Source: Microcoleus sp. FACHB-831
GTDB taxonomy: Bacteria > Cyanobacteriota > Cyanobacteriia > Cyanobacteriales > FACHB-T130
DNA length: 64,000 bases
Direction: 5' to 3'
Assembly (NCBI RefSeq): GCF_014695585.1
Contig: NZ_JACJON010000025.1
Coordinates: 1 to 64,000, forward strand
Numbering within the stretch: position 1 is the stretch's first letter; each line of letters starts with the position of its first letter. The translations under genes and the position numbers were made by a program. This document shows positions 1 through 64,000 of this stretch, piece by piece. The notes under the pieces were generated by a model. It saw only the letters and a program-made list of their open reading frames with translations. It did not search any database and was not told the origin of the DNA.

Positions 1-443
1 TTGCTAGGATATGCTGCGCGTCATTTGCTCACAAGGTGCTGATTCTTCTACAAATTTCAGCTTAAGCCTTGTGAGTTTTCTTACAACAGCCCCCCACTTT
101 TAAAACATCCTCTTAGGGGAAGTGTTAGGAAGGAGCGGTAGAGAGGTTCACAAATCCTTTAAAATTGCTATAAAATTATTTTAAAGCAGCACACAGACTT
201 TAGGGATGTAGTTAAACTAAAGCACCTGGTAGACGTAAATTGCGTTTTTAGGATGGAAATAGAAGATTATAAAGGGGGAGTTATTACTTAACATCAGTTA
301 ACGCCCCATAGACAAAAGCAACAAGTTACGTTTAATTAGGCGCGTCTGATTGTAAAAAAAATGTTACTTTCTTGAGCGAGACAGAAAAGTTTAAAGATAG
401 GCTGGGTGTTTGATTTAATAATTAGGGTAGAGATCAACTTCCT
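1..443. other. Gene-free upstream stretch
   Basis: No convincing coding region is seen here. It holds a terminator-like hairpin near the left edge (listed separately) and then an A/T-rich leader before the first gene. A promoter for the gene at 444 probably lies in the last 100 bases, but I cannot pick a clear -35/-10 pair. Confidence 0.5.
28..79 (+). terminator. Hairpin, probable terminator of a gene left of the window
   Basis: The arms CTCACAAGG (28-36) and CCTTGTGAG (67-75) are perfectly complementary. A nested GCTGA/TCAGC pair lies inside the loop, and TTTTC follows. The T-run is short, so this is a moderate call. It would end a plus-strand gene outside the window. Confidence 0.4.
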
Positions 444-1910
444 ATGCGCTACTTATTCCTAATTTTGGTGTCTTTATTACCAGCGTTGCTCGGACAGCAG
501 GTTATAGCAGCGCCGTCGTCTCAAAAACCAATTGTGGCGAGGCAAAGTTCTTTCAAGTTAGCCCAAACAAACGATTTCTGGCAGCAAAGCAGGGAAATCG
601 TGCAGCAACAGATAAATTTAATTGAGCGTATAGAAAGAGCGATCGCAGGGCCAGATTTAAATAGAGCGCTAGCTACGCGATCGCAGCTTACCTTCCACCA
701 AGGCATTGTTGAAGACTTTCTCAGAAGTCAATACTCCAATCCTGCTGTCTTGTGTTCTCCCAGCGGCGCGAACAGGTCGGATTTGAGCGTTGAGCAAAAA
801 CAGGTTTACTGCTATCTTTATGCTTCTATTGGTCAACTCCAGCCGCTGCGATCGCTCCTGGAAGCGCGTTCAGTAACACTTGGAGATCTTGCGGGAGTAG
901 ACCCTATTGTTCCAGATGATGGAAGGTTAGACTACAGCAAGCCGATAACGCCTCCTTGGGCTAACGCTCCGAATTTGCCTGCACCAGAACCGGGAGTAAT
1001 TGGTAAGCCAGCGAAGAAGCTGCTAGCTAATTACGATCCGCCAATCCAACCCGCGATCGCGCCTCCGGTACAAGGAACGGTGGCGATACAAGCTGCAAGA
1101 CAGCTTTTGGCTCGTGCGATCGCCGCCTTTCCTCCAACTTTCAGGTTTACCGATCCAACCGAAACCGTCAAAGAAGTCGAGCGCCTGACGTACAATGCAT
1201 ATCCTCTAGAAGCTGAATTCTATGCTAAGTTTCTGGCGGTACCCAATACGGGCATTTCCCTTATATTGCCAGCAGAGGCTTACAATCCAGATCCCAATAA
1301 GCTGAGAAATCGATTAGCACCTACGCTAGCACAGCGTAATCCCTACACCCTCTTGCACCAACGCCAAAATAAACTTAGCCCCCGCTTAGCTGTGCGTTCA
1401 GAGAAGGGTAATTTCCGCCTTGCTCAGCCGGGATTGGATTACGGGTTTATGGTAGATGTGGGCGATGTACCTTTAGAAAAGCTAGATTCTACGCTGAAGC
1501 AAGCCAGAAGACTTTCGCCACAAATGCGACAGTTATTCCTCACTTATAGCCCTCCCAATCGGATAAAAGCGTTGCAAGAACACGGACGAAGCTTTTATAG
1601 CGGTTCGCTGGCTAACTATCCCCCGAATCAGTTAGGCTACTCGCAAGCACCAGCCGTGTTGAACCATACATATGTGGTGCGATTAGTGCAGTTCAAATTG
1701 CCGGAAGTTCTTTTAAATCTTCAGCCAGTTGCTAGACGCGATCGCCGCAAAATTGACGAACTAATTCAAACATCTAGCAGCGATGTACTTGTAGCTTTCC
1801 GTCCAGTTCACCGCCGCACTGATGGCACTTATACTATTTTGTGGCGATTCTTGGGCGAGTTCCCAGATCCGCAAGTTAAAGACATTGAAGATTACCTCAA
1901 TTTAGACTAA
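444..1910 (+). CDS. Secreted protein of unknown function
   Basis: A 488-residue protein starting at ATG 444. The N-terminus is a classical signal peptide: a short basic start, a hydrophobic run (LFLILVSLLPALLG), and an AxA-type cleavage site near residue 23. The protein is therefore expected in the periplasm or outside the cell. The remainder is globular and charged, with a proline-rich linker around residues 165-210. I recognise no catalytic motif and do not know the family. It looks like a cyanobacteria-restricted hypothetical. It is monocistronic and converges with the pentapeptide gene on the other strand, with a strong hairpin between them. Confidence 0.8.
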   Translation: MRYLFLILVSLLPALLGQQVIAAPSSQKPIVARQSSFKLAQTNDFWQQSREIVQQQINLIERIERAIAGPDLNRALATRSQLTFHQGIVEDFLRSQYSNPAVLCSPSGANRSDLSVEQKQVYCYLYASIGQLQPLRSLLEARSVTLGDLAGVDPIVPDDGRLDYSKPITPPWANAPNLPAPEPGVIGKPAKKLLANYDPPIQPAIAPPVQGTVAIQAARQLLARAIAAFPPTFRFTDPTETVKEVERLTYNAYPLEAEFYAKFLAVPNTGISLILPAEAYNPDPNKLRNRLAPTLAQRNPYTLLHQRQNKLSPRLAVRSEKGNFRLAQPGLDYGFMVDVGDVPLEKLDSTLKQARRLSPQMRQLFLTYSPPNRIKALQEHGRSFYSGSLANYPPNQLGYSQAPAVLNHTYVVRLVQFKLPEVLLNLQPVARRDRRKIDELIQTSSSDVLVAFRPVHRRTDGTYTILWRFLGEFPDPQVKDIEDYLNLD

Positions 1911-1953
1911 TATCATTGCTCATCAATCTCTGAATTTTTACCTAACTGTTTCA

Positions 1954-1984
1954 GATACCCGACTTATCTAAGAAGTCGGGTATC
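1954..1984. terminator. Bidirectional terminator-like hairpin
   Basis: Perfect 12-bp arms GATACCCGACTT and AAGTCGGGTATC with a 7-nt loop, lying between two convergent genes. The same CCCGACTT core is found in the hairpin after aspS (3186-3210), so it is also a dispersed hairpin type. There is no T-run, so termination is inferred from position and stem strength. Confidence 0.5.
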
Positions 1985-2005
1985 TCGCAGGTTGCGTCTT
2001 ACATC

Positions 2006-2698
2006 TTAGGGCAGTTTTGCACCCGTAAGTTTTGCATCCTTTATTTGAACGTTGCTCATATTAGCCGCGCTCAAATCTGCATAGTTCAAATTGGCACTTG
2101 TCAGGTTAGCATCACTTAAGTTTGCACCCGTTAGATCGGCGCTTGGCAACTTAGCACCCGTCAAGTTAGTTTTGCTGAGGTTGACATTAGTTAGATTAGC
2201 ACCTGTCAAGTTAGCACCTTTCAGGTTAGCACCGCTCAAATCGGCATTTTTGAGATCGGTATATGCTAAGTTAGCACCCCTTAAATCGGCATTTTTTAGG
2301 TCTTTTCCCTTAAGATTTGTATTCCACAGGGTTGCGCCTGGGAGATTTTTTTCAGGTGATTCTGGTGGTTTAAATGTTCTGGGTGCAGGCTGGGTAAATT
2401 GCCACAAACCACCCAAACTCAGTATCGCCGCCGCGCTAATAATAAATACTTGGGGTAATTTGATGTTATCTTTTTTTGCAGGCCGAAGTTGTAGTTGCGC
2501 GATCGCCTGCTGGATATATTTTGGCGGAATTGATGTATTTGCACCCGCTTGGTGCAACGATTCAAGAGAATATTCTTTATTTTCTCTAACGTATAACCAA
2601 GCAGCCAGCTTTAAAACTTTTGGGGGAATTTTTAGACGAATTCGACGTTTTGCGTGGTTCGGGTGTAGGTGATTTGAGTCAGCAAGATGTGAGTTCAT
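2006..2698 (-). CDS. Membrane-anchored pentapeptide-repeat protein
   Basis: A 230-residue protein. The basic N-terminal half (about residues 20-80) may be a small winged-helix-like domain. One transmembrane helix follows near residues 85-100 (VFIISAAAILSLGGLW), and then about 20 pentapeptide repeats of the A(D/N)LxG type run to the C-terminus. Such repeats fold into a right-handed quadrilateral beta-helix; the function is not known in most cyanobacterial cases. The reading frame stays open upstream to a TTG at 2752, but that extension crosses a perfect 8-bp hairpin (2741-2760). I therefore chose the ATG at 2698. Confidence 0.75.
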   Translation of the reverse strand: MNSHLADSNHLHPNHAKRRIRLKIPPKVLKLAAWLYVRENKEYSLESLHQAGANTSIPPKYIQQAIAQLQLRPAKKDNIKLPQVFIISAAAILSLGGLWQFTQPAPRTFKPPESPEKNLPGATLWNTNLKGKDLKNADLRGANLAYTDLKNADLSGANLKGANLTGANLTNVNLSKTNLTGAKLPSADLTGANLSDANLTSANLNYADLSAANMSNVQIKDAKLTGAKLP

Positions 2699-2740
2699 AG
2701 CATCACCAGAACGACTGCATTTGGGATTTGAATGAATCAA

Positions 2741-2760
2741 AGCACTCGCCAACGAGTGCT
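2741..2760. repeat. Perfect hairpin upstream of the pentapeptide gene
   Basis: AGCACTCG, then CCAA, then CGAGTGCT: 8-bp perfect arms with a 4-nt loop. It lies in the probable 5' leader of the minus-strand gene ending at 2698. It could be a transcript hairpin or an operator. Confidence 0.45.
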
Positions 2761-3111
2761 TTGTATTAAATTTCCCAAATTTGTTTTATTAACACTTCTA
2801 TATTAAAATTTGTGACGCGATCGCACCTCTTCCGCTGGTATGCATCGATACTTACCCAACGGATGAGTTTACTAGGGATGCGCCCTATTCTTGTAGGGGG
2901 AGGGAGGCGATCGCATCTCGCTTGCAACTCCCATCCTCTATCAAACTATTCATCTGTGAATTAGCCGGAATTTATTTTTTAATCTCATAAGAAGAGACTG
3001 TTGGCACTCCCCCATGATTATCAACCATCAACTGCGCCACTTTGTTGGCCATTTATAATAAAATTTTTTATCTATTAGTTATACATATTCTCGCGCCTTT
3101 TGCGAAGCTTT

Positions 3112-3140
3112 AAACCGCATTCGCTTCGGCGGTTTTTTTT
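3112..3140 (+). terminator. Intrinsic terminator on the plus strand without an upstream gene
   Basis: AAACCGC and GCGGTTT arms flank a 10-nt loop, followed by T8. No plus-strand gene precedes it nearby. An alternative stem, CGAAGC (3103-3108) with GCTTCG (3123-3128), overlaps and would exclude the terminator stem. Confidence 0.5.
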
Positions 3141-3185
3141 AGTATAGCAATCCTATTTGAGTTGTGAGATGCTAAGGGTTCAGAT

Positions 3186-3210
3186 CCCCGACTTCTCCAA
3201 GAAGTCGGGG
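3186..3210 (-). terminator. Hairpin downstream of aspS
   Basis: CCCCGACTTC and GAAGTCGGGG form 10-bp perfect arms around TCCAA, 27 bases beyond the aspS stop codon. It probably ends the aspS transcript, although no clear T-run follows on the minus strand. Confidence 0.5.
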
Positions 3211-3237
3211 AGCTAGCAGGAACGTTCAAACTGATAA

Positions 3238-5049
3238 TCAATTTGTAGCTTTATCAGCAGATTTCGGCTTATAAGTTGAAGCAACTTGCAACTCTTTCAA
3301 CTGCTTTCCATCCACACCAGAAGGCGCATCGGTTAACAAACACCGCGCCTGCTGCGTCTTCGGAAATGCAATTACATCGCGAATTGACTCTTCACCAGCT
3401 AACAGCATCACCAATCGATCTAAGCCGTAGGCAATTCCCCCATGCGGCGGCGTGCCATATTCAAATGCTTCTAATAAAAACCCAAACTTGCTATTAGCTT
3501 GCTCTTTAGTTAAACCAATAGCTTCAAATACCTGCTCCTGAACTTCTCGCTGGTAAATACGGCGACTACCACCGCCTACTTCTGTACCGTTCCAAACTAA
3601 ATCGTAAGCTTGCGCTCTTGCAGTTTTTAGGTCGCTTAAATCGTCAGGATGAGGAGCAGTAAACGGGTGGTGCAATGCCTCTAATCGCTTCTCTTCAGCA
3701 TTCCACTCAAACATCGGGAAGTCTACCACCCACAACAAGTTAATCTTGTTTTGGTCAATCAAGCCCAATTCGCGACCAATAACTTGCCGCAATCTGTCTA
3801 AAGTTTTATTGACAGTGTTAGTATCTCCGGCACCAAATAGCAAAAGATGGCCTGCTTTTGCACCAGTTCGACTGAGCAATTCTTGCTTTTGCTCTTCGGT
3901 CAAGTTGTCTTTAATTGCGCCAATGGTGTCGATTTCTCCATTATCGCGCACGCGGATGTAAGCTAAACCTTTTGCACCTGCTTCGCTGGCTTCTTTGAAC
4001 AAGTCGCCACTAGAACCGGGTTTAATTCGCACGTTGGAGATAGCATCGTTACCGCCGGGAATTGGTAGCACTTTGACAACGCCGCCAGATGCAACAGCGC
4101 CAGAAAATACTTTAAACCCGGAGTCTTTCATCAAGTCGGAAACGTTGACAAGTTCCAAGCCAAAGCGTGTGTCTGGTTTATCGCATCCGTAACGTTCCAT
4201 CGCTTCAGCGTAAGCCATACGCGGGAAGGGACGCGGGATGTCTAAGCCTTTAATAGCCTTAAAGATATGACTAACTAAACCTTCATTTAGTTGGATGATA
4301 TCTTCTTGGGACATGAAGCTCATTTCCATGTCCAACTGGGTGAATTCTGGTTGTCTGTCGGCTCTTAAATCTTCATCGCGGAAACAACGAGCAATCTGAT
4401 AGTATCTGTCAAAGCCGGATACCATCAGCAGTTGCTTAAATAGCTGCGGAGACTGCGGTAATGCATACCACTCGCTAGGATTGACGCGGCTGGGTACGAG
4501 GTAATCGCGTGCGCCTTCGGGAGTAGACTTGGTGAGAATAGGCGTTTCTATTTCAATGAAGTTTTGCTCGTCTTCCAAGTAGCGGCGCATAGCTTTAACT
4601 ACTTGGTGGCGGAGTTGCAGGTTGCGAGTCATGCGATCGCGCCGCAAGTCCAAATAGCGATACTTCAGCCGCAAGTCTTCGCGCACGGATTCTGTATCTC
4701 CCGCGCCAACCTGGAAAGGCATCTGCTTGTGTACCTGATTTAGCAGTTCAATCCGATCGGCGTAAATTTCAATCTCGCCAGTGGGGATGCGGGGATTGAG
4801 TGAGTCTTCGGGACGCTTGCTAACTCTACCTGTAATTCTGAGGACGTATTCGTTCCGCTGCTTCGCCGCCTCTTCGTAGGAATCAGGCGTGCGTGCTGGG
4901 TCGCTGATAATTTGGACAATTCCGGTGCGATCGCGTAAATCTAAAAATATCACACCCCCGTGATCGCGGCGACGGTCTACCCATCCACATAGGGTGACTG
5001 TCTCTCCAATATTTTCCGCTCTAATTTCGCCGCAATAATGGGTTCGCAT
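3238..5049 (-). CDS. aspS: Aspartyl-tRNA synthetase (probably non-discriminating)
   Basis: Charges tRNA(Asp) with aspartate in the cytoplasm. Domain order is the bacterial type: an OB-fold anticodon-binding domain (about residues 1-105), the class II core with motif 2 ([18 protein letters not shown]), a GAD insertion domain (about 285-420), and motif 3 ([15 protein letters not shown]). About 603 residues, normal for bacteria. I chose ATG 5049 (MRTHYCGE) because the nine upstream in-frame residues do not match the family start. The RRRDHGG segment carries His at residue 30. E. coli's discriminating enzyme has Leu there, while His is typical of non-discriminating enzymes that also charge tRNA(Asn). 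That fits the gatB gene later in the window. Confidence 0.97.
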
Positions 5050-5162
5050 AGTTGCCAATCGGGATGCCTGCTGCAAAACTGGGATTCTTAACGTAACAAA
5101 ATGTGAAAGCTTTGCCCATTATCCAGCATTCCTGGCAATTCTGTTGCATTCAAATGACTAAA

Positions 5163-5185
5163 GCTCAACCAACTGTCGGTTGAGC
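5163..5185 (-). terminator. Hairpin after the acidic protein gene
   Basis: GCTCAACC and GGTTGAGC 8-bp arms, loop AACTGTC. On the minus strand a short T-rich tract follows. It separates the 5224-5598 gene from aspS. Confidence 0.45.
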
Positions 5186-5223
5186 GCTACCATCGTTATT
5201 CTGTTTTAAAAAGCGTTTCCGGC

Positions 5224-5598
5224 TTAATTCCCCGGTTTGCCCAGTTCTATAGCTCTTTTCACTAGATCGTCGCTATCGAGGCTCGGCTGTTTTGACGCTT
5301 GGGGATTAACGTCCGCAGCCATTTGACGGTAATCGTCCGGGCTGTTCTTTGCTTCCGGTGAAGATTTCATCTCTGTTGCATCGCTCACTTTGAAGTCAGG
5401 TGCAGTAGCTGCTTCTGCGGCTTTCGCGCCTTCTTCTGTGGTATCTATGGCACTAACGCTAAACGCCTTTGATGCTTCGTAGTCACCAGCTACGTCGATT
5501 TCTGGCGTATCCTCGTTCCCCGCGAGCATACTTTCCGCAGCCAGTTGAGCGTCCTGAGTTGTAGCTTGGTTTGGATCTGGTTTCAATTCTTCAGTCAT
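5224..5598 (-). CDS. Small acidic, disordered protein of unknown function
   Basis: A 124-residue protein rich in Asp, Glu, Ala and Ser, with no hydrophobic core, signal peptide or cysteine. Most of it is likely intrinsically disordered. Only the C-terminal segment (SDDLVKRAIELGK) looks helical and conserved. AGGAGT-like Shine-Dalgarno sequence (AGGAGTTACTT) stands just before the ATG at 5598. It is divergent from the helical carotenoid protein gene, with about 220 bp between the starts. I do not recognise the family. Confidence 0.7.
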   Translation of the reverse strand: MTEELKPDPNQATTQDAQLAAESMLAGNEDTPEIDVAGDYEASKAFSVSAIDTTEEGAKAAEAATAPDFKVSDATEMKSSPEAKNSPDDYRQMAADVNPQASKQPSLDSDDLVKRAIELGKPGN

Positions 5599-5822
5599 AA
5601 GTAACTCCTATTTATCTAGACTTTTTTTATCTGCAATCTAGATTTTAAGGGAGCGATCCCCCTTCCTTTTACCCTCTTGGGATAGATTTTCCTGGCATCT
5701 TTGTGCAAACCCTAAGCTGCCCTTTATTAGTATTTTAAATCTCTCTCTTGGAGGGCGATTTCAACTGGCAAAGTTTGATATCCATTATCTGGAACTAATT
5801 AAATCACTTTTGGGCAAAATTT

Positions 5823-6353
5823 ATGGTTTCAGACCAAAACAGCATAAAATCGCAAGCACTCTCAGACGAAACGTTAAAAGTGGTTAATGCTTTTGAAGCA
5901 TTAAACACTGATGATAAATTGGCATGGTTTTATTATGTTTATGAAAAAATGGGAGACTCAATCACCCCAGCAGCGCCAAACGCTGCCGATCCGGAGCTGA
6001 CTCCCAAACTATTAGGAGACTATTATGAATTGGATGACCAACGCCAGTTGGCAATCATGCGAGAAATCGTGAACCGCGAGGACACAGAATATTCCCGCGC
6101 CTACGGGGCATTGAAAGAGAATAATCAGTTAATGGTCTGGTACGCTTGGGCGAGAGGTATGGGAGATACGGTCGTGGGTATGCCCGCAGATTACCAAGCG
6201 AGCAAGCCCATTAACGATTTGATGAGCCTAATTGAAGGCTTAGACTTCCAGGGGCAAATGTCGATGTTCCGTACAATAGTCAGCAAGATGGGTCACACCG
6301 ACGTTAAGCCTATTCCCACCCAAGCTGAAACCGGGAAGACATCTAGCCTGTAG
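5823..6353 (+). CDS. Helical carotenoid protein (stand-alone OCP N-terminal domain)
   Basis: A 176-residue homologue of the all-helical N-terminal domain of the orange carotenoid protein. It retains family landmarks: the VYEKMG...AAPNA segment, which matches YLEMG...AAPGA in OCP, and the MVWYAWARGMG helix with the Trp/Tyr that line the carotenoid tunnel. The C-terminal NTF2-like regulatory domain of OCP is absent, so this is an HCP. Such proteins bind a keto-carotenoid and variously quench singlet oxygen or phycobilisome energy; which clade this belongs to cannot be told by eye. No C-terminal-domain homologue or carotenoid ketolase is seen in the window. It is followed by a strong terminator, so it is monocistronic. 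Confidence 0.88.
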   Translation: MVSDQNSIKSQALSDETLKVVNAFEALNTDDKLAWFYYVYEKMGDSITPAAPNAADPELTPKLLGDYYELDDQRQLAIMREIVNREDTEYSRAYGALKENNQLMVWYAWARGMGDTVVGMPADYQASKPINDLMSLIEGLDFQGQMSMFRTIVSKMGHTDVKPIPTQAETGKTSSL

Positions 6354-6399
6354 ATAAATTAGCTAGACGCATCTTACCTTAAAAGGTGAAATTCTTAAG

Positions 6400-6434
6400 A
6401 AGAGTGTTTTTCCCTTAGCGGAACACTCTTTTTT
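6400..6434 (+). terminator. Intrinsic terminator of the HCP gene
   Basis: AAGAGTGTT and AACACTCTT form a 9-bp perfect stem, directly followed by a run of T. Confidence 0.8.
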
Positions 6435-6651
6435 ATTTGGTTTCAAAGTGCGATCGCCATATTACTGCGCTGGCTAAAGTTACACGCTGATTGCTTTGCC
6501 TAGAGCGATGGTGCAAGCATCTAGTTATAATGTCTAAGAAGTAAAAAATCTACTTAACACTTTAACCCCAGCTTCATAGTGCGTGAGTTTAAGTTATCCT
6601 GCCTATTGCTAAACTTCTACTTAAAAAAGTTACCAATTTAGGAACGCCATC

Positions 6652-7023
6652 GTGCCAATCAATACAGCCAAACTTCAAAGCATTTTGCAAAATTTTGTTA
6701 CTTCTGCGAGTGATGTTCAGGGTGTAGCCCTCGTCTCGCCTGACGGATTATCTTTAGCTGCAACTTTACCGGGCGAAATGGATGAAGAACGAGTTGCTGC
6801 AATGTCTGCTGCTATGCTGTCTTTAGGCGAACGCATTGGCAGCGAGTTGTCGAGGGGAACGATAGACCGCATCTATGTTGAAGGCGATAAAGGCTTCGGC
6901 ATTTTGACTTCGTGCGGCGAAGAGGCGGTATTTTTGGTGTTAGCGAGCAAGGCTGCTAAACAGGGTGTGCTGATGCTAGAAATTAAGCGCGTGCTTCCAG
7001 AACTGAAGACGCTTTTAACTTAA
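6652..7023 (+). CDS. Roadblock/LC7 domain protein (MglB-like)
   Basis: A 123-residue single-domain Roadblock protein beginning at GTG 6652. The family pattern is clear: an N-terminal helix (LQSILQNFVTSA), a VQGVALVSPDGLSLA strand-turn-strand, the AAMSAAMLSLGERI helix, and a C-terminal VLMLEIKR helix. Roadblock proteins such as MglB dimerise and act as GTPase-activating or scaffold partners of small Ras-like GTPases. The next gene is such a GTPase, 196 bp downstream, so the two probably work together. In filamentous cyanobacteria such pairs could serve polarity or motility, but that is inference. Confidence 0.85.
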   Translation: MPINTAKLQSILQNFVTSASDVQGVALVSPDGLSLAATLPGEMDEERVAAMSAAMLSLGERIGSELSRGTIDRIYVEGDKGFGILTSCGEEAVFLVLASKAAKQGVLMLEIKRVLPELKTLLT

Positions 7024-7219
7024 AAAGTCGGTAAGCCAAAATAGCGCGATCGCGTTCCAAAAGCTCTAATCATCACTAATTGTTCGTTTGAAAAAGGGTT
7101 TCTTTTTACAAGCTACACATCGTCGGAATAATAATGCCTGATATCTTAGTTTAGGTAATGAAAGTACTACCTCTTTGCCCCCTATCAAGGGAAACAAAAA
7201 TCATTATGAATCCTGAATC

Positions 7220-7783
7220 ATGAGGTTTTCTCAGGGACAAAACCTGCGGCAAATTATCCCCGTTGTCGTAACAGGTACAGTAGGCGCTGGTAAATCTAGT
7301 TTTATTCGCTCGGTCAGCGACATCGCCCCTGTCGATACAGATCGTAAAGCTACAGACGAAACAGCTTTGATGAAGAAAAAAACAACTGTAGCTATGGACT
7401 TTGGACGCTTGCATTTAGGCAATAAGATATCAGTCCATCTTTACGGTACTCCAGGCCAGTCTCGCTTTGATTTTATGTGGGATATTTTGATTCGCAGGGC
7501 GGCTGCTTATATATTATTGGTAGATGCCCATCGCCCCAGCGATTTTCGCTATGCTCGTAAAATTTTATCTTTTATGAAACAGCGGGTAAATATTCCTTTG
7601 ATAATTGGTTTAACTCATACTGATTGTAAGGGGGCTTGGTCTAAGGATAATGTGGCGATCGCATTGGGTTTTGTTGATGAGAAAAGACGCCCCCCAATTG
7701 TTATTCTCAATCCCACGCAGCGACAATCGGTAGTTCAGTTGTTAACTATATTAGTGCAACAAGTTTTGCAAAGAACAAGATAA
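7220..7783 (+). CDS. Small Ras-like GTPase (MglA/COG2229 type)
   Basis: A 187-residue P-loop GTPase. G1 is GTVGAGKSS (residues 19-27). Switch I has a KKKTTVAMDFG segment with a candidate G2 Thr. G3 is GTPGQ (76-80), with Gln at the catalytic position. G4 is THTD (132-135) rather than NKxD, which is unusual but keeps the Asp that reads guanine. No lipidation or membrane segment is seen. It follows the Roadblock gene and precedes a pentapeptide gene on the same strand. Probable role: a switch controlled by its Roadblock partner. Confidence 0.85.
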   Translation: MRFSQGQNLRQIIPVVVTGTVGAGKSSFIRSVSDIAPVDTDRKATDETALMKKKTTVAMDFGRLHLGNKISVHLYGTPGQSRFDFMWDILIRRAAAYILLVDAHRPSDFRYARKILSFMKQRVNIPLIIGLTHTDCKGAWSKDNVAIALGFVDEKRRPPIVILNPTQRQSVVQLLTILVQQVLQRTR

Positions 7784-7894
7784 TTTGAAGTGGAAACTTT
7801 AACCTCGCCCCCTGCCCCTGTCTCTTGGAAATTTCCTGTAAGGAGAGGGCTACCGATTAGGATTGGATATGTTAGTTGATGTGGAAAATAAATT

Positions 7895-8401
7895 ATGGAA
7901 GATGGAAGAAAATATCTCAATCGTCGAAAGTTGCTGAAGAGATACGCAGCTGGCGAGAGAGACTTTGCTGGGATTAGAATCAGTTCGTCCGGACTGGATG
8001 GAGAAGATTTGCGGGAAATTGATTTGAGCGGAGCCGATTTGATAGGTGTTAATTTGAGCGGCGTTAACCTGAGCTATGCCAACTTGAGTAGAGCCAAAAT
8101 GCTTTGTGTTAACCTCACTAATGCCAATCTCAGTTATGCCAATTTGCGAGGAGTTGACTTGAGCGGTGCTGATTGCATAGGGACTGACTTCTCCAATGCC
8201 AGTTTGAATGATGCTATCTTGACGGCTGCTATATTTGATGGGGCTAACCTCTACAGGGCAGCGATTGGTGGTACTGCCAAATTCATAAAAACTGACTTGA
8301 GGGGAGCTAAAAATTTCCCCCCCCTCGGAGAAGGTGTTTTCGTGTATCAAACCTTTAGAGAAGATGGAAGTTTCTTCGAAGGACCTGCTTGGATTGAGTG
8401 A
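7895..8401 (+). CDS. Pentapeptide-repeat protein
   Basis: A 168-residue protein. A short N-terminal LLKRYAAGERDFAG motif is followed by about 20 pentapeptides of the A(N/D)LSG type to residue about 130, then a non-repetitive tail. The same N-terminal motif opens the pentapeptide protein at 59280, so both belong to one cyanobacterial subfamily. It has no signal peptide and is predicted cytoplasmic. It lies 111 bp after the GTPase on the same strand and may be co-transcribed. Function unknown. Confidence 0.8.
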   Translation: MEDGRKYLNRRKLLKRYAAGERDFAGIRISSSGLDGEDLREIDLSGADLIGVNLSGVNLSYANLSRAKMLCVNLTNANLSYANLRGVDLSGADCIGTDFSNASLNDAILTAAIFDGANLYRAAIGGTAKFIKTDLRGAKNFPPLGEGVFVYQTFREDGSFFEGPAWIE

Positions 8402-8423
8402 GGTGTTTTTAAACTTATAGTAT

Positions 8424-8452
8424 TAAAAAAAAAGGGCTTAGTAAAAAGCCCC
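8424..8452 (-). terminator. Intrinsic terminator of the ABC exporter operon
   Basis: On the minus strand, GGGCTT and AAGCCC arms around a 6-nt loop are followed by nine T (plus-strand A-run 8425-8433). It lies just after the ATPase stop codon. Confidence 0.75.
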
Positions 8453-8488
8453 TAAACTTATGAAAGCTACTAAAAGATTGGTTAGAAA

Positions 8489-9268
8489 CTAGCCCACCGC
8501 TACTTTTCCAATTTCGTCGGGGGTGAGATGCGAGTGTAAAACTTCTCCGTCGCGGAACCAGACTATACGTTTTGTGAGACGCGCTACATCGGGTTCGTGA
8601 GTGACCATTACTACAGTTATACCACTTTCATTCAGCTCTGTGAAAATGCCCATTACTTCTTGGGTGGTTTTTGAATCGAGTGCGCCTGTAGGTTCGTCAG
8701 CTAGTAGTAAGACTGGACGGTTGACAATAGCCCTCGCGATCGCTACCCTTTGCTGTTGTCCTCCAGATAGCTGATTTGGTTTATTATTTAATCGATGTTC
8801 CAACCCAACGCGCACCAAAGCTTCCCTAGCGCGATCGCGTCTTTCAGCATAAGGAATACCAGCATAAACCATCGGCAACATAACATTTTCCATTGCCGTT
8901 AACTGGTGCAATAAATGGAATTGTTGGAACACAAACCCCAGCTTGCGATTGCGAATGTTGGCTAACTCAGAGTCTTCCATCTGCGCCACATCCTCGCCAT
9001 CTAGGTAATAGTGACCAGCCGTAGGTCTGTCTAGACAGCCAATAATATTCATAGCGGAAGACTTACCCGAACCCGACGCACCCATAATCGAGCAATACTC
9101 GCCCTGTTCTACCGTTAGGCTAACACCAGCAAGGGCGCGAACTTCAGTATCGCCCATACCATAGACTTTGGTAACGTCCTCCATCCGAATGATCAGGGGC
9201 TTTTGCACAGAAGCGGTTTTCTGCTGTTGGGCGCTATCAACTGCTGTCTGTTGGCTGTTGGGTGTCAT
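8489..9268 (-). CDS. DevA/MacB-type ABC exporter ATPase
   Basis: A 259-residue ATPase of the LolD/MacB/DevA class. Walker A is GASGSGKSS, the Q-loop FVFQQFHLL, the signature LSGGQQQRVAIARA, Walker B VLLLADEPTGALD and the H-loop VMVTHEPDV. It would power the permease encoded upstream at 9921, together with the membrane fusion protein at 11257. Such tripartite pumps export glycolipids, peptides or small molecules across both membranes. In Anabaena the homologous DevBCA exports heterocyst glycolipids. The substrate here is unknown. Unusually, a HicAB module separates it from the permease gene. Confidence 0.9.
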   Translation of the reverse strand: MTPNSQQTAVDSAQQQKTASVQKPLIIRMEDVTKVYGMGDTEVRALAGVSLTVEQGEYCSIMGASGSGKSSAMNIIGCLDRPTAGHYYLDGEDVAQMEDSELANIRNRKLGFVFQQFHLLHQLTAMENVMLPMVYAGIPYAERRDRAREALVRVGLEHRLNNKPNQLSGGQQQRVAIARAIVNRPVLLLADEPTGALDSKTTQEVMGIFTELNESGITVVMVTHEPDVARLTKRIVWFRDGEVLHSHLTPDEIGKVAVG

Positions 9269-9322
9269 ATCAAATTTGGGTCTACTTGTTAATAATTATG
9301 GCAGAGCAGCAAGGGAAGTGCT

Positions 9323-9338
9323 TCACCTATTCAGGTGA
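9323..9338. promoter_or_regulatory. Palindrome upstream of the ABC ATPase gene
   Basis: TCACCT, ATTC, AGGTGA: perfect 6-bp arms 55 bases upstream of the ATPase start. It is a possible operator, or a degenerate copy of a dispersed palindrome that also appears near 13400 and 21894. Confidence 0.35.
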
Positions 9339-9415
9339 CATCAGTGGTAATTTGAGCTACCAAAGGCGGTAAGAGAGAGCAGGCTTGCTCTAATTCACGA
9401 TACGTGGAAATTAGT

Positions 9416-9637
9416 TTAAGTTCCAACCTGGTAAATAATAGGTCGATATCTAGGCAAGGGAATTGGTTTACCCTCTGCACTTGCAGCCTCAAGCCATGCA
9501 GCCTTAGCAACAATCACCTCACGCACAGCTTCTTCTGGTGTTTCGCCAAAAGCAGAACAGTATTTTAAGTCAGGAATATCGGCAATATAACCCTCATCCT
9601 CTTCGCTGTAGAAGACATTAATGTGATAGTCTTTCAT
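9416..9637 (-). CDS. hicB: HicB-type antitoxin
   Basis: A 73-residue protein with the HicB partial RNase H-like fold: the HINVFYSEEDEGYIADIPDL opening, then the GETPEEAVREV helix. It would neutralise the HicA toxin encoded just upstream. Its start overlaps the hicA stop by 4 bp (ATGA), the usual coupled arrangement. It lacks any C-terminal helix-turn-helix, so autorepression by DNA binding is uncertain. The pair interrupts the exporter gene cluster. Confidence 0.85.
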   Translation of the reverse strand: MKDYHINVFYSEEDEGYIADIPDLKYCSAFGETPEEAVREVIVAKAAWLEAASAEGKPIPLPRYRPIIYQVGT

Positions 9638-9888
9638 AGTTCATCCTCAAGCGTGAGAGCGTACTCTTCAATTAACAATAAAAATTGGCGTATTTGGTAG
9701 GGAATTGCCTTGCCTTTTTTATTCTGAATGTTAATAAGCCCTGGCACAGAAGGATGTTTAAAGATATGATGGCTACCGTTGATCCGATCCAGACTGAACC
9801 CAAATGCTTCAATCAGCGTCACCATTTCATCAAACTGGATATTCTTCGATCCAGATAGAACTTTTTCCAGTAATTTGCGCTTTTTCAC
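9634..9888 (-). CDS. hicA: HicA-type mRNA interferase toxin
   Basis: An 84-residue HicA-family protein with a double-stranded RNA-binding-like fold. The hallmark GSHHIF motif (catalytic His near residue 40) is intact, followed by the basic KHP segment and a C-terminal helix. HicA toxins cleave mRNA at the ribosome or free until bound by HicB. The gene lies 32 bp downstream of the permease stop and overlaps hicB by 4 bp. The toxin looks complete, so the module may be active. Confidence 0.83.
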   Translation of the reverse strand: MKKRKLLEKVLSGSKNIQFDEMVTLIEAFGFSLDRINGSHHIFKHPSVPGLINIQNKKGKAIPYQIRQFLLLIEEYALTLEDEL

Positions 9889-9920
9889 TGTCGTTATGGT
9901 TAGAGTCGTGAATAGCAGCC

Positions 9921-11135
9921 TTACGCACTTCTGAGAGCAACAATTGGGTCAAGTTTAGCTGCACGTCGCGCCGGAACAACCCCAAAGAATAAACCAATAC
10001 CGCCCGAAATACTGACAGCCATAATAATTGCGATGGGCGAAACTCCAGCTTTCAAAGGCGTCAACGCACTAATCAGCCCAATACCGCCTACACCAAGGAC
10101 AGTACCTACTAAACCACCAGCAGCCGAGAGAATAACCGCCTCAATAATAAATTGAATTAGGATATCTTGTTCTTGGGCACCGATAGCTTTACGGAGTCCG
10201 ATTTCCTGAGTGCGTTCGGTTACGGAAACCAGCATGATATTCATAACACCAATACCGCCCACTAGCAGAGAAATAGCCGATGTTGCTGCTAGCAACAAAG
10301 TTAGAGATCCACTGATAGTATTGACAATTTGAAGTAAATCTTTCTGGTTGCGGACAGTAAAATCATCCTCATCAACAATTTTGTGGCGCAACCGCAGCAA
10401 GTTAGCAATTTGGAACTGGGCGGCGCGACTATTCGCTTCATCTTTAGCAGAAACGGAGATAAAAGAAACTTCCAAACCATAAGGAGATGTACGCCCGGTT
10501 AGGCGGTTTGCCATCGTAGTTATAGGTACATAAATCGTGTCATCCTGGTTGCTTCCCAGAAAAGAGCCTTTAGACTCCATTACGCCAATTACTTCAAAGC
10601 CAAGATTTTTGACTCGTACCCTTTGATTTACCGGATCTGTATCACCAAAAAGTTTAGTTGCTACCTCTGACCCTAAAACAACAACTTGGTTATTGCCTTT
10701 AATATCTTGGTCGTTGAAAAATCTTCCTTTAGCAACGTTAAAGCTGCGGACGGGCAAAAATGCGGGCGTCGTTCCAATAATTTGAGTATTGGTATTTTTG
10801 TTGCGGTAAACGATTGGGAATCGATTTTGTATTTGGGGAGCTACATCTTTAACAGAAGGAACCTGAGTAGCGATCGCTTCTGCATCTGCCAGCACGAGTG
10901 TCTTTGGCACGTCTCTGTTGCGTTCTGCATTTTGATTGCCCGGAATTATAAACAGCACGTTTGGCCCTAGCGACTCAAACTGCTCTGATGCTAATTTCTG
11001 AGCGCCTTGCCCGATTCCTACCATTGCAATTACCGAGGCATTGCCAATGATAATACCCAGCATAGTTAGGCTGCTACGCAGTTTATTAGCCACCAAAGTT
11101 GTAGCGGCCATTTTAACGCTTTCTACAATATCCAT
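9921..11135 (-). CDS. DevC/MacB-type ABC exporter permease
   Basis: A 404-residue permease. One N-terminal transmembrane helix (about residues 20-40) is followed by a MacB-type periplasmic domain (about 50-240). Three C-terminal helices of the FtsX domain come next (about 280-395, with the LLVGGIGVMNIMLVSVTERT signature). It pairs with the ATPase at 8489 and the fusion protein at 11257. The start at 11135 (MDIVESVKMA) matches family starts. It is separated from the fusion protein gene by a heptanucleotide-repeat spacer of about 120 bp. Confidence 0.9.
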   Translation of the reverse strand: MDIVESVKMAATTLVANKLRSSLTMLGIIIGNASVIAMVGIGQGAQKLASEQFESLGPNVLFIIPGNQNAERNRDVPKTLVLADAEAIATQVPSVKDVAPQIQNRFPIVYRNKNTNTQIIGTTPAFLPVRSFNVAKGRFFNDQDIKGNNQVVVLGSEVATKLFGDTDPVNQRVRVKNLGFEVIGVMESKGSFLGSNQDDTIYVPITTMANRLTGRTSPYGLEVSFISVSAKDEANSRAAQFQIANLLRLRHKIVDEDDFTVRNQKDLLQIVNTISGSLTLLLAATSAISLLVGGIGVMNIMLVSVTERTQEIGLRKAIGAQEQDILIQFIIEAVILSAAGGLVGTVLGVGGIGLISALTPLKAGVSPIAIIMAVSISGGIGLFFGVVPARRAAKLDPIVALRSA

Positions 11136-11197
11136 ACTTGTTAGTGGTAATAGGAATGGGGAACTTTGGGACTGCTTTAGGGGATTAGGGGCATGGG

Positions 11198-11252
11198 GAA
11201 CTCCGGACTCCGGACTCCGGACTCCAGACTTTCAATTCCCAATTCCCAATTC
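11198..11252. repeat. Heptanucleotide tandem repeats (STRR)
   Basis: Three exact GGACTCC units (11205-11225) with degenerate flanking units are followed by two AATTCCC units (11234-11247). Short tandem heptamers of this kind are typical of cyanobacterial intergenic DNA. They fill the spacer between the fusion-protein and permease genes. Confidence 0.8.
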
Positions 11253-11256
11253 AGGC

Positions 11257-13098
11257 TTATTCATTTTGCGGCTGGTTGCGCTTGCTGTTTTTGGGCAAGT
11301 CAATAAACACGCGATCGCCCTCAGTTACTCCCTCTAAGATCTGCGTTTGATCTTTAATCGACGACCCAATCTTAATTGGCTTAAACTTGGGTTCGTTCTT
11401 TCCATCCGGTATCAGTACCCCAGTCTGGCCCTTCTCGGTGACAATCGCTACCGTTGGCACCACTAGGGCATTATTAACCTGATTTCCCAAAAACGTCAGA
11501 TCAGCATTCATCCCCGACCGCAGCTGCTCTTTGCCAGTATCAATTGCCAGCCGCACCTCAAATGACGTGACATTTTGATCCAATATGGCTTCGGGTGCGA
11601 CTAGCCGCACAGTCCCTTTAAATACTTTTTCGGGATAGGCATCAGCGACAATTTCAACCTGCTGTCCGGGTTTAATTTGTCCGATATTCACCTCTGGGAC
11701 TTTAGCTTTAATTTCTAAATCCTTAGCGATCGCCACAATAGAAGTAGACGTAGCCGAATTCGTACTAGAAGCCGATGTAGTCGGCGTCACGAAAGCGCCT
11801 ACGTTGGCATACTTTTGCGTCACAGTTCCATCAAACGGTGCGCGGATCTCCGTATCTTCTAGCTGATATTGCGCCGCCTGCAATTGAGCTTGAGCCGCGT
11901 CAACCGCTGCTTTTAACTGGGCAATTTCCTCTGAACTCTTACCATTTTTCAGTTGTTCTAAGGCAGAACGCGCTTCTACCACAGCAGCTTCTAGCTGGTC
12001 AATTTCCTCTGGACGCTTGCCTTTTTGGGTCTGCTGTAGCCCAGATCGCGCCTCTTCTACTGCGGCTTTGAGCTGGTCAATTTCTTGAGGCTTGCCATTT
12101 TTCACCTGCTGTAAAGAAGACCGTGCTTCCGCCGCTGCTGCTTCCAAGGCTTGTATTTCCTCTGGACGGCTGCCCTTCTTCACCAACTCCAAGCGTTTTT
12201 GGGCTTGTGTCAGGCCAGCCCCAGCTGTAGTATTTTCGGTCTTCACCTGGTTGAATTGATCCTGAGAAATCGCTCCCTTCTCTAGCAAGGTTTGATAGCT
12301 TTTCAATCTTTGTTGCGTCTGATTGACCCTCCCCAACGCATCGTCAACTTGGGCTTGAGCTTGGGAAATCTCTTCTGGACGACCCTGCCGCGCTTGAGCC
12401 AGACGCGCTTCGGCTTGAGCCAGACGCGCTTGTGCCTGGGCAATTTCTTCGGGACGACCTGCTTGGGCTTGAGCCAGACGCGCTTGCGCTTGAGCTAGAC
12501 GTGCTTGAGACTGGGAGATTTCTTCGGGGCGACTTGTCCGCGCTTGAGCCAGCCGCGCTTCGGCTTGAGCCAGCCGCGCTTGAGCCTGGGCTATTTCTTC
12601 CTTCCGGCTGCCATTTTGGGCATCTGCCAACGCCGCTTTAGCTTTAGCCAAGTTAGCTTCTGCTTGTCTGACCTGCGCCTTAATCTCCCTATTTTCCATG
12701 ACGCCGATGATTTGCCCCGCCCGGACTTTATCCGACTGCTCCACACGCAACTCTGCCAAACGCCCAGAGGTTTTGGGGCTAAGGTTGACGCTTTGAATCG
12801 GAACTACAGAGCCGCTAGCGGTAATCCGCACGCTCAAGGTTTGCGATGTAACTGGTACGGTCAGTTTATCGATTTCTACTTGGGGCGTACTTCGGGATTT
12901 AATGTAGTAAGTTGTAGAACCAACGCCCAATACGCCCGCTGCCACCAGCCCGATTATCCAACGGTAGGCATTGTTGCCTTTTTTACGTGGTGAGGGCGGT
13001 TTTTGTGGGTTGGACTTGGGAGTTGTTTTGGCGCTTTCTGGTTCGGCGACGCGAGCAGCCGTTCTGGAATTGCCATTGAAAAAGTTAGGAAGTTGCAT
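11257..13098 (-). CDS. DevB/HlyD-type membrane fusion protein with expanded coiled coil
   Basis: A 613-residue periplasmic adaptor of the exporter. It has a cytoplasmic basic N-terminus, one transmembrane helix (about residues 46-66) and a split lipoyl domain (about 100-135 and 415-450). Between the lipoyl halves is a very long alpha-helical hairpin. A beta-barrel and membrane-proximal domain follow. The hairpin is built of near-identical 25-residue units (RPEEIxQxQARLAQAxARLA) in the first helix and of KxxEEIxQLxAAVxEARSxL units in the second. It is longer than the roughly 400-500 residues usual for the family. It is the first gene of the cluster and is divergent from the TPR gene at 13639. 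Confidence 0.9.
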   Translation of the reverse strand: MQLPNFFNGNSRTAARVAEPESAKTTPKSNPQKPPSPRKKGNNAYRWIIGLVAAGVLGVGSTTYYIKSRSTPQVEIDKLTVPVTSQTLSVRITASGSVVPIQSVNLSPKTSGRLAELRVEQSDKVRAGQIIGVMENREIKAQVRQAEANLAKAKAALADAQNGSRKEEIAQAQARLAQAEARLAQARTSRPEEISQSQARLAQAQARLAQAQAGRPEEIAQAQARLAQAEARLAQARQGRPEEISQAQAQVDDALGRVNQTQQRLKSYQTLLEKGAISQDQFNQVKTENTTAGAGLTQAQKRLELVKKGSRPEEIQALEAAAAEARSSLQQVKNGKPQEIDQLKAAVEEARSGLQQTQKGKRPEEIDQLEAAVVEARSALEQLKNGKSSEEIAQLKAAVDAAQAQLQAAQYQLEDTEIRAPFDGTVTQKYANVGAFVTPTTSASSTNSATSTSIVAIAKDLEIKAKVPEVNIGQIKPGQQVEIVADAYPEKVFKGTVRLVAPEAILDQNVTSFEVRLAIDTGKEQLRSGMNADLTFLGNQVNNALVVPTVAIVTEKGQTGVLIPDGKNEPKFKPIKIGSSIKDQTQILEGVTEGDRVFIDLPKNSKRNQPQNE

Positions 13099-13638
13099 AC
13101 GTGTTGTCTGTCAGATTCAGGCACTAAAAAGTAGCCGATTTATCCTTGACGGGCAGAGGCGTCCGGATATCCGGATGTCGGGAGGAAGTAGGAAGATAGA
13201 TGAATGTTACTTTACCTTTCTTAATCTTAGCGACTTGAGATGCCCGGATGGAAGGAATTTTTGAAGGCTGGATCGCCAATATCCGCCAAGTTTTAGTAGT
13301 ATTTACCCTTCGCCTATGTGTAAACCCTGGAAGTTTACCGATGTGTAATATAGTTTTCTATCTACTAGATTAAGATGGGCTAACGGCGAAGCACTTCACC
13401 CATTAGGGTAAAATGACGTTCGCGATCGCCATTTTTCGTTTCCCCAAGGCGCGACACGCATTCGCGGGCAGGCGGCACTACACCTACGCTCTTGATATCC
13501 TGACTTGGATACTGGTCTGGTGGGAAGACTTCTGCCAATTAAATTGAGGATGGGTTAACTTATCGGAAGATTGCTTTAAGTTTTGCCCCGGCAACCTAAA
13601 GCGTCTCCTTTTGTTTGTTGTTCTTCTGAGGCTGCACA
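13099..13638. other. Divergent intergenic region
   Basis: No gene is supported. It must carry the promoters of the exporter operon (minus) and the TPR gene (plus). I note a 14-bp perfect palindrome TCCGGATATCCGGA (13162-13175). A TTCACCCATTAGGGT motif near 13403 resembles the palindromes at 9323 and 21894. Confidence 0.45.
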
Positions 13639-14523
13639 GTGCCCAAGCGTATACCTTTATTATCCCTTCTTGTTCTCCTGGGTTTATGGAGCGTGCCACA
13701 GCCGAGTTTTGCACAGGCTCTCGTCCCTTATACGCTGCAACTTGATTCAAAAGAGCTAGAGCAGCAGGGCTTGATCCTGGCACAAGATGCGGCTCAATTG
13801 GCAAGATTTCAACAATTTGAACTGGCGCTACCCAGAGCGCAGTTGTCTACTCAGCTAGCTCCTCAGCGGTTTCAAACCTGGTTTTTGCTGGGAACTTTGT
13901 ACGTGCAATCACAGCAGGTAGATAAGGGAATTACCGCTTTGCAAAAGGCTCAGTCCTTGGAACCCAAGGAGGCTTCGATTCGGTTTTCTCTGGGTAGCGC
14001 GTACTTCCAGCAAGGCAAGTACCAGACAGCAGTTTCTAGTATCCAAGAGGGTTTGAAGTTAAAACCCGATGTTCCGGAAGCTTTATTTGATTTGGGCAAT
14101 GCTTACTATAAGCTGGGTAATTCGCAGCAAGCGATCGCTCAGTATCAAAAAGCAGCCGCCAAAGATCCCAAGTTCTGGCCAGCTATTAATAATATTGGCC
14201 TAGTTAAGTACGAATCTGGTGATGTCGAAGGGGCGCTTCGTCAGTGGCGCGCGGCGAACTCTCTCGATAGCAAAGCCGCCGAACCCCTGCTGGCAATGGC
14301 GGTGGCGCTGTATGGCAAGGGGGACAGGGAACAAGGTTTGAGGATGGGAGAGGCGGCTATCCGCATCGACAATCGCTACACTGATTTGAAGTTTCTTAAG
14401 GATAATCTCTGGGGCGATCGCTTGATAAACGATACGAAAAAGTTCCTACAAATTCCCAGAATTCAAGCCAGTATAGCTGAAGCTAAGAGCCAACCTTCAC
14501 CAAGCGAAATGGCACCCCAATAA
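13639..14523 (+). CDS. Secreted TPR-repeat protein
   Basis: A 294-residue protein starting at GTG 13639. It has a signal peptide (LLSLLVLLGLWSVPQPSFAQA) and about five tetratricopeptide repeats between residues 50 and 235, with the A..F..G...Y..A spacing. TPR solenoids mediate protein-protein contacts, and this one would act in the periplasm. It is divergent from the exporter fusion protein and closed by a strong terminator. The partner is unknown. Confidence 0.85.
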   Translation: MPKRIPLLSLLVLLGLWSVPQPSFAQALVPYTLQLDSKELEQQGLILAQDAAQLARFQQFELALPRAQLSTQLAPQRFQTWFLLGTLYVQSQQVDKGITALQKAQSLEPKEASIRFSLGSAYFQQGKYQTAVSSIQEGLKLKPDVPEALFDLGNAYYKLGNSQQAIAQYQKAAAKDPKFWPAINNIGLVKYESGDVEGALRQWRAANSLDSKAAEPLLAMAVALYGKGDREQGLRMGEAAIRIDNRYTDLKFLKDNLWGDRLINDTKKFLQIPRIQASIAEAKSQPSPSEMAPQ

Positions 14524-14539
14524 TCGGTAATAGGTAATA

Positions 14540-14589
14540 ATGAATGATGAATTAATAAAAGATTTGATAATTCATCATTCATATTTTTT
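14540..14589. terminator. Bidirectional terminator between TPR gene and response regulators
   Basis: Perfect 15-bp arms ATGAATGATGAATTA (14540-14554) and the complementary run 14568-14582, followed by T6 on the plus strand. The genes on each side converge. The AATGATGAAT core recurs in the hairpin at 63650. Confidence 0.8.
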
Positions 14590-14612
14590 CCAATTACCTA
14601 TTCCCCAGAAGT

Positions 14613-15011
14613 CTATGATTTTTGCAACATTGCCATAATCTGCTCTACAAATAGTTGATGGTCAACTACTGGTTTAGAAATATAGCCATCAGCGCCGCTC
14701 TGCTTAAGAAAGTTTTCGCGATCGCCATCCATAGCGTGAGCCGTTACCAAAATAATCGGTAATTTAGCCGTTTCCGGATTACCTTTCAAAATCTGCGTAA
14801 TTTTGATGCCATCAACTGATTTGCCTTGATAAACACTGTTGGTCAGAGAAACATCCATCAAAATAATGTCAGCTTCCCCGGAGTGGGCAATTTGGATTAC
14901 CTCTTCCACATCTTCAGTGTGCTTCACGTCCAACCCGCCACGCTTACTCAAAATTTTCGAGAAAACGCGAACATTTATTGGCTCGTCTTCTACAATCAAA
15001 ACTGTTGTCAT
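14613..15011 (-). CDS. Single-domain response regulator, copy 1
   Basis: A 132-residue CheY-like receiver without output domain. It has the acidic pair EDE (residues 8-10), phospho-acceptor Asp53 (LMDVSL), switch Thr90 (LVTAHAM) and Lys113-Pro114. All catalytic positions are canonical. It is the last of three tandem copies. By eye about 85% of residues match copy 3, so the copies arose by recent duplication. Such stand-alone receivers act by protein contact or in phosphorelays. No cognate kinase is adjacent. Confidence 0.92.
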   Translation of the reverse strand: MTTVLIVEDEPINVRVFSKILSKRGGLDVKHTEDVEEVIQIAHSGEADIILMDVSLTNSVYQGKSVDGIKITQILKGNPETAKLPIILVTAHAMDGDRENFLKQSGADGYISKPVVDHQLFVEQIMAMLQKS

Positions 15012-15073
15012 GCTTCGCTTTTCCTGAGTTCCCAGTCATTGGCGCTGAAGGCTTGCCCATCGCGCTTGATGCA

Positions 15074-15469
15074 CTATTTAGCCAACACCGCCCTAATCCG
15101 CTCTACAAACAGTGTAGAGTCAACCACTTGTTTAGAAATATAGTCATCAGCGCCGCTTAGCTTGCAAACGTGTTCGCGATCGCCATCCATAGCGTGAGTT
15201 GCCGCTAAGATAATCGGTAATTTAGCCGTTTGCGGGTCAGCTTTCAACATCTGCGCGATCTTGATGCCGTCAACTGACTTTCCTTGGTAAACACTGTTGG
15301 TCAGAGAAAGATCCATCAAAATGATATCAGCTTCCCCAGCTTGGGCAATTTGGATTATCTCTTCCACATCTTCGGTGTGCTTCACGTCCAACCCGCCACG
15401 CTTACTCAAAATTTTCGAGAAAACGCGAAGAGTTATTGGCTCGTCTTCTACTATCAGAACTGTTGTCAT
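15074..15469 (-). CDS. Single-domain response regulator, copy 2 (degenerate switch)
   Basis: A 131-residue receiver. The acidic pair and Asp53 are kept, but the switch region reads LAATHAM instead of LVTAHAM, so Thr90 is Ala. The conserved Lys-Pro is KQ (Pro114 to Gln). Both changes fall where phosphorylation is read out. It may be phosphorylated without the usual conformational switch, or it may be decaying. I chose the ATG at 15469 (MTTVLIVEDE); the open frame upstream overlaps copy 3 and does not align with the family. Confidence 0.9.
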   Translation of the reverse strand: MTTVLIVEDEPITLRVFSKILSKRGGLDVKHTEDVEEIIQIAQAGEADIILMDLSLTNSVYQGKSVDGIKIAQMLKADPQTAKLPIILAATHAMDGDREHVCKLSGADDYISKQVVDSTLFVERIRAVLAK

Positions 15470-15521
15470 GCTTTGCTTTGGCTGATTTCCTATATATTGG
15501 GGCTGATAGGCATCGATAGCG

Positions 15522-15917
15522 CTATTTTGGCAACAGGCCAATAATCTGCTCTACAAACAGTTGATGGTCAACCACTGGTTTAGAGATGTAGCCATCAGCG
15601 CCACTCAGCTTGAGGAAGTTTTCGCGATCGCCTTCCATCGCGTGAGCCGTCACTAAAATAATCGGTAATTTAGCCGTTTGCGGGTCAGCTTTCAACATCT
15701 GCGTGATCTTGATACCGTCAACTGACTTTCCTTGGTAAACGCTGTGCGCCAAAGAAACATCCATCAAAATGATATCAGCTTCCCCAGCGTGGGCAATTTG
15801 CATCACCTCTTCCACATTTTCAGTATGCTTCACGCCCAAGCCGCCGCGCTTGACGAGAATCTTGGAAAAAACACGAGCATTTATTGGATCGTCTTCTACT
15901 ATCAGAACGGTTTTCAT
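15522..15917 (-). CDS. Single-domain response regulator, copy 3
   Basis: A 131-residue receiver and the first gene of the tandem array. It has acidic residues EDD, Asp53, Thr90 and Lys113-Pro114, all canonical. The N-terminus MKTVLIVEDDPIN matches a normal receiver start. An AGGAAAAGCTCC-type Shine-Dalgarno lies upstream of the ATG at 15917. The spacers between copies (50-60 bp) are also similar in sequence, showing that the duplication unit included the flank. Confidence 0.92.
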   Translation of the reverse strand: MKTVLIVEDDPINARVFSKILVKRGGLGVKHTENVEEVMQIAHAGEADIILMDVSLAHSVYQGKSVDGIKITQMLKADPQTAKLPIILVTAHAMEGDRENFLKLSGADGYISKPVVDHQLFVEQIIGLLPK

Positions 15918-17185
15918 GGAGCTTTTCCTTTTAAGTCGCGCTCTTTATGGAGAGTTTTCCTTAATACAATCTTGCTTGTAATCCTATAGTGGTCTAATGC
16001 GTTATTTTCGGCGGACTTTTGTTCATACATAACCTCTATAAAGTAACAGCTCCTTCCCAAATAGACTAAGGATTTGTATAGGAAACCTGCCATAATTCAG
16101 GCTACGGCGGAATAGCAAGAGTATGGGGAAGTATAAAGACTCATCATCAGTATAAGAGGAGCGAGAAGGGTTTGTTGATTGTGCTTATGCCAAAAAAGCT
16201 TTTTTCTTCTCCCTTCTTTATTGTGACGCGGAGCGATTGCTATGTTTAAAATACTGCCTCTTCTCTCCTACGTCATCTATCGTTGAAGCGAAAGATTTAG
16301 GTTATGCTTGTTGTGCCTTTTTATTCCAGGGGTGTATATGTTGAAAAAGTGGCTCTGCTGATTAAAAGCGATCGCTACTCCTTTCCCTGGGGGGTGTGTC
16401 TTGGGGAATATACCCCTTAGAGGGTGGCGCTTCGCCAGCACTATCGCTCTTCGCGTCGGCTAGCATATACCTTATGACAGCCTGAATTCTAACGAATCAG
16501 GAAACCAAGCGTATCGGCGATCGCTTGGGGGTAACGAATGCTCTCCCCGACCCAATTTTATAAGCTAGAACCAATAACCCCTTTTCTTTGTGTTTATACT
16601 TAGATAATCTCAGCCTGCTTGTAAACTTGCTCTTGCACTCACACAAGATTTTCTGTTTGTATTTAACAGTATGTTCCTCTCACTCTAGCTGCGTAATTTG
16701 TGGTATTCTGCGTTTCTAAACGCGGCATCCTTGGCAGGGAGAGCTTTTAGCGATCGCTTTGTTTCCACCTGAATGCTGTTTATTCTTGACGCGCTTTTGT
16801 GGTTATCTGGGAATATGCGATCGCTTGTCTCAACAGGTAGTTAGCCTATTTGTAGAGATTTTTATTTACAAAACAGAGACATTAATCTCTTGGGAAATGC
16901 GGTTAAATTTAGAGATAATATGTCTCGCGACTAATTGCAACTTGGTTGTGGGTGACGAGTATGATGCTGATTAACACTTATGATACCAGTTGGTACTTAG
17001 TCAACATCTAGTCCGGAAAATGCCGGGGAACCCAGGCTGCAACACTCAATCCAACTCGCAGCGTTACCTGGTGTTCTATACCAGATATAGCGAAAATTGT
17101 CAAAATATTGCCTGGTTTGACGATAAACCATCACTCTGAAGATACAGAATACTTTTTTTTGTCAGGAAATTAGGGAAAGAAACTC
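15918..17185. other. Long gene-free region between response regulators and topoisomerase gene
   Basis: About 1.27 kb without a supported gene. A 71-residue open frame at 16759-16974 has no recognisable features, and I left it out. The region has several HIP1 octamers, a long imperfect AGAAGGG...CCCTTCT inverted pair near 16167-16222 that includes an AAAAAAGCTTTTTT palindrome, and GGGGTGTG-type G-rich tracts. The last 200 bases must hold the promoter for the gene at 17186. Confidence 0.5.
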
Positions 17186-19765
17186 ATGGCGAAACAGCTG
17201 AACCTGCTGGTTAATGACAGGGTAATCCCCACGGCTTTACACGCGGAGATGCAACGGTCTTATCTTGAATATGCCATGAGTGTGATAGTCGGGCGAGCGT
17301 TACCCGATGTCCGCGACGGTTTAAAGCCAGTGCATCGACGCATCGTGTATGCCATGCACGAACTGGGACTTACTCCAGACAGACCTTACCGCAAGTGTGC
17401 GAGGGTAGTTGGCGACGTATTAGGAAAATATCACCCGCACGGAGACCAAGCGGTATACGACGCCTTGGTGCGGATGGTTCAAGAGTTTTCTAGCCGTTAT
17501 CCGCTGCTTGCCGGACATGGAAACTTTGGCTCGGTAGATAACGATCCGCCCGCAGCGATGCGATATACGGAAACAAGACTTGCTTCCATAAGCCATGAAG
17601 CGCTACTGGGTGAAATTGGCGAAGCTACGGTTGATTTTACCGGAAACTTCGATAATTCCCAACAAGAGCCAACAGTTTTACCAGCCCAACTGCCCATTTT
17701 GTTGCTTAACGGTTGCGCTGGAATTGCCGTAGGAATGGCAACAAATATTCCTCCACACAACTTGGGCGAGATCGTAGATGGCTTAATTGCTCTAATTGAT
17801 AAGCCAGATTTACCCGATGAGAAGTTATTCGAGTTGATTCCAGGGCCAGACTTCCCTACCGGAGGGGAAATTATTGGCACATCTGGGATTAGGGAAGCTT
17901 ATAGCACGGGCAGGGGTAGCATCCCAGTGCAGGGAGTAGCAAGCATAGAAGAAATCCAGGGAAGCAAGGGGCGCCAAAAGCGGCAAGCGATTGTGGTGAC
18001 GGAGTTTCCTTTCCAGGTGAATAAGTCATCCTGGATTGAAAAGATCGCGGAACTGGTCAACGGGGGGAAGATACAGGGAATTTCTGACTTGCGAGATGAG
18101 AGCGATCGCGAAGGACTGCGCGTGGTTATCGAACTCAAACGCGACACCAACCCGCAAGAGATCCTCGCTCAACTCTACAGACAAACGGCACTGTGTACAA
18201 ACTTTGGGGCAATTCTGTTGGCGTTGGTAGACGGACAACCGCGCATCCTGACATTGCGCCAAATGTTAGATCGGTTCCTCTCATTCCGAGAGCAAACTTT
18301 AACCCGTCAATACACCCACGAACTGGGCGAGGCTAGGCGACGCCTGCACATTGTTGAAGGGATCTTGACAGCATTGACAAACTTGGACGCAGCGATCGCC
18401 ATCCTGAGAAATGCCCCAGATGGCAGCACGGCTAAACTTACTCTAAGCAGCGAATTCAATATCAGCGACAGCCAAGCAGATGCTATTCTCGCCATGCCAC
18501 TAAGACGGCTGACTGGTATGGAACGGCAAAACTTACAGCAAGAATTTGACCAACTCAGCGGTCGCATCGACGAATTAGAGGGATTGTTGAACGATCGCCG
18601 CGAATTACTCAAAGCCTTGAAAAAAGACCTGCGATCGCTCAAACGCAAATACGCCGATCCTCGTCGCACCAGAATTCGCCTTTTAAAAGCAGGGGAACCA
18701 GAGAGCAAGGCCGCTAACGAGAAGGAGAGTAAGGGAACCGACGATAAAGGCAACAAAGGATCAGAAAAGTCCAAAAATCCCAAATCCCAACTCTCAAATC
18801 CCAAATCTCAAGAACAGGAGAATCCCAAATCCCCAGCCCCAAATCTACAATTGCATGCCGAACCCGCAGAAGAAGAGGTAGTTGTAGAAATTACCCAGCG
18901 GGGGTACGTGCGCCGCTTACCAAAAACTGGGAATAAATCTGCGTCTGCGAAATCTAATGATGATTTTGCTGTTCAAACTAAGCTCATTAGTACAGAACAA
19001 GATTTAGTCGTACTCACCAAACTGGGCAAAGCTTACCCCGTAAAAGTGGGAGATATTCCACCCACCTCTGGGGGAAGCAAGGGAACCGCACTGATCCAGC
19101 TTTTACCCACTTCGGCTCAATCTGAAACAGTAACGGGGCACTTTTTCCTAGCAGATGCCCAAAAAGCCGATTTGCTCTTACTTACTAAGCAGGGGAAAAT
19201 CAAGCGCCTGCCTATGTTAGAACTTGCTACCCTTAGCGGACGGGGGCTAACGCTGATCAAGCTTAAAGATAATGACGAGTTACAGTATGCCACTCTTACT
19301 AAAGCAAAAGATCAGGTGGTAATAGCTACTTCCGGGGGACGTTTGCTGCGGCTGTTAGTAAATGACGAACATCTACCGCTAACAGGACGATTGTCTAGCG
19401 GTGTGCCAGCGTTGCGCGTGGGTCGTCAAGAGCAAATAGTTGGTTGTTTTATAGGGGGTGTATATGACAACATCTTGCTGGTTTCCCAGTTAGGGTACGC
19501 CAAGCGAATGCCAGTTTGCGCTATGCCGCTGTCTGTACCGGGTAATATTGGCACTCAGGCGCTACAGTTTACTAGCAAAACAGATTCAATGGCTGGAATG
19601 GTTGCTGCACCAGAAGGAGAATCGGCGAGTTTAGCGACGAGTACGCAGCGAATCGTGCGAATAGCTGTGGATTCGGTGAAGTTGTTTGGGAAAGATGGGG
19701 CGGGCGATCGCATCCGTCAACTCAACCCCGATGAAAAAGTCATCAGTGTCATTTCTTGTCGTTAG
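17186..19765 (+). CDS. gyrA: DNA gyrase/topoisomerase IV subunit A
   Basis: An 859-residue type IIA topoisomerase A subunit that breaks and rejoins DNA. The winged-helix catalytic site [10 protein letters not shown] carries the active-site Tyr (about residue 130), and a tower and coiled-coil exit gate follow (about 360-500). The C-terminal beta-pinwheel (about 560-859) has recurring GxxxR(L/R)L blades. The canonical GyrA box (QRRGGKG) is not seen at the start of the pinwheel, where it reads [17 protein letters not shown]. The enzyme may therefore be the ParC-like paralogue rather than the supercoiling gyrase. A low-complexity Lys/Ser/Asn/Pro linker of about 55 residues before the pinwheel is encoded partly by heptanucleotide repeats. 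Symbol is tentative. Confidence 0.9.
18775..18840 (+). repeat. In-frame heptanucleotide repeat inside the topoisomerase gene
   Basis: Units AATCCCA, AATCCCA, ACTCTCA, AATCCCA, AATCTCA follow one another, with further AATCCCAAATCCCC. Three 7-nt units make 21 nt, so the DNA repeat yields a 7-residue protein repeat ([14 protein letters not shown]). It resembles the intergenic heptamers elsewhere in the window and lies in the linker between catalytic core and pinwheel. Confidence 0.8.
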
Positions 19766-19767
19766 CC

Positions 19768-19822
19768 ATTAGTCCGGAGTCCGGACTCCGGACTCCGGAG
19801 TCTGGAGTCTGGACTCCCAATC
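19768..19822. repeat. Heptanucleotide repeats between convergent genes
   Basis: Overlapping GGACTCC and GGAGTCC/GGAGTCT units run in both orientations and therefore form strong hairpins. The region lies between the converging topoisomerase and monooxygenase genes and may double as a terminator. It is the same unit as in the repeat at 11198. Confidence 0.75.
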
Positions 19823-19827
19823 CCCAA

Positions 19828-21066
19828 TTACCCATTAACCCGAACTGGCCAAACACCCAAGCCGATTATCCGCGCTGGAAGGTCGCGCAAAATCGGCAAA
19901 CGCAGGAAAGCAGGTGGCTTAAACGGCTGACTGGAGTTGAGAACGCGAGCCAATACCTGCTTCTGAATTAACGACTGGAATTGTTGGATAATACGTGTCG
20001 GCCACTCGCGCTGGCGCTGCACTTCCGCCAGATCCCACAAATGCAGAGAATTACTCTTAAGCGGTTCAGCTAGAACGTTCGCTGCAACAACTGCATCTTG
20101 AATTGCGTAGTTAATGCCAACTCCCCCAACTGGAGACATTACGTGAGCAGCATCGCCAATTAGCAACAGTCCCGGACTATACCAACGAGGGAGACGGCTG
20201 GACTCGACTGAGAGAAAGGCAACTTGACTCCAATCGTGCAAGTGTTGGACGCGATCGCTCATCTCTGGAACAATCTCTACAATTGACTTTCGCAGCGCTT
20301 CTAATCCAGCAGCGCGAATCTGCTGATAGCCACCTTTGGGGATAACATAAGCCATCTGCCACTCGTCAGTACGATCTAGCATTGCTATGATGTGGCCTAT
20401 CCCGATACGTCCCAACCCACCGGAGGGATCTTGTGGCGTGCGAGGTAGGCGGAACCACAAAACATCCATTGGCGGCGAGGTTTCGATGGGTTGAAAGCCA
20501 GCCATTTGCCGAATGTGCGAGTGGCGACCGTCGGCGCCTACTGTAAGACGCGCCCTTATTTCATGCACTCCCCCGTGTCCCCTGTAGCGCACCCCTTGGA
20601 CAACTCCATTTTCCTCAATCAAATCTTGTACGTTCGCACCCATGATTAACTGAAAATTCGGATAATTTTTCGCTTCTTGGGTGATGAACTCCAGAAAACG
20701 CGCCTGGGGCATCATCGTAATGTAGGGATATCGCGTCTTCAAATGACTAAAGTCAGCCAGCCTTACAGAACCTTTAGGAGTAACGACGCTAATGTTGCGG
20801 ATCTTGCTGTGTGGCAACTCTAGCAATCTGTCAGCTAAACCGAGTTCCTCCATAATCTGCATGACGCTGGGGTGAATTGTATCTCCCCGGAAGTCCCGGT
20901 CAAAGTCTTTGTGTGCTTCGAGGAGGCTAACGGAAATTCCTTGCCGTGCTAAAAGCAGCGCTAAAACAGCACCAGCGGGGCCACCCCCGACGATGCAGCA
21001 GGTTGTCTGCTGGACATCTAGCACTTTTGATTCTTTATCCTGAACAGAGGTTGTGTCGATAGCCAT
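19828..21066 (-). CDS. FAD-dependent monooxygenase (UbiH/PHBH-type)
   Basis: A 412-residue flavoprotein. The N-terminal Rossmann motif is GGGPAGAVLALLLARQG, the mid-protein motif GADGRHSHIR reads the FAD ribityl and pyrophosphate, and LLIGDAAHVMSPVGGVGIN is the C-terminal FAD motif. These define group A aromatic hydroxylase-like enzymes, which use NAD(P)H and oxygen. The substrate is unknown. ATG 21066 was chosen because AAGGAG lies 8 nt before it; an in-frame TTG at 21072 would sit too close. A TetR-type operator stands 19 bp upstream of the start, and the tetR gene is directly upstream on the same strand. Confidence 0.85.
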   Translation of the reverse strand: MAIDTTSVQDKESKVLDVQQTTCCIVGGGPAGAVLALLLARQGISVSLLEAHKDFDRDFRGDTIHPSVMQIMEELGLADRLLELPHSKIRNISVVTPKGSVRLADFSHLKTRYPYITMMPQARFLEFITQEAKNYPNFQLIMGANVQDLIEENGVVQGVRYRGHGGVHEIRARLTVGADGRHSHIRQMAGFQPIETSPPMDVLWFRLPRTPQDPSGGLGRIGIGHIIAMLDRTDEWQMAYVIPKGGYQQIRAAGLEALRKSIVEIVPEMSDRVQHLHDWSQVAFLSVESSRLPRWYSPGLLLIGDAAHVMSPVGGVGINYAIQDAVVAANVLAEPLKSNSLHLWDLAEVQRQREWPTRIIQQFQSLIQKQVLARVLNSSQPFKPPAFLRLPILRDLPARIIGLGVWPVRVNG

Positions 21067-21084
21067 AATCAAAACTCCTTTTCT

Positions 21085-21104
21085 TTGATTGACTGGTTAA
21101 TCAA
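21085..21104. promoter_or_regulatory. Predicted TetR operator upstream of the monooxygenase
   Basis: TTGATTGACTGGTTAATCAA is an imperfect palindrome with perfect 6-bp outer arms TTGATT/AATCAA. A site identical at 19 of 20 positions precedes the tetR gene (21784-21803). Two copies in front of just these two genes suggest one regulator binds both. Confidence 0.75.
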
Positions 21105-21138
21105 TTTGACGTTAAAAAAAATATCGGCTTTACTCGCG

Positions 21139-21771
21139 TTAATTTGTTTGTGGGTTAGGTATTTCCATCCCCCGCAGAAAAACTTCAACTAAAGTTTTAA
21201 CCATTGTCTCCTTACTCAATCGCTGCGAGTCCGGTTGCGGAAAAACCTCGCGGGTGAGCAAGAAAGCTATTAGGGGGCCAATGAAACAGCGTGCTGCTGC
21301 GCCTGCATCCATGCGATGCATTACGCCTGCATCCATCTGTTTTTCGAGATAACAAGTTAAGAAGGCAAAACCGCGACCAGGCCCGATGGTGTTAAGCATT
21401 TCAGCAACTATAGGTCGCCGGATGGATTCGCCCAGCATTAGCTTGAGGAGGGCGATCGCAGTCGCGTTGTCAGCTACTTTGAGAAATGTACTAGCAAAGA
21501 GAGTGAGTGCATCTGGAGGTGTTAGTGTCATCATCTCTTCGCTGTGGGTAAGCAATTGCAGCATGGGTATGCGCTGCTCAACCACTTGGCGAAACAGGTC
21601 GCTTTTGTCCTTGAAGTAGTGGTAGATTAGACCGGGCGAACCAACCCCAGACGCAACGGCAATATCTTTGTTGGTCGCCTTCTCAAAGCCTTTGCTAGAA
21701 AAGACTTCTAAGGCTCCGTCAATAATTTGCTGTCGCCGACTCTCGTAGTCTTGTTCGTCCCTTGGTGGCAT
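21139..21771 (-). CDS. TetR-family transcriptional repressor
   Basis: A 210-residue regulator. The N-terminal TetR helix-turn-helix covers residues about 10-57: the opening RRQQIIDGALEVFSSKGFE, then TNKDIAVASGV, then GLIYHYFKDKSDL. The all-helical C-terminal domain would bind a ligand. It probably represses itself and the downstream monooxygenase gene (73 bp beyond its stop), since both carry the same palindrome. The ligand may be the monooxygenase substrate. That is inference. Confidence 0.92.
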   Translation of the reverse strand: MPPRDEQDYESRRQQIIDGALEVFSSKGFEKATNKDIAVASGVGSPGLIYHYFKDKSDLFRQVVEQRIPMLQLLTHSEEMMTLTPPDALTLFASTFLKVADNATAIALLKLMLGESIRRPIVAEMLNTIGPGRGFAFLTCYLEKQMDAGVMHRMDAGAAARCFIGPLIAFLLTREVFPQPDSQRLSKETMVKTLVEVFLRGMEIPNPQTN

Positions 21772-21783
21772 GGTTGCAGTTCG

Positions 21784-21803
21784 TTGATTGACTGATTAAT
21801 CAA
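21784..21803. promoter_or_regulatory. Predicted TetR operator upstream of tetR
   Basis: TTGATTGACTGATTAATCAA, 13 bp before the tetR start on the minus strand. It differs from the site at 21085 at one base only. Binding here would give autoregulation. Confidence 0.75.
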
Positions 21804-21893
21804 ATTGTAAGTCGTAGAGCGATCGCTTGCTTCATGTTTTAGATACAAAATCAACCATAATGTCAAAGTACGATGGGATCGGGCTAAAGCGCT

Positions 21894-21922
21894 TCACCCA
21901 TCTGCATCGCCTGAATGGGTGA
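21894..21922. repeat. Hairpin TCACCCAT / ATGGGTGA
   Basis: Perfect 8-bp arms around a 13-nt loop, in the region divergent between tetR and the ABC ATPase gene, 30 bases before the latter's start. It is related to the motif at 9323 and near 13403. Confidence 0.45.
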
Positions 21923-21951
21923 TTCTGAAACATCGCAGCTGTTGAAATATC

Positions 21952-23220
21952 GTGGCTCAGGTTATTCTCGAAAACGTCTACAAAAGCTTTTGGGCGCGTA
22001 AAGGGGAACGGGCGATCGCACCCGTAATGGGACAACCCTTGATATCATCATCGGTTGATGAACCAACCCCGCAATCGGGCAGTGTGAATATTTTGCGTCG
22101 CATCACCTTAACCGTCCAAGATGGCGAGTTTATGGTATTGGTGGGGCCATCGGGTTGTGGCAAAAGTACGCTTTTGCGCGTAATTGCTGGGTTGGAAGAA
22201 TTGACTGGAGGGAATATTTGGGTAGGCGATCGCCCCGTTAACGATTTGCCACCCAAGGAACGAGACATAGCAATGGTGTTTCAGAATTATGCTCTTTATC
22301 CCCACATGACGGTTTACGATAACATCGCCTTTGGTTTGCGGCGAATGAATAGGGGAGAAAGAAATCAAAAAGATTTTGTAGACAATTTGTTGGTGGGAGT
22401 GACGCGCAAGCTACCTAAAGGTTTGCGCTACATGACTAATAGAGAAAAAGCAGTAGATGAGCAAGTGCGTACTGTTGCTAAGTTATTGCAAATTGAAACA
22501 TTTTTAGACAGATTGCCAAAACAACTTTCTGGTGGGCAAAAGCAGCGCGTAGCATTAGGAAGAGCGATCGCGCGTAATCCTCAAGTGTTTTTGATGGATG
22601 AACCGCTGTCTAATTTAGATGCAAAACTCCGGTCAGAAACTCGCGCCCAAATTGTTAAATTACAGCGGCATTTAGGGACGACAACAATTTACGTTACCCA
22701 CGATCAAACTGAAGCAATGACGATGGGCGATCGCATTGCTGTAATGAATGCTGGACAAATTCAGCAACTTGCCTCTCCTTTAGAACTTTACAACCGTCCA
22801 GCTAACCAGTTTGTAGCTGAATTTATTGGCTCTCCGCCGATGAATTTTCTGCCAATTCAAGTTAAAGCACCGCTATTGATTACCCAAGCTCAATTTAGGC
22901 TAACTTTGCCAGAAATGTGGGAATCAGTATTGCAGAAATATGACGGTAAAACTTTAACTTTAGGAATTCGACCAGAACACTTAAGCATTAGCCTTGCAGC
23001 GCCTAAAAATTTGCAAGTGCGAGTTGAGTTAGTGGAAGCTTTGGGGAACGAAACTTATTTATCTGTTAGTTTGATAGATTTTGGCGCGATCGCGCCTACT
23101 TTACAGGTAAGAATTCCCCCCGATCGACCCGTGAGAATTGGCGAAGAACTCTGGTTGTCCTTAGCATCAGATAAAATTCATTTGTTCGATCCTGAAACTG
23201 GTGTTGCAATACGCCCGTAA
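21952..23220 (+). CDS. Sugar-type ABC transporter ATPase (MalK/UgpC family)
   Basis: A 422-residue ATPase starting at GTG 21952. Walker A is GPSGCGKSTLL, the Q-loop VFQNYALYPHMT, the signature LSGGQKQRVALGRA, Walker B VFLMDEPLSNLDA, and the H-loop YVTHDQTEA. The C-terminal TOBE/OB region (about residues 290-422) marks the CUT1 family that energises sugar or polyol uptake. Two insertions lengthen it beyond the usual 360 residues: one of about 25 before Walker A (residues 18-45) and one of about 40 between Q-loop and signature. No permease or binding-protein gene is adjacent, so it may serve several transporters. Confidence 0.88.
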   Translation: MAQVILENVYKSFWARKGERAIAPVMGQPLISSSVDEPTPQSGSVNILRRITLTVQDGEFMVLVGPSGCGKSTLLRVIAGLEELTGGNIWVGDRPVNDLPPKERDIAMVFQNYALYPHMTVYDNIAFGLRRMNRGERNQKDFVDNLLVGVTRKLPKGLRYMTNREKAVDEQVRTVAKLLQIETFLDRLPKQLSGGQKQRVALGRAIARNPQVFLMDEPLSNLDAKLRSETRAQIVKLQRHLGTTTIYVTHDQTEAMTMGDRIAVMNAGQIQQLASPLELYNRPANQFVAEFIGSPPMNFLPIQVKAPLLITQAQFRLTLPEMWESVLQKYDGKTLTLGIRPEHLSISLAAPKNLQVRVELVEALGNETYLSVSLIDFGAIAPTLQVRIPPDRPVRIGEELWLSLASDKIHLFDPETGVAIRP

Positions 23221-23268
23221 TGCTTTTAATGTTAATTATCTGGCGTATGTAAGAAAAGGTAAATTGTT

Positions 23269-23877
23269 ATGGGCTTTTTGAGAGAAATATTCGGCCCTAG
23301 TAAAGAAGAAGTCTGGCAAGAACTGTGTAACCAAATCGGCGGGGAAATGAAAGGCGGATTCTGGGGTGGGAACAAAGTTGAGATACGGGTTAAAGAATGG
23401 ATAATTATTCTGGATACCTACACGGTTTCTACGGGTAAAAGTTCTACTACTTATACTAGAATGCGATCGCCCTATGTAAATAGGGATGGTTTTCAGTTTG
23501 CCATCTATCGCCAAGGCTTTTTCAGCGAAGTAGGAAAAGTGTTTGGAATGCAGGATATTGAAACTGGCGATTCTGAATTTGACCGCAACTTCCAGATCCA
23601 AGGTAATGATGAATTTAAAGCAAGGGAATTATTTGCAAACCCCAAAATTCGTTATCTAATTCAGCAGCAACCCTCGATTCACTTTGAAGTTAAAGACGAT
23701 GAAGGCTGGTTTCGCGCCAGTTTCCCTGAAAAAGTCGATGAACTTTATTTTCAAGTAACAGGCGTCATCAAAGATGTCGAAAGGCTAAAATCTCTGTACG
23801 AGTTATTTGCCGAGACCCTGAATCAACTATGCCACATAGGTTCAGCTTACGAAGACGATCCAAACCTCAGACTTTGA
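23269..23877 (+). CDS. Conserved-looking protein of unknown function
   Basis: A 202-residue soluble protein with no signal peptide or membrane helix. It opens with MGFLREIFGPSKEEVWQELC, an amphipathic helix. A beta-rich middle with several Trp and Tyr follows (EIRVKEWIIILDTY), and it ends in a helix. The layout resembles cyanobacterial proteins that respond to membranes or lipids, but I cannot assign a family. It lies 48 bp after the ABC ATPase gene on the same strand, with a GGTAAATTG leader, and may be co-transcribed. Confidence 0.7.
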   Translation: MGFLREIFGPSKEEVWQELCNQIGGEMKGGFWGGNKVEIRVKEWIIILDTYTVSTGKSSTTYTRMRSPYVNRDGFQFAIYRQGFFSEVGKVFGMQDIETGDSEFDRNFQIQGNDEFKARELFANPKIRYLIQQQPSIHFEVKDDEGWFRASFPEKVDELYFQVTGVIKDVERLKSLYELFAETLNQLCHIGSAYEDDPNLRL

Positions 23878-24075
23878 AATAATGGATGTTGGTAGGAAGA
23901 AGAGCCTAATTTTAAACCTTTCACTTAGGCCTTACCGCCAACACTCCAACCTTCAACAATTGCATAATTTATATATTTTCAGGCATTTTATGTGTAAACT
24001 TAACTTAGCAAAATAAACGCTGCTAATGCGGATATGATTGGCAACAATGACCGTTAAAAAAGTAGATTGACCCAA

Positions 24076-24789
24076 ATGCTCCAAAAGCTTAAAGAAGCCC
24101 TAGCGATATTTACTTCAAACATAGGTTTATTCAGTCTCCTTGTTCTTACAATTTGGTTGCCAGCTACCCTTTTTATGGAATATGTCGATATTGCCGTTCC
24201 TCTGCGAAGTGAGTTGGAAGAACTAAGGAGAGGAATAAGAATATCAAATTTTATAGAGTTAGGATTTAGCCCCATTTATATAGGCGCTCTTATTTATTCA
24301 GTATCGCAAATCAAAGAAAGCCAAATAGTTACTTATTCAAAAGCAATGTCTGTGGGTCTTCGTAATTGGGGTAAAATTTTCGGAGTCCGGTTCTGGACTG
24401 GTTTATTAATTGGTTTAGGATTAATTGCTTTTGTAATTCCTGGAGTCATTATCGCCGTTCGCTATGCACTTGTTGTTTGTGTTGTTGTGCTTGAAGGAGG
24501 TAAGTCACCGCGAACAATGGCAAGAAGCGTTACGCTTACAAAAGGCAAAAGATGGCAAATATTCGGCGCAATAATTTTAGCTTGGTTAGGAATATTGATT
24601 TTTACATTACTGGTTACATTGCTTGTAAATATTATCTTGGAATTAGCAGGGCAGCAAGAAAATTTTGTTATTTCTGTATTATTGGGTTGTTTTATAAAAA
24701 TTGGCTTTGCAATTCCCGATATATTAATGTTTTTATATTATTGGGAAGCGAGGGAAAAAGAATTAGTTGATGAGCAAATTACAACCTAA
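24076..24789 (+). CDS. Multi-pass membrane protein (YciC/GDPD membrane-domain-like)
   Basis: A 237-residue protein with about six transmembrane helices. It has the pattern VIPGVIIAVRYALVV...VLEGGKSPRTMARSVTLT, typical of the glycerophosphodiester phosphodiesterase membrane-domain superfamily. This superfamily occurs as stand-alone integral membrane proteins of unknown role. I chose ATG 24076; a TTG nine bases upstream is the only alternative. It is monocistronic between two unrelated genes. Confidence 0.75.
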   Translation: MLQKLKEALAIFTSNIGLFSLLVLTIWLPATLFMEYVDIAVPLRSELEELRRGIRISNFIELGFSPIYIGALIYSVSQIKESQIVTYSKAMSVGLRNWGKIFGVRFWTGLLIGLGLIAFVIPGVIIAVRYALVVCVVVLEGGKSPRTMARSVTLTKGKRWQIFGAIILAWLGILIFTLLVTLLVNIILELAGQQENFVISVLLGCFIKIGFAIPDILMFLYYWEAREKELVDEQITT

Positions 24790-24939
24790 ATACCAAATTG
24801 GTTAGAAACAGAACCAATATAATTTAATTTAAATATAGCCCCCAACCGTTTCCAAAGTTGCTGGAGTTGGGGCAACAGAGCAGGTTCAGACAAAGCTAAA
24901 ATAGAGCGGTCTGTCATAAAATCTGCTATCCATACGCCT

Positions 24940-26424
24940 ATGACCACTGCTGCTCCGGTAAAAACTAAGTACGAAGCCATCATCGGTTTGGAAACTCATT
25001 GCCAACTGAATACCGCTACCAAGATTTTTTGTAGTTGTTCGACGGAATTTGGTGCGACTCCAAACCAAAATGTCTGCCCAATATGTATGGGGATGCCTGG
25101 GGTATTACCAGTACTGAATGAAAGGGTGCTGGAGTACGCTGTTAAAGCAGGACTGGCACTTAATTGTCAAATTGCTCCCTATAGCAAATTCGACCGCAAG
25201 CAATACTTTTATCCCGACCTACCTAAAAATTATCAGATTTCCCAGTACGATTTGCCTATTGCGGAACACGGTTGGCTAGAAATTGAGCTAACTGATGAGG
25301 CTGGCAATCCTATCCGCAAAAAGGTTGGTATCACCCGCCTGCATATGGAGGAAGATGCTGGGAAACTGGTTCACGCAGGTAGCGATCGCCTCTCTGGTTC
25401 TACTCACTCGCTCGTAGACTACAATCGCACTGGCGTACCTTTGGTAGAAATTGTATCGGAACCGGATATCCGTTCTGGTCAAGAAGCGGCTGAATATGCC
25501 CAAGAATTGCGCCGAATTCTGATTTATCTGGGCGTCAGCGACGGGAATATGCAAGAAGGTTCGCTGCGCTGCGACGTGAATATATCAGTGCGTCCAGTTG
25601 GACAAGAGAAGTTTGGCACGAAGGTAGAAATCAAAAATATGAACTCCTTCAACGCCATCCAACGCGCCATTGAGTATGAAATTGAGCGTCAAACCGCAGC
25701 TATAGAAGCAGGCGATCGCATTGTACAAGAAACTCGGCTGTGGGAAGAAGGCAGCCAGCGCACTATCAGCATGCGCGTCAAAGAAGGTTCTAGCGATTAT
25801 CGCTATTTTCCAGAACCAGACTTGGCTCCTATTCAAGTACCATCAGGGCAATTGGAGCATTGGAAGTCAGAATTACCCGAACTCGCAGCCCACAAGCGCC
25901 GTCGTTACGAAAGCGATTTAGGTCTTTCTGCCTATGATGCCCGCGTGCTAACCGACGATCGCGGGGTAACGGAGTATTTTGAAGCTGCTGTTGCCTTCGG
26001 AGCCAATCCCAAGCAAGCCGCTAACTGGGTGATGGGGGATATCAGTGCTTATCTCAATCAAGAGAAACTGAACATCAGCGCACTAGCACTCAAACCCGCT
26101 ACTCTAGCTGAACTAATCTCTTTAATTGAAGACAACACCATCAGCGGCAAAATCGCTAAGGAGATTTTGCCAGAGTTGCTCTCTAAGGGGGGTTCGGCTA
26201 AGGCATTGGTTGAGTCTAAGGGACTTGTGCAAATCTCCGACGCTGGGGCGCTCGAAACCATTATTGATGAAATTTTGGTGTCAAATCCCAAAGAATTGGA
26301 ACAGTACCGCAGCGGCAAAACTAAGCTGCTGGGCTTTTTTGTGGGACAGGTGATGAAGAAAACTGAGGGACGGGCTAACCCGAAGCTGATCAACGAAATT
26401 CTGGCTAAGAAGCTCAATGCTTGA
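24940..26424 (+). CDS. gatB: Asp/Glu-tRNA amidotransferase subunit B
   Basis: A 494-residue GatB that binds misacylated Glu-tRNA(Gln) or Asp-tRNA(Asn) and converts it to the amide with GatA and GatC. Visible are the N-terminal GLETHCQL motif, the zinc-binding CSCS...CPICMG cysteines (about residues 27-50), [16 protein letters not shown], and the helical tail and YqeY-like domain that contact tRNA (about 330-494). Full length for the family. gatA and gatC are not in the window. The three-copy small RNA array begins about 45 bases after its stop. Confidence 0.97.
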
Positions 26425-26469
26425 TCCCAGCTTTACATTAAAGGGGGAAAACTTTACAAAAAACATATG

Positions 26470-26565
26470 TTAGGGGGTATCACCCCCCACCCCCAATCGC
26501 TATAGTAGGGGTAGTAGATGCACCCTGATGATCGGGAGAGTCGCCAAGTGACTCTCCTTTTTTTG
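26470..26565 (+). ncRNA. Candidate small RNA, copy A
   Basis: The promoter reads -35 GTATCA (26477-26482), an 18-nt spacer, then -10 TATAGT (26501-26506). The predicted RNA begins near 26512, carries GTAGATGCACCCTGATGATC, and ends in a perfect 8-bp stem GGAGAGTC/GACTCTCC plus T7 (to 26564). The transcript would be about 53 nt. The -35 lies in a G5/C5 inverted repeat. It differs from copies B and C in the terminator stem, yet the stem still pairs. Confidence 0.6.
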
Positions 26566-26614
26566 TTTTCAATAACATTGTTGCAAATTATCCTCTTCTC
26601 CAAAAAAAGTTTAA

Positions 26615-26720
26615 AAAGGGGGTGACACCCCCCACCCCGAAATGATATATTGATGTTTAGTAGATGCACCCTGATGATCGGGAGAGAAGCCAACTGGCTC
26701 TCTTCTTTTTTTTTCGGGGT
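26615..26720 (+). ncRNA. Candidate small RNA, copy B
   Basis: -35 GTGACA (26622-26627), 18-nt spacer, -10 TATATT (26646-26651). The predicted RNA runs from about 26658 to the T9 run ending at 26714. The terminator stem is GAGA, a bulged A, then AGCC, loop AACT, then GGCTCTC. A 106-bp block including promoter and terminator is identical to copy C. Inverted ACCCCGAAA / TTTCGGGGT flank the transcribed part. Confidence 0.65.
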
Positions 26721-26800
26721 AAAGGACGAGTGGCTTTCGCGATCGCTGCGCTTCACAAGCATCCGAGCGGTATTGCAGACAACGACAAAAAAAAGATTTT

Positions 26801-26906
26801 AAAAGGGGGTGACACCCCCCACCCCGAAATGATATATTGATGTTTAGTAGATGCACCCTGATGATCGGGAGAGAAGCCAACTGGCTCTCTTCTTTTTTTT
26901 TCGGGG
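26801..26906 (+). ncRNA. Candidate small RNA, copy C
   Basis: It has the same promoter (-35 GTGACA 26809-26814, -10 TATATT 26833-26838) and the same terminator (T9 26893-26901) as copy B, 186 bp further on. The predicted transcript is about 26845-26901. The sequence between copies B and C is unrelated to that between A and B, so conservation is limited to the predicted gene. Confidence 0.65.
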
Positions 26907-26954
26907 TTAGATGACGGACTTGGATCTGCGAGTACATTTCCGGAGTCCAGAGAC

Positions 26955-26964
26955 TTGCTATAAT
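26955..26964 (+). promoter_or_regulatory. Extended -10 promoter of argJ
   Basis: TTGCTATAAT contains TGn directly before a consensus TATAAT. It would start transcription near 26971 and give a leader of about 34 nt before the argJ ATG. No good -35 is seen, as expected for an extended -10 promoter. Confidence 0.55.
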
Positions 26965-27004
26965 CTGCTCACTCTAGGGAAGCGAAAAGCTTATAGGAGG
27001 AGTG

Positions 27005-28246
27005 ATGTCAGACTGGCAGGTAATTAGCGGTGGGGTTACTGCGCCGAGAGGATTTCGGGCAGCGGGAATTAGGGCAGGGCTGAAACCTTCAGGATTACCA
27101 GATTTAGCATTGATTGTGTCGGATGTAGAAGCGATCGCGGCTGGTGTGTTCACTACATCTGTTGTTCGCGCCGCACCTATAGACTATTGTCGCCAACGAC
27201 TGCAAGCCAAACATAGTGCGCGTGCTATTCTCTGCAATGCCGGACAAGCGAATGCGGCTACAGGCGAACAAGGGTGGTTGGATACTCTAGAAAGTGCAAT
27301 GATGCTGGGGCAAGCGCTGAATATTCCCTCAGAATCAGTATTGATAGCGTCTACTGGCGTAATCGGACAACGGATTAAGATGGACGCGCTAAAGGCGGGG
27401 ATTCCCAACTTAGTAGCGGCGGTGTCGGAAACTGGTGGGGATGCAGCAGCAAAAGCTATATGTACTACTGACTTAGTACCGAAATCAATAGCCCTAGAGA
27501 CAACAATAGGCGATCGCACCGTGCGAATAGGCGGTATGTGCAAAGGAAGCGGGATGATTCATCCCAACATGGCGACAATGCTAGCCTTTGTGACTTGCGA
27601 TGCAGCAGTTTCGCCATCGCTATGGCAGAAAATGTTGAGTAGAGCCGCAGATCAAAGTTTTAATCAAATTACAGTCGATGGCGATACAAGTACAAATGAT
27701 AGTTTGTTTGCCTTAGCGAACGGTCAATCGCGGACACCTGCGATTACAGAGATGGGGGCTGAAGCTGAGAAATTGGAAGCAATGCTGACAGAAGTTTGTC
27801 AGTATTTAGCGAAGGCGATCGCGCGTGACGGAGAAGGTGCAACTTGCTTAATTGAAGTGCAAGTTACAGGCGCAGTTGATGAAGAAGCTGCACGTAAAGT
27901 AGCCAAAACAATTGTAGGTTCATCTTTAGTTAAGTCAGCAATTTTTGGTCGCGATCCAAACTGGGGAAGAATTGCAGCGGCGGCGGGACGTGCTGGGGTT
28001 GCTTTCGATCAAGAAAATTTGCGAATTCAGCTAGGCGATTTCTTAATGATGGAACATGGGCAACCCCAGCAATTCGATCGCGCAGCGGCGAGTGCTTATT
28101 TGAAAGCTGCGGCGGCTGGTGCTTATTTGAAAGAAGATACTGTTTTAATTTCGGTGAGTATTGGCAACGGTGCGGGTTCTGGTACAGCTTGGGGTTGTGA
28201 CTTGAGTTACGACTACGTGAAGATTAACGCCGAGTATACGACATAA
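27005..28246 (+). CDS. argJ: Bifunctional ornithine acetyltransferase / N-acetylglutamate synthase
   Basis: A 413-residue ArgJ of the cyclic arginine pathway. It moves the acetyl group from N-acetylornithine to glutamate and, if bifunctional, also uses acetyl-CoA. The precursor cleaves itself at the conserved MATMLAF motif in the KGSGMIHPNMA segment (around residue 190), where Thr becomes the nucleophile. The C-terminal FGRDPNWGR motif is present. Start: AGGAGG lies at 26995-27000, 4 nt before ATG 27005. A GTG at 27002 is in frame but only 1 nt from the Shine-Dalgarno. Confidence 0.96.
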   Translation: MSDWQVISGGVTAPRGFRAAGIRAGLKPSGLPDLALIVSDVEAIAAGVFTTSVVRAAPIDYCRQRLQAKHSARAILCNAGQANAATGEQGWLDTLESAMMLGQALNIPSESVLIASTGVIGQRIKMDALKAGIPNLVAAVSETGGDAAAKAICTTDLVPKSIALETTIGDRTVRIGGMCKGSGMIHPNMATMLAFVTCDAAVSPSLWQKMLSRAADQSFNQITVDGDTSTNDSLFALANGQSRTPAITEMGAEAEKLEAMLTEVCQYLAKAIARDGEGATCLIEVQVTGAVDEEAARKVAKTIVGSSLVKSAIFGRDPNWGRIAAAAGRAGVAFDQENLRIQLGDFLMMEHGQPQQFDRAAASAYLKAAAAGAYLKEDTVLISVSIGNGAGSGTAWGCDLSYDYVKINAEYTT

Positions 28247-28263
28247 GGATGCGATCGTATTGC

Positions 28264-28380
28264 CCTGGCGATGTTCGTAATCGCGGCTAGACAAACGAAG
28301 TCCGCCTTCGCGGACTAAGAAATGTTCAATTTAACCCGCGAAGGCGGGTTTTGTCTGTGTAGCCGCGAATTCTATTCGCC
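28264..28380. repeat. Cloverleaf-like palindromic repeat, unit 1
   Basis: The outer arms are CCTGGCGA...TCGCGGCTA on the left and TAGCCGCGA...TTCGCC on the right. They enclose two perfect hairpins: GTCCGC-CTTC-GCGGAC (28300-28315) and AACCCGC-GAAG-GCGGGTT (28333-28350). Length 117 bp. It sits on the left side of the transposase gene. Confidence 0.85.
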
Positions 28381-28447
28381 AAAACAATTTAAAATATGCC
28401 TCAGCATCCATAAAGCAGACGATTTAAATTATGCGTTTCTAACACAA

Positions 28448-28861
28448 ATGAGGTCAAATTTCACGCAGTTATATCTCCATTGCGTTTGGGCAACATGGGA
28501 TAGATTGCCTTTAATTACACCAGATATTCAGAAGCAGCTTTATTCAGCGATTATTGGAGAGTGCAACCAGCTAGGATGTACAGTCATTGCCGTTGGTGGC
28601 GTTGAGGATCATATCCATCTCTTAACAGGTTTTTCGACTACTGTAACCGTATCTAACCTGATTAAGCAAATCAAGGGCAGTTCATCTCATCTAATTACCC
28701 ACGAAATAAAACCTGGTGAATTTTTTAAATGGCAAGGCAGCTACGGGGCTTTTACTGTTAGCCATGATGCTATAGATAAGGTGGCTGACTATATCAGAAA
28801 TCAGCGCATTCACCATCATCAAAAATCACTGATTTCTACTTGGGAAATAAATACGGACTAA
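28448..28861 (+). CDS. Y1 transposase (IS200/REP-associated type)
   Basis: A 137-residue HUH nuclease. It has a His-hydrophobic-His motif (DHIHLL, His55 and His57) and catalytic Tyr115 in a YIRNQR motif, matching the single-tyrosine transposases. These cut and join single-stranded DNA at hairpins. The gene is bracketed by palindromic repeat units 1 and 2, the arrangement expected for a REP-associated transposase that mobilises or maintains such repeats. No tnpB is present. I took ATG 28448; the frame is open from 28322, but that part is repeat sequence. Confidence 0.85.
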   Translation: MRSNFTQLYLHCVWATWDRLPLITPDIQKQLYSAIIGECNQLGCTVIAVGGVEDHIHLLTGFSTTVTVSNLIKQIKGSSSHLITHEIKPGEFFKWQGSYGAFTVSHDAIDKVADYIRNQRIHHHQKSLISTWEINTD

Positions 28862-28873
28862 TTTATGAAATGT

Positions 28874-29096
28874 CCTAGCGATGTTCGTAATCGCGGCTAG
28901 ACAAACGAAGTCCGCCTGCGCGGACTAAGAACATTTTTCATTTAACCCGCGAAGGCGGGTTTTGTGTGTGTAATTTCCCTGGCGATTGGAAATCGCGGCT
29001 AGACAAACGAAGTCCGCCTACGCGGACTAAGAACATTTTTAATTTAACCCGCGAAGGCGGGTTTTGCCTGTGTAGCCGCGAATTCTATTCGCCAGG
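28874..29096. repeat. Cloverleaf-like palindromic repeats, units 2 and 3
   Basis: Unit 2 (about 28874-28971) begins like unit 1 but lacks the right outer arm. Unit 3 (28978-29096) is complete: outer arms CCTGGCGA and TTCGCCAGG, and inner hairpins GTCCGCCTACGCGGAC and AACCCGCGAAGGCGGGTT. Hairpin loop bases vary between units while the arms are kept. Confidence 0.85.
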
Positions 29097-29120
29097 ACGA
29101 TGAAAACTTTCTACAACCCT

Positions 29121-29290
29121 TACCTCGCGGCTTTTGCCTGTGTAGCCGCGAATTCTATTCGCCGGGACAATGAAAATTTTCTACAACCCTTACCTCGCGG
29201 GTTTTGTCTGTGTAGCCACCAATTCCATTCGCTGGGGCGATTTCCCTCGCGGGTTTTGTCTGTATAGCCGCAAATTCCATTCGTTGGGGT
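29121..29290. repeat. Three partial repeat units (right ends only)
   Basis: Copies of the right arm (GCGGGTTTTGTCTGTGTAGC followed by AATTC(T/C)ATTCG) start near 29121, 29191 and 29244. The first two are spaced 70 bp and also repeat the intervening spacer (AATTTTCTACAACCCTTACC). They look like decayed or truncated products of units 1-3. Confidence 0.75.
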
Positions 29291-29350
29291 AAGACATTCG
29301 CCTGGTTTTGATGTGCCACAATAAACCTAATTGTCTCACACTCATAAACA

Positions 29351-30472
29351 ATGGTTTGGGCAGCAGGAAAGCAGTTGCAGGGCGGGCGATACGTCATTGA
29401 AAAAGTTCTGGGAGAAGGGGGCTTCGGGATTACCTACAAAGCACTACACAAACTGCTAAATCAGCTAGTCGTGATTAAAACGCCCAACCAGAGACTAAAA
29501 TATGACCCCGACGAATACCCCAAGTATTTGCAGCGATTCAAGGAGGAAGGGCAGCGACTGGCAAGGCTGTCTGAAAAGCCGCATCCCAATATTGTGCGCG
29601 TCAGCAATTTGTTTGAAGAGGGCGGAACATACTACCTGGTGATGGATTTTGTGCCAGGGGTGAGTTTGGAATCTTTAGTGCGGCGTCGGGGGGCGTTACC
29701 TCAAGAAGAAGCAATCGAGTATGTACGACAAATTGGGGCAGCCCTAACCATAGTACACAAGGCGAATCTGGTGCATCGGGATGCTCACCCAGGTAACATT
29801 ATGGTGCAGAACGATGGTAAAGCTGTGCTGATTGATTTTGGCATTGCTGCGGATCTTGCCCTAAAGGTAAATACTTCTAAGCATCCTGCAAATAGGGCCT
29901 TTGCTCCCCCTGAACAGGAAGAAGGCAGTGGTGAGCCAACTGTAGATATTTACACTCTTACTGCATCTTTATACTATGCGGTGACTGGCCAATTCCCTAG
30001 TTGGCAACGACAGGGAAACAAGCCCAAATTAGTTCCACCGAAGCAATTTGCTAATATCAGCGATGACTTGAATCAGGCAATTCTCAAAGGGATGGAATTA
30101 GACGCAAGAAAGCGCCCTCAGTCGGTGCAGGAATGGTTGAAGTTGCTGGAAGTGGCGAATCGCGCTGCTCCGGCTCCTCCACCCCAACGAACAATAAGAA
30201 GAAATTTTAATTGGCAGGCGCTGGGCGAGCTGGTAGCATTCTTTCTATACAACACTTTAATGACCCTCTCATTCTGCATTATATTTGATTGGGATTGGAC
30301 TTTGAATTGGGTTGCTGCTTTGGGTATTGGTTTGATTCTTTTTAATACCCTCGTTTGGTGTTTAGCTTCTTATTATTTTTATTTGCATTATTTCCAATTG
30401 CGGTTCGGCGAGATCTTCTTCATGATTGTGCTACTAGGAAATACTTTATGGCTATTTGGGGGGGGCCGTTGA
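29351..30472 (+). CDS. Eukaryotic-type Ser/Thr protein kinase, membrane anchored
   Basis: A 373-residue kinase. Gly-loop LGEGGFGITYKA (residues 20-31), ATP-binding Lys43 (VVIK), catalytic loop HRDAHPGN (142-149), DFG (162-164). The loop has His where most kinases have Lys (HRDxK), but Asp and Asn are intact. The kinase domain ends near 265. Two hydrophobic segments near 295-345 form a C-terminal membrane anchor, so the kinase faces the cytoplasm. It is followed at about 170 bp by a TPR-protease gene on the same strand. Confidence 0.9.
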   Translation: MVWAAGKQLQGGRYVIEKVLGEGGFGITYKALHKLLNQLVVIKTPNQRLKYDPDEYPKYLQRFKEEGQRLARLSEKPHPNIVRVSNLFEEGGTYYLVMDFVPGVSLESLVRRRGALPQEEAIEYVRQIGAALTIVHKANLVHRDAHPGNIMVQNDGKAVLIDFGIAADLALKVNTSKHPANRAFAPPEQEEGSGEPTVDIYTLTASLYYAVTGQFPSWQRQGNKPKLVPPKQFANISDDLNQAILKGMELDARKRPQSVQEWLKLLEVANRAAPAPPPQRTIRRNFNWQALGELVAFFLYNTLMTLSFCIIFDWDWTLNWVAALGIGLILFNTLVWCLASYYFYLHYFQLRFGEIFFMIVLLGNTLWLFGGGR

Positions 30473-30642
30473 TGTGTCACCTATTAAAGTTTCGCTCATA
30501 ACCACAACGCTTTTTCAAACCTAATTTGATTTTAGCCCATGATAGCGATCGCCCTCATATAAAAACTCACCTCAACTGTGTCACCAAAAAGGTAGAGTAA
30601 TCTAGAATAATCTTTTCTACCCTTGATGTGAAAGTGAGAGAA

Positions 30643-32496
30643 ATGATGCGATCGCGTAAATTATCTAAAAAATCATTCCTAAAATTATTGACGCTGGGAT
30701 TAAGTTTGTATGCGCTTATATTACTGCCATTTATTGTAATGGGCATTAGCGCCCGCCTTTGTGTCGATCGAGGCAGGAGTTTGGAAAAGCAAGGGAAACT
30801 AAATGACGCGATCGCATCTTACCGACAAGCTACTAAATTTAACTCTAGCTATTTGTATGCTCACGTTCTTCTGGGTGATGCTCTTAGAAAAAAAGGTAAA
30901 TTTGATGAAGCGATCGCGGCTTATAATAAAGCTATTCTACTCGACCGTAATTATGTGTATGCTCACCAATCTTTGGGCAATGCGCTCAAACAGCAGGGTA
31001 AAATAGATGCGGCGATCGCTGTTTACCAAAACGCTATCGAGCTTAATCCCAAAGATGCTGTTTCTTATTCTATTCTAGGTCGTGCGCTATACGAGCGGGG
31101 TAAATTAGACAGTGCGATCGCTGCTTACAAAAAAGCTATCGAAATCGACCCTAAAATTGCAACTAATTACATCAATATAAGTTTAGCACTGAACAAACAG
31201 GAGAAATTAGACAGCGCGCTCGCTGCTTACAAAAAAGCCATAGAACTCGATCCTAAGTTAGCCAATAAGCACAAAAAGCTGGGTGAGGCATTAGCTTACG
31301 ATAAAAAACAAGACGCAGCATTAACAACTTACCGACAAGCAATTAAACGCAATCCAAAAGATGCCAGCGCTTACAACAATTTTGCCCAAGCGCTATACGA
31401 ACAGGAGAAATTAGACAAAGCGATCGCTGCTTATCGACAAGCAATTAAGCTCAATCCGAAATATGTCTCTGCTTACAATAATTTAGGCGATGCGCTGACA
31501 GAAAAAGGAAAATTAGACAGTGCGATCGCAGCTTACAGACAAACTATTAAACTCAACCCATCATCTGCCTCTGCTTACAATAATTTGGGCAATGCGTTAA
31601 GAAATGATGGTAAACTCAAGAGCGCGATCGCTGCCTATCGCCAGTCCATCAAAATCAATGACAAAAATGCCTCTGCTCACAACAATTTAGGTTTTGTTCT
31701 ACAGCAGCAAGGAAAATTTAAAGAAGCTATTAAAGAGTTTAGTTTAGCGATACAATTAGACCAAATTTGGAAAACACCTAAAATTAATCTCAGTGAAACA
31801 CAGCGTCTTTTAGCTATTCGCGATAACCCCAATATTTTAGCACGAGCAGAACGATTGCCAAGTAAAAATAAAGAACCTTTAGTTTCCCTCAAGCGTTCTA
31901 TCGTAAGGATTATTTTAAAGACACATTCCAATTATCGTACTGGTGCAGGATGGGTAGTTAAACGTGAGGGAAATACAGCTTGGCTTGTCACAAATCGCCA
32001 TGTTGTAACAGATAAAAATGAGCGGCAATATCAGAAAATTGAGGTTGAGTTTTATAGCGAACCCCGACCCAATCAATTCCGCAAGCGACGAGCCGCTGAA
32101 ATTACTAAAATTAGCAAAGCTGACGATCAACTGGATTTAGCTTTACTGAAAGTTACCGAAATTCCCAAGGATATCAAACCCTTACCCATATCTTCAATAG
32201 CTATTTCTCCGGGCACACCAGTTACTATCATCGGACACCCGATAACTGGCAATGATTGGGCAGCCATAAAAGGACGAGTCCGCAATAATATAGATGGAGA
32301 ATTACAACTATCAACCATTGTAACCGGAGGCCATTTTGGTAGTCCTGTTTTAGACCAGAATAATCGTGTTGTGGGCATCGTGTGGGCAGGAAAATTATTA
32401 GATAGAACCACTACAGCACCAGATAAACCTGGGTATGGTATTGCTTTTCCTATGAAACCAGTTATAGAACAACTGCAAAGCTGGGGAATAGACTAG
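30643..32496 (+). CDS. TPR-repeat protein fused to trypsin-like serine protease
   Basis: A 617-residue fusion. A basic start and one transmembrane helix (about residues 15-35) are followed by about ten TPRs with the AIAAYxxAIxLNPK pattern (about 45-375). A trypsin-like domain completes it. His of the triad is in TNRHVV, Asp in DLALLK, and Ser in GGHFGSPV, where the canonical GNSGGP has become GHFGSP with Ser kept. It is probably anchored with the protease in the periplasm and substrates recruited by the TPRs. I chose ATG 30643; a GTG 15 bases upstream is also in frame. Confidence 0.85.
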   Translation: MMRSRKLSKKSFLKLLTLGLSLYALILLPFIVMGISARLCVDRGRSLEKQGKLNDAIASYRQATKFNSSYLYAHVLLGDALRKKGKFDEAIAAYNKAILLDRNYVYAHQSLGNALKQQGKIDAAIAVYQNAIELNPKDAVSYSILGRALYERGKLDSAIAAYKKAIEIDPKIATNYINISLALNKQEKLDSALAAYKKAIELDPKLANKHKKLGEALAYDKKQDAALTTYRQAIKRNPKDASAYNNFAQALYEQEKLDKAIAAYRQAIKLNPKYVSAYNNLGDALTEKGKLDSAIAAYRQTIKLNPSSASAYNNLGNALRNDGKLKSAIAAYRQSIKINDKNASAHNNLGFVLQQQGKFKEAIKEFSLAIQLDQIWKTPKINLSETQRLLAIRDNPNILARAERLPSKNKEPLVSLKRSIVRIILKTHSNYRTGAGWVVKREGNTAWLVTNRHVVTDKNERQYQKIEVEFYSEPRPNQFRKRRAAEITKISKADDQLDLALLKVTEIPKDIKPLPISSIAISPGTPVTIIGHPITGNDWAAIKGRVRNNIDGELQLSTIVTGGHFGSPVLDQNNRVVGIVWAGKLLDRTTTAPDKPGYGIAFPMKPVIEQLQSWGID

Positions 32497-32574
32497 ATAA
32501 TCGAGAATAGAAAAGGCTATCCCATTAGGGAAGCGCTGCTTATTTATTGTTATCGCTTCTAGTAATTGAAACCA

Positions 32575-33102
32575 ATGTTAAGACGGATTTCTGTGGTCGG
32601 CACAAGTGGTTCGGGCAAGACAACTTTAGCGCGTCAAATATCGCAAATTCTTGCCATTACCCATGTGGAATTAGATGCACTCCACTGGGAACCGAACTGG
32701 ACGGAAGCACCAAAATATCTCTTTCGCGATCGCGTATTACAAGCTTTGAGTGGCGACAGTTGGGTTGTTGATGGAAATTACACCGCAGTGCGCGATATCG
32801 TTTGGGGTCGAGCTGATACAATTGTTTGGCTAGATTACTCTTTACCAGTCATGCTTTCACGGGTGGTGCGTCGCACTTTGCGGCGGGTGTTAATGCAAGA
32901 AGAACTCTGGAGTGGAAACCGCGAAACATGGCAAACAACTTTCAGCCGCGCTTCGATTATTTTGTGGCTGCTTCAAACTTATCAAAAAAACCGAAAAGAA
33001 TATCCAATTTTATTTAGCAAACAGGAATATGGCCATCTTCAAATAGTACATCTGCGATCGCCACAGATTACAAAAAATTGGCTATTTACTATAAAACCGT
33101 AA
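32575..33102 (+). CDS. P-loop nucleotide kinase-like protein (adenylate-kinase/FlaR type)
   Basis: A 175-residue protein. Walker A is GTSGSGKTT, then VELDALHWEPNW, then DGNYTAVRDIVWGRADTIVWLDY. This is the layout of small P-loop kinases annotated as topology-modulation or adenylate-kinase-like proteins. The Arg-rich segment VVRRTLRRVLMQEELW would close over the phosphates. The phosphorylated substrate is unknown. ATG 32575 was preferred to a TTG at 32566. Monocistronic. Confidence 0.8.
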   Translation: MLRRISVVGTSGSGKTTLARQISQILAITHVELDALHWEPNWTEAPKYLFRDRVLQALSGDSWVVDGNYTAVRDIVWGRADTIVWLDYSLPVMLSRVVRRTLRRVLMQEELWSGNRETWQTTFSRASIILWLLQTYQKNRKEYPILFSKQEYGHLQIVHLRSPQITKNWLFTIKP

Positions 33103-33285
33103 AAAGATACCGCAACTATTTGTATTTTTTATCAAGCTTGGTGAAGAGCTAGCGCTCTTTTTTAACCCCCAGAGATGACAGATCAATATATAGCGTTTAC
33201 ACAAGGAGAAAATCTGAAAAAATACTTTTTTACCCGACCGAGCCGATTCACCTAAAATTTTATAAATTGTGCTTAGTAAATAAAT

Positions 33286-33855
33286 ATGACGAATATCATT
33301 TTCAGACGAGCATCAGCGGCTGATTATCCTGAGATTATTGCTCTGCATAAAAAGAACCTTTTCTCGAATTTATCTGATATCGAGAGGCAGGATGGCTTTT
33401 TATCAATTGATATTAGCGATCCTCTGCTTGCAGCTATAAACGAAGACGTGGCGGTTATTGTCGGTGTGCAGGAGAAAGTAGCGATCGCATATGTTTGTGC
33501 AACCACTCAAGAATATTCTCAGCAGATTCCCTTGCTCAAATATATGATGAGCTTGTATCCTGAAACGATGTTTCAGGGGCAGCCTTTGAGCAATTATCGT
33601 TCTTTTTTGTATGGCCCCGTGTGTGTTGCGGCTGCTTACCGAGGGACTGGTATCCTACAAGGTTTGTTTAAAGCACTTCTAGCTCAAGTAGCCACACAGT
33701 TCAATGCTGGTGTTGCTTTTGTAGCAAAGGACAATCCGCGAAGTCTTCGGGCGCATACTCAAAAACTCGGTATGGAGATGCTCAGAGACTTTGAGTTTAA
33801 CGGCAAATCGTACTTCATACTTGGATTTCCAGTGCTACCTCAATCGCATTCTTAA
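33286..33855 (+). CDS. GNAT-family N-acetyltransferase
   Basis: A 189-residue acetyltransferase. The N-terminal FRRASAADYPEIIALHKKN segment and the acetyl-CoA-binding VAAAYRGTGILQGLFKALLA motif (consensus RxxGxG/A) define GNAT. It transfers acetyl from acetyl-CoA to an amine; the acceptor is unknown. No neighbour suggests a pathway. Confidence 0.83.
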   Translation: MTNIIFRRASAADYPEIIALHKKNLFSNLSDIERQDGFLSIDISDPLLAAINEDVAVIVGVQEKVAIAYVCATTQEYSQQIPLLKYMMSLYPETMFQGQPLSNYRSFLYGPVCVAAAYRGTGILQGLFKALLAQVATQFNAGVAFVAKDNPRSLRAHTQKLGMEMLRDFEFNGKSYFILGFPVLPQSHS

Positions 33856-34153
33856 TCTATTTCTTTGAGACGCCAAAGCCACCAAAACTAACACGGCGAA
33901 TATTCATCTACCAATTGCCACAGGTTGATCGTTTGAACGTATTTTTTCATATACCAAGCACTGCAAAGACCAAGCGTGCTTGTGCAATAAATCAATTTAG
34001 AGAGTTTACATAGGATAATCAGGCCCTTAGCGAAAGGAACACGCCGTTGGGGGCGATCGCTCCTCTGCTCCTCTTATACGATACCGGGATTTAGATTTTG
34101 CCTCTCTACTTCAACCCCAAAATACTAAACCCAAAGGGTATTAGAAATACGGT
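33856..34153. other. Intergenic region without a clear gene
   Basis: About 300 bases between the acetyltransferase and a doubtful small minus-strand ORF. I see one HIP1-like GGGCGATCGC near 34053 and no strong hairpin. Confidence 0.4.
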
Positions 34154-34354
34154 TCACTTTGTACCCTGAACTACCTGCAAATTGCCACCTGCATAAAGTT
34201 TGGCGTTGCTTACCTCAACCCTAAACTCCTCTAACAACGCAGCTAAAACCCTTTCGAGCAATTGCCCAGCAGTTTCCCTCTCAACCAATAGCGACCGTTG
34301 CAGCGACACACGCGAGATATCCAATGCTTTCACATTATGGGAGTATCGCACCAT
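34154..34354 (-). CDS. Doubtful small protein of unknown function
   Basis: A 66-residue frame on the minus strand with reasonable composition and a predicted helix (ERETAGQLLERVLAALLEEF). The helix is followed by a short strand segment ending in YAGGNLQVVQG. No family is recognised. It could be a true small protein divergent from hemH. Support is only codon-like composition and length. Confidence 0.4.
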   Translation of the reverse strand: MVRYSHNVKALDISRVSLQRSLLVERETAGQLLERVLAALLEEFRVEVSNAKLYAGGNLQVVQGTK

Positions 34355-34516
34355 AAATTGCGTAGCCTGACCAGAACTGCAACAGTGTCCTTAAGATAGT
34401 TCCCATCGCCTTATCCCCGGTAAAATTGTGTATCCTTTGTTGCCAACTGCAACCGCAAAAAGCATATATTGTTAAAATCAGTAACAAATATGAAAGATTG
34501 GGAAACTGTTACCGCT

Positions 34517-35680
34517 ATGGGTCGAGTTGGAGTTTTGCTGCTAAATCTAGGCGGGCCGGATGAATTAGAGGATGTCGGGCCTTTTCTGTTCAATCTGTTT
34601 TCCGACCCAGAAATTATCCGCATACCGTTTACGTCGCTACAACGACCCCTTGCATGGTTGATTTCCACCCGGAGAACCAAAAAATCGCAAGAGAACTACA
34701 AGAAAATTGGCGGCGGTTCGCCACTGCGGCGGATCACAGAAGCGCAGGCGATGGCGCTACAGGAAAAATTGCAGCAAAAAGGGCAAAATGTCAACGTATA
34801 TGTGGGGATGCGCTACTGGCATCCTTATACAGAAGAGGCAATCGTCCGCATTAAGCGCGACAACATCGATCGCGTTGTAATTTTACCTTTATATCCCCAA
34901 TTCTCCATCAGCACAAGCGGTTCAAGTTTTAGGCTTTTAGAAAAACTGTGGCAAGAAGACCCAGCACTGTCGCGAATTGAATATACAGTAATTCCCTCAT
35001 GGTATCAGCAGCCCAAATACCTCGAAGCAATGGCGGAGCTGATTGCCAAAGAACTCGACCAATTTGCCAATCCTGATGAGGCTCACATTTTCTTCAGCGC
35101 TCATGGTGTTCCAGTGAGTTACGTTGAAGAAGCGGGAGATCCATACCAGAAAGAAATTGAGGAATGCACTGCTTTAATTATGCAGACCCTCAATCGACCC
35201 AACGCGCATACCTTGGCTTACCAGAGTAGAGTGGGGCCAGTTGAGTGGCTAAAGCCATACACTGAAGATGCGATCGCAGAACTCGGTGCCCAAGGCGTTA
35301 AAAATATGGCTGTCGTGCCTATAAGCTTTGTTTCCGAACACATCGAAACTCTCGAAGAAATTGATATCGAATATCGAGAAGTAGCCGAAAAAGCTGGCAT
35401 TCACAACTTCCGTCGCGTGAGTGCGCCCAATACTCATCCCCTCTTCATTGAATCACTCACCGATCTGGTAGTTGATGCCCTCAATGCGCCTGCGGTGAAG
35501 CTATCGCAAGTCCCACAGCTTAAGAAACAAGTCAAAATGTACCCGCAAGAAAGTTGGGAGTGGGGTCTGACTACAACGGCAGAAATTTGGAACGGACGTC
35601 TGGCGATGCTGGGCTTTCTAGCGTTAATCCTAGAGTTAATAACTGGTCGCGGACTTCTGCACTTCGTAGGAATTTTGTAA
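34517..35680 (+). CDS. hemH: Ferrochelatase with C-terminal chlorophyll-binding-type helix
   Basis: A 387-residue HemH that inserts Fe2+ into protoporphyrin IX. Core motifs include LLNLGGPDE at the N-terminus, FFSAHGVP with the metal-binding His (about residue 200), and a conserved Glu region near 280 ([16 protein letters not shown]). The extra C-terminal helix [15 protein letters not shown] is a light-harvesting-like CAB motif, found in cyanobacterial ferrochelatases and linked to the thylakoid. I chose ATG 34517 ([10 protein letters not shown]); an upstream frame start at 34469 adds 16 residues that do not match the family. Confidence 0.96.
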
Positions 35681-35714
35681 AAGTAACAAGCGCGAAGCGT
35701 CGTAGCAAATCCGA

Positions 35715-35754
35715 AAAAGGCACAAGGAAGAATTCTTTCTTGTGCCTTTTTCCT
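35715..35754. terminator. Bidirectional terminator after hemH
   Basis: Perfect 12-bp arms AAAAGGCACAAG (35715-35726) and CTTGTGCCTTTT (35739-35750), with T-runs on the plus strand and A-runs on the left, so it can end both converging genes. Confidence 0.85.
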
Positions 35755-35764
35755 TTTAAATTTC

Positions 35765-36340
35765 TTACTCTGGTTCCTTAGAGCGACTTTCAGCCTTTTT
35801 GTGACCTCTATACCAGCGATACCACTCCTTAGAGCTGCGGACTGCCAGCCAAAGGAGCATCATAGCAATTAATCCTCCAGACCTGGGAGCATCAAAGGCA
35901 AAAAAAACAAGCGAAATGCACAAAGCGTCTTGGATAAAGACGATCCATAGGGGTAAGCCGCGCAAGCGATAGAACCACCCAACTTGAACAAGCTGCAATA
36001 CGAAAGCTAATAAGCCACCCACCGTACCGATAATCCAAATGAATGCAATTGGAACATCGGTGAGTTGAGCCACAGCAATACCCATAATGGCTCCCACAAT
36101 CGGGCTGAAGAGCAGCTGGACAACTTGCAACACGCGCTGACCCAGTAGCTTTTTGGAAGCAAATAACTCAAACAACGACCAACTCGTAAGCACCCCTATC
36201 ACTATAGGAGGAGGAACTCTAGATAAAAGCGGTACTTTAGACCAGAGATCTTCACTCAATAGGCCAATGACCAGAAGGGGCAGGGCGATTCTCATTCCTG
36301 CCGCAGCCGATGCTGAGAGAGCGGCTAGGATTTCAATCAT
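35765..36340 (-). CDS. DUF4126-like membrane protein
   Basis: A 191-residue protein with about five transmembrane helices. It has the opening MIEILAALSASAAAGMRIALP and a SKKLLGQRV segment after the second helix, as in DUF4126 proteins. It ends in a basic cytoplasmic tail. Function unknown. It converges with hemH and is divergent from nothing nearby; the next gene upstream on the same strand is cdsA, 215 bp away. Confidence 0.7.
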   Translation of the reverse strand: MIEILAALSASAAAGMRIALPLLVIGLLSEDLWSKVPLLSRVPPPIVIGVLTSWSLFELFASKKLLGQRVLQVVQLLFSPIVGAIMGIAVAQLTDVPIAFIWIIGTVGGLLAFVLQLVQVGWFYRLRGLPLWIVFIQDALCISLVFFAFDAPRSGGLIAMMLLWLAVRSSKEWYRWYRGHKKAESRSKEPE

Positions 36341-36554
36341 ATAATTGCCTTGCTGCTTGCAATAGAAGTTGGTGGCTTAATAGCAAGTTGGCCATCTAAT
36401 TATTCTGAAGATTTGTTCTCAATCCGGCTTTCTCTAAGGTTAAGAATGCCATTTTCAGCGCAAAGTAGTGTAGAGGGGTGCAGCCTCTTACTCAAGTTTA
36501 GAAGCCTTGCGCTGAAGTCGGCGCGAAGCGCGATCGCACCCTTAGCAAATGTTA

Positions 36555-37430
36555 CTAAGAATGAGATAATAGCGGCAAAACTAGCGTCACGAAATAATAA
36601 ACCAACGGTGCAGTAAAAACATAACTGTCGGCGCGATCTAAAATTCCACCGTGACCTGGAATCAACTGGCCTGAGTCTTTTACCCCCGCGTCTCGCTTCA
36701 TCATCGACTCTGTTAAGTCTCCCAAAAGGCTAGCTATACCAATCAATAGCCCCAAAGCGGCTCCAGTGAACTCCCAACTGGGCCAGTTGAGATACCAAGC
36801 TCCAGCGGCTGCTACGGCGATACTACCTACAACGCCAAAAACTGCTCCTTCGACAGTCTTTTTAGGGCTGATATCGGAAAGGCGAGTGCGACCGAAAAAC
36901 TTGCCGAAAGTATAGGCACCAATATCAGCCGCCCAGATACACAGGAAAGCCAGAAGGGTTAAAGTTAATCCTTCTGGGAGGGCGTGGAAATTGGAAAAGT
37001 TTTCCGGCCAGAAGCCATTCAAGGGTAATGTGGTGGCGACAGCAGGCGAGAGGTCTACGCGCAACCGTACCCAATAACTGGGCAGATAGCCGCCGTAGAA
37101 CAATCCCAAGATAGAAGCTGAGATATCCGCAATTGAGGCAAACTTGGGCTGAAATAGCAGGTAGAAACAGATCAGGGTTCCTGCTAACGAAAACATGGCA
37201 TCTGTCAGCGATGGCGCTAGGGCGGCGGTAACTAGCAGCACCTGGCTAACCACGAGGGTGGTTTTGCCAGCTGGGGCCATACCCTTGGCGCGAGTCAGCT
37301 GAAAATACTCTAATTGACCCAGATAGACAATGAGGCCGATGCCAAGGGTGAAGTACCATCCACCAAGGATGAGCATTCCCAAAGCAAGCGCGATCGCAAT
37401 TATTCCACTATAGATACGTGTCCAAGGCAT
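36555..37430 (-). CDS. cdsA: Phosphatidate cytidylyltransferase
   Basis: A 291-residue integral membrane enzyme. It makes CDP-diacylglycerol from phosphatidic acid and CTP, the precursor of phosphatidylglycerol. About eight transmembrane helices are seen. The C-terminal signature is visible as LGDLTESMMKRDAGVKDSG followed by PGHGGILDRADS. The start (MPWTRIYSGI) is 18 bp after the cbiT stop, so both probably share a transcript. Confidence 0.94.
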   Translation of the reverse strand: MPWTRIYSGIIAIALALGMLILGGWYFTLGIGLIVYLGQLEYFQLTRAKGMAPAGKTTLVVSQVLLVTAALAPSLTDAMFSLAGTLICFYLLFQPKFASIADISASILGLFYGGYLPSYWVRLRVDLSPAVATTLPLNGFWPENFSNFHALPEGLTLTLLAFLCIWAADIGAYTFGKFFGRTRLSDISPKKTVEGAVFGVVGSIAVAAAGAWYLNWPSWEFTGAALGLLIGIASLLGDLTESMMKRDAGVKDSGQLIPGHGGILDRADSYVFTAPLVYYFVTLVLPLLSHS

Positions 37431-37448
37431 GAGGCGCTTAACCAGTGC

Positions 37449-38039
37449 TTAATCTAGCTTCTCACCGCTGAGGATAAAAATCGGATTTACAGCCGCAAAA
37501 ATTTGATGGGTTCCCCGCGTCTCCAGACGATTGACAGCTGACTGGACTACCTCAATGTTACGGGCTTGTAACTGAGCAAAGCTTTCTGAGACAGCATATA
37601 AACTCTCTAGATTATCAGCTGTAGCCACCACGCGGCCTTGCGGTAGCAAGTATTGCCAAACTTGCTGGAGGATTTCTTTGATCGAACGCCCCCCTTCAAT
37701 GCAAACCCGGTGAGGAGGGCCGGGTAGGTCTTTCAGGCATTCTGGGGCACTACCTTCGACGACATGGACATTGCGAACGTCAAAGCGATCGCAGTTCCGG
37801 CGAATCAAACTTGCCACTTCCTCATCCCTTTCTACCGCCACTATCCTACCTTTGGGACAGAGCAACCCAGTTTCCACTGGTATCGTGCCCGTGCCTGCAC
37901 CAATATCCCACAACACTGAGTTTGGTTTAAGTCTGAGCAGGGAAATCATTAATACCCGCACTTCTCGTTTACTCAAGGGAATACCAGGCAGACGCTCGAA
38001 CAAATCATCGGGGATACCAGGGGTAACATAAGGCCACAT
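37449..38039 (-). CDS. cbiT: Cobalt-precorrin methyltransferase/decarboxylase (CbiT)
   Basis: A 196-residue SAM-dependent enzyme of cobalamin synthesis. Motif I is LWDIGAGTGTIPVETG, the acidic loop VAVERDEE, and EGSAPECL follows. In the pathway CbiT methylates C15 and decarboxylates the ring. I placed the start at ATG 38039 (MWPYVTPGIPD); the upstream in-frame part is encoded by an intergenic heptamer repeat. CbiE, which often accompanies CbiT, is not in the window. Confidence 0.88.
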   Translation of the reverse strand: MWPYVTPGIPDDLFERLPGIPLSKREVRVLMISLLRLKPNSVLWDIGAGTGTIPVETGLLCPKGRIVAVERDEEVASLIRRNCDRFDVRNVHVVEGSAPECLKDLPGPPHRVCIEGGRSIKEILQQVWQYLLPQGRVVATADNLESLYAVSESFAQLQARNIEVVQSAVNRLETRGTHQIFAAVNPIFILSGEKLD

Positions 38040-38053
38040 AATAAATCCGGAAT

Positions 38054-38090
38054 TGGGTGTGGGGCATGGGGTATGGGGCATGGGGCATTG
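38054..38090. repeat. Heptanucleotide tandem repeat
   Basis: GGGGCAT, GGGGTAT, GGGGCAT, GGGGCAT in direct succession (38061-38088), plus a degenerate unit. It is in the spacer between the decarboxylase and cbiT. Confidence 0.8.
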
Positions 38091-38145
38091 GTATTTTTGG
38101 CTATTTGCTATTCCCTATTACCCATCCCCAATTCCCCGTTCGCTA

Positions 38146-39657
38146 TTACCTAACAACTTTTAAAGTCTTTAGGGCGGGATCGCTACAACCTGTAATACTG
38201 CCACCGAGGGCGAGAATCTGTTTCAGGTAGTCGAGGGCGGCTGGGGTAATTTCTTCTCCAGGCATTAACACGGGAATTCCAGGTGGGTAAGGACAAACGA
38301 GTTCGGCACTAATGCGCTCTAGGGTTTGTTCTATCGGCAGCGTTTCCGTCTGCGAGAAGAAGGCATCGCGGGGGGAAATGGATGGATAAATAATGAACGA
38401 AGAAGGATGAATTTGGAGCAATTCCTTTTTCCACCTTATAAATACATCCTGCCAAGAGTTTATGGACTTGGGACGGCTATGCTCAGAGGCTAAAGTGCGT
38501 AGGGCGGACACTAGGGCGTCAATATCTGCCTGCGTGTTGCCCAAACTAATGATAAACGTCAGATGTTGCAACGATGGTAATTCAGCTGTAACGCTAAGCT
38601 GTTGATCTAGAATTTCATCTGCCTCAAAACCAGTCAAGTTTAACTCAGAAACGCCTAGAGTTAGCCGCGTCCGGTCGATATCGACAAAGCCTTGCGTGTT
38701 TGCAAGTTCCAAAACTGATAATCCGGGAATCTGGTTAATCCTGCTTTTTGCATCATCAGCAAGCTGCAACGTGCGAGTCATTAATTGTTTTCCGTGCAGT
38801 GCCATTTGCTGACGTGCTGCATCGAGAGAAGCTAGGAGTAGATAACTGGGACTGGTGGACTGCACCAACTGCAAGGTTTTATTTAGTTTGTCAATGTTTA
38901 TCCTGTTGCCTCGGACGTGCAGCATTGAGGCTTGAGTCAGGGCGCTGAGTACCTTGTGAGTGGATTGAACGCTCAAGTCAGCACCCGCGGCTAAGGCTGG
39001 GGTGGGTAAATCTGGATGAAACGCAAAATGAGCGCCGTGAGCTTCGTCTACTAACAGGGGAATGTTGTGTTGGTGGGCAATTTGAGCGATCGCTGCTACA
39101 TCCCCGCAAACGCCATAATAAGTTGGGTAAACCATCATCACCGCTTTGGCGTCTGGATGCTGCTCTAGGGCGGCTGCCACAGAAGAAGCTGTGATGCTGT
39201 AAGCTAAACCTAAAACTTGGTCGTATTCCGGGTTAACGAAGACAGGGATAGCACCAGAGAGAATAAGACCTGCGATCGCGGACTGGTGGACGTTCCGAGA
39301 CATCACGATCTTGTCACCCTTGCCACAAGTCGCCATTATTGCCGCTGTCACCCCACAAGTCGAACCATTCACCAAAAACCAGCTATGCTCTGCCCCAAAG
39401 GCTTCGGCTGCAAGCTGCTGCGCCTCTTGGATAACGCTTTGCGGCGCAAATAAGTTATCTAATTCCTCCAACTCCGGCAAGTCGGCTGGAAAAACAGCTT
39501 TCCCCAACAAATCTGCCAGTGGCTGGGGAATTCCTTGTCCCCGTTTGTGTCCTGGCGTGTAAAATGCCGCATGATTTTTATTAGCACACCAGCGTAGGGC
39601 ATCCAGTAAGGGCGTTTTTGCTTGAGACAAAGATATGTAATCGGAGGGAAGTCGCAT
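38146..39657 (-). CDS. Orn/Lys/Arg-type PLP decarboxylase
   Basis: A 503-residue PLP enzyme of the arginine/lysine/ornithine decarboxylase family without the N-terminal wing. Opening HAAFYTPGHKRGQG, substrate loop NGSTCGVTAA, cofactor Asp in VDEAHGAH, and the Schiff-base Lys in QSTHKVLSAL (about residue 230). A C-terminal decarboxylase domain completes it. The substrate cannot be told by eye; in cyanobacteria such enzymes serve polyamine synthesis. It is the first gene of a probable decarboxylase-cbiT-cdsA run on the minus strand. Confidence 0.85.
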   Translation of the reverse strand: MRLPSDYISLSQAKTPLLDALRWCANKNHAAFYTPGHKRGQGIPQPLADLLGKAVFPADLPELEELDNLFAPQSVIQEAQQLAAEAFGAEHSWFLVNGSTCGVTAAIMATCGKGDKIVMSRNVHQSAIAGLILSGAIPVFVNPEYDQVLGLAYSITASSVAAALEQHPDAKAVMMVYPTYYGVCGDVAAIAQIAHQHNIPLLVDEAHGAHFAFHPDLPTPALAAGADLSVQSTHKVLSALTQASMLHVRGNRINIDKLNKTLQLVQSTSPSYLLLASLDAARQQMALHGKQLMTRTLQLADDAKSRINQIPGLSVLELANTQGFVDIDRTRLTLGVSELNLTGFEADEILDQQLSVTAELPSLQHLTFIISLGNTQADIDALVSALRTLASEHSRPKSINSWQDVFIRWKKELLQIHPSSFIIYPSISPRDAFFSQTETLPIEQTLERISAELVCPYPPGIPVLMPGEEITPAALDYLKQILALGGSITGCSDPALKTLKVVR

Positions 39658-39880
39658 AACAGTAAATGCAAATAGTTAGCCACGCACTTTCTTAACTTGA
39701 CACATTTCGTGTTAGCAAGCTGTGGACTAACACGCTCAATACCTGCTAGAGTATTCGACTGGCGTGGATTGGGGAAAAGCGCATCCCTAGAGCGGGCAAA
39801 TAGATTTCGCTACTTGGGGAGATGCGATTATACAGCTTGCCATCTAGCTTAGTAGAGTTGCATCATTAAATTGGATTGCC

Positions 39881-40138
39881 ATGATTAGTCCTAATTCTAT
39901 TAGCATCCCAGAACCTCAAATTCCCACTCCTTCACCAAATCCGCTACCGGGGTCAATTCCCGAACCATCTCCCATGCCAGGGCCGATTCCGGAGCCAATT
40001 CCAGGGCCAGTGCCAGAGCCAGTGCCTGCTCCCATTCCCCAGCCAGCGATCCCAGAACCAGTCCCAGAGACAGTACCTGCTCCCATTCCCCAGACGGTTC
40101 CAGGGACGATTCCCCAAACTGTTCCTAGCCCACTTTAA
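39881..40138 (+). CDS. Proline-rich repeat protein
   Basis: An 85-residue protein made almost entirely of P-x-P repeats: IPEP, PGPIPEP, PVPEPVPAPIPQP, TVPAPIPQTVPG. There is no signal peptide, membrane segment or folded domain. It could adopt a polyproline II rod. No Shine-Dalgarno is obvious before ATG 39881. It may be real or a neutral repeat expansion. Confidence 0.4.
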   Translation: MISPNSISIPEPQIPTPSPNPLPGSIPEPSPMPGPIPEPIPGPVPEPVPAPIPQPAIPEPVPETVPAPIPQTVPGTIPQTVPSPL

Positions 40139-40215
40139 ACGCGATCGCCCAGTTTCAACCCAGCTTAACTTGCTAACTATTAAGCTGAATCCAAAATCAA
40201 AATCTAAAACCCAAA

Positions 40216-41307
40216 ATGCTAAGAGCCGGAATTGTTGGACTGCCCAACGTTGGAAAATCTACCCTATTTAATGCCCTCGTTGCTAATGCTAAGGCTGAGG
40301 CGGCAAATTTTCCTTTTTGCACGATTGAACCCAATGTCGGTGTCGTCTCCGTGCCAGATGAGCGTCTAAATGCTCTGGCTAAGATATCCGCCTCTAAGCA
40401 AATTGTGCCTACAAGAGTTGAGTTTGTAGATATTGCGGGTTTAGTAAAAGGCGCAAGTCAGGGAGAGGGACTGGGCAATAAATTTTTATCGCACATTCGA
40501 GAAGTGGATGCGATTGTCCATGTAGTGCGCTGTTTTGAAAATGATGATATTATCCACGTTTCCGGTTCTGTCGATCCGGCGCGAGATATAGAAATAATCA
40601 ATTTGGAGTTAGTTTTAGCCGATTTATCGCAAGTAGAGAAGAGGATAGATCGCGCCCGCAAACAAGCTCGTGGCAACAAAGACGGCCAAATTGAAGTCAC
40701 AGCGTTGGAAAAATTAACCGCTTTGTTGAATGAAGGCAAGCCAGCACGACAGGCTAAATTAACCGAAGAAGAAGCCGAGTCAATTAAGGGGTTGGGATTG
40801 CTTAGTGGCAAACCAATTATCTATGCAGCCAATGTGTCTGAGGATGATTTGGCTACTGGTAACAAATATGTAGAGCAAGTGCGGCAAATTGCCTCTGCGG
40901 AAAATGCTCAAGTTGTCATTGTTTCTGCTCAAGTGGAAGCAGAATTGGTGGAATTACCCGATGAAGACCGAGCAGATTTTCTGGCATCTTTGGGTGTGGA
41001 AGAAGGCGGCTTGAAATCTTTGATTCGCGCCACTTATGAACTATTAGGTTTGCGTACTTATTTTACTACTGGCCCCCAGGAAAGCCGCGCTTGGACGATT
41101 ACAGCGGGGATGGTAGCACCGCAGGCGGCTGGTGTAATTCATACTGATTTTGAGCGCGGATTTATCCGGGCGGAGACTGTAGCTTATGAAGATTTAGTTG
41201 CAACGGGTTCGATGAAAACTGCAAAAGAAAAAGGTTTAGTACGCAGTGAAGGTAAAGAGTACGTCGTTAAAGAAGGCGATGTACTGCTGTTCCTGTTTAA
41301 CGTTTAG
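40216..41307 (+). CDS. ychF: Ribosome-associated GTPase/ATPase YchF
   Basis: A 363-residue Obg-family protein. G1 is [12 protein letters not shown]3 DIAGLVKGA, and the G4 equivalent NVSE replaces NKxD, which explains the family's preference for ATP. A coiled-coil insertion (about residues 135-200) and a C-terminal TGS domain (about 280-363, TFGxxxx-like [20 protein letters not shown]) are present. It binds ribosomes and affects stress responses. ATG 40216 matches the family start [11 protein letters not shown]. Confidence 0.97.
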
Positions 41308-41333
41308 GTTAGTGACTCTAAGGAGGACACAAG

Positions 41334-41687
41334 ATGAATATTACACAACTTCTGATTGCTTGGCTGGTCACCTCTGTTAGTTTGTTTATTATTTCCAAAT
41401 TGCCAACAGGAGTGGAAATTGACGGGTTTAATAAAGCCCTAGTTTCGGCAGCAGTTTTTGGAATTGTGAATGCTTTGATAGGACCAGTTATTAAAGTATT
41501 AGCTTTACCAATTACCTTTCTAACTTTTGGCTTATTCGCCGTAGTTGTCAACGGGATTATCTTTGGTTTAGCTGCTGCGTTAGTACAAGGATTTCGGTTG
41601 CGGTGGGGAATTTGGAGTGCTTTGATAGGAGCAGTTGCACTAGGGATTATCAACTCTCTACTATTTAACCTGCTTGGTTTCAGGTAG
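41334..41687 (+). CDS. Phage-holin-4-like membrane protein
   Basis: A 117-residue protein with four transmembrane helices and no large loop, matching the Phage_holin_4_2 superfamily. Most members are chromosomal and not phage proteins. Function is unknown. AAGGAGG lies 7 bp before the ATG (GGAGGACACAAG), and the gene is 26 bp after ychF, so it is probably co-transcribed. Confidence 0.82.
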   Translation: MNITQLLIAWLVTSVSLFIISKLPTGVEIDGFNKALVSAAVFGIVNALIGPVIKVLALPITFLTFGLFAVVVNGIIFGLAAALVQGFRLRWGIWSALIGAVALGIINSLLFNLLGFR

Positions 41688-41708
41688 TCTACGGGCTAAT
41701 TTTGTAAG

Positions 41709-41738
41709 AAACCCGGCTTCTCCAAAAGCCGGGTTTTT
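41709..41738 (+). terminator. Intrinsic terminator after ychF-holin-like operon
   Basis: AACCCGGCTT and AAGCCGGGTT arms around a 6-nt loop, followed by T6. Confidence 0.85.
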
Positions 41739-41811
41739 TAGTATTTACTCGCTGCGAGGAGTGTAGAATTTGAGTGCGATCGCCAACTTCAGCTTATCCC
41801 AAACTTTCTAC

Positions 41812-44277
41812 TTACTGGGAGCCAATTAGCCAATAAGTCACCATTTCTCCCTTACCTTTGACTTTAATAGTTCCTCGCTTCTCAAACACATACTTATCCT
41901 TTAGTCTCTCATAGGTGGCTGTTGTCACCTGAATAATTCCCGGTTGACCGGAAGATTCCATGCGCGAGGCAACATTAACAGCATCTCCCCACAAATCATA
42001 GATAAATTTTTTCGTGCCAATTACTCCAGCTACGACAACCCCTGTATTAATGCCAATGCGGATTTGAATATTCTCCTCTTGCTCGCAGCGTAAATGTCTA
42101 ACCGCAGCTTGCATTGCCAGTGCCATTTCTGCGATCGCCTCTGCATGATCGGGTTTGGGAATGGGTAAGCCACCAGCTACCATGTAGGCATCGCCAATAG
42201 TCTTGATTTTTTCTAACCCTAACTTTTCTGCTAGCTCATCAAATGTGGAAAAAATTTCATTGAGTAAGTTAACCAACTCAATTGGTTTCAATCGCGCTGA
42301 TAACGATGTAAAACCTACAAGATCGGCAAACATAATTGTCACTTCGTTGAATTGTTCAGCGATCGCTGCGCCACGCTCGGCTAACACACCTTGATTTTCT
42401 TTAAGCTGATTAGCGATCGCCTTCGGCAAAATATTCAGCAATAATTGTTCTGACTTTTGTTGTTCTAAACGGAGAGCTTCCTCAGCTTGTTTGCGATCGC
42501 TGATGTCTCGTGCAACTAATATCGCCCTTTCTTCATTAAGGGGAGAAATAGTCTCTGCCAACCAAACATCTTTTCCCTCAATTGGCAGGCAATATTCAAT
42601 CGAGACAGTTTTTTGGCTAGATACTGCCTCTAAAATGCCCTTGAGAATCAAATCAGCTTCCGCAGACGGCAGATCCTCATGCAATTTTCTGCCAATCATT
42701 GCCGCTGGCGGCTTATACAAATTCACCGTATTGGTGGGTATAACATTAAGGCACCTTCCAGAAACATCCCTAACAGTAACCACATCCGTCATAGCTGCAA
42801 ACAGTGCCTTCATTTCTGCTTGCACTTTCTTTTGTTGCAACACCGTCCCCGATTGAGCTGCCACAGCATTTACTAACTCGCTTAACCGTTTATCCTCTGA
42901 ACTGGTTGAGCGCATGAAGAAAACTAGAACGGCCAAAACAGGTGATTGGGAACTGAGCAAATAATTACTCTGTTCCTCTGTCGGCTCGTTATTGTTGCCC
43001 ATAGCAACGATCGGCACGCCAAATCCACCTTTTAAACCGCATTTTGTAGCCAATTCCAGTCTGAGGAGAACATCGTCAATCTCAGTCAACTGAGGTACCC
43101 ACTGAGACTTGTGGGTTGACCAGACTTGTCCGGGAATCTCTTCAGTGGGAAGGAAGGTAAGAACTTCGCTATATTCTCGGAAATTCCTAATCTCCTCCGC
43201 TACATTGGGGTCAATTCCCGCGAACTGACAATACCAACGGGAACTGCATACTAAAGCTGACATATCAGCCGTAGGAATCCAAGCTTCGCCATAAGTCCAA
43301 CTGGTTATTTCGCACACCTGCTGCAAGGCGATATCCAGAGCAGTATCAAAATCTGGAGCAGCGCTAATTGCCTGAGCAATTGTTGATAATAACCGCACTT
43401 CTTCTTCAGCTTGTTTGCGTTGCGTAGCCGCCGCCACGGCATCGCTGATATCCTGATGAGAGCCAACCATCCGCACGGGTTGCCCGTTTCTATCCCATTG
43501 CGCTTGCCCCCGTGCCAAAATCCATTTGTAGCTGCTATCTTTGCAGCGCAGGCGATACTCACCTCTATATAACGGGGTCTTGCGCTCTAAATGGCCTTGC
43601 AATGTAGCTATTGTTTGATCCATATCCTCTGGATGGACGAGATTGAGCCATGCATCGAAGCTGTAGGCGATGTCTTGTTCCGTGTAGCCGAGCATTTCTA
43701 GCAAGAGAGCCGAAGCAAACACTTCCCCAGTAGTAATATTCCAGTCAAAGATGCCATCCCCCGTGCCGAGTAGGGCTAGTTCCCACCTTTCTTCGCTCTG
43801 GCGCGATGCTTCTTCTGCTCGTAAGCGTTCTTTGATTTCCTGTTCGAGCTGTGCTGTCCGCTCCCGCAGTGATGATTGCTGACGTAAAATGGTCAGTTGA
43901 TTTTCGATCCGGGCTATTACTTCTTGAGCCTGAAAGGGTTTTGTTATGTAGTCTACGCCACCGATATCAAAGCCTTTGACTTTATCCAATACATCATCCA
44001 AAGCGCTGATGAAAATTACGGGAACGTCACGAGTATGTTCATCTGCCTTTAGTTGGCTACATACTTCATAGCCATTCATCCCTGGCATATTTATATCAAG
44101 CAAAATTAGATCTGGCAGAGCTGTCTTAGCTGCCATCAATGCCATCTGCCCAGTGAGAGCCTTGCGAACTTCGTACCCTCCCCCAGCCAGCACTGTCGAT
44201 AAAAGGCGCAGGTTGTCCGGTGTATCGTCAACAACTAAAATGTTCCCTTTTGTTGCCTGAGTTTGTATGTTTAACAT
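41812..44277 (-). CDS. Receiver-PAS-GAF-PAS adenylate cyclase
   Basis: An 821-residue class III cyclase. N-terminal receiver (residues about 13-125, DLILLDINMPG). A coiled coil and PAS follow (about 165-285). A GAF-like domain covers about 300-480, a second PAS about 510-610. The C-terminal catalytic domain (about 635-821) has metal Asp in IMFADLVGFTSL and Lys in EKIKTIGDAYM. Asp in YDLWGDAVNVASRM completes the Lys/Asp pair specific for adenine, so it should make cAMP. It lies downstream of the partner-switch operon on the same strand but 580 bp away. It likely senses via phosphorylation and a ligand at PAS/GAF. Confidence 0.9.
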   Translation of the reverse strand: MLNIQTQATKGNILVVDDTPDNLRLLSTVLAGGGYEVRKALTGQMALMAAKTALPDLILLDINMPGMNGYEVCSQLKADEHTRDVPVIFISALDDVLDKVKGFDIGGVDYITKPFQAQEVIARIENQLTILRQQSSLRERTAQLEQEIKERLRAEEASRQSEERWELALLGTGDGIFDWNITTGEVFASALLLEMLGYTEQDIAYSFDAWLNLVHPEDMDQTIATLQGHLERKTPLYRGEYRLRCKDSSYKWILARGQAQWDRNGQPVRMVGSHQDISDAVAAATQRKQAEEEVRLLSTIAQAISAAPDFDTALDIALQQVCEITSWTYGEAWIPTADMSALVCSSRWYCQFAGIDPNVAEEIRNFREYSEVLTFLPTEEIPGQVWSTHKSQWVPQLTEIDDVLLRLELATKCGLKGGFGVPIVAMGNNNEPTEEQSNYLLSSQSPVLAVLVFFMRSTSSEDKRLSELVNAVAAQSGTVLQQKKVQAEMKALFAAMTDVVTVRDVSGRCLNVIPTNTVNLYKPPAAMIGRKLHEDLPSAEADLILKGILEAVSSQKTVSIEYCLPIEGKDVWLAETISPLNEERAILVARDISDRKQAEEALRLEQQKSEQLLLNILPKAIANQLKENQGVLAERGAAIAEQFNEVTIMFADLVGFTSLSARLKPIELVNLLNEIFSTFDELAEKLGLEKIKTIGDAYMVAGGLPIPKPDHAEAIAEMALAMQAAVRHLRCEQEENIQIRIGINTGVVVAGVIGTKKFIYDLWGDAVNVASRMESSGQPGIIQVTTATYERLKDKYVFEKRGTIKVKGKGEMVTYWLIGSQ

Positions 44278-44858
44278 TGTTTGTTATATCAATTAATTGG
44301 TGCAACTGGGCAGGGCATTAAAGTTTTAATACGCGGTATTAATGGTTTTGTAAATGGTGGAGCTTGAACCGCAAAAAATGGTGGCAACTCGCTCGGAGGT
44401 TAGCTTTGTTTGGCTTGGGTTTAAGATGGTGCCAAGTTGGAATAGTCATCAACCGTAAGGATTTTAAGTTATTGATGGAGAACAGTTGCTGATGGAGCGA
44501 GTCTCGCTGAAAGCCATTGTGCCACTTTAATAATGCAAAATACCAACTTCTACTCTAAATAGAGAAGAAAGTTGGTTCAGAAAGAACATAATTGGAGCAT
44601 AACGTCTTTTTTTAAAGGTAAGTGATATTTTTAAATATAACTTTTTTAGATAAATTGGCTGAATTGTAGGGTGAGTTAATAAAATTTCAGTTAATAAATT
44701 ATTTTAAATTGATAAATAAAGTGTGAGAAGGCGCGCTCGCGCTCCGCTAAAAACCGCTTTTCACGTTAGTGTCGATTTAAGTTGCCGCAAGAACAAAGGT
44801 TGCTGAAGCAAAAGGACGTTAGGCGCGGCGAAGTGATGTTAGATGCCAAGAGCCATTG
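44278..44858. other. Gene-free region upstream of the cyclase
   Basis: About 580 bases with no supported gene. It should hold the cyclase promoter. A/T-rich tracts and CGCGCTCGCGCTC near 44733 are visible, with no clear hairpin. Confidence 0.4.
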
Positions 44859-45203
44859 CTATTCCCATTCTGGTGTTAAAGCAGGCATCAAGCGCTGCCA
44901 GTTACCCAAAAGCTTTTCCTGCCAGGGTATTCCCTTCGAGCCTTTGACTACTAGCTGAGTAGTTTTCTTCTTACGCACGCCAATCACAAACCGCGACAGT
45001 ACGCTCATTCCTGAACTATTGAGGAATTCTAGGTGTTTTAGGTTCATTGTAACCGTCGGTGGCTCCTGCGCGATCGCCTCATCAAGTAACTGCTCTATAG
45101 ATTTATAATCCGCTATTCCACTCTCCCGCAATAAACCCTGGAAGTCTACTGTTGCCGTTGCTGGATCGTAGGATACCCTATAGTCATTTGTTTGAATTTC
45201 CAT
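44859..45203 (-). CDS. STAS-type anti-sigma-antagonist (Slr1659-like)
   Basis: A 114-residue single-domain protein. The LKHLEFLNSSGMSVLSRF segment (about residues 55-72) has the phosphorylatable Ser of SpoIIAA-type antagonists. In partner switching an ATPase phosphorylates this Ser and a PP2C phosphatase removes the phosphate. The gene is third in an operon with exactly those partners (45247 and 45919 onward). The regulated target is unknown. It resembles Synechocystis Slr1659. Confidence 0.85.
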   Translation of the reverse strand: MEIQTNDYRVSYDPATATVDFQGLLRESGIADYKSIEQLLDEAIAQEPPTVTMNLKHLEFLNSSGMSVLSRFVIGVRKKKTTQLVVKGSKGIPWQEKLLGNWQRLMPALTPEWE

Positions 45204-45246
45204 TTTATTAAATCTCCTTACTTACCATCTAAATAATTTATCTTAT

Positions 45247-45825
45247 CTACGTTGTTAGCTGCACCATTGTGGTAACAGTTGTAATTTTTGGCTCTTGGCT
45301 TATTGTCTCAATTTTCCAGCCCAATTTAGCACTATAATCGTTTATCATACTGAGAAATCCTAACCGAGATTCTTCGCTTTTCTCCTCAGCACCTTTTTCC
45401 AATTGACGAAAATATAATTCCTCACTATCGGAATTTATTATTTCCTGAATAAAATCTATGAATTTCTCCAAAATTTGTTCGCTAACGCAATTGTTAGTAA
45501 CTAAGACTAATCTTTTATCAATTAGACACATACCCAATTGAATTGGATGTTTAACGCTTTTTTGATGAAATTTCATTGAATTTTCTAATAACTCATTAGC
45601 AATATAAGTAACCGCAGTTTTAATATGAAATTGCCTTTCATAAGATTTGATATCTTGCTCATTGACGGGGAATAAAGTTGCCCAATAATCCGTAATAAAA
45701 GCAATAGACAAATACCTTGTCTGCTTGCGCCGCTCAAGGGGAATAGAATGAACAAAAAAGTCGAACATAAAAAGCTTATTGTTGGCAAGTATCTCTTCTT
45801 GAAAATCTCCAAATATTTGATTCAT
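45247..45825 (-). CDS. ATP-binding anti-sigma-factor-like protein (Slr1658-like)
   Basis: A 192-residue protein resembling the GHKL-type ATPase of the Slr1658 family. It has AVTYIANELLENSMKFHQ, the N-box with Glu and Asn residues for ATP and Mg2+. The region RLGFLSMINDYSAKLGWKIE is the G2-like end. It would act as the kinase or sequestering partner of the STAS protein encoded 43 bp downstream. It lies 93 bp after the giant kinase-phosphatase gene, in the same transcription unit. Confidence 0.82.
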   Translation of the reverse strand: MNQIFGDFQEEILANNKLFMFDFFVHSIPLERRKQTRYLSIAFITDYWATLFPVNEQDIKSYERQFHIKTAVTYIANELLENSMKFHQKSVKHPIQLGMCLIDKRLVLVTNNCVSEQILEKFIDFIQEIINSDSEELYFRQLEKGAEEKSEESRLGFLSMINDYSAKLGWKIETISQEPKITTVTTMVQLTT

Positions 45826-45918
45826 GGCCCTTTAATTGTGTATTTTATGCGGAAAACTCTTCTTAAGAAACGGAATAGGCTTAGGAACAGATTTAGTTAT
45901 TCACTACTAACAAGCAAG

Positions 45919-48900
45919 CTACTTCTGCTTAAGCACCACCAAAGTAATATCATCAAAGACCTTTTGCTCCCCAATATGTTGTTTAACATCGTCAATTACC
46001 ACTTGTGTAATTTCCTGTGCTGAGCGATCGCAGTTGCACCTGACGATTTCACATAATCTCTCTAATCCGTATTGCTTTTGATTGATGTCAAACGCCTCTG
46101 TAACACCATCGGTGTATAACACCACTAGATCTCCTGAATTTAACTGCACCTGTTCAGAGGCGATGAAGTCGGCAATATCATCCTCCATTCCAATCGGAAA
46201 GCCCAGACTAATTGTATCAATCCGCTCAAGTTGGCCTCCTGCACGCACCACAATTACTTCCTCGTGTTGTCCGCTGATACTCAACATACCGTCAGCGTAG
46301 TCGAGAATGGAAAGACTTAAGTTTTTATAGGGATTGATGCGTTGAGCATTGCGATAAATCGTGCGGTTGAGAATATCCAAAAATTGCACCGGATCGGTTT
46401 GATTACTTTCTTGTAGGGTTCTAACGGCGGTTTGGGTCATTAGCATTAATACACCACTTTCTAACCCATGTCCGGTAACATCACCTATGCTAATCTTGAC
46501 TTTACCATCATGTTGCAGAACGTCGTAATAGTCGCCGCCCACTTCATCCGCTGGTTCCATAAAGCCAGCTATTTCTAACCCTTCAATTGCATCGACTTCT
46601 GACTGCTTGGGCAAGATCATCTGTTGCAGTCGCTTAGTTACTTCTAACTCAGCACTAAGGCGAATATTTTCCGCTTTGAGCTTATCGTTGAGGTCGCTAA
46701 TTTCTTCATTAGCTTGAGCCAGTTGAGCGGTGCGCTGTTTAACTTTGTCTTCTAGAGTTTGATAAAGTTGGGCATTTTCAATTGAGATAGCCGCTTGAGA
46801 CGATAATATTTTTACTACTTCCAAATGCTCGGGCGTAAAGGCTCCTGCGGTGAGATTATTTTCTAAATAAACAATACTGATGAGTTGACCTTGATTAATT
46901 AGCGGAACGCACAAGATAGATTTGCTCTGATGCTCTTTGATGTATGGAGCGTTGGTAAATTGGCCTTCAGAGGCGGCATCATTTAATACTACACTTTCCT
47001 GAGTTCGGACAACATAGTTTAATATTGCTGAGGGTACGCGGTTATCGATGGGAATTGACTGCAATACGGTGATGCGATCGCCATCTATTGAACCTTCAGC
47101 TTCTATCAGTAGTTCTGCCTGGCTTGCCAAAATCAAATATCCTTTTTGCGCTCCCGCATTTTCAATTAAAATATTCATCAAGCTAGATAGCAATCTCTCC
47201 AGCACAATTTCGCCAGAAATTGCCTGGGAAGCTTTGACAACTGTAGCAATATCTAGGGAGTAACGCGAACCAGTGGTTGTCAATCTTGTAGTATTTTTGG
47301 TGTCTTGAATTCCCGTACCAGTTGCAGTTAACAAGTGAGGATATCGCCTCTCTAAATCTTTTACCTTAGCCGTAGCACCCCATAGCTGATAGCAGTAACA
47401 AGCCTCCTGCATATAGGCTCTGGCACTCACTTTTCTCCCTTTAGATAAATAAAACTTGGCAGCTAGTTCGTAAGCGAGGGCGGCTTCATTAATATATTCG
47501 TGTTCTTTAGCAAGGGCAATAGCTTTCTCAAAATAGTCTATTGCTAAGGCATCTTTGCCAATAACTCGATATCGCTCTGCCTCCACCAATATATATTTAT
47601 GCAAGTGATTCATGGGGGCATGATGCGCCCATTTCTTCATCTTTTTCTGATTGGCTATAACTTTTGACATACGGTGTTTTTTGTCTAAATTTAGCGTATC
47701 TTTATATAAAGAGAGTTGAGCCAAAGAATCATAAAAATAGAAGTAGGGAACGGTGAATGTTGCGGTTGCACCATCTAGATACTGTTCGGCTTGAACTGCA
47801 TTTGATGCTGCTTCGCTATACTGCTCAAATAGATAACAAAGCAGTAGTTGATTGAGGTATACATAAAAAATTGATGTTCGCGCCTTAGCTTGAATTAGCA
47901 ACGGCAAGTCAGAGCGATTGTCGTAGGCATTTCCGATTAAACAGTAGGGGGTTTCAGCACGATCTAATAAGTTAAGAACAGCTTGGTGAAATGGCTTATG
48001 CATGCTAAGAGATTGTTCTTGGTTCAATTGAACCATAACCTCACTATACGCTGCCATTTGGGGTTCAAGTTCCGATAATTCCTGGCCACTCAGATACGCA
48101 TTGAAGCAATAAACTAAGGCTGCATAAGCAGCATACTCCAAATCTCCAGTTTCCAGGCCACTTTTGTAACCCTCTAACAAAGGTAGCAACGTTTCTTTAG
48201 CTGGTGTTTTCCAATGTCCGATAAAGCCATTGGTTATAAAGAGCGCTTTAGTTTTGAATTCTCTGGCATTAAATTGCTCCAGCAACCTCAACGCCAGCTG
48301 ACCAAATTCATAACCCGCTTCAATATCTCCTACAACTCCACACAAAATTAAGCCATAGATAGCGTAAGCATAGATAGACTCAGCGCTATTACCATGTTTG
48401 ACAGACAGAATCACCTGCTTAAACGCAATTAAGGGTAGAAATGTAGGTGCAGCAATAAAGGCTGGTGAAACTATTCTCGATAGGATACGCAGCGCTGCTA
48501 ATTTGTAAGGAGCGCTCATCTGGCGTAGATTCGCTAAGTCTGAAATCCGTTTAACTGCTAATACTGACTTGGTTTCTACTAATCCCATCAAGATATTCAG
48601 ATTGTTAGGCTTTTGGGGTAGTTTCACCCTCAACTGCCTCAAAATTTCCACTCCTGCATCAACTGCCTGCTCTAGCTTTGTCTGGGCAATTAGGGCAAGA
48701 ATTTTTACTTCAATAACTTTCACTTTGTCTAGGACTGTTTTTGCTCTTTGCAGCACGATTTGAACTAAACTCTCCATCTGCTCAAAGCCACCACTAAGGT
48801 ACGCCGCCTCTGCTGCTTCTACATAGAGTGTCAATGTCAAGTCATACTGCGTCTGCCAGCCTTTTTCCCCCAACAATTTTATGCCAACTTGCAAGTAATT

Positions 48901-51228
48901 TAAGGCTGGCTCATATGCTGCCGATGCTTTCGCTTTCTTGCCAGCTATGAGATTTAACTGAGCCAATTCATCTCTTTCTGACTGAATAGAAATGAGTTCA
49001 ATCCCAAAATTTAGTTGATTAACAATATCAAAAATTTTTTCTTCTCGATGGTCGTAAGAAGTATTTTGCAGGAGCAGTTGCCCAATTTTTCGATGGATGA
49101 GTGGCTTGTCCTGTTCGGGAATCAGCGAATAAGATGCCTGCTGAATTCTGTCATGAACAAATTTGTATTCGGGTAATGGGTAATTGGTGGGTGTTAATGT
49201 GTTATCGTTGGATTCTTGCTCGCTCAGAGCTACTTCTAAATCACTCCTATTACCTGGGGACATAACTAAACCTTCGGCAACCGCTGCGTGCAAGTCATTA
49301 ACCATTTCTCGCAGGGATTTTTCACGATGGGTTGCTAGCATTTGCAAATCAAACTGATTGCCCATGCAGGCTGCTAGCTTTAAGATCTGTTGTGTATTCT
49401 CTGGCAGCTTTTGAATCTTTAGGGTCATCAGCTCGACAATGTTATCAGTGAATCCCCGCGCTTTAATTTGATCTAAATCCCACTGCCACCTAAGAGTCTG
49501 AGAGTCAAACTCTAACAATTTTTCGGTATAAAGGGATTTGAGAAACTCATTCATAAAGAAGGGATTGCCGCCTGTTTTAAAAAGCACTAATTCGGCTAAG
49601 GGCTGGGCACTTTCTTCAGAACAGTTGAGAGTATCTGCAATTAGGTGAGTAATGGTGGATAAAGCCAAAGGAAGCAGAGAAATTCGCTCGACAATTGCTC
49701 TGTTTTTGCTAATTTCCTCTATTGTCAACATTAACGGATGAGCCGAAGAAACTTCATTATCTCGATACGCGCCAATTAAAAATAGTCCTTGGTACGAAGC
49801 GTTCATCAGCAGTTGCATAAGCTTCAGAGATGCGCCATCTGCCCACTGTAAGTCGTCCAGAAATATCGCCAATGGGTGTTCTGGGTTGGTAAAGATTTTG
49901 ATGAAGTTCTGGAACACTAAATTAAAGCGATTCTGGATTTCTGTCGGGTTAAGTTCTGGTACCGGGGGTTGCTTGCCGATAATTAATTCCACTTCAGGAA
50001 TTACGTCAATAATGACTTGACCATTTATCCCCAAAGCGGCTACAAGTTTCTCCCGCCACCCTTTAAGCTGTTCTTCACTTTCCGTTAAAAGTTGTTTGAC
50101 TAATCCTTGAAAAGCGTTAACAACGGCACTATAAGGAATGTTGCGTTGATACTGATCAAATTTTCCTGAAATGAAATACCCACGCTTTTGGGTAATAGGT
50201 TTATACAGCTCTTGCACCAAAGCTGACTTGCCGATGCCAGAATAACCAGCAATCAGCATCAGTTCGCTTTTGCCCGAAGTCACGCGCTCAAAAGCGCTTA
50301 GTAAAGTGTCAATTTCTCGCTCTCTTCCATAGAGCTTTTGAGGAATTTGAAATTTATTGGAAATATCTTGAGAGGCGAGAGCAAAGTCATCAATTTTGCC
50401 TTTTGCCTGTAACTGATTCAGGCATTCTTCCAAATCAGCTCTTATTCCATAGGCATTTTGATATCGCTCCTCCGCCGTCTTTGCCATTAATTTCATAACA
50501 ATGTCTGAAACGGCTAAGGGAATCTCTGGATTAACTTGGTGGGGGGTGAGAGGCTGTTTAGCAATATGACAATGCACTAACTCTAAAGCATCGGTAGTTT
50601 CAAACGGTAGCCGTCCGGTAAGCAATTCATAGAAGGTGACGCCGAGGGAATAAAAGTCGGTGCGGTAATCAAGAGTTCGGTTCATCCGTCCCGTTTGCTC
50701 CGGTGACATATAGGCTAAAGTGCCTTCTAAAAGATTGGGATTTTTCAGTGTAGGATTTTCGCGAGTAAATACTGTAGAAATTCCAAAATCAATGATTTTG
50801 AGAATCCCTGTTTCTAGGTTAAATACTATGTTGGCGGGGTTGATATCTTTGTGGATAATATTGGCAGTATGAATATGGCTCAAAGTTTCAGCCGTTTTGA
50901 TAGCAATACTAAGAAACTCCTTTAGCGCCAAAGGTTGCCCATCTATTAATTGCTTTAAAGATGACGCGCCAAAATCTTCAAGGATGATGACTAAAGTTCT
51001 CTGATAGGGTTCTAAGCTATACGCTTTAACTACTCCATCCAGATTCAGATTGCGTGCGATCGCATATTCCTGTTTATATCGATTAAGTTCATTCGGCGTG
51101 GGATAATCTTGTTTGAGAAGCTTAAGGATAACAGCTTGCTTATCCTCCTGTCGGATGCCCCGATAAACTATTGAATTGCTGCTTTCATAGATTTGCCTGA
51201 GAATCTGGTAGCCGTCAATCTGAAGCAT
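45919..51228 (-). CDS. Trifunctional Ser/Thr kinase - AAA ATPase - SpoIIE phosphatase
   Basis: A 1769-residue signalling protein. Ser/Thr kinase (residues about 8-270: Lys36, HKDINPAN 126-133, DFG 147-149) with HKD in place of HRD. AAA-type ATPase (P-loop GYSGIGKS 328-335, Walker B LAIFLDDLQWAD). A long TPR-like helical region (about 740-1300), GAF (about 1350-1500), coiled coil and a PP2C/SpoIIE domain (about 1555-1769: GGDYYDVL, GDVTGHGLESG, LYTDGVTEAFD metal Asp residues) follow. The kinase and phosphatase could oppose each other, and the phosphatase probably acts on the downstream STAS protein. It is first gene of the operon. Confidence 0.93.
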   Translation of the reverse strand: MLQIDGYQILRQIYESSNSIVYRGIRQEDKQAVILKLLKQDYPTPNELNRYKQEYAIARNLNLDGVVKAYSLEPYQRTLVIILEDFGASSLKQLIDGQPLALKEFLSIAIKTAETLSHIHTANIIHKDINPANIVFNLETGILKIIDFGISTVFTRENPTLKNPNLLEGTLAYMSPEQTGRMNRTLDYRTDFYSLGVTFYELLTGRLPFETTDALELVHCHIAKQPLTPHQVNPEIPLAVSDIVMKLMAKTAEERYQNAYGIRADLEECLNQLQAKGKIDDFALASQDISNKFQIPQKLYGREREIDTLLSAFERVTSGKSELMLIAGYSGIGKSALVQELYKPITQKRGYFISGKFDQYQRNIPYSAVVNAFQGLVKQLLTESEEQLKGWREKLVAALGINGQVIIDVIPEVELIIGKQPPVPELNPTEIQNRFNLVFQNFIKIFTNPEHPLAIFLDDLQWADGASLKLMQLLMNASYQGLFLIGAYRDNEVSSAHPLMLTIEEISKNRAIVERISLLPLALSTITHLIADTLNCSEESAQPLAELVLFKTGGNPFFMNEFLKSLYTEKLLEFDSQTLRWQWDLDQIKARGFTDNIVELMTLKIQKLPENTQQILKLAACMGNQFDLQMLATHREKSLREMVNDLHAAVAEGLVMSPGNRSDLEVALSEQESNDNTLTPTNYPLPEYKFVHDRIQQASYSLIPEQDKPLIHRKIGQLLLQNTSYDHREEKIFDIVNQLNFGIELISIQSERDELAQLNLIAGKKAKASAAYEPALNYLQVGIKLLGEKGWQTQYDLTLTLYVEAAEAAYLSGGFEQMESLVQIVLQRAKTVLDKVKVIEVKILALIAQTKLEQAVDAGVEILRQLRVKLPQKPNNLNILMGLVETKSVLAVKRISDLANLRQMSAPYKLAALRILSRIVSPAFIAAPTFLPLIAFKQVILSVKHGNSAESIYAYAIYGLILCGVVGDIEAGYEFGQLALRLLEQFNAREFKTKALFITNGFIGHWKTPAKETLLPLLEGYKSGLETGDLEYAAYAALVYCFNAYLSGQELSELEPQMAAYSEVMVQLNQEQSLSMHKPFHQAVLNLLDRAETPYCLIGNAYDNRSDLPLLIQAKARTSIFYVYLNQLLLCYLFEQYSEAASNAVQAEQYLDGATATFTVPYFYFYDSLAQLSLYKDTLNLDKKHRMSKVIANQKKMKKWAHHAPMNHLHKYILVEAERYRVIGKDALAIDYFEKAIALAKEHEYINEAALAYELAAKFYLSKGRKVSARAYMQEACYCYQLWGATAKVKDLERRYPHLLTATGTGIQDTKNTTRLTTTGSRYSLDIATVVKASQAISGEIVLERLLSSLMNILIENAGAQKGYLILASQAELLIEAEGSIDGDRITVLQSIPIDNRVPSAILNYVVRTQESVVLNDAASEGQFTNAPYIKEHQSKSILCVPLINQGQLISIVYLENNLTAGAFTPEHLEVVKILSSQAAISIENAQLYQTLEDKVKQRTAQLAQANEEISDLNDKLKAENIRLSAELEVTKRLQQMILPKQSEVDAIEGLEIAGFMEPADEVGGDYYDVLQHDGKVKISIGDVTGHGLESGVLMLMTQTAVRTLQESNQTDPVQFLDILNRTIYRNAQRINPYKNLSLSILDYADGMLSISGQHEEVIVVRAGGQLERIDTISLGFPIGMEDDIADFIASEQVQLNSGDLVVLYTDGVTEAFDINQKQYGLERLCEIVRCNCDRSAQEITQVVIDDVKQHIGEQKVFDDITLVVLKQK

Positions 51229-52083
51229 TTTTGGTTTTTCTAAAGTAGGAGGTTAAGTAAAGATTGAAATGATAGGCGATCGCGTTTTGAGCAAAGATAT
51301 CTATTATCCCTGCTTATCTAATTTTTTGTATTGAGCGCTCCAGTTAACCAATTCAGTTAATATTGCACTCATCAGAAAATTTTTTAATTCAAGAAGTGGA
51401 GAAGCAACCTGCGCTTCCATTGGAAGCGCAAGTTAAAATTAATACCTTCTTAGATGCACCAATAGCTAAACATCCTAGCAACCGCTAGCAGCTAGGTATG
51501 TAGTTAAATATAGATTAAGATAACATCCAAAGCGCTGCTGACAAAGCCTAGATTAGAATTCACACTAACCTACCTATAGTATTTCACCGATATAGCATCT
51601 AGTTTCAGTGCATCCCCTTTCTTATTTCAGGTTGCTACTGCATCTTTTCAGAGAGGAGTTTTGCTGATTTTTCTATTGTCATTACTATAAAAAGTAGGAG
51701 AAATAGGAGCGGCCATCATGGGTATAGCAATTTTTAAATAAAATCTGTACTTGAAAAGACATTTGTATTGGTTTTATTGGGAATTAATCTTTTAGATATA
51801 ATCAAGCGAATATGGCGGAAATAATTACACTAACTCAATTAAAAAATATCCTATTGTAGGTTGTGTTGAGAGACCAGATCCGCCATTGGCAAAAGTTAAA
51901 TGTGTTTTGCCAACTTCCTACACAATCTGTTGTTCGATAACTTATTGCTTGCAAGCCATCACTAACTAGAATCACCTTTTCCCCACTATGAATCTTATAT
52001 TTTGCTAAGACTAATTAACCCATTCTTCTGCAAAAAAGCAAAAAATTATCCATAGTTCGCCGCGCCTTGCCGTGTTAAGTGCG
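51229..52083. other. Gene-free region
   Basis: About 855 bases between two minus-strand signalling genes. It contains the perfect 21-bp palindrome at 51410-51430, T-rich tracts near 51660 and no ORF of note. Promoters for the kinase-phosphatase operon must lie in the first 150 bases. Confidence 0.45.
51410..51430. repeat. Perfect palindrome
   Basis: TGCGCTTCCA, T, TGGAAGCGCA: 10-bp arms with a 1-nt centre. It is symmetrical enough for a dimeric regulator. It is 180 bp upstream of the giant kinase-phosphatase start. Confidence 0.6.
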
Positions 52084-54666
52084 TTATTGCTTGTGCTTTA
52101 TAGGAATTTCAATTGTAAACTCAGTTCCTTTGCTTAATTCACTCTGACAATACAACTTACCGACGTGTTTTTCTACTACGATTTCGTGGCTGATAGATAA
52201 CCCCAATCCGGTTCCTTTACCTATCGGCTTTGTCGTAAAAAACGGGTCAAATAGCCGACGGCGTACTTCCTCTTTCATCCCAGAACCATTATCTGCAATC
52301 TTAATAGCTACCGTAGCGCCTTCTATCACTTCAGTACGAATCTGGATGCAAGGTGCAGTTTGGGTGGAGCCTATGGACTCCTCTAAAGCATCAAGTGCAT
52401 TGCTAATGAGATTCATAAACACCTGATTAATCTGTCCGGGATTGCACTCAACTAAAGGGAGTTTGCCATAATCTTTAATCAGCACGATCGCGGGATGTTC
52501 GGGTTTGGCCTTAATACGATTTTGCAGCATCAGCAACGTACTGTCTAAACCTTCGTGAATATCAACAACTTTCATCGCTGCTTCGTCGCTGCGCGAGAAG
52601 TTACGCAGCGACAGTACAATTTCGCTAATACGCTCAGCTCCCACTTTCATAGACGAAAGCAATTTAGGCAAATCTTTAACAAGGAAATCTAAGTCAATTG
52701 CCTGTATTTCATCCTCGATCTCTGGTGTCGAATGGGGGTACTGTTGTTGATAAAGTTGCAACAAACCTAAAAGGTCAGATGTATATTGACTAGCGTGGGT
52801 GATATTGCCGTAAATAAAGTTTACTGGGTTATTAATTTCGTGCGCTACTCCGGCCAATAATTGGCCTAAAGATGACATTTTCTCGCTGTGAACGAGTTGC
52901 AGATGCGTTTGTTTCAGATCTTGCAGAGCTTGTTGCAGTTCGGTTGCTTGTTCTTTGAGTTGAGCTTCCGCGTGCTTGGCAATAGTAATGTCTTGCGCCA
53001 CTATCATCCCAGCAAAAACCTCTCCCCGATCGTTTTTTACGGGTATAGCATGCACCTGATAAATTATCTCACCGCACGCTTGTTCAAAGACTGTTGCTTT
53101 TCCTGCTAGTGCTGCACGATAATAAGGCTCGACTTGAGCATAACAGTCTGGCGGAAAAACTTCCTGTATTGTCTTTCCTTCTAATAATTGTTTTGAAAGG
53201 CCGACTTCCGCTAAACCCATTCCTTCTGCAATCGTAAAGCGCAAATCTAAGTCAAATAAAAATACGGCACCGTTAGGGAAATTCTTAGCAAGGGTGCGAT
53301 ACAGGTCTTCCTGTTTTTGTCTTTCTTCCTCAGCCAGCTTTCGTTCTGCGATTTCCTGTTGCAGTTGCAAATTAGCGTTTGTGAGGGCGGCAGTCCTTAG
53401 CGATACAATTTCTTCTAGGCGTTGCTGGTAATGCTGTAAAACTGACTCGACTAGCTTGCGATCGCTAATATCTACGATTAACCCATCCCAAAGTATATCC
53501 CCGTTTGCTTGTCTTTCCGGACGAGAAGCTCCTTGAATCCACTTGATCTTTCCAGATGGCAAAACGATTTTTCCTTCCCAATTCCAAGGCATCATTGTTT
53601 TACAAGAAACCTCTATGGATTGCTGCAATGATTGCAGGTGATCGGGATGAATTCGTTCCCACATCAAGTTACTATTTTGCTGAATCTCCTCTGGCTCTAA
53701 TTCGTATAATTCACGACACCCGGAACTAACATAAACAAACGAACTGGAACCATCTGGATGGCGTAAAAACTGATAAATAACTCCCGGCACATTCGCTGCC
53801 AATTTTTGAAACTTTTGTTCGCTGTCTTCCAGGGCTTCCTGTATTTGCTTGCGATCGCTCTTGTCTCGAATTGTAACAACTACTGCTTCAATTCCCCCAT
53901 CGTTGCTGGCAACTGGACTTAGCAAATACTCTGAGTGCGCGGTTCCATCAACGGTTAGAAAATCGATTTCACCTTTTATTGCTTTGCCTCGCTTAAACAC
54001 CGCTTCCATATCTGTTTTTAAGCCGTCTGTAAGGCGATAGGAGAAATTTAGCTCTTGCCAATTTTTCCCTAGTATTTCATGTTTCGCTAACCCAAAAGCA
54101 GCTGCACCTGAAGAGTTGACATAGATGTATTTCCCAGCGCGATCGCATACATAAATATAGTCTGGTAATGCCGAAAGTATGCTGTCGAAAATTTGTGTTT
54201 GCTGCTCAATCTCTGCCTGCATCAGATGGCGAGACGTGACATTTTCGACTAAAGCCATGACATACTGCGGTTTACCTTTCGCATTCCGCACCAGAGAAAC
54301 GGTCAAATTTGCCCACAACCACTGACCTTCTCGACAGCAAAAACGCTTTTCAACTTGGTAGGAATCTCTCTCTCCCACCACAACTTCTCGGTATAGTTTT
54401 TTATCCGCGATCGCTTCTTCTTTTGAGATAAACTCGCCTAAACATCGTCCCTGCATCTCAATAGCGCTGTAACCTAGCCACTGCGCTAAAGTCGGGTTTA
54501 CCTCCACTATTGTTAAATCTACGTCCAGAACCACGATCCCCATTGTGGCGTTGTTAAATACTGCCTGCAAAAGCTGCTCGCCTTCTTCGCATACTTGAGT
54601 TTCTAGATCTTGACGTGTCGTTGTTTTGACTAGAAACTGAGAGGTTTGCGAACTGTTCGGTATCAC
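52084..54666 (-). CDS. Multi-PAS sensor histidine kinase
   Basis: An 860-residue histidine kinase. Four PAS domains cover about residues 25-140, 155-270, 275-410 and 455-580. The H-box is [18 protein letters not shown] (about 608), then N-box NQVFMNLISNALDAL and G-boxes IADNGSGM and [19 protein letters not shown]. No transmembrane helix, so it is cytoplasmic. Start at GTG 54666 was chosen because AGGA lies 8 nt upstream; a TTG at 54687 is alternative. No response regulator gene is adjacent. The kinase core is closely similar to that at 59728. Confidence 0.9.
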   Translation of the reverse strand: MIPNSSQTSQFLVKTTTRQDLETQVCEEGEQLLQAVFNNATMGIVVLDVDLTIVEVNPTLAQWLGYSAIEMQGRCLGEFISKEEAIADKKLYREVVVGERDSYQVEKRFCCREGQWLWANLTVSLVRNAKGKPQYVMALVENVTSRHLMQAEIEQQTQIFDSILSALPDYIYVCDRAGKYIYVNSSGAAAFGLAKHEILGKNWQELNFSYRLTDGLKTDMEAVFKRGKAIKGEIDFLTVDGTAHSEYLLSPVASNDGGIEAVVVTIRDKSDRKQIQEALEDSEQKFQKLAANVPGVIYQFLRHPDGSSSFVYVSSGCRELYELEPEEIQQNSNLMWERIHPDHLQSLQQSIEVSCKTMMPWNWEGKIVLPSGKIKWIQGASRPERQANGDILWDGLIVDISDRKLVESVLQHYQQRLEEIVSLRTAALTNANLQLQQEIAERKLAEEERQKQEDLYRTLAKNFPNGAVFLFDLDLRFTIAEGMGLAEVGLSKQLLEGKTIQEVFPPDCYAQVEPYYRAALAGKATVFEQACGEIIYQVHAIPVKNDRGEVFAGMIVAQDITIAKHAEAQLKEQATELQQALQDLKQTHLQLVHSEKMSSLGQLLAGVAHEINNPVNFIYGNITHASQYTSDLLGLLQLYQQQYPHSTPEIEDEIQAIDLDFLVKDLPKLLSSMKVGAERISEIVLSLRNFSRSDEAAMKVVDIHEGLDSTLLMLQNRIKAKPEHPAIVLIKDYGKLPLVECNPGQINQVFMNLISNALDALEESIGSTQTAPCIQIRTEVIEGATVAIKIADNGSGMKEEVRRRLFDPFFTTKPIGKGTGLGLSISHEIVVEKHVGKLYCQSELSKGTEFTIEIPIKHKQ

Positions 54667-54687
54667 TGCTTCTTTCCTAAGACACAA

Positions 54688-55110
54688 GGGGATTATCTGG
54701 TAAATTTACTTAGTTCCTTTTAGTTTTAACATCTAGCCTAAGTAATATTTCTTATATATACGAAAGACATATTTTCTGACCCATGCTGGTATAAATGCAT
54801 ACTGCGAATAGAGCAACCTGTCATGCGATCGCGCGTCTACCTTGTAGTGTATAAATACTTAAATTTTTCCAAATATCAGGTAATTGCCAGCAAGTTCGCT
54901 CTAAAAAGTGAAAAATACTACTTTATCCAAATTTTAAATAAGCTTCTTACACAGCGCCTTTTTAAAGATTCAGTAAAAATAAGCCATTAAGCTGTACAGC
55001 ATAACGGAAAATACTGAGAAGAGGGAGAATAATCGACACCGCCTACCTGGAACGGTTAACAAAGCGCCGTGCCGTATTCCCCTTCTGCAAGAGCCTGTAG
55101 CAATTGAGGG
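54688..55110. other. Intergenic region between divergent genes
   Basis: About 420 bases, A/T-rich, with no supported ORF. It holds promoters for the histidine kinase and the HAF-repeat gene. Confidence 0.4.
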
Positions 55111-55119
55111 ATGTACGCC

Positions 55120-56307
55120 ATGTCGATTATGAAAAAGCTGTCAATAACTACAGCCGGAGCCGCCTTACTTACTCTGGGAACCATTACACCCGTAAAAGCA
55201 GCCTCTTTTTATTCAATTACCGACTTGGGTACGCTGGGGGGCGAAGAAAGCTACGCCAACGCCATCAACAACTCAGGCCAAGTAGTCGGCTGGTCGTACA
55301 CCAGTAGCGGGGCACAACGAGGCTTCTTGTGGGAAAACAATGCAATGACCAACCTCGGCACGCTGCCCGGAGGTAACGCCAGCGAAGCGAGGAGCATCAA
55401 CAACAATGGCGACATAGTTGGCTGGTCAACAACAGCCAGCGACCAACAACACGCCGTTTTATGGCCGGAAAATGGCCAAATACAAGATATCGACCCGACC
55501 AGCAGCATCAGCCAAGCCAACGACATCAACGACAACGGCCAAGTAGTCGGCGGTTCGGATGGGCGTGCATTCATCTGGAGCAACCAGACAGGAAAGCGAA
55601 ACCTCTGCCGCGATGAAGACCTCGGCCCTTTGGATTTCTGTCCTCGCAGCGAAGCCCTGAGCATCAACAACGCGGGTCAGGTGGTCTATTCTTACACTAA
55701 TTCTCCTATGAGCAGCGGTATTGATCTTTGGCAAAACGGTCAGTACATCAGCGGTGTTAGCGGGTCTTATGGTCTAAGCCAAAGGGCTGCCGTTAATGAG
55801 TTTGGCAATGTAGCTGGCACAGAAAATGCGCCGTGTCTTTGCGATAGCGCTTTCTTCAAACCGTTTAACGGCTCGGGCATTTCCCTGGGTACGCTGTATT
55901 CTTCCCGACCAGAGGAGGGAGAAAGGCCGTTTAACGGAGCTAGGGCAATCAATAACTTAGGCCAAATAGTGGGTTTCTCAGGTCTTGCTCAATTTGGCCA
56001 ATTAGTAGAACAACGAGCCTTTTTCTGGGAAAACGGGAATATTTTTGATCTCAACAAATTCATCTCCAATGACTCTGGCTGGTTTTTAACAGAAGCAACA
56101 GGGATTAACGATGTTGGGCAGATTGTTGGTCAAGGCACAATTAACGGTAAAAAGCGTGCTTTCCTGTTGAATCCGGTTGCTGAACCCAAGCCCGTACCTG
56201 AGCCAGCTTCTGCGTTGGGTTTGTTGGCCTTTGGCGCATTCGGGGCGGCTTCAGGTTTGCGACGCAAGCAAAAATCTAGCTTAACCAATAGCAGTAACGA
56301 TAGTTAA
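55120..56307 (+). CDS. HAF-repeat extracellular protein with PEP-CTERM anchor
   Basis: A 395-residue secreted protein. A signal peptide (TTAGAALLTLGTITPVKA) is followed by about seven HAF repeats of the pattern A(N/R)xINNxGQVVGxS...AFxWENGxxxxLGTL, which build a beta-propeller-like surface. A C-terminal PEPASALGLLAFGAFGAAS segment plus Arg-rich end is the PEP-CTERM signal sorted by exosortase. I chose ATG 55120 since GAGGG lies 9 nt before it; ATG 55111 is only 0 nt from it. Confidence 0.88.
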   Translation: MSIMKKLSITTAGAALLTLGTITPVKAASFYSITDLGTLGGEESYANAINNSGQVVGWSYTSSGAQRGFLWENNAMTNLGTLPGGNASEARSINNNGDIVGWSTTASDQQHAVLWPENGQIQDIDPTSSISQANDINDNGQVVGGSDGRAFIWSNQTGKRNLCRDEDLGPLDFCPRSEALSINNAGQVVYSYTNSPMSSGIDLWQNGQYISGVSGSYGLSQRAAVNEFGNVAGTENAPCLCDSAFFKPFNGSGISLGTLYSSRPEEGERPFNGARAINNLGQIVGFSGLAQFGQLVEQRAFFWENGNIFDLNKFISNDSGWFLTEATGINDVGQIVGQGTINGKKRAFLLNPVAEPKPVPEPASALGLLAFGAFGAASGLRRKQKSSLTNSSNDS

Positions 56308-56330
56308 CCCTAACTAGAATTTCTAAAGTC

Positions 56331-56368
56331 ATAGGAGAGTTGTGTCACGCAGCTCTCCTATTGTTTTT
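56331..56368 (+). terminator. Intrinsic terminator of the HAF gene
   Basis: ATAGGAGAG and CTCTCCTAT arms (9 bp) followed by TTGTTTTT. Confidence 0.8.
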
Positions 56369-56465
56369 AGCGGGTAATGGCAGGGCAAGTGTTTGTAATG
56401 GGTTTTTCGTAACTAACTGCTACGCTCGTGTATCACTATTGAGGCGTTGCGGTTGTATTTAGGTT

Positions 56466-57098
56466 ATGACAACTTACAAATCTGTTTTTTGGCTTAATAT
56501 TTTATCTTTTTTATTAGTTCTTGCTCTGATCCTCTATACCAAGTCTTTTGGCCCCTCAGCAGGAGTTTTATTTTCTCCACCTATTGCACCAAAAGCTATT
56601 AGTATTGGTCTGTTAACCCATACGTTCCAATTATTGTGTGCTGTCCCAGCGATAGTTTGTGCATTTAGTTTCGCATTGCTAAGAACTATCCAGCCCCGGC
56701 GTAAAGAAAATGTGTTTATTTTGTGTTCGGCGCTAGTAACGGGTGGTTTTCTCCTCAATGAAATTTTTCGGATTCACATCTTTCTGCTTGTACAAGCTGG
56801 CGTTCATAAGCTGATAACTAGCTTTGTATTCGCCAGTGTTGCCGTAGCATACGGGTTCGCATTCAAAAGGCAAATAAAGTCAACGCCCTATATGCTGCTG
56901 TTGAGTGGCATGGGGTTATTGTTCTTTGCGATCGCTATAGATTCTTTAAAGTTACGCGGTGATGGGCTGCCCATCCTGCTAGAGGGCGTACCCAAGTTGT
57001 TTAGCGAACTCAATGTTGCACTTTATTTTTGCTATGTGTGCTACGGGGAAGTATTGCGATCGCTCAATCGAAAAGTAGATTCCTCTGTTAATTACTAA
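56466..57098 (+). CDS. Six-helix membrane protein of unknown function
   Basis: A 210-residue protein with six predicted transmembrane helices and short loops (first near residues 7-28, last near 180-200). The C-terminus has a basic cytoplasmic end. No charged substrate-binding or transport motif is recognised. It stands alone between the HAF gene and the methyltransferase. Confidence 0.7.
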   Translation: MTTYKSVFWLNILSFLLVLALILYTKSFGPSAGVLFSPPIAPKAISIGLLTHTFQLLCAVPAIVCAFSFALLRTIQPRRKENVFILCSALVTGGFLLNEIFRIHIFLLVQAGVHKLITSFVFASVAVAYGFAFKRQIKSTPYMLLLSGMGLLFFAIAIDSLKLRGDGLPILLEGVPKLFSELNVALYFCYVCYGEVLRSLNRKVDSSVNY

Positions 57099-57377
57099 GC
57101 CTTGAGTGTTGACGAACCAGAAAACGCACCACGAATCGTAAAATACGCGCCAATCGCAACTTACTATGATTGGTAAAAATTTAGCCAAGCCGCCTGGGTG
57201 CCGTCCGCCTCTTCCGCGCACCCAAGCGCCTGAACCCTACAAGAATCGCCAGCAAGTGCATCAAGGGAACACATCGACTAGCACAAGCCTTGCATCAAAA
57301 TGCGTAACGAAACCATTGCAGATTTAAAGTGAGATGCAGATAGATGCCTGAGATCGGGAGAAAATTCGCTCCTTTTT
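57099..57377. other. Intergenic region
   Basis: About 280 bases with no ORF of note, downstream of both the membrane-protein gene and the convergent methyltransferase. Contains CGCCTGGGTGCCGTCCGCC-type G/C-rich sequence, higher in GC than the flanks. Confidence 0.35.
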
Positions 57378-58025
57378 TTAGTATCCACAATCATTAGACC
57401 CCTTATAGATGTATTCGGGTACGAATCCGCCAGGGTGCCCGTGTTGCCATCCATACCAATCGCAAGCAACTTCATCGCGTTTCAAGTCGTTGTTGAAGCG
57501 GATGCGCTGCAAGCGCAGTTCTAGAAACTGCTCGCGGCTGTGAGTCGAAAGCCACGAACGTCTATAGCTCACAGGTTCAGTGAAAGACTTTTTCAGTAGA
57601 AACACAACGCCTTTTCTAGCGTACTGGTAAGCCAATTGCACGATTATATGAACGATGGGCTTACCTCGCTTACCGCCGGGAAGCGGATCGGAGAAGAAGG
57701 GCGGATTCCCAATTACCCAATCAAACCCCCCAGTCATGCTCACTATAGACTGCCATGACTGGTGCAAAGTCATATCAAAGTGAAAATCAGCCTGCTGCTG
57801 GGCGTCAATGTCGTTGGTAAATACTTGGATGTTATTCGAGAAATCCTTGATGACCTTGGCGATCGCATTGTCTTGAGCGCAGGGTTCCAGAATCACATCC
57901 CCATTTTCTAGCGGCAGTCTGGGGAGAAGCTCTGCTGTTGCCCATTCAGGAGTCGGGTAAAACCACAGATGTCCTGATGGTCTCACAACCCTTAGCTGCT
58001 CCGTCATAACCATATTATTAACCAT
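57378..58025 (-). CDS. Solitary DNA adenine-methyltransferase-like protein
   Basis: A 215-residue class I SAM-dependent methyltransferase. The N-terminal YPTPEWATAELLPRLP is typical of phage-type adenine methylases, the SAM-binding region is LEPCAQDNAIAKVI, and the catalytic motif is NPPF. Such NPPF enzymes methylate adenine N6 in DNA. No restriction endonuclease or specificity gene is adjacent, so it is an orphan. It lies in a small stretch that looks horizontally acquired (57.4-58.9 kb). Start options at 58025, 58013 and 58007 are similar. Confidence 0.82.
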   Translation of the reverse strand: MVNNMVMTEQLRVVRPSGHLWFYPTPEWATAELLPRLPLENGDVILEPCAQDNAIAKVIKDFSNNIQVFTNDIDAQQQADFHFDMTLHQSWQSIVSMTGGFDWVIGNPPFFSDPLPGGKRGKPIVHIIVQLAYQYARKGVVFLLKKSFTEPVSYRRSWLSTHSREQFLELRLQRIRFNNDLKRDEVACDWYGWQHGHPGGFVPEYIYKGSNDCGY

Positions 58026-58148
58026 GAGATTTTCACGCGCGAGGTGTCACATACCTCTACCAGTATCAGTTCACTGGTTAGAAAATCAATCTGGGGTGGA
58101 TCGGGGGTGTTTTCTCCCGATGCGCGTCAAGATCGTTGAAAATAGAAA

Positions 58149-58406
58149 ATGGGTGCATTTGTTATGTTCTTTAGTTTTAATGTATATAGTCTTACTCCCC
58201 CACCTGCCCTCATCGAGACCGCTGGCAACCTAGTTGCATCTACTTCAGTTTCCACCAATAAGGCTCTTGTAGCCAAAGGATGCAGCGAAGTCAAAAGATG
58301 GTATGCGTGGACACGATGCGGTACTGTGACGTGTTGCAAACTATTCATTGCTTGCTCAGATGGGACAATAGTTACTCAAACGGCAGACGCCACCAGGTGC
58401 AAATAA
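58149..58406 (+). CDS. Small cysteine-rich protein, unknown
   Basis: An 85-residue protein, divergent from the methyltransferase. Hydrophobic start, then Ser/Thr-rich middle and a C-terminal part with six Cys (CSEVKRW, TRCGTVTCCKLFIACS, TRCK). The Cys could form disulphides or bind metal. The alternative ATG at 58164 is possible. Not recognised; it may be a phage- or plasmid-type small protein or a chance frame. Confidence 0.4.
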   Translation: MGAFVMFFSFNVYSLTPPPALIETAGNLVASTSVSTNKALVAKGCSEVKRWYAWTRCGTVTCCKLFIACSDGTIVTQTADATRCK

Positions 58407-58468
58407 CGTCTGCCGTACCGGGGATCATCCTCAAACTGGTATCAATAGCTCTACTGCTGGTAACTTCT

Positions 58469-58879
58469 ATGCCGAAAGAACAATCACCAGAGGTTCGCCT
58501 CACTGCAATATTGCAGGAACAGCAGAGATTAGTAACCGAGCTAAAGGATGCCTCCCCCGCAAGACAGCTACAAATCCAGGCTGAGATTGTGGCGCTCTCT
58601 GAAGAGCAGTCGCACTTGCTTCAGGAAGCTGGGGCAGTTACCTGCTTCATTTTTAGTACCTCTGGGGTACGCGGAACTGGCTGGATAGAAGAAGAGCGAA
58701 ACTTCGACGGTTCAGTTAGACAGTATCGATACGGTTATTACCGCAGTGGCAAAAGTAACCGCCGATACGTGCCAAAATTGCTGGTGGGCGACGTGCAGCG
58801 GATGATTGCATCTGGTGCTAAACCTCCTTCGATTCTTGAGTTCCTAGAAAAAGCCAAGACGCGCGTGGTTACGTCTTAA
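58469..58879 (+). CDS. Hypothetical protein of accessory-island type
   Basis: A 136-residue protein from ATG 58469. An N-terminal coiled coil (LTAILQEQQRLVTELKDA...QIQAEIVALSEEQSHLLQ) precedes a beta-rich domain with RGTGWIEEERNF, RQYRYGYYRSGKSNR and YVPKLLVGDVQRMIASG. Proteins of this pattern are known from cyanobacterial accessory regions; the function is unknown. An open frame extends back to 58280, but it overlaps the previous gene and does not look real. Confidence 0.65.
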   Translation: MPKEQSPEVRLTAILQEQQRLVTELKDASPARQLQIQAEIVALSEEQSHLLQEAGAVTCFIFSTSGVRGTGWIEEERNFDGSVRQYRYGYYRSGKSNRRYVPKLLVGDVQRMIASGAKPPSILEFLEKAKTRVVTS

Positions 58880-59279
58880 TTTATCAATGGGTGCATCCAC
58901 TAAACAAAAATATGTCTGGAGACAGAGGAAGCCTGTCAATTTTTCAACAAGCTCTAGACATACACACTAGGAGACATTTTACCCGCGTCTTTAGTTCCTA
59001 TTACCGTTAAAAAAGCTATGGGCTGCTTTAGTGGGGGGCGATCGCCATACATTAAGTAATAACTCGAATATCTTTATATAAATTTATACAATTAGCCTAA
59101 TTAAAAAAATTCTTAGCTCAGATGCAATCGTGCCAGAAGCATAAAATCTGTGTATGCCCCTTGAGCAGGCGCATACACAGGTGTGATGCTCCCAGCATTA
59201 ATAAACGTAGAAGTTATCCTTGATAATTCATAAGAGCATACATTTATGTAAAACTACCCTAAACGACATACAGAAACTG
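58880..59279. other. Intergenic region
   Basis: About 400 bases without a gene. HIP1 near 59040 (GGCGATCGCC), A/T-rich tracts from 59080. No hairpin or promoter stands out. Confidence 0.4.
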
Positions 59280-59699
59280 ATGCTGATGGATGCAGATGAA
59301 CTGCTAACGCGCTACGGAGCAGGCGATCGCGATTTTAAAGGGGCAGACTTGATTGGAATGTCCCTCAAGGGAGCGAATTTGAGTGGGGCAAACTTTAGGG
59401 AGGGCGCTTTTAGCGAAGCCGATCTAAGTGGAGCCAATCTCAGCGAAGCATTCTTGAATGAGGCATCTCTAAGCGCGGCAAATCTCACGGGGGCTAATCT
59501 CAGAGCAGCCAACTTAAATGGAGCGAATCTGTTTAAAGCAAAGCTAAGGGAGGCTGACTTGCGCGGAGCAAATCTAAAAATGGCAGACCTCACCCAGGCA
59601 GACCTTACTAACGCTAACTTGGAAGGCGCAAATCTCTGGGGTGCTTCTCTCACGGGAGCAAAACTCGAAGGTACGGTGATGCCTGAACAAGCGGAATGA
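59280..59699 (+). CDS. Pentapeptide-repeat protein
   Basis: A 139-residue protein. N-terminal motif ELLTRYGAGDRDFKG, then about 22 pentapeptides of ANLSG/ADLxG type to the end. It belongs to the same subfamily as the protein at 7895. I chose ATG 59280 (MLMDADELL); a TTG at 59220 would add residues with no similarity. The repeat core forms a right-handed beta-helix. Function unknown. Confidence 0.8.
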   Translation: MLMDADELLTRYGAGDRDFKGADLIGMSLKGANLSGANFREGAFSEADLSGANLSEAFLNEASLSAANLTGANLRAANLNGANLFKAKLREADLRGANLKMADLTQADLTNANLEGANLWGASLTGAKLEGTVMPEQAE

Positions 59700-59727
59700 T
59701 CTGCACAAATCCACGCCGCTGAAAACT

Positions 59728-61206
59728 CTACTGTACCAGTGGAATCTCGATAACAAATTCTGTTCCCTGTTCTGGTACAGAATTACACCTGAGATTGCCG
59801 TGATGTTTTTCCACAACAATTTGATAACTGATTGCCAGACCTAGACCTGTACCTTTGCCTACAGGTTTGGTGGTAAAGAAGGGGTCAAATATCCGCCCCT
59901 TGACTTCTTCACACATCCCAGGCCCATTATCAACAATCCGGATAGCCACCCAGTCGCGGTCTATAACTTCGGTGATAATCCGGATTGTGCTGGGATGTTG
60001 TTGCATTTCTGCGGGTGTTATCCCATTTCCTCCACAGCAGTTTCGCTCATTGTTGTAATCATCCAAGGCCTCAATCGCATTAGACAAAAGATTCATGAAA
60101 ACTTGATTGAGGAGTCCTGCATAACACTCCACCTTGGGCAAATCGCCGTACTCTTTGATCACGCAAATCCCCGGATTTGCAATTCCTTTGGGTTTAATCC
60201 GGCTGTGCAGAATTAGCAGCGTACTATCAATACCTTCATGAATATCAACGGGCTTCATCTGAGCCTCGTCAATCCGCGAGAAGTTCCGCAGCGACTGGAC
60301 AATTTGCCGGATGCGGTCGGCTCCCACTTGCATCGAAGATAGGGTTTTAGGAAAGTCTTCTTTGAGGAAATCGAAATCTATGTTTTCGGCTTCTTCCTCA
60401 ATCTCAGATATGGGATTGGGGTAGTGTTGCTGGTAGAGCTGTATGAGGTTTAGCAGATCCTGGCCATATTGGCTGGCATGGATGAGATTGCCGCAAACAA
60501 AGTTGACGGGGTTATTAATTTCGTGGGCGACACCCGCAACCAGTTGACCCAGACTGGACATTTTTTCGCTCTGAATTAGCTGCCCTTGGGTTTGTTGAAG
60601 TTCGTGCAGGGTGTGTTCTAGCTGTTCTGCTTGTTGTTTGAATTTTGCTTCCGATTGGCGCAAGGTGTCCTCAACGGATTTGCGCTTGGTGATGTCGGTG
60701 ACGAAACCTTCGGAGTAAAGCAGTTTGCCTGTGCGATCGCGCACTGCCCGCGCATTCTCAGAAATCCAGATTATGCTGCCGTCTTTGCGATATACCTGAG
60801 ACTCGAATTCAGACACTCGATCGTTTTCTTCTAGCAGGCGCAAGAACTCCTCTCGCCGTTTCGGATCGACGTAAAGCTGCCGCCCGATATCTTGTAGATT
60901 CTCGCTAAGTTCCTCTGGGGAATCATAGCCGTAGATGCGTGCCAGGGCTGGATTAGCGCTGATATAGTTCCCAGCAGGCGTACTTTGGAAGATACCCTCT
61001 ACGGCATTCTCAAAAATGCTGCGATACTTTTCTTCCGCTTGCCGCAAAGCAGACTCCATCAATTGCCGTTCGGCAATTTGTTTGGCTAAATCTCGGTTGG
61101 CAAGTTGCAACTCTTGGGTGCGGTTGATGAGGTTTCGCTGGACTTTTTCAAAGCGCTCTACCCAGCTGGAAGCCTCAGCTGGCAAACTGTTACGGCTTAG
61201 GAACAT
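59728..61206 (-). CDS. PAS-containing sensor histidine kinase
   Basis: A 492-residue kinase. A coiled coil (about residues 15-65) leads to one PAS (about 68-180, with MIRI-type PAC), then a second coil and the kinase core: [19 protein letters not shown] (H-box His near 228), [23 protein letters not shown] and [19 protein letters not shown]. It lacks transmembrane helices. The core is close to that at 52084, showing paralogy. No response regulator is adjacent. It overlaps no gene; the next plus gene begins 548 bp away. Confidence 0.9.
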
Positions 61207-61754
61207 GGGATTTCTCAGTATTTAGTCGCCCAACTGCCAGTATTGCACTTTCCGTGTTTTTACTGGGTGATGCCCCTATCTTTAGTATTGTGATCTCTAA
61301 GTAATTACTCAGTGACCTTAGTCCGCGTGTTTTGCGATCGCATAGGCAAAATGTTGCGATCGCGATCGCTGACGTAGCTAAAATTACTGATAAAATATCC
61401 AGCGCATGCATCCGCATTACCTAGCGTTCTGGGATGGGTAACGGCAGATTGCGAACAATTATGAAACTCTTAATTCATTCATCATTACTTATTCATATTT
61501 AGCCCGTCCCTAGCCAAAGCCCTACTTAGCAATATTTAACTCTTCGCAATCAAGGGCAAACGATCTCAGAATTTAGACACAAATAAAGGGCAAACATCAT
61601 AGCGGGTTTCATACACACCGCAGCTAACGAGGCAGATAAACGTGCATCGTGAGGAAAATTATCGATTTCCCAATTGCTCAAGCTTTTATAATTGCGCTCA
61701 GGCAGTACGATTATCGTGAAGTCAGGTTTGATTGCAACTTTTACTTTAAAAGCG
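61207..61754. other. Intergenic region upstream of the AMIN gene
   Basis: About 550 bases. Two HIP1-type octamers near 61350-61370 overlap in a GCGATCGCGATCGC run. No gene is supported apart from a possible short extension of the AMIN frame (GTG 61716). Confidence 0.4.
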
Positions 61755-63638
61755 ATGAGGCCAGAAAAATTGGTATTGCGAATTCGGCCTAGTGTGGGTA
61801 TCTTGGCAACTCTTGCTACAGCCAGCGCGATCGCAGGGGTAGCAGCGATCTCCAATCCACACCTTGGAGCGATCGCCAAATTCAAGTTAGCGGCGACTGG
61901 GACGCAGCTGACTGACTGGCGATTTGACCCAGCCGCAAGTCAGTTGGAAATAAATTTAAATAAACAAAGTACCCCCCGCTACTTCCTGCTCTCTCAACCA
62001 CCTCGCATTGTTCTGGATTTACCCAATACCCAGATGGCAAGCGTTGACAAGCAAGAAAGTTACGCTGGTATTGTTCAACAAATTCGGGTATCGCAGTTTC
62101 AGCCCGATGTGACGCGGATTGTATTAGAACTATCCCCAGAAGTGCTTTTGGGCGACGTACTGGTGCAACTGCAACCGTCAGAAACTACATCTGTGGGGAA
62201 TCGGTGGATCTTGCGATCGCTAATTGCCGATTCCAGGACATCAGCAGCACCCGATTTTTCAACAACATTACCACCAGCCAATTTCCGCACCCCCCAGACA
62301 TCCCGCGTGCAGGTTCCCCCTATCAGTACAGGCGATCGCCCTACCGGGGGACAAGAGGGAGAAAATTCTCAAGTCCCACTAAGCACTCTTCCCCAAACCG
62401 CAACCGCCTCCACGCTACCCCCAGCTACTTTTAAGACTAATCGCACAGCAAGCATCAGCGTCCCTCCCCTGAAAACCGCCACAGCCACGACGCGAGTTAT
62501 TGAATTTGGCCAACCCCTGCCTGGTGGGGAGAATACCCCAGTAGTTCCAGCAGTCGTTAGTAGAGTCTCCAACTCCCAGCCAGTGGTAGAACGGCAGGCT
62601 CTCCCCAGTTCCGAGTCCTCAATATCCAAACCTCAAGGAGTTGCCGTAGTAGTGCCTCGGCTTGTTCCAAGGGTTGCCCCACTTCCTACCGTTACGGCGG
62701 CGGCAGCAAGTATAGAGCCTGCATTGCCATCCTTGCAACGTCCGAGCAGCGTCTCGCCCGTCAGACAACAACCGACAGTGGCGGTAGCGCCGCTTGGATC
62801 GAGAGTTGCCCCCCGCGCTAGTGTTACGGCGACGATGGCAAGTATAGAGTTTGGAGTCCCGCTTCCATCGTCGCCGCGTCCGGGCGGCGTCTCATCGCGC
62901 CGACAAAGACCGACTGTGGTGGTTCCTCCGCTTGCGCCAAAGGTTGCTGCTGTTAGAGAACGGCAAAGCAGTAGGTCAAGTATAGACTTTGAAGCCCCAG
63001 TTCAGCCCAAGAGAGGCGCTGCGTCGGCGCGGCAAAGAGCTAGCGTGGTGGTTCCGCCGCTTGGATCTAGGGTTTCCACTCGGCGCAAGGTTACGGCGGC
63101 GCAAAGAAGTAGGACAAGGGTAGCAGTTGGCTCCCCAAAAAGGCAGTCAGTCGCCAAACGCCGACGCGCAAAATTGGTGGCTCAAAGGAGTAGGTCGAGG
63201 GTGACGCCACAAGCGAGGTCGATCGCGCGATCGCGCCCAGGTGCGGAGGCACTTTTGCTGCGTCAGACTAATGCAATTTCCACCGCTACTTTATTTAAAG
63301 CAGAATTTCCAGATGTGTTGCTGCCAGAGGGGGCTGTGCTGAGCTTGATCTATCCCGGTAAAAAGCCTCTAACTATGAAAGCGGGTACTCAGAGGCAAGA
63401 AGTGTTGCTGCTTACTGAGGCAATACGCGATCGCTCAGGTCAAATTGTCGTCCCAGCAGGCTCCCACATCATCGGACGCTTTGAAACAAATTCTCGCGGC
63501 AGTCGCTTTATTGCCCAAGCGATCGCCCTCGGTAGCCGCAATGTTCCTATATCAGCCGAGTCAGAAGTTCTAAAACGCAAGCGGCGGCTCTCACCAAATC
63601 AAATTCTACAAGTTCAGCTCAAAGAGGATTTACGCTAA
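61755..63638 (+). CDS. AMIN-domain protein with repeat region and VirB10/TrbI-like end
   Basis: A 627-residue protein. After a hydrophobic N-terminal helix (possible signal or anchor) comes an AMIN domain (about residues 45-150; DWRFDPAASQLEINL...IVLDLPN), which targets periplasmic proteins to peptidoglycan or poles. A Pro/Ala/Val/Arg repeat region follows (about 180-470), with VVPPLxxRVxxxxxVTA units. A highly basic Arg/Lys segment precedes a C-terminal domain with VLLPEGAVLSLIY and IVVPAGSHIIGRFE, reminiscent of TrbI/VirB10. I chose ATG 61755; GTG 61716 is alternative. Confidence 0.8.
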   Translation: MRPEKLVLRIRPSVGILATLATASAIAGVAAISNPHLGAIAKFKLAATGTQLTDWRFDPAASQLEINLNKQSTPRYFLLSQPPRIVLDLPNTQMASVDKQESYAGIVQQIRVSQFQPDVTRIVLELSPEVLLGDVLVQLQPSETTSVGNRWILRSLIADSRTSAAPDFSTTLPPANFRTPQTSRVQVPPISTGDRPTGGQEGENSQVPLSTLPQTATASTLPPATFKTNRTASISVPPLKTATATTRVIEFGQPLPGGENTPVVPAVVSRVSNSQPVVERQALPSSESSISKPQGVAVVVPRLVPRVAPLPTVTAAAASIEPALPSLQRPSSVSPVRQQPTVAVAPLGSRVAPRASVTATMASIEFGVPLPSSPRPGGVSSRRQRPTVVVPPLAPKVAAVRERQSSRSSIDFEAPVQPKRGAASARQRASVVVPPLGSRVSTRRKVTAAQRSRTRVAVGSPKRQSVAKRRRAKLVAQRSRSRVTPQARSIARSRPGAEALLLRQTNAISTATLFKAEFPDVLLPEGAVLSLIYPGKKPLTMKAGTQRQEVLLLTEAIRDRSGQIVVPAGSHIIGRFETNSRGSRFIAQAIALGSRNVPISAESEVLKRKRRLSPNQILQVQLKEDLR

Positions 63639-63649
63639 CAATGCATTAC

Positions 63650-63684
63650 GAATGATGAATGTTAAATTGCCTCATTCATCATTC
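63650..63684. terminator. Bidirectional terminator-like hairpin
   Basis: GAATGATGAATG (63650-63661) and CATTCATCATTC (63673-63684), 12-bp perfect arms, between the AMIN gene and a convergent gene. Same core as the hairpin at 14540. Confidence 0.65.
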
Positions 63685-63693
63685 ATCATTTAT

Positions 63694-64000
63694 TTAGAAT
63701 TTATCCGTTTCTGGCGGCGGTGCGCCAACCCCCGGTTGATTGATGAAGAAGTTCTTGGCAGCTTCGTTTTGATAGACGCAATTAATCTCCGGTTTGCTCT
63801 CAAGCGTGCCAGTGAAGCCAAATGTGTTCATCCGGTTTTTGCACTCGTTAACCTGGTCTGAAGTTACAAGTTTTTGTTGCTCTAAAACCGCCCAGTTATT
63901 GGTACGCAATACACAACCAGGGCGCATAGTTGGCTGAGATACATACACGTTGAAAGGATTCAGCGTCACGTAGATGCGGGCGTCCGTAACCATAGCGCTG
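63694..64000 (-). CDS. Cyanobacterial protein, 5' end cut off by the window (DUF3172-like)
   Basis: At least 102 residues on the minus strand. The frame stays open to the window edge at 64000, so the start lies outside and the internal ATG at 63993 is probably not the start. Visible features: VTLNPFNVYVSQPTMRPGC, NNWAVLEQQ, and a C-terminal Pro-rich tail. These resemble the cyanobacteria-restricted DUF3172 family. Two or three Cys could be structural. Function unknown. Confidence 0.6.
   Translation of the reverse strand, partial: SAMVTDARIYVTLNPFNVYVSQPTMRPGCVLRTNNWAVLEQQKLVTSDQVNECKNRMNTFGFTGTLESKPEINCVYQNEAAKNFFINQPGVGAPPPETDKF

Follow-up and report, generated by a model that had tools for sequence, protein, structure and literature searches.

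The closest described relative of the elements studied here is the small RNA NsiR1 (Rfam RF02399) of Nostoc PCC 7120, a transcript of about 55-60 nt with the 5' core UNGUAGAUGCACCCUGAU and an intrinsic terminator, which is encoded upstream of hetF in tandem copies that each have their own promoter. Nostoc NsiR1 acts on hetF as well as on alr3234, and HetR rises when the RNA is overexpressed (excerpts of PMC9045159). An NsiR1-like RNA is already in print for Limnospira, a genus forming no heterocysts (excerpts of PMC8400943). The regulator HetR needs GGGnnnnnCCC and its site at hetP reads GAGGGGTCTAACCCCTC; for new candidate HetR sites the same paper reports smears or nothing instead of clean shifts (PMC4192349). 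A passage of PMC11298460 describes as a mystery what role hetR and patX have in species that form no heterocysts. Among literature titles and abstracts we found none on RNAs that are NsiR1-like and have a HetR box and none on hetR as a direct target of NsiR1, nor a text joining 'NsiR1' and 'hetR mRNA'; the 2010 NsiR1 paper by Ionescu, the 2018 HetR-PatX paper and the 2020 NsiR1-hetF paper are known to us as cited. Here we analyse an array of three units from Microcoleus sp. FACHB-831, which quite probably are tandem genes for trans-acting, NsiR1-related small RNAs under direct control of HetR through palindromes at their -35 elements.

The array lies in a window of 64,000 nt (the whole stretch of DNA analysed), where its units span 26474-26901, with GatB encoded upstream and ArgJ downstream (Table 1). 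A preliminary description had placed three homologous units there, each with a -35-like element, a -10, a core, a hairpin and a T-run, and all of these were located. Its 18-nt spacer follows for units A, B and C from the positions of the -35-like and -10 elements, TATAGT or TATATT recurs as the -10, and the predicted RNA length of 53-57 nt agrees with the recomputed unit ends. The long identity of B and C is real and covers 107 bases (26614-26720 = 26801-26907), one more than the 106 given before; the DNA between units, described as unrelated, showed no likeness in the single comparison made, that of the A-B with the B-C spacer. The core GTAGATGCACCCTGATGATCGG is identical in all three units and, extended by one more base, is matched three times in the window and never in 100 shuffles. 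Predicted folds leave the 22-nt 5' part mostly open, followed by a terminator hairpin. As had been proposed, the different stem of copy A folds as well, at -17.9 kcal/mol (z -2.9); the hairpins of B and C reach -15.2 kcal/mol with z -1.3, so that their stability is not exceptional. Just 3' of argJ, the ORF 28322-28861 resembles an IS200/REP-type transposase.

Table 1. Features of the array and its neighbours (window coordinates).
Feature	Position	Strand	Remarks
gatB	24940..26424	+	upstream neighbour; adjoins related units in many relatives
Unit A palindrome GGGGTATCACCCC (HetR-box form)	26474..26486	+	encloses -35-like GTATCA 26477-26482
Unit A -10 TATAGT	26501..26506	+	
Unit A predicted sRNA	26512..26564	+	core 26514-26535; terminator stem 26534-26544/26548-26558; T-run 26558-26564
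Unit B palindrome GGGGTGACACCCC	26619..26631	+	encloses -35-like GTGACA 26622-26627
Unit B -10 TATATT	26646..26651	+	
Unit B predicted sRNA	26658..26714	+	core 26660-26681; hairpin 26680-26706; T-run 26706-26714
Unit C palindrome GGGGTGACACCCC	26806..26818	+	encloses -35-like GTGACA 26809-26814
Unit C -10 TATATT	26833..26838	+	
Unit C predicted sRNA	26845..26901	+	core 26847-26868; hairpin 26867-26893; T-run 26893-26901
argJ	27002..28246	+	downstream neighbour

At the Rfam gathering score the whole window gave no match. A lax cmscan of the region aligned all three copies end to end with NsiR1 RF02399 (model positions 1-60) at 35.9, 35.9 and 35.1 bits against a cut-off of 39, with agreement at 17 of the first 18 consensus letters. 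The core had been said to belong to no known cyanobacterial RNA and the NsiR1 arrays to be merely analogous; neither statement is supported by these alignments. Matches to L20-leader, mir-2008 and GHRLOS in the region scored far under their respective cut-offs and were discarded. With NsiR1 at E <= 0.001, matches occurred in 38 of 60 relatives (above the cut-off in 36) and 15 times in the host genome, and among 14 control genomes in E. coli alone, under the cut-off. At the cut-off, Rfam NsiR1 called none of 20 loci with units of this type and thus misses them. Since the matches run end to end below the cut-off and the 20 loci go uncalled, the RNA is, as judged from its sequence, a relative of NsiR1 and a distinct variant, not NsiR1 as defined by Rfam and a DIF1 promoter. 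Core, size, terminator and tandem layout with a promoter for each copy, predicted here by sequence, are as in Nostoc PCC 7120. Unlike NsiR1 of that strain, however, the variant lacks the DIF1 motif TCCGGA and has a HetR-type palindrome in its stead, carries the extension GAUGAUCGGGAGAG, scores under the Rfam cut-off, is placed between gatB and argJ, and occurs also in genomes without nifH. At least five NsiR1 copies of canonical type, with an exact TCCGGA, are likewise present in the host, on contigs C9 (L028 6342-6930) and C36 (L017); four of them stand in tandem between ORFs that by eye resemble a precorrin methyltransferase and lgt.

An exact 20-mer of the variant was found in 53 stretches from named genomes, every one with a cyanobacterial title, including Moorena, Symploca, Coleofasciculus, Argonema, Limnofasciculus, Nostoc and Gloeocapsopsis. 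In an alignment of 94 related sequences 16 columns are invariant, 15 of them inside the core, and both sides have changed in five of eight stem pairs, a level of covariation reached by none of 500 shuffles. Covariation among homologues, which the preliminary description had proposed to look for, is therefore present, and its reading of small RNA genes under selection is supported; what it overlooked is the kinship of the core with NsiR1 and the HetR-type palindrome around the -35. A unit adjoins gatB or argJ in 26 of the 53 named stretches (both genes in 11, only gatB in 11, only argJ in four). Since these also include Nostoc and the HetR-less Gloeocapsopsis, the interval between gatB and argJ is probably where the gene originally resided. 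Allocoleopsis franciscana PCC 7113 has related stretches on two of its plasmids; on one of these, pMIC7113.05 (L387 1500-1620), box, core and terminator are the same, at a place where the PLSDB table lists no feature.

Near the -35, canonical NsiR1 copies, including the five in the host, have TCCGGA and units of the window type GGGGTNNNACCCC. A GGGN5CCC site is present at the promoter of each unit of the array, and TCCGGA is absent from all three promoters. The array palindromes share the GGGGTNNNACCCC half sites and their spacing with the HetR-recognition site of hetP, but are seated on the -35 of a small RNA promoter, one for each of three tandem units. The 6.42 Mb host genome holds 15 such palindromes, against two for the reversed pattern, and six of them fall on its six class II (window-type) units, three in the array and three on contig C68. 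Among 203 unit candidates, limited to those for which 55 upstream bases were available and a T-run was present, 120 had GGGN5CCC near the -35, 50 had TCCGGA (at most one mismatch), 33 had neither (two of which are not real units) and none had both. The centre of the box is GAC in 53 cases and its mirror image GTC in nine for the common form, and one to one in shifted copies, suggesting that a TGACA -35 is retained within the box. Because the box covers the -35 and GAC is preferred as if that element were retained, we lean slightly towards repression over activation as the putative effect of HetR.

The host encodes one HetR, whose N-terminal part is almost identical to that of the crystallised protein. 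No nifH above the cut-off was found in its genome, which is 99.4% complete (220.7 against 394 bits); in the same search 26 of 72 genomes passed. In a 340-genome sample of the host's order the core occurs within one mismatch in 101 genomes, some of them counted through DIF1-type copies (e.g. L131, L155-L158, L161-L163, L171), and HetR in 197. HetR is encoded by 85 of these 101, and 12 of the remaining 16 belong to family f17. Among named genomes with the 20-mer, 30 of 34 have HetR; the four others are Gloeocapsopsis (L050) and Gloeocapsa (L078), without the box, and L035 and L074, with it. Across 291 genomes of the host's class, a covariance model of the variant (E <= 1e-6) matched 147, where stricter Infernal filters mean that some misses may be false and some matches in family f33 may be canonical copies; a HetR_C search found 149. 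RNA and HetR occur together in 142 genomes, RNA only in five, HetR only in seven and neither in 137 (Fisher p 7e-67, ancestry not corrected for). A multi-copy RNA with a HetR-type box in 142 of 149 HetR genomes would serve as a read-out, and as a candidate output of HetR, in species without heterocysts.

The box itself was recounted against HetR, leaving out L135, L139 and L140 through the T-run filter. For HetR-positive genomes of the host's order outside f33 there were 59 units with the box, 20 with DIF1 and two with neither (59 of 61 non-DIF1 units), and for other orders 80, one and one (80 of 81). Although f33 has HetR, the box is mostly decayed there, with ten units retaining it and 17 showing neither motif (8 of 28 with the box in a hand count over a slightly different set). 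Genomes in which no HetR was found contributed 20 units, four with the box, one with DIF1 and 15 with neither. The latter are all 12 units of f17 and all three of f8, HetR-less families that have yet kept the core, and since 15 of 15 have neither motif the box is lost in these two families while the RNA remains. The four box units come from G291 (two), G232 and G461, assemblies 89, 82 and 62% complete, an incompleteness that is no proof of a HetR gene in them.

That the palindrome serves another regulator or is simply a G/C-rich -35 element, with the co-occurrence with HetR a product of ancestry shared by filamentous lineages, is a reading we regard as rather unlikely. It agrees with the overlap of box and -35, with the preference for GAC in the centre, with f33, where the RNA persists beside a mostly decayed box, and with the four box units from genomes where HetR was not found. 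However, those four exceptions come from incomplete assemblies, the palindrome agrees with the sequence requirement published for HetR as well as with the 13-mer of hetP (excerpts of PMC4192349), the 15 core-keeping units of HetR-less f17 and f8 have no box, and the shifted copies on C68 keep it away from the usual -35 position. For direct control by HetR the counter-evidence is f33 (box in 10 of 27 units although HetR is present), and the box kept in L035 and in the four units, from three genomes, just mentioned. The seven HetR genomes without a match to the covariance model, the five matched genomes without HetR and the smears published for new candidate sites also count against it.

Ordinary NsiR1, that is, relocated canonical copies of heterocyst type under control of HetZ and DIF1, would have the same 5' core, array layout and size, but would be expected to carry TCCGGA, which none of the three promoters has, while TCCGGA-type copies exist separately on C9 and C36; with scores under the Rfam cut-off, no Rfam call at the 20 related loci and a host lacking nifH above cut-off, we consider this improbable. 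Still less credible is a mobile element or small-ORF cassette in place of an RNA gene. The 107-bp identity of B and C, the stretches on two Allocoleopsis plasmids and an ATG within the core would suit it, yet there was no phage match and no exact core among viral contigs, and the adjacency to gatB or argJ in about half of the named stretches speaks against a mobile repeat, which was rejected. The small-peptide reading of ATGCACCCTGAT was likewise rejected, as its ATG has no shared stop, and in the core third codon positions vary hardly more than the others. HetR-controlled, NsiR1-related small RNA genes thus remain the preferred reading of the array.

In the control of rpoS by DsrA and RprA, a small RNA frees a start region held by a segment of the leader. 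The hetR leader of the host has stretches complementary to the RNA core; this candidate target was noticed by eye, and sets of 40, 20 and 20 other leaders served to test it afterwards. Over 41 leaders the core duplex averages -19.7 kcal/mol and random windows -14.7, and none of 300 shuffled seeds reached the former mean; over 20 further leaders the values are -16.1 against -12.5 (none of 200 shuffles as low). In 20 leaders from other orders the signal is weak (-15.7 against -13.8; two of 300 shuffles as low) and its places are scattered, so that such a target would be limited to some lineages. The motif AT[TC][AG]GGGTGC, which can pair with GCACCCUGAU when G-U is allowed, occurs in 19 of the 41 leaders, 16 times between -109 and -142 and mostly shortly 3' of a TATAAT. 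By family it is found in 6 of 6 leaders of f1 (host included), 1 of 1 of f4, 8 of 11 of f14 and 4 of 5 of f28; other forms of the site occur in f33 (6 of 8), f2 and f9, and no clear shared site was seen in f5, f20, f22, most of f32 and the other two f33 leaders. A GU-tolerant 20-mer antisense scan across the host genome yielded 10 non-self matches where the reversed pattern yielded 11, which leaves no other target standing out.

Folds were computed for 25 of the 41 leaders, those whose site could be recognised within 180 nt. In f1 and most f14 leaders this site is predicted to pair with the start region of hetR, and blocking it opens the start region beyond the mean of other windows in 19 of the 25 leaders, all families taken together (mean gain 0.08 against 0.00; effect not seen in f33). 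As the site would pair with the start region and its blocking would open the latter, we propose that the small RNA frees hetR translation in the host's lineage, in the manner of DsrA and RprA on rpoS, though with unrelated target, small RNA and host and as a predicted mode. The leader site might be kept for its pairing with the start region alone. Neither TCCGGA nor GGGN5CCC nor GTAN8TAC occurs in the stretch searched upstream of host hetR (L085), whose leader has a 10-bp inverted repeat 3' of the complementary site.

From the units, their homology and their palindromes, we infer that each unit is transcribed alone from a sigma70-type promoter, its -35 lying inside a HetR-binding palindrome through which HetR would act directly on all three, and that each transcript is ended by the intrinsic terminator. 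The single-stranded 5' core GUAGAUGCACCCUGAU would be the pairing part of the RNA. In the host's lineage the RNA has a likely target in the hetR leader, some 125 nt ahead of the start codon. There, pairing in vivo would release the start region from the leader site and so raise HetR; the complementarity suggests a loop from HetR through the small RNA to hetR. More tentatively, and short of calling it probable, the HetR-box small RNA could be ancestral in filamentous cyanobacteria, a near-constant companion of HetR there and older than heterocysts, with the feedback loop on the hetR leader belonging to the host's lineage and the NsiR1 of heterocysts being a later derivative in which the box gave way to DIF1. 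The variant would then suggest where heterocyst-specific NsiR1 came from.

Some further observations concern individual families and units. Five f33 genomes (G039, G145, G253, G339, G363) have nifH in two separate parts, as if split by an insertion element; heterocysts are likely in this family. In HetR-less genomes of the f17 type (L110-L121, L050, L078) the palindrome and any clear -35 are lost, and the RNA is kept, mostly behind an extended -10 resembling TGnTATACT. The three units on C68 (L004-L006) form a sub-variant with a CGCCC/GGGCG terminator and a palindrome shifted 4-6 nt toward the -10; the sub-variant also occurs in Argonema, Trichocoleus and relatives.
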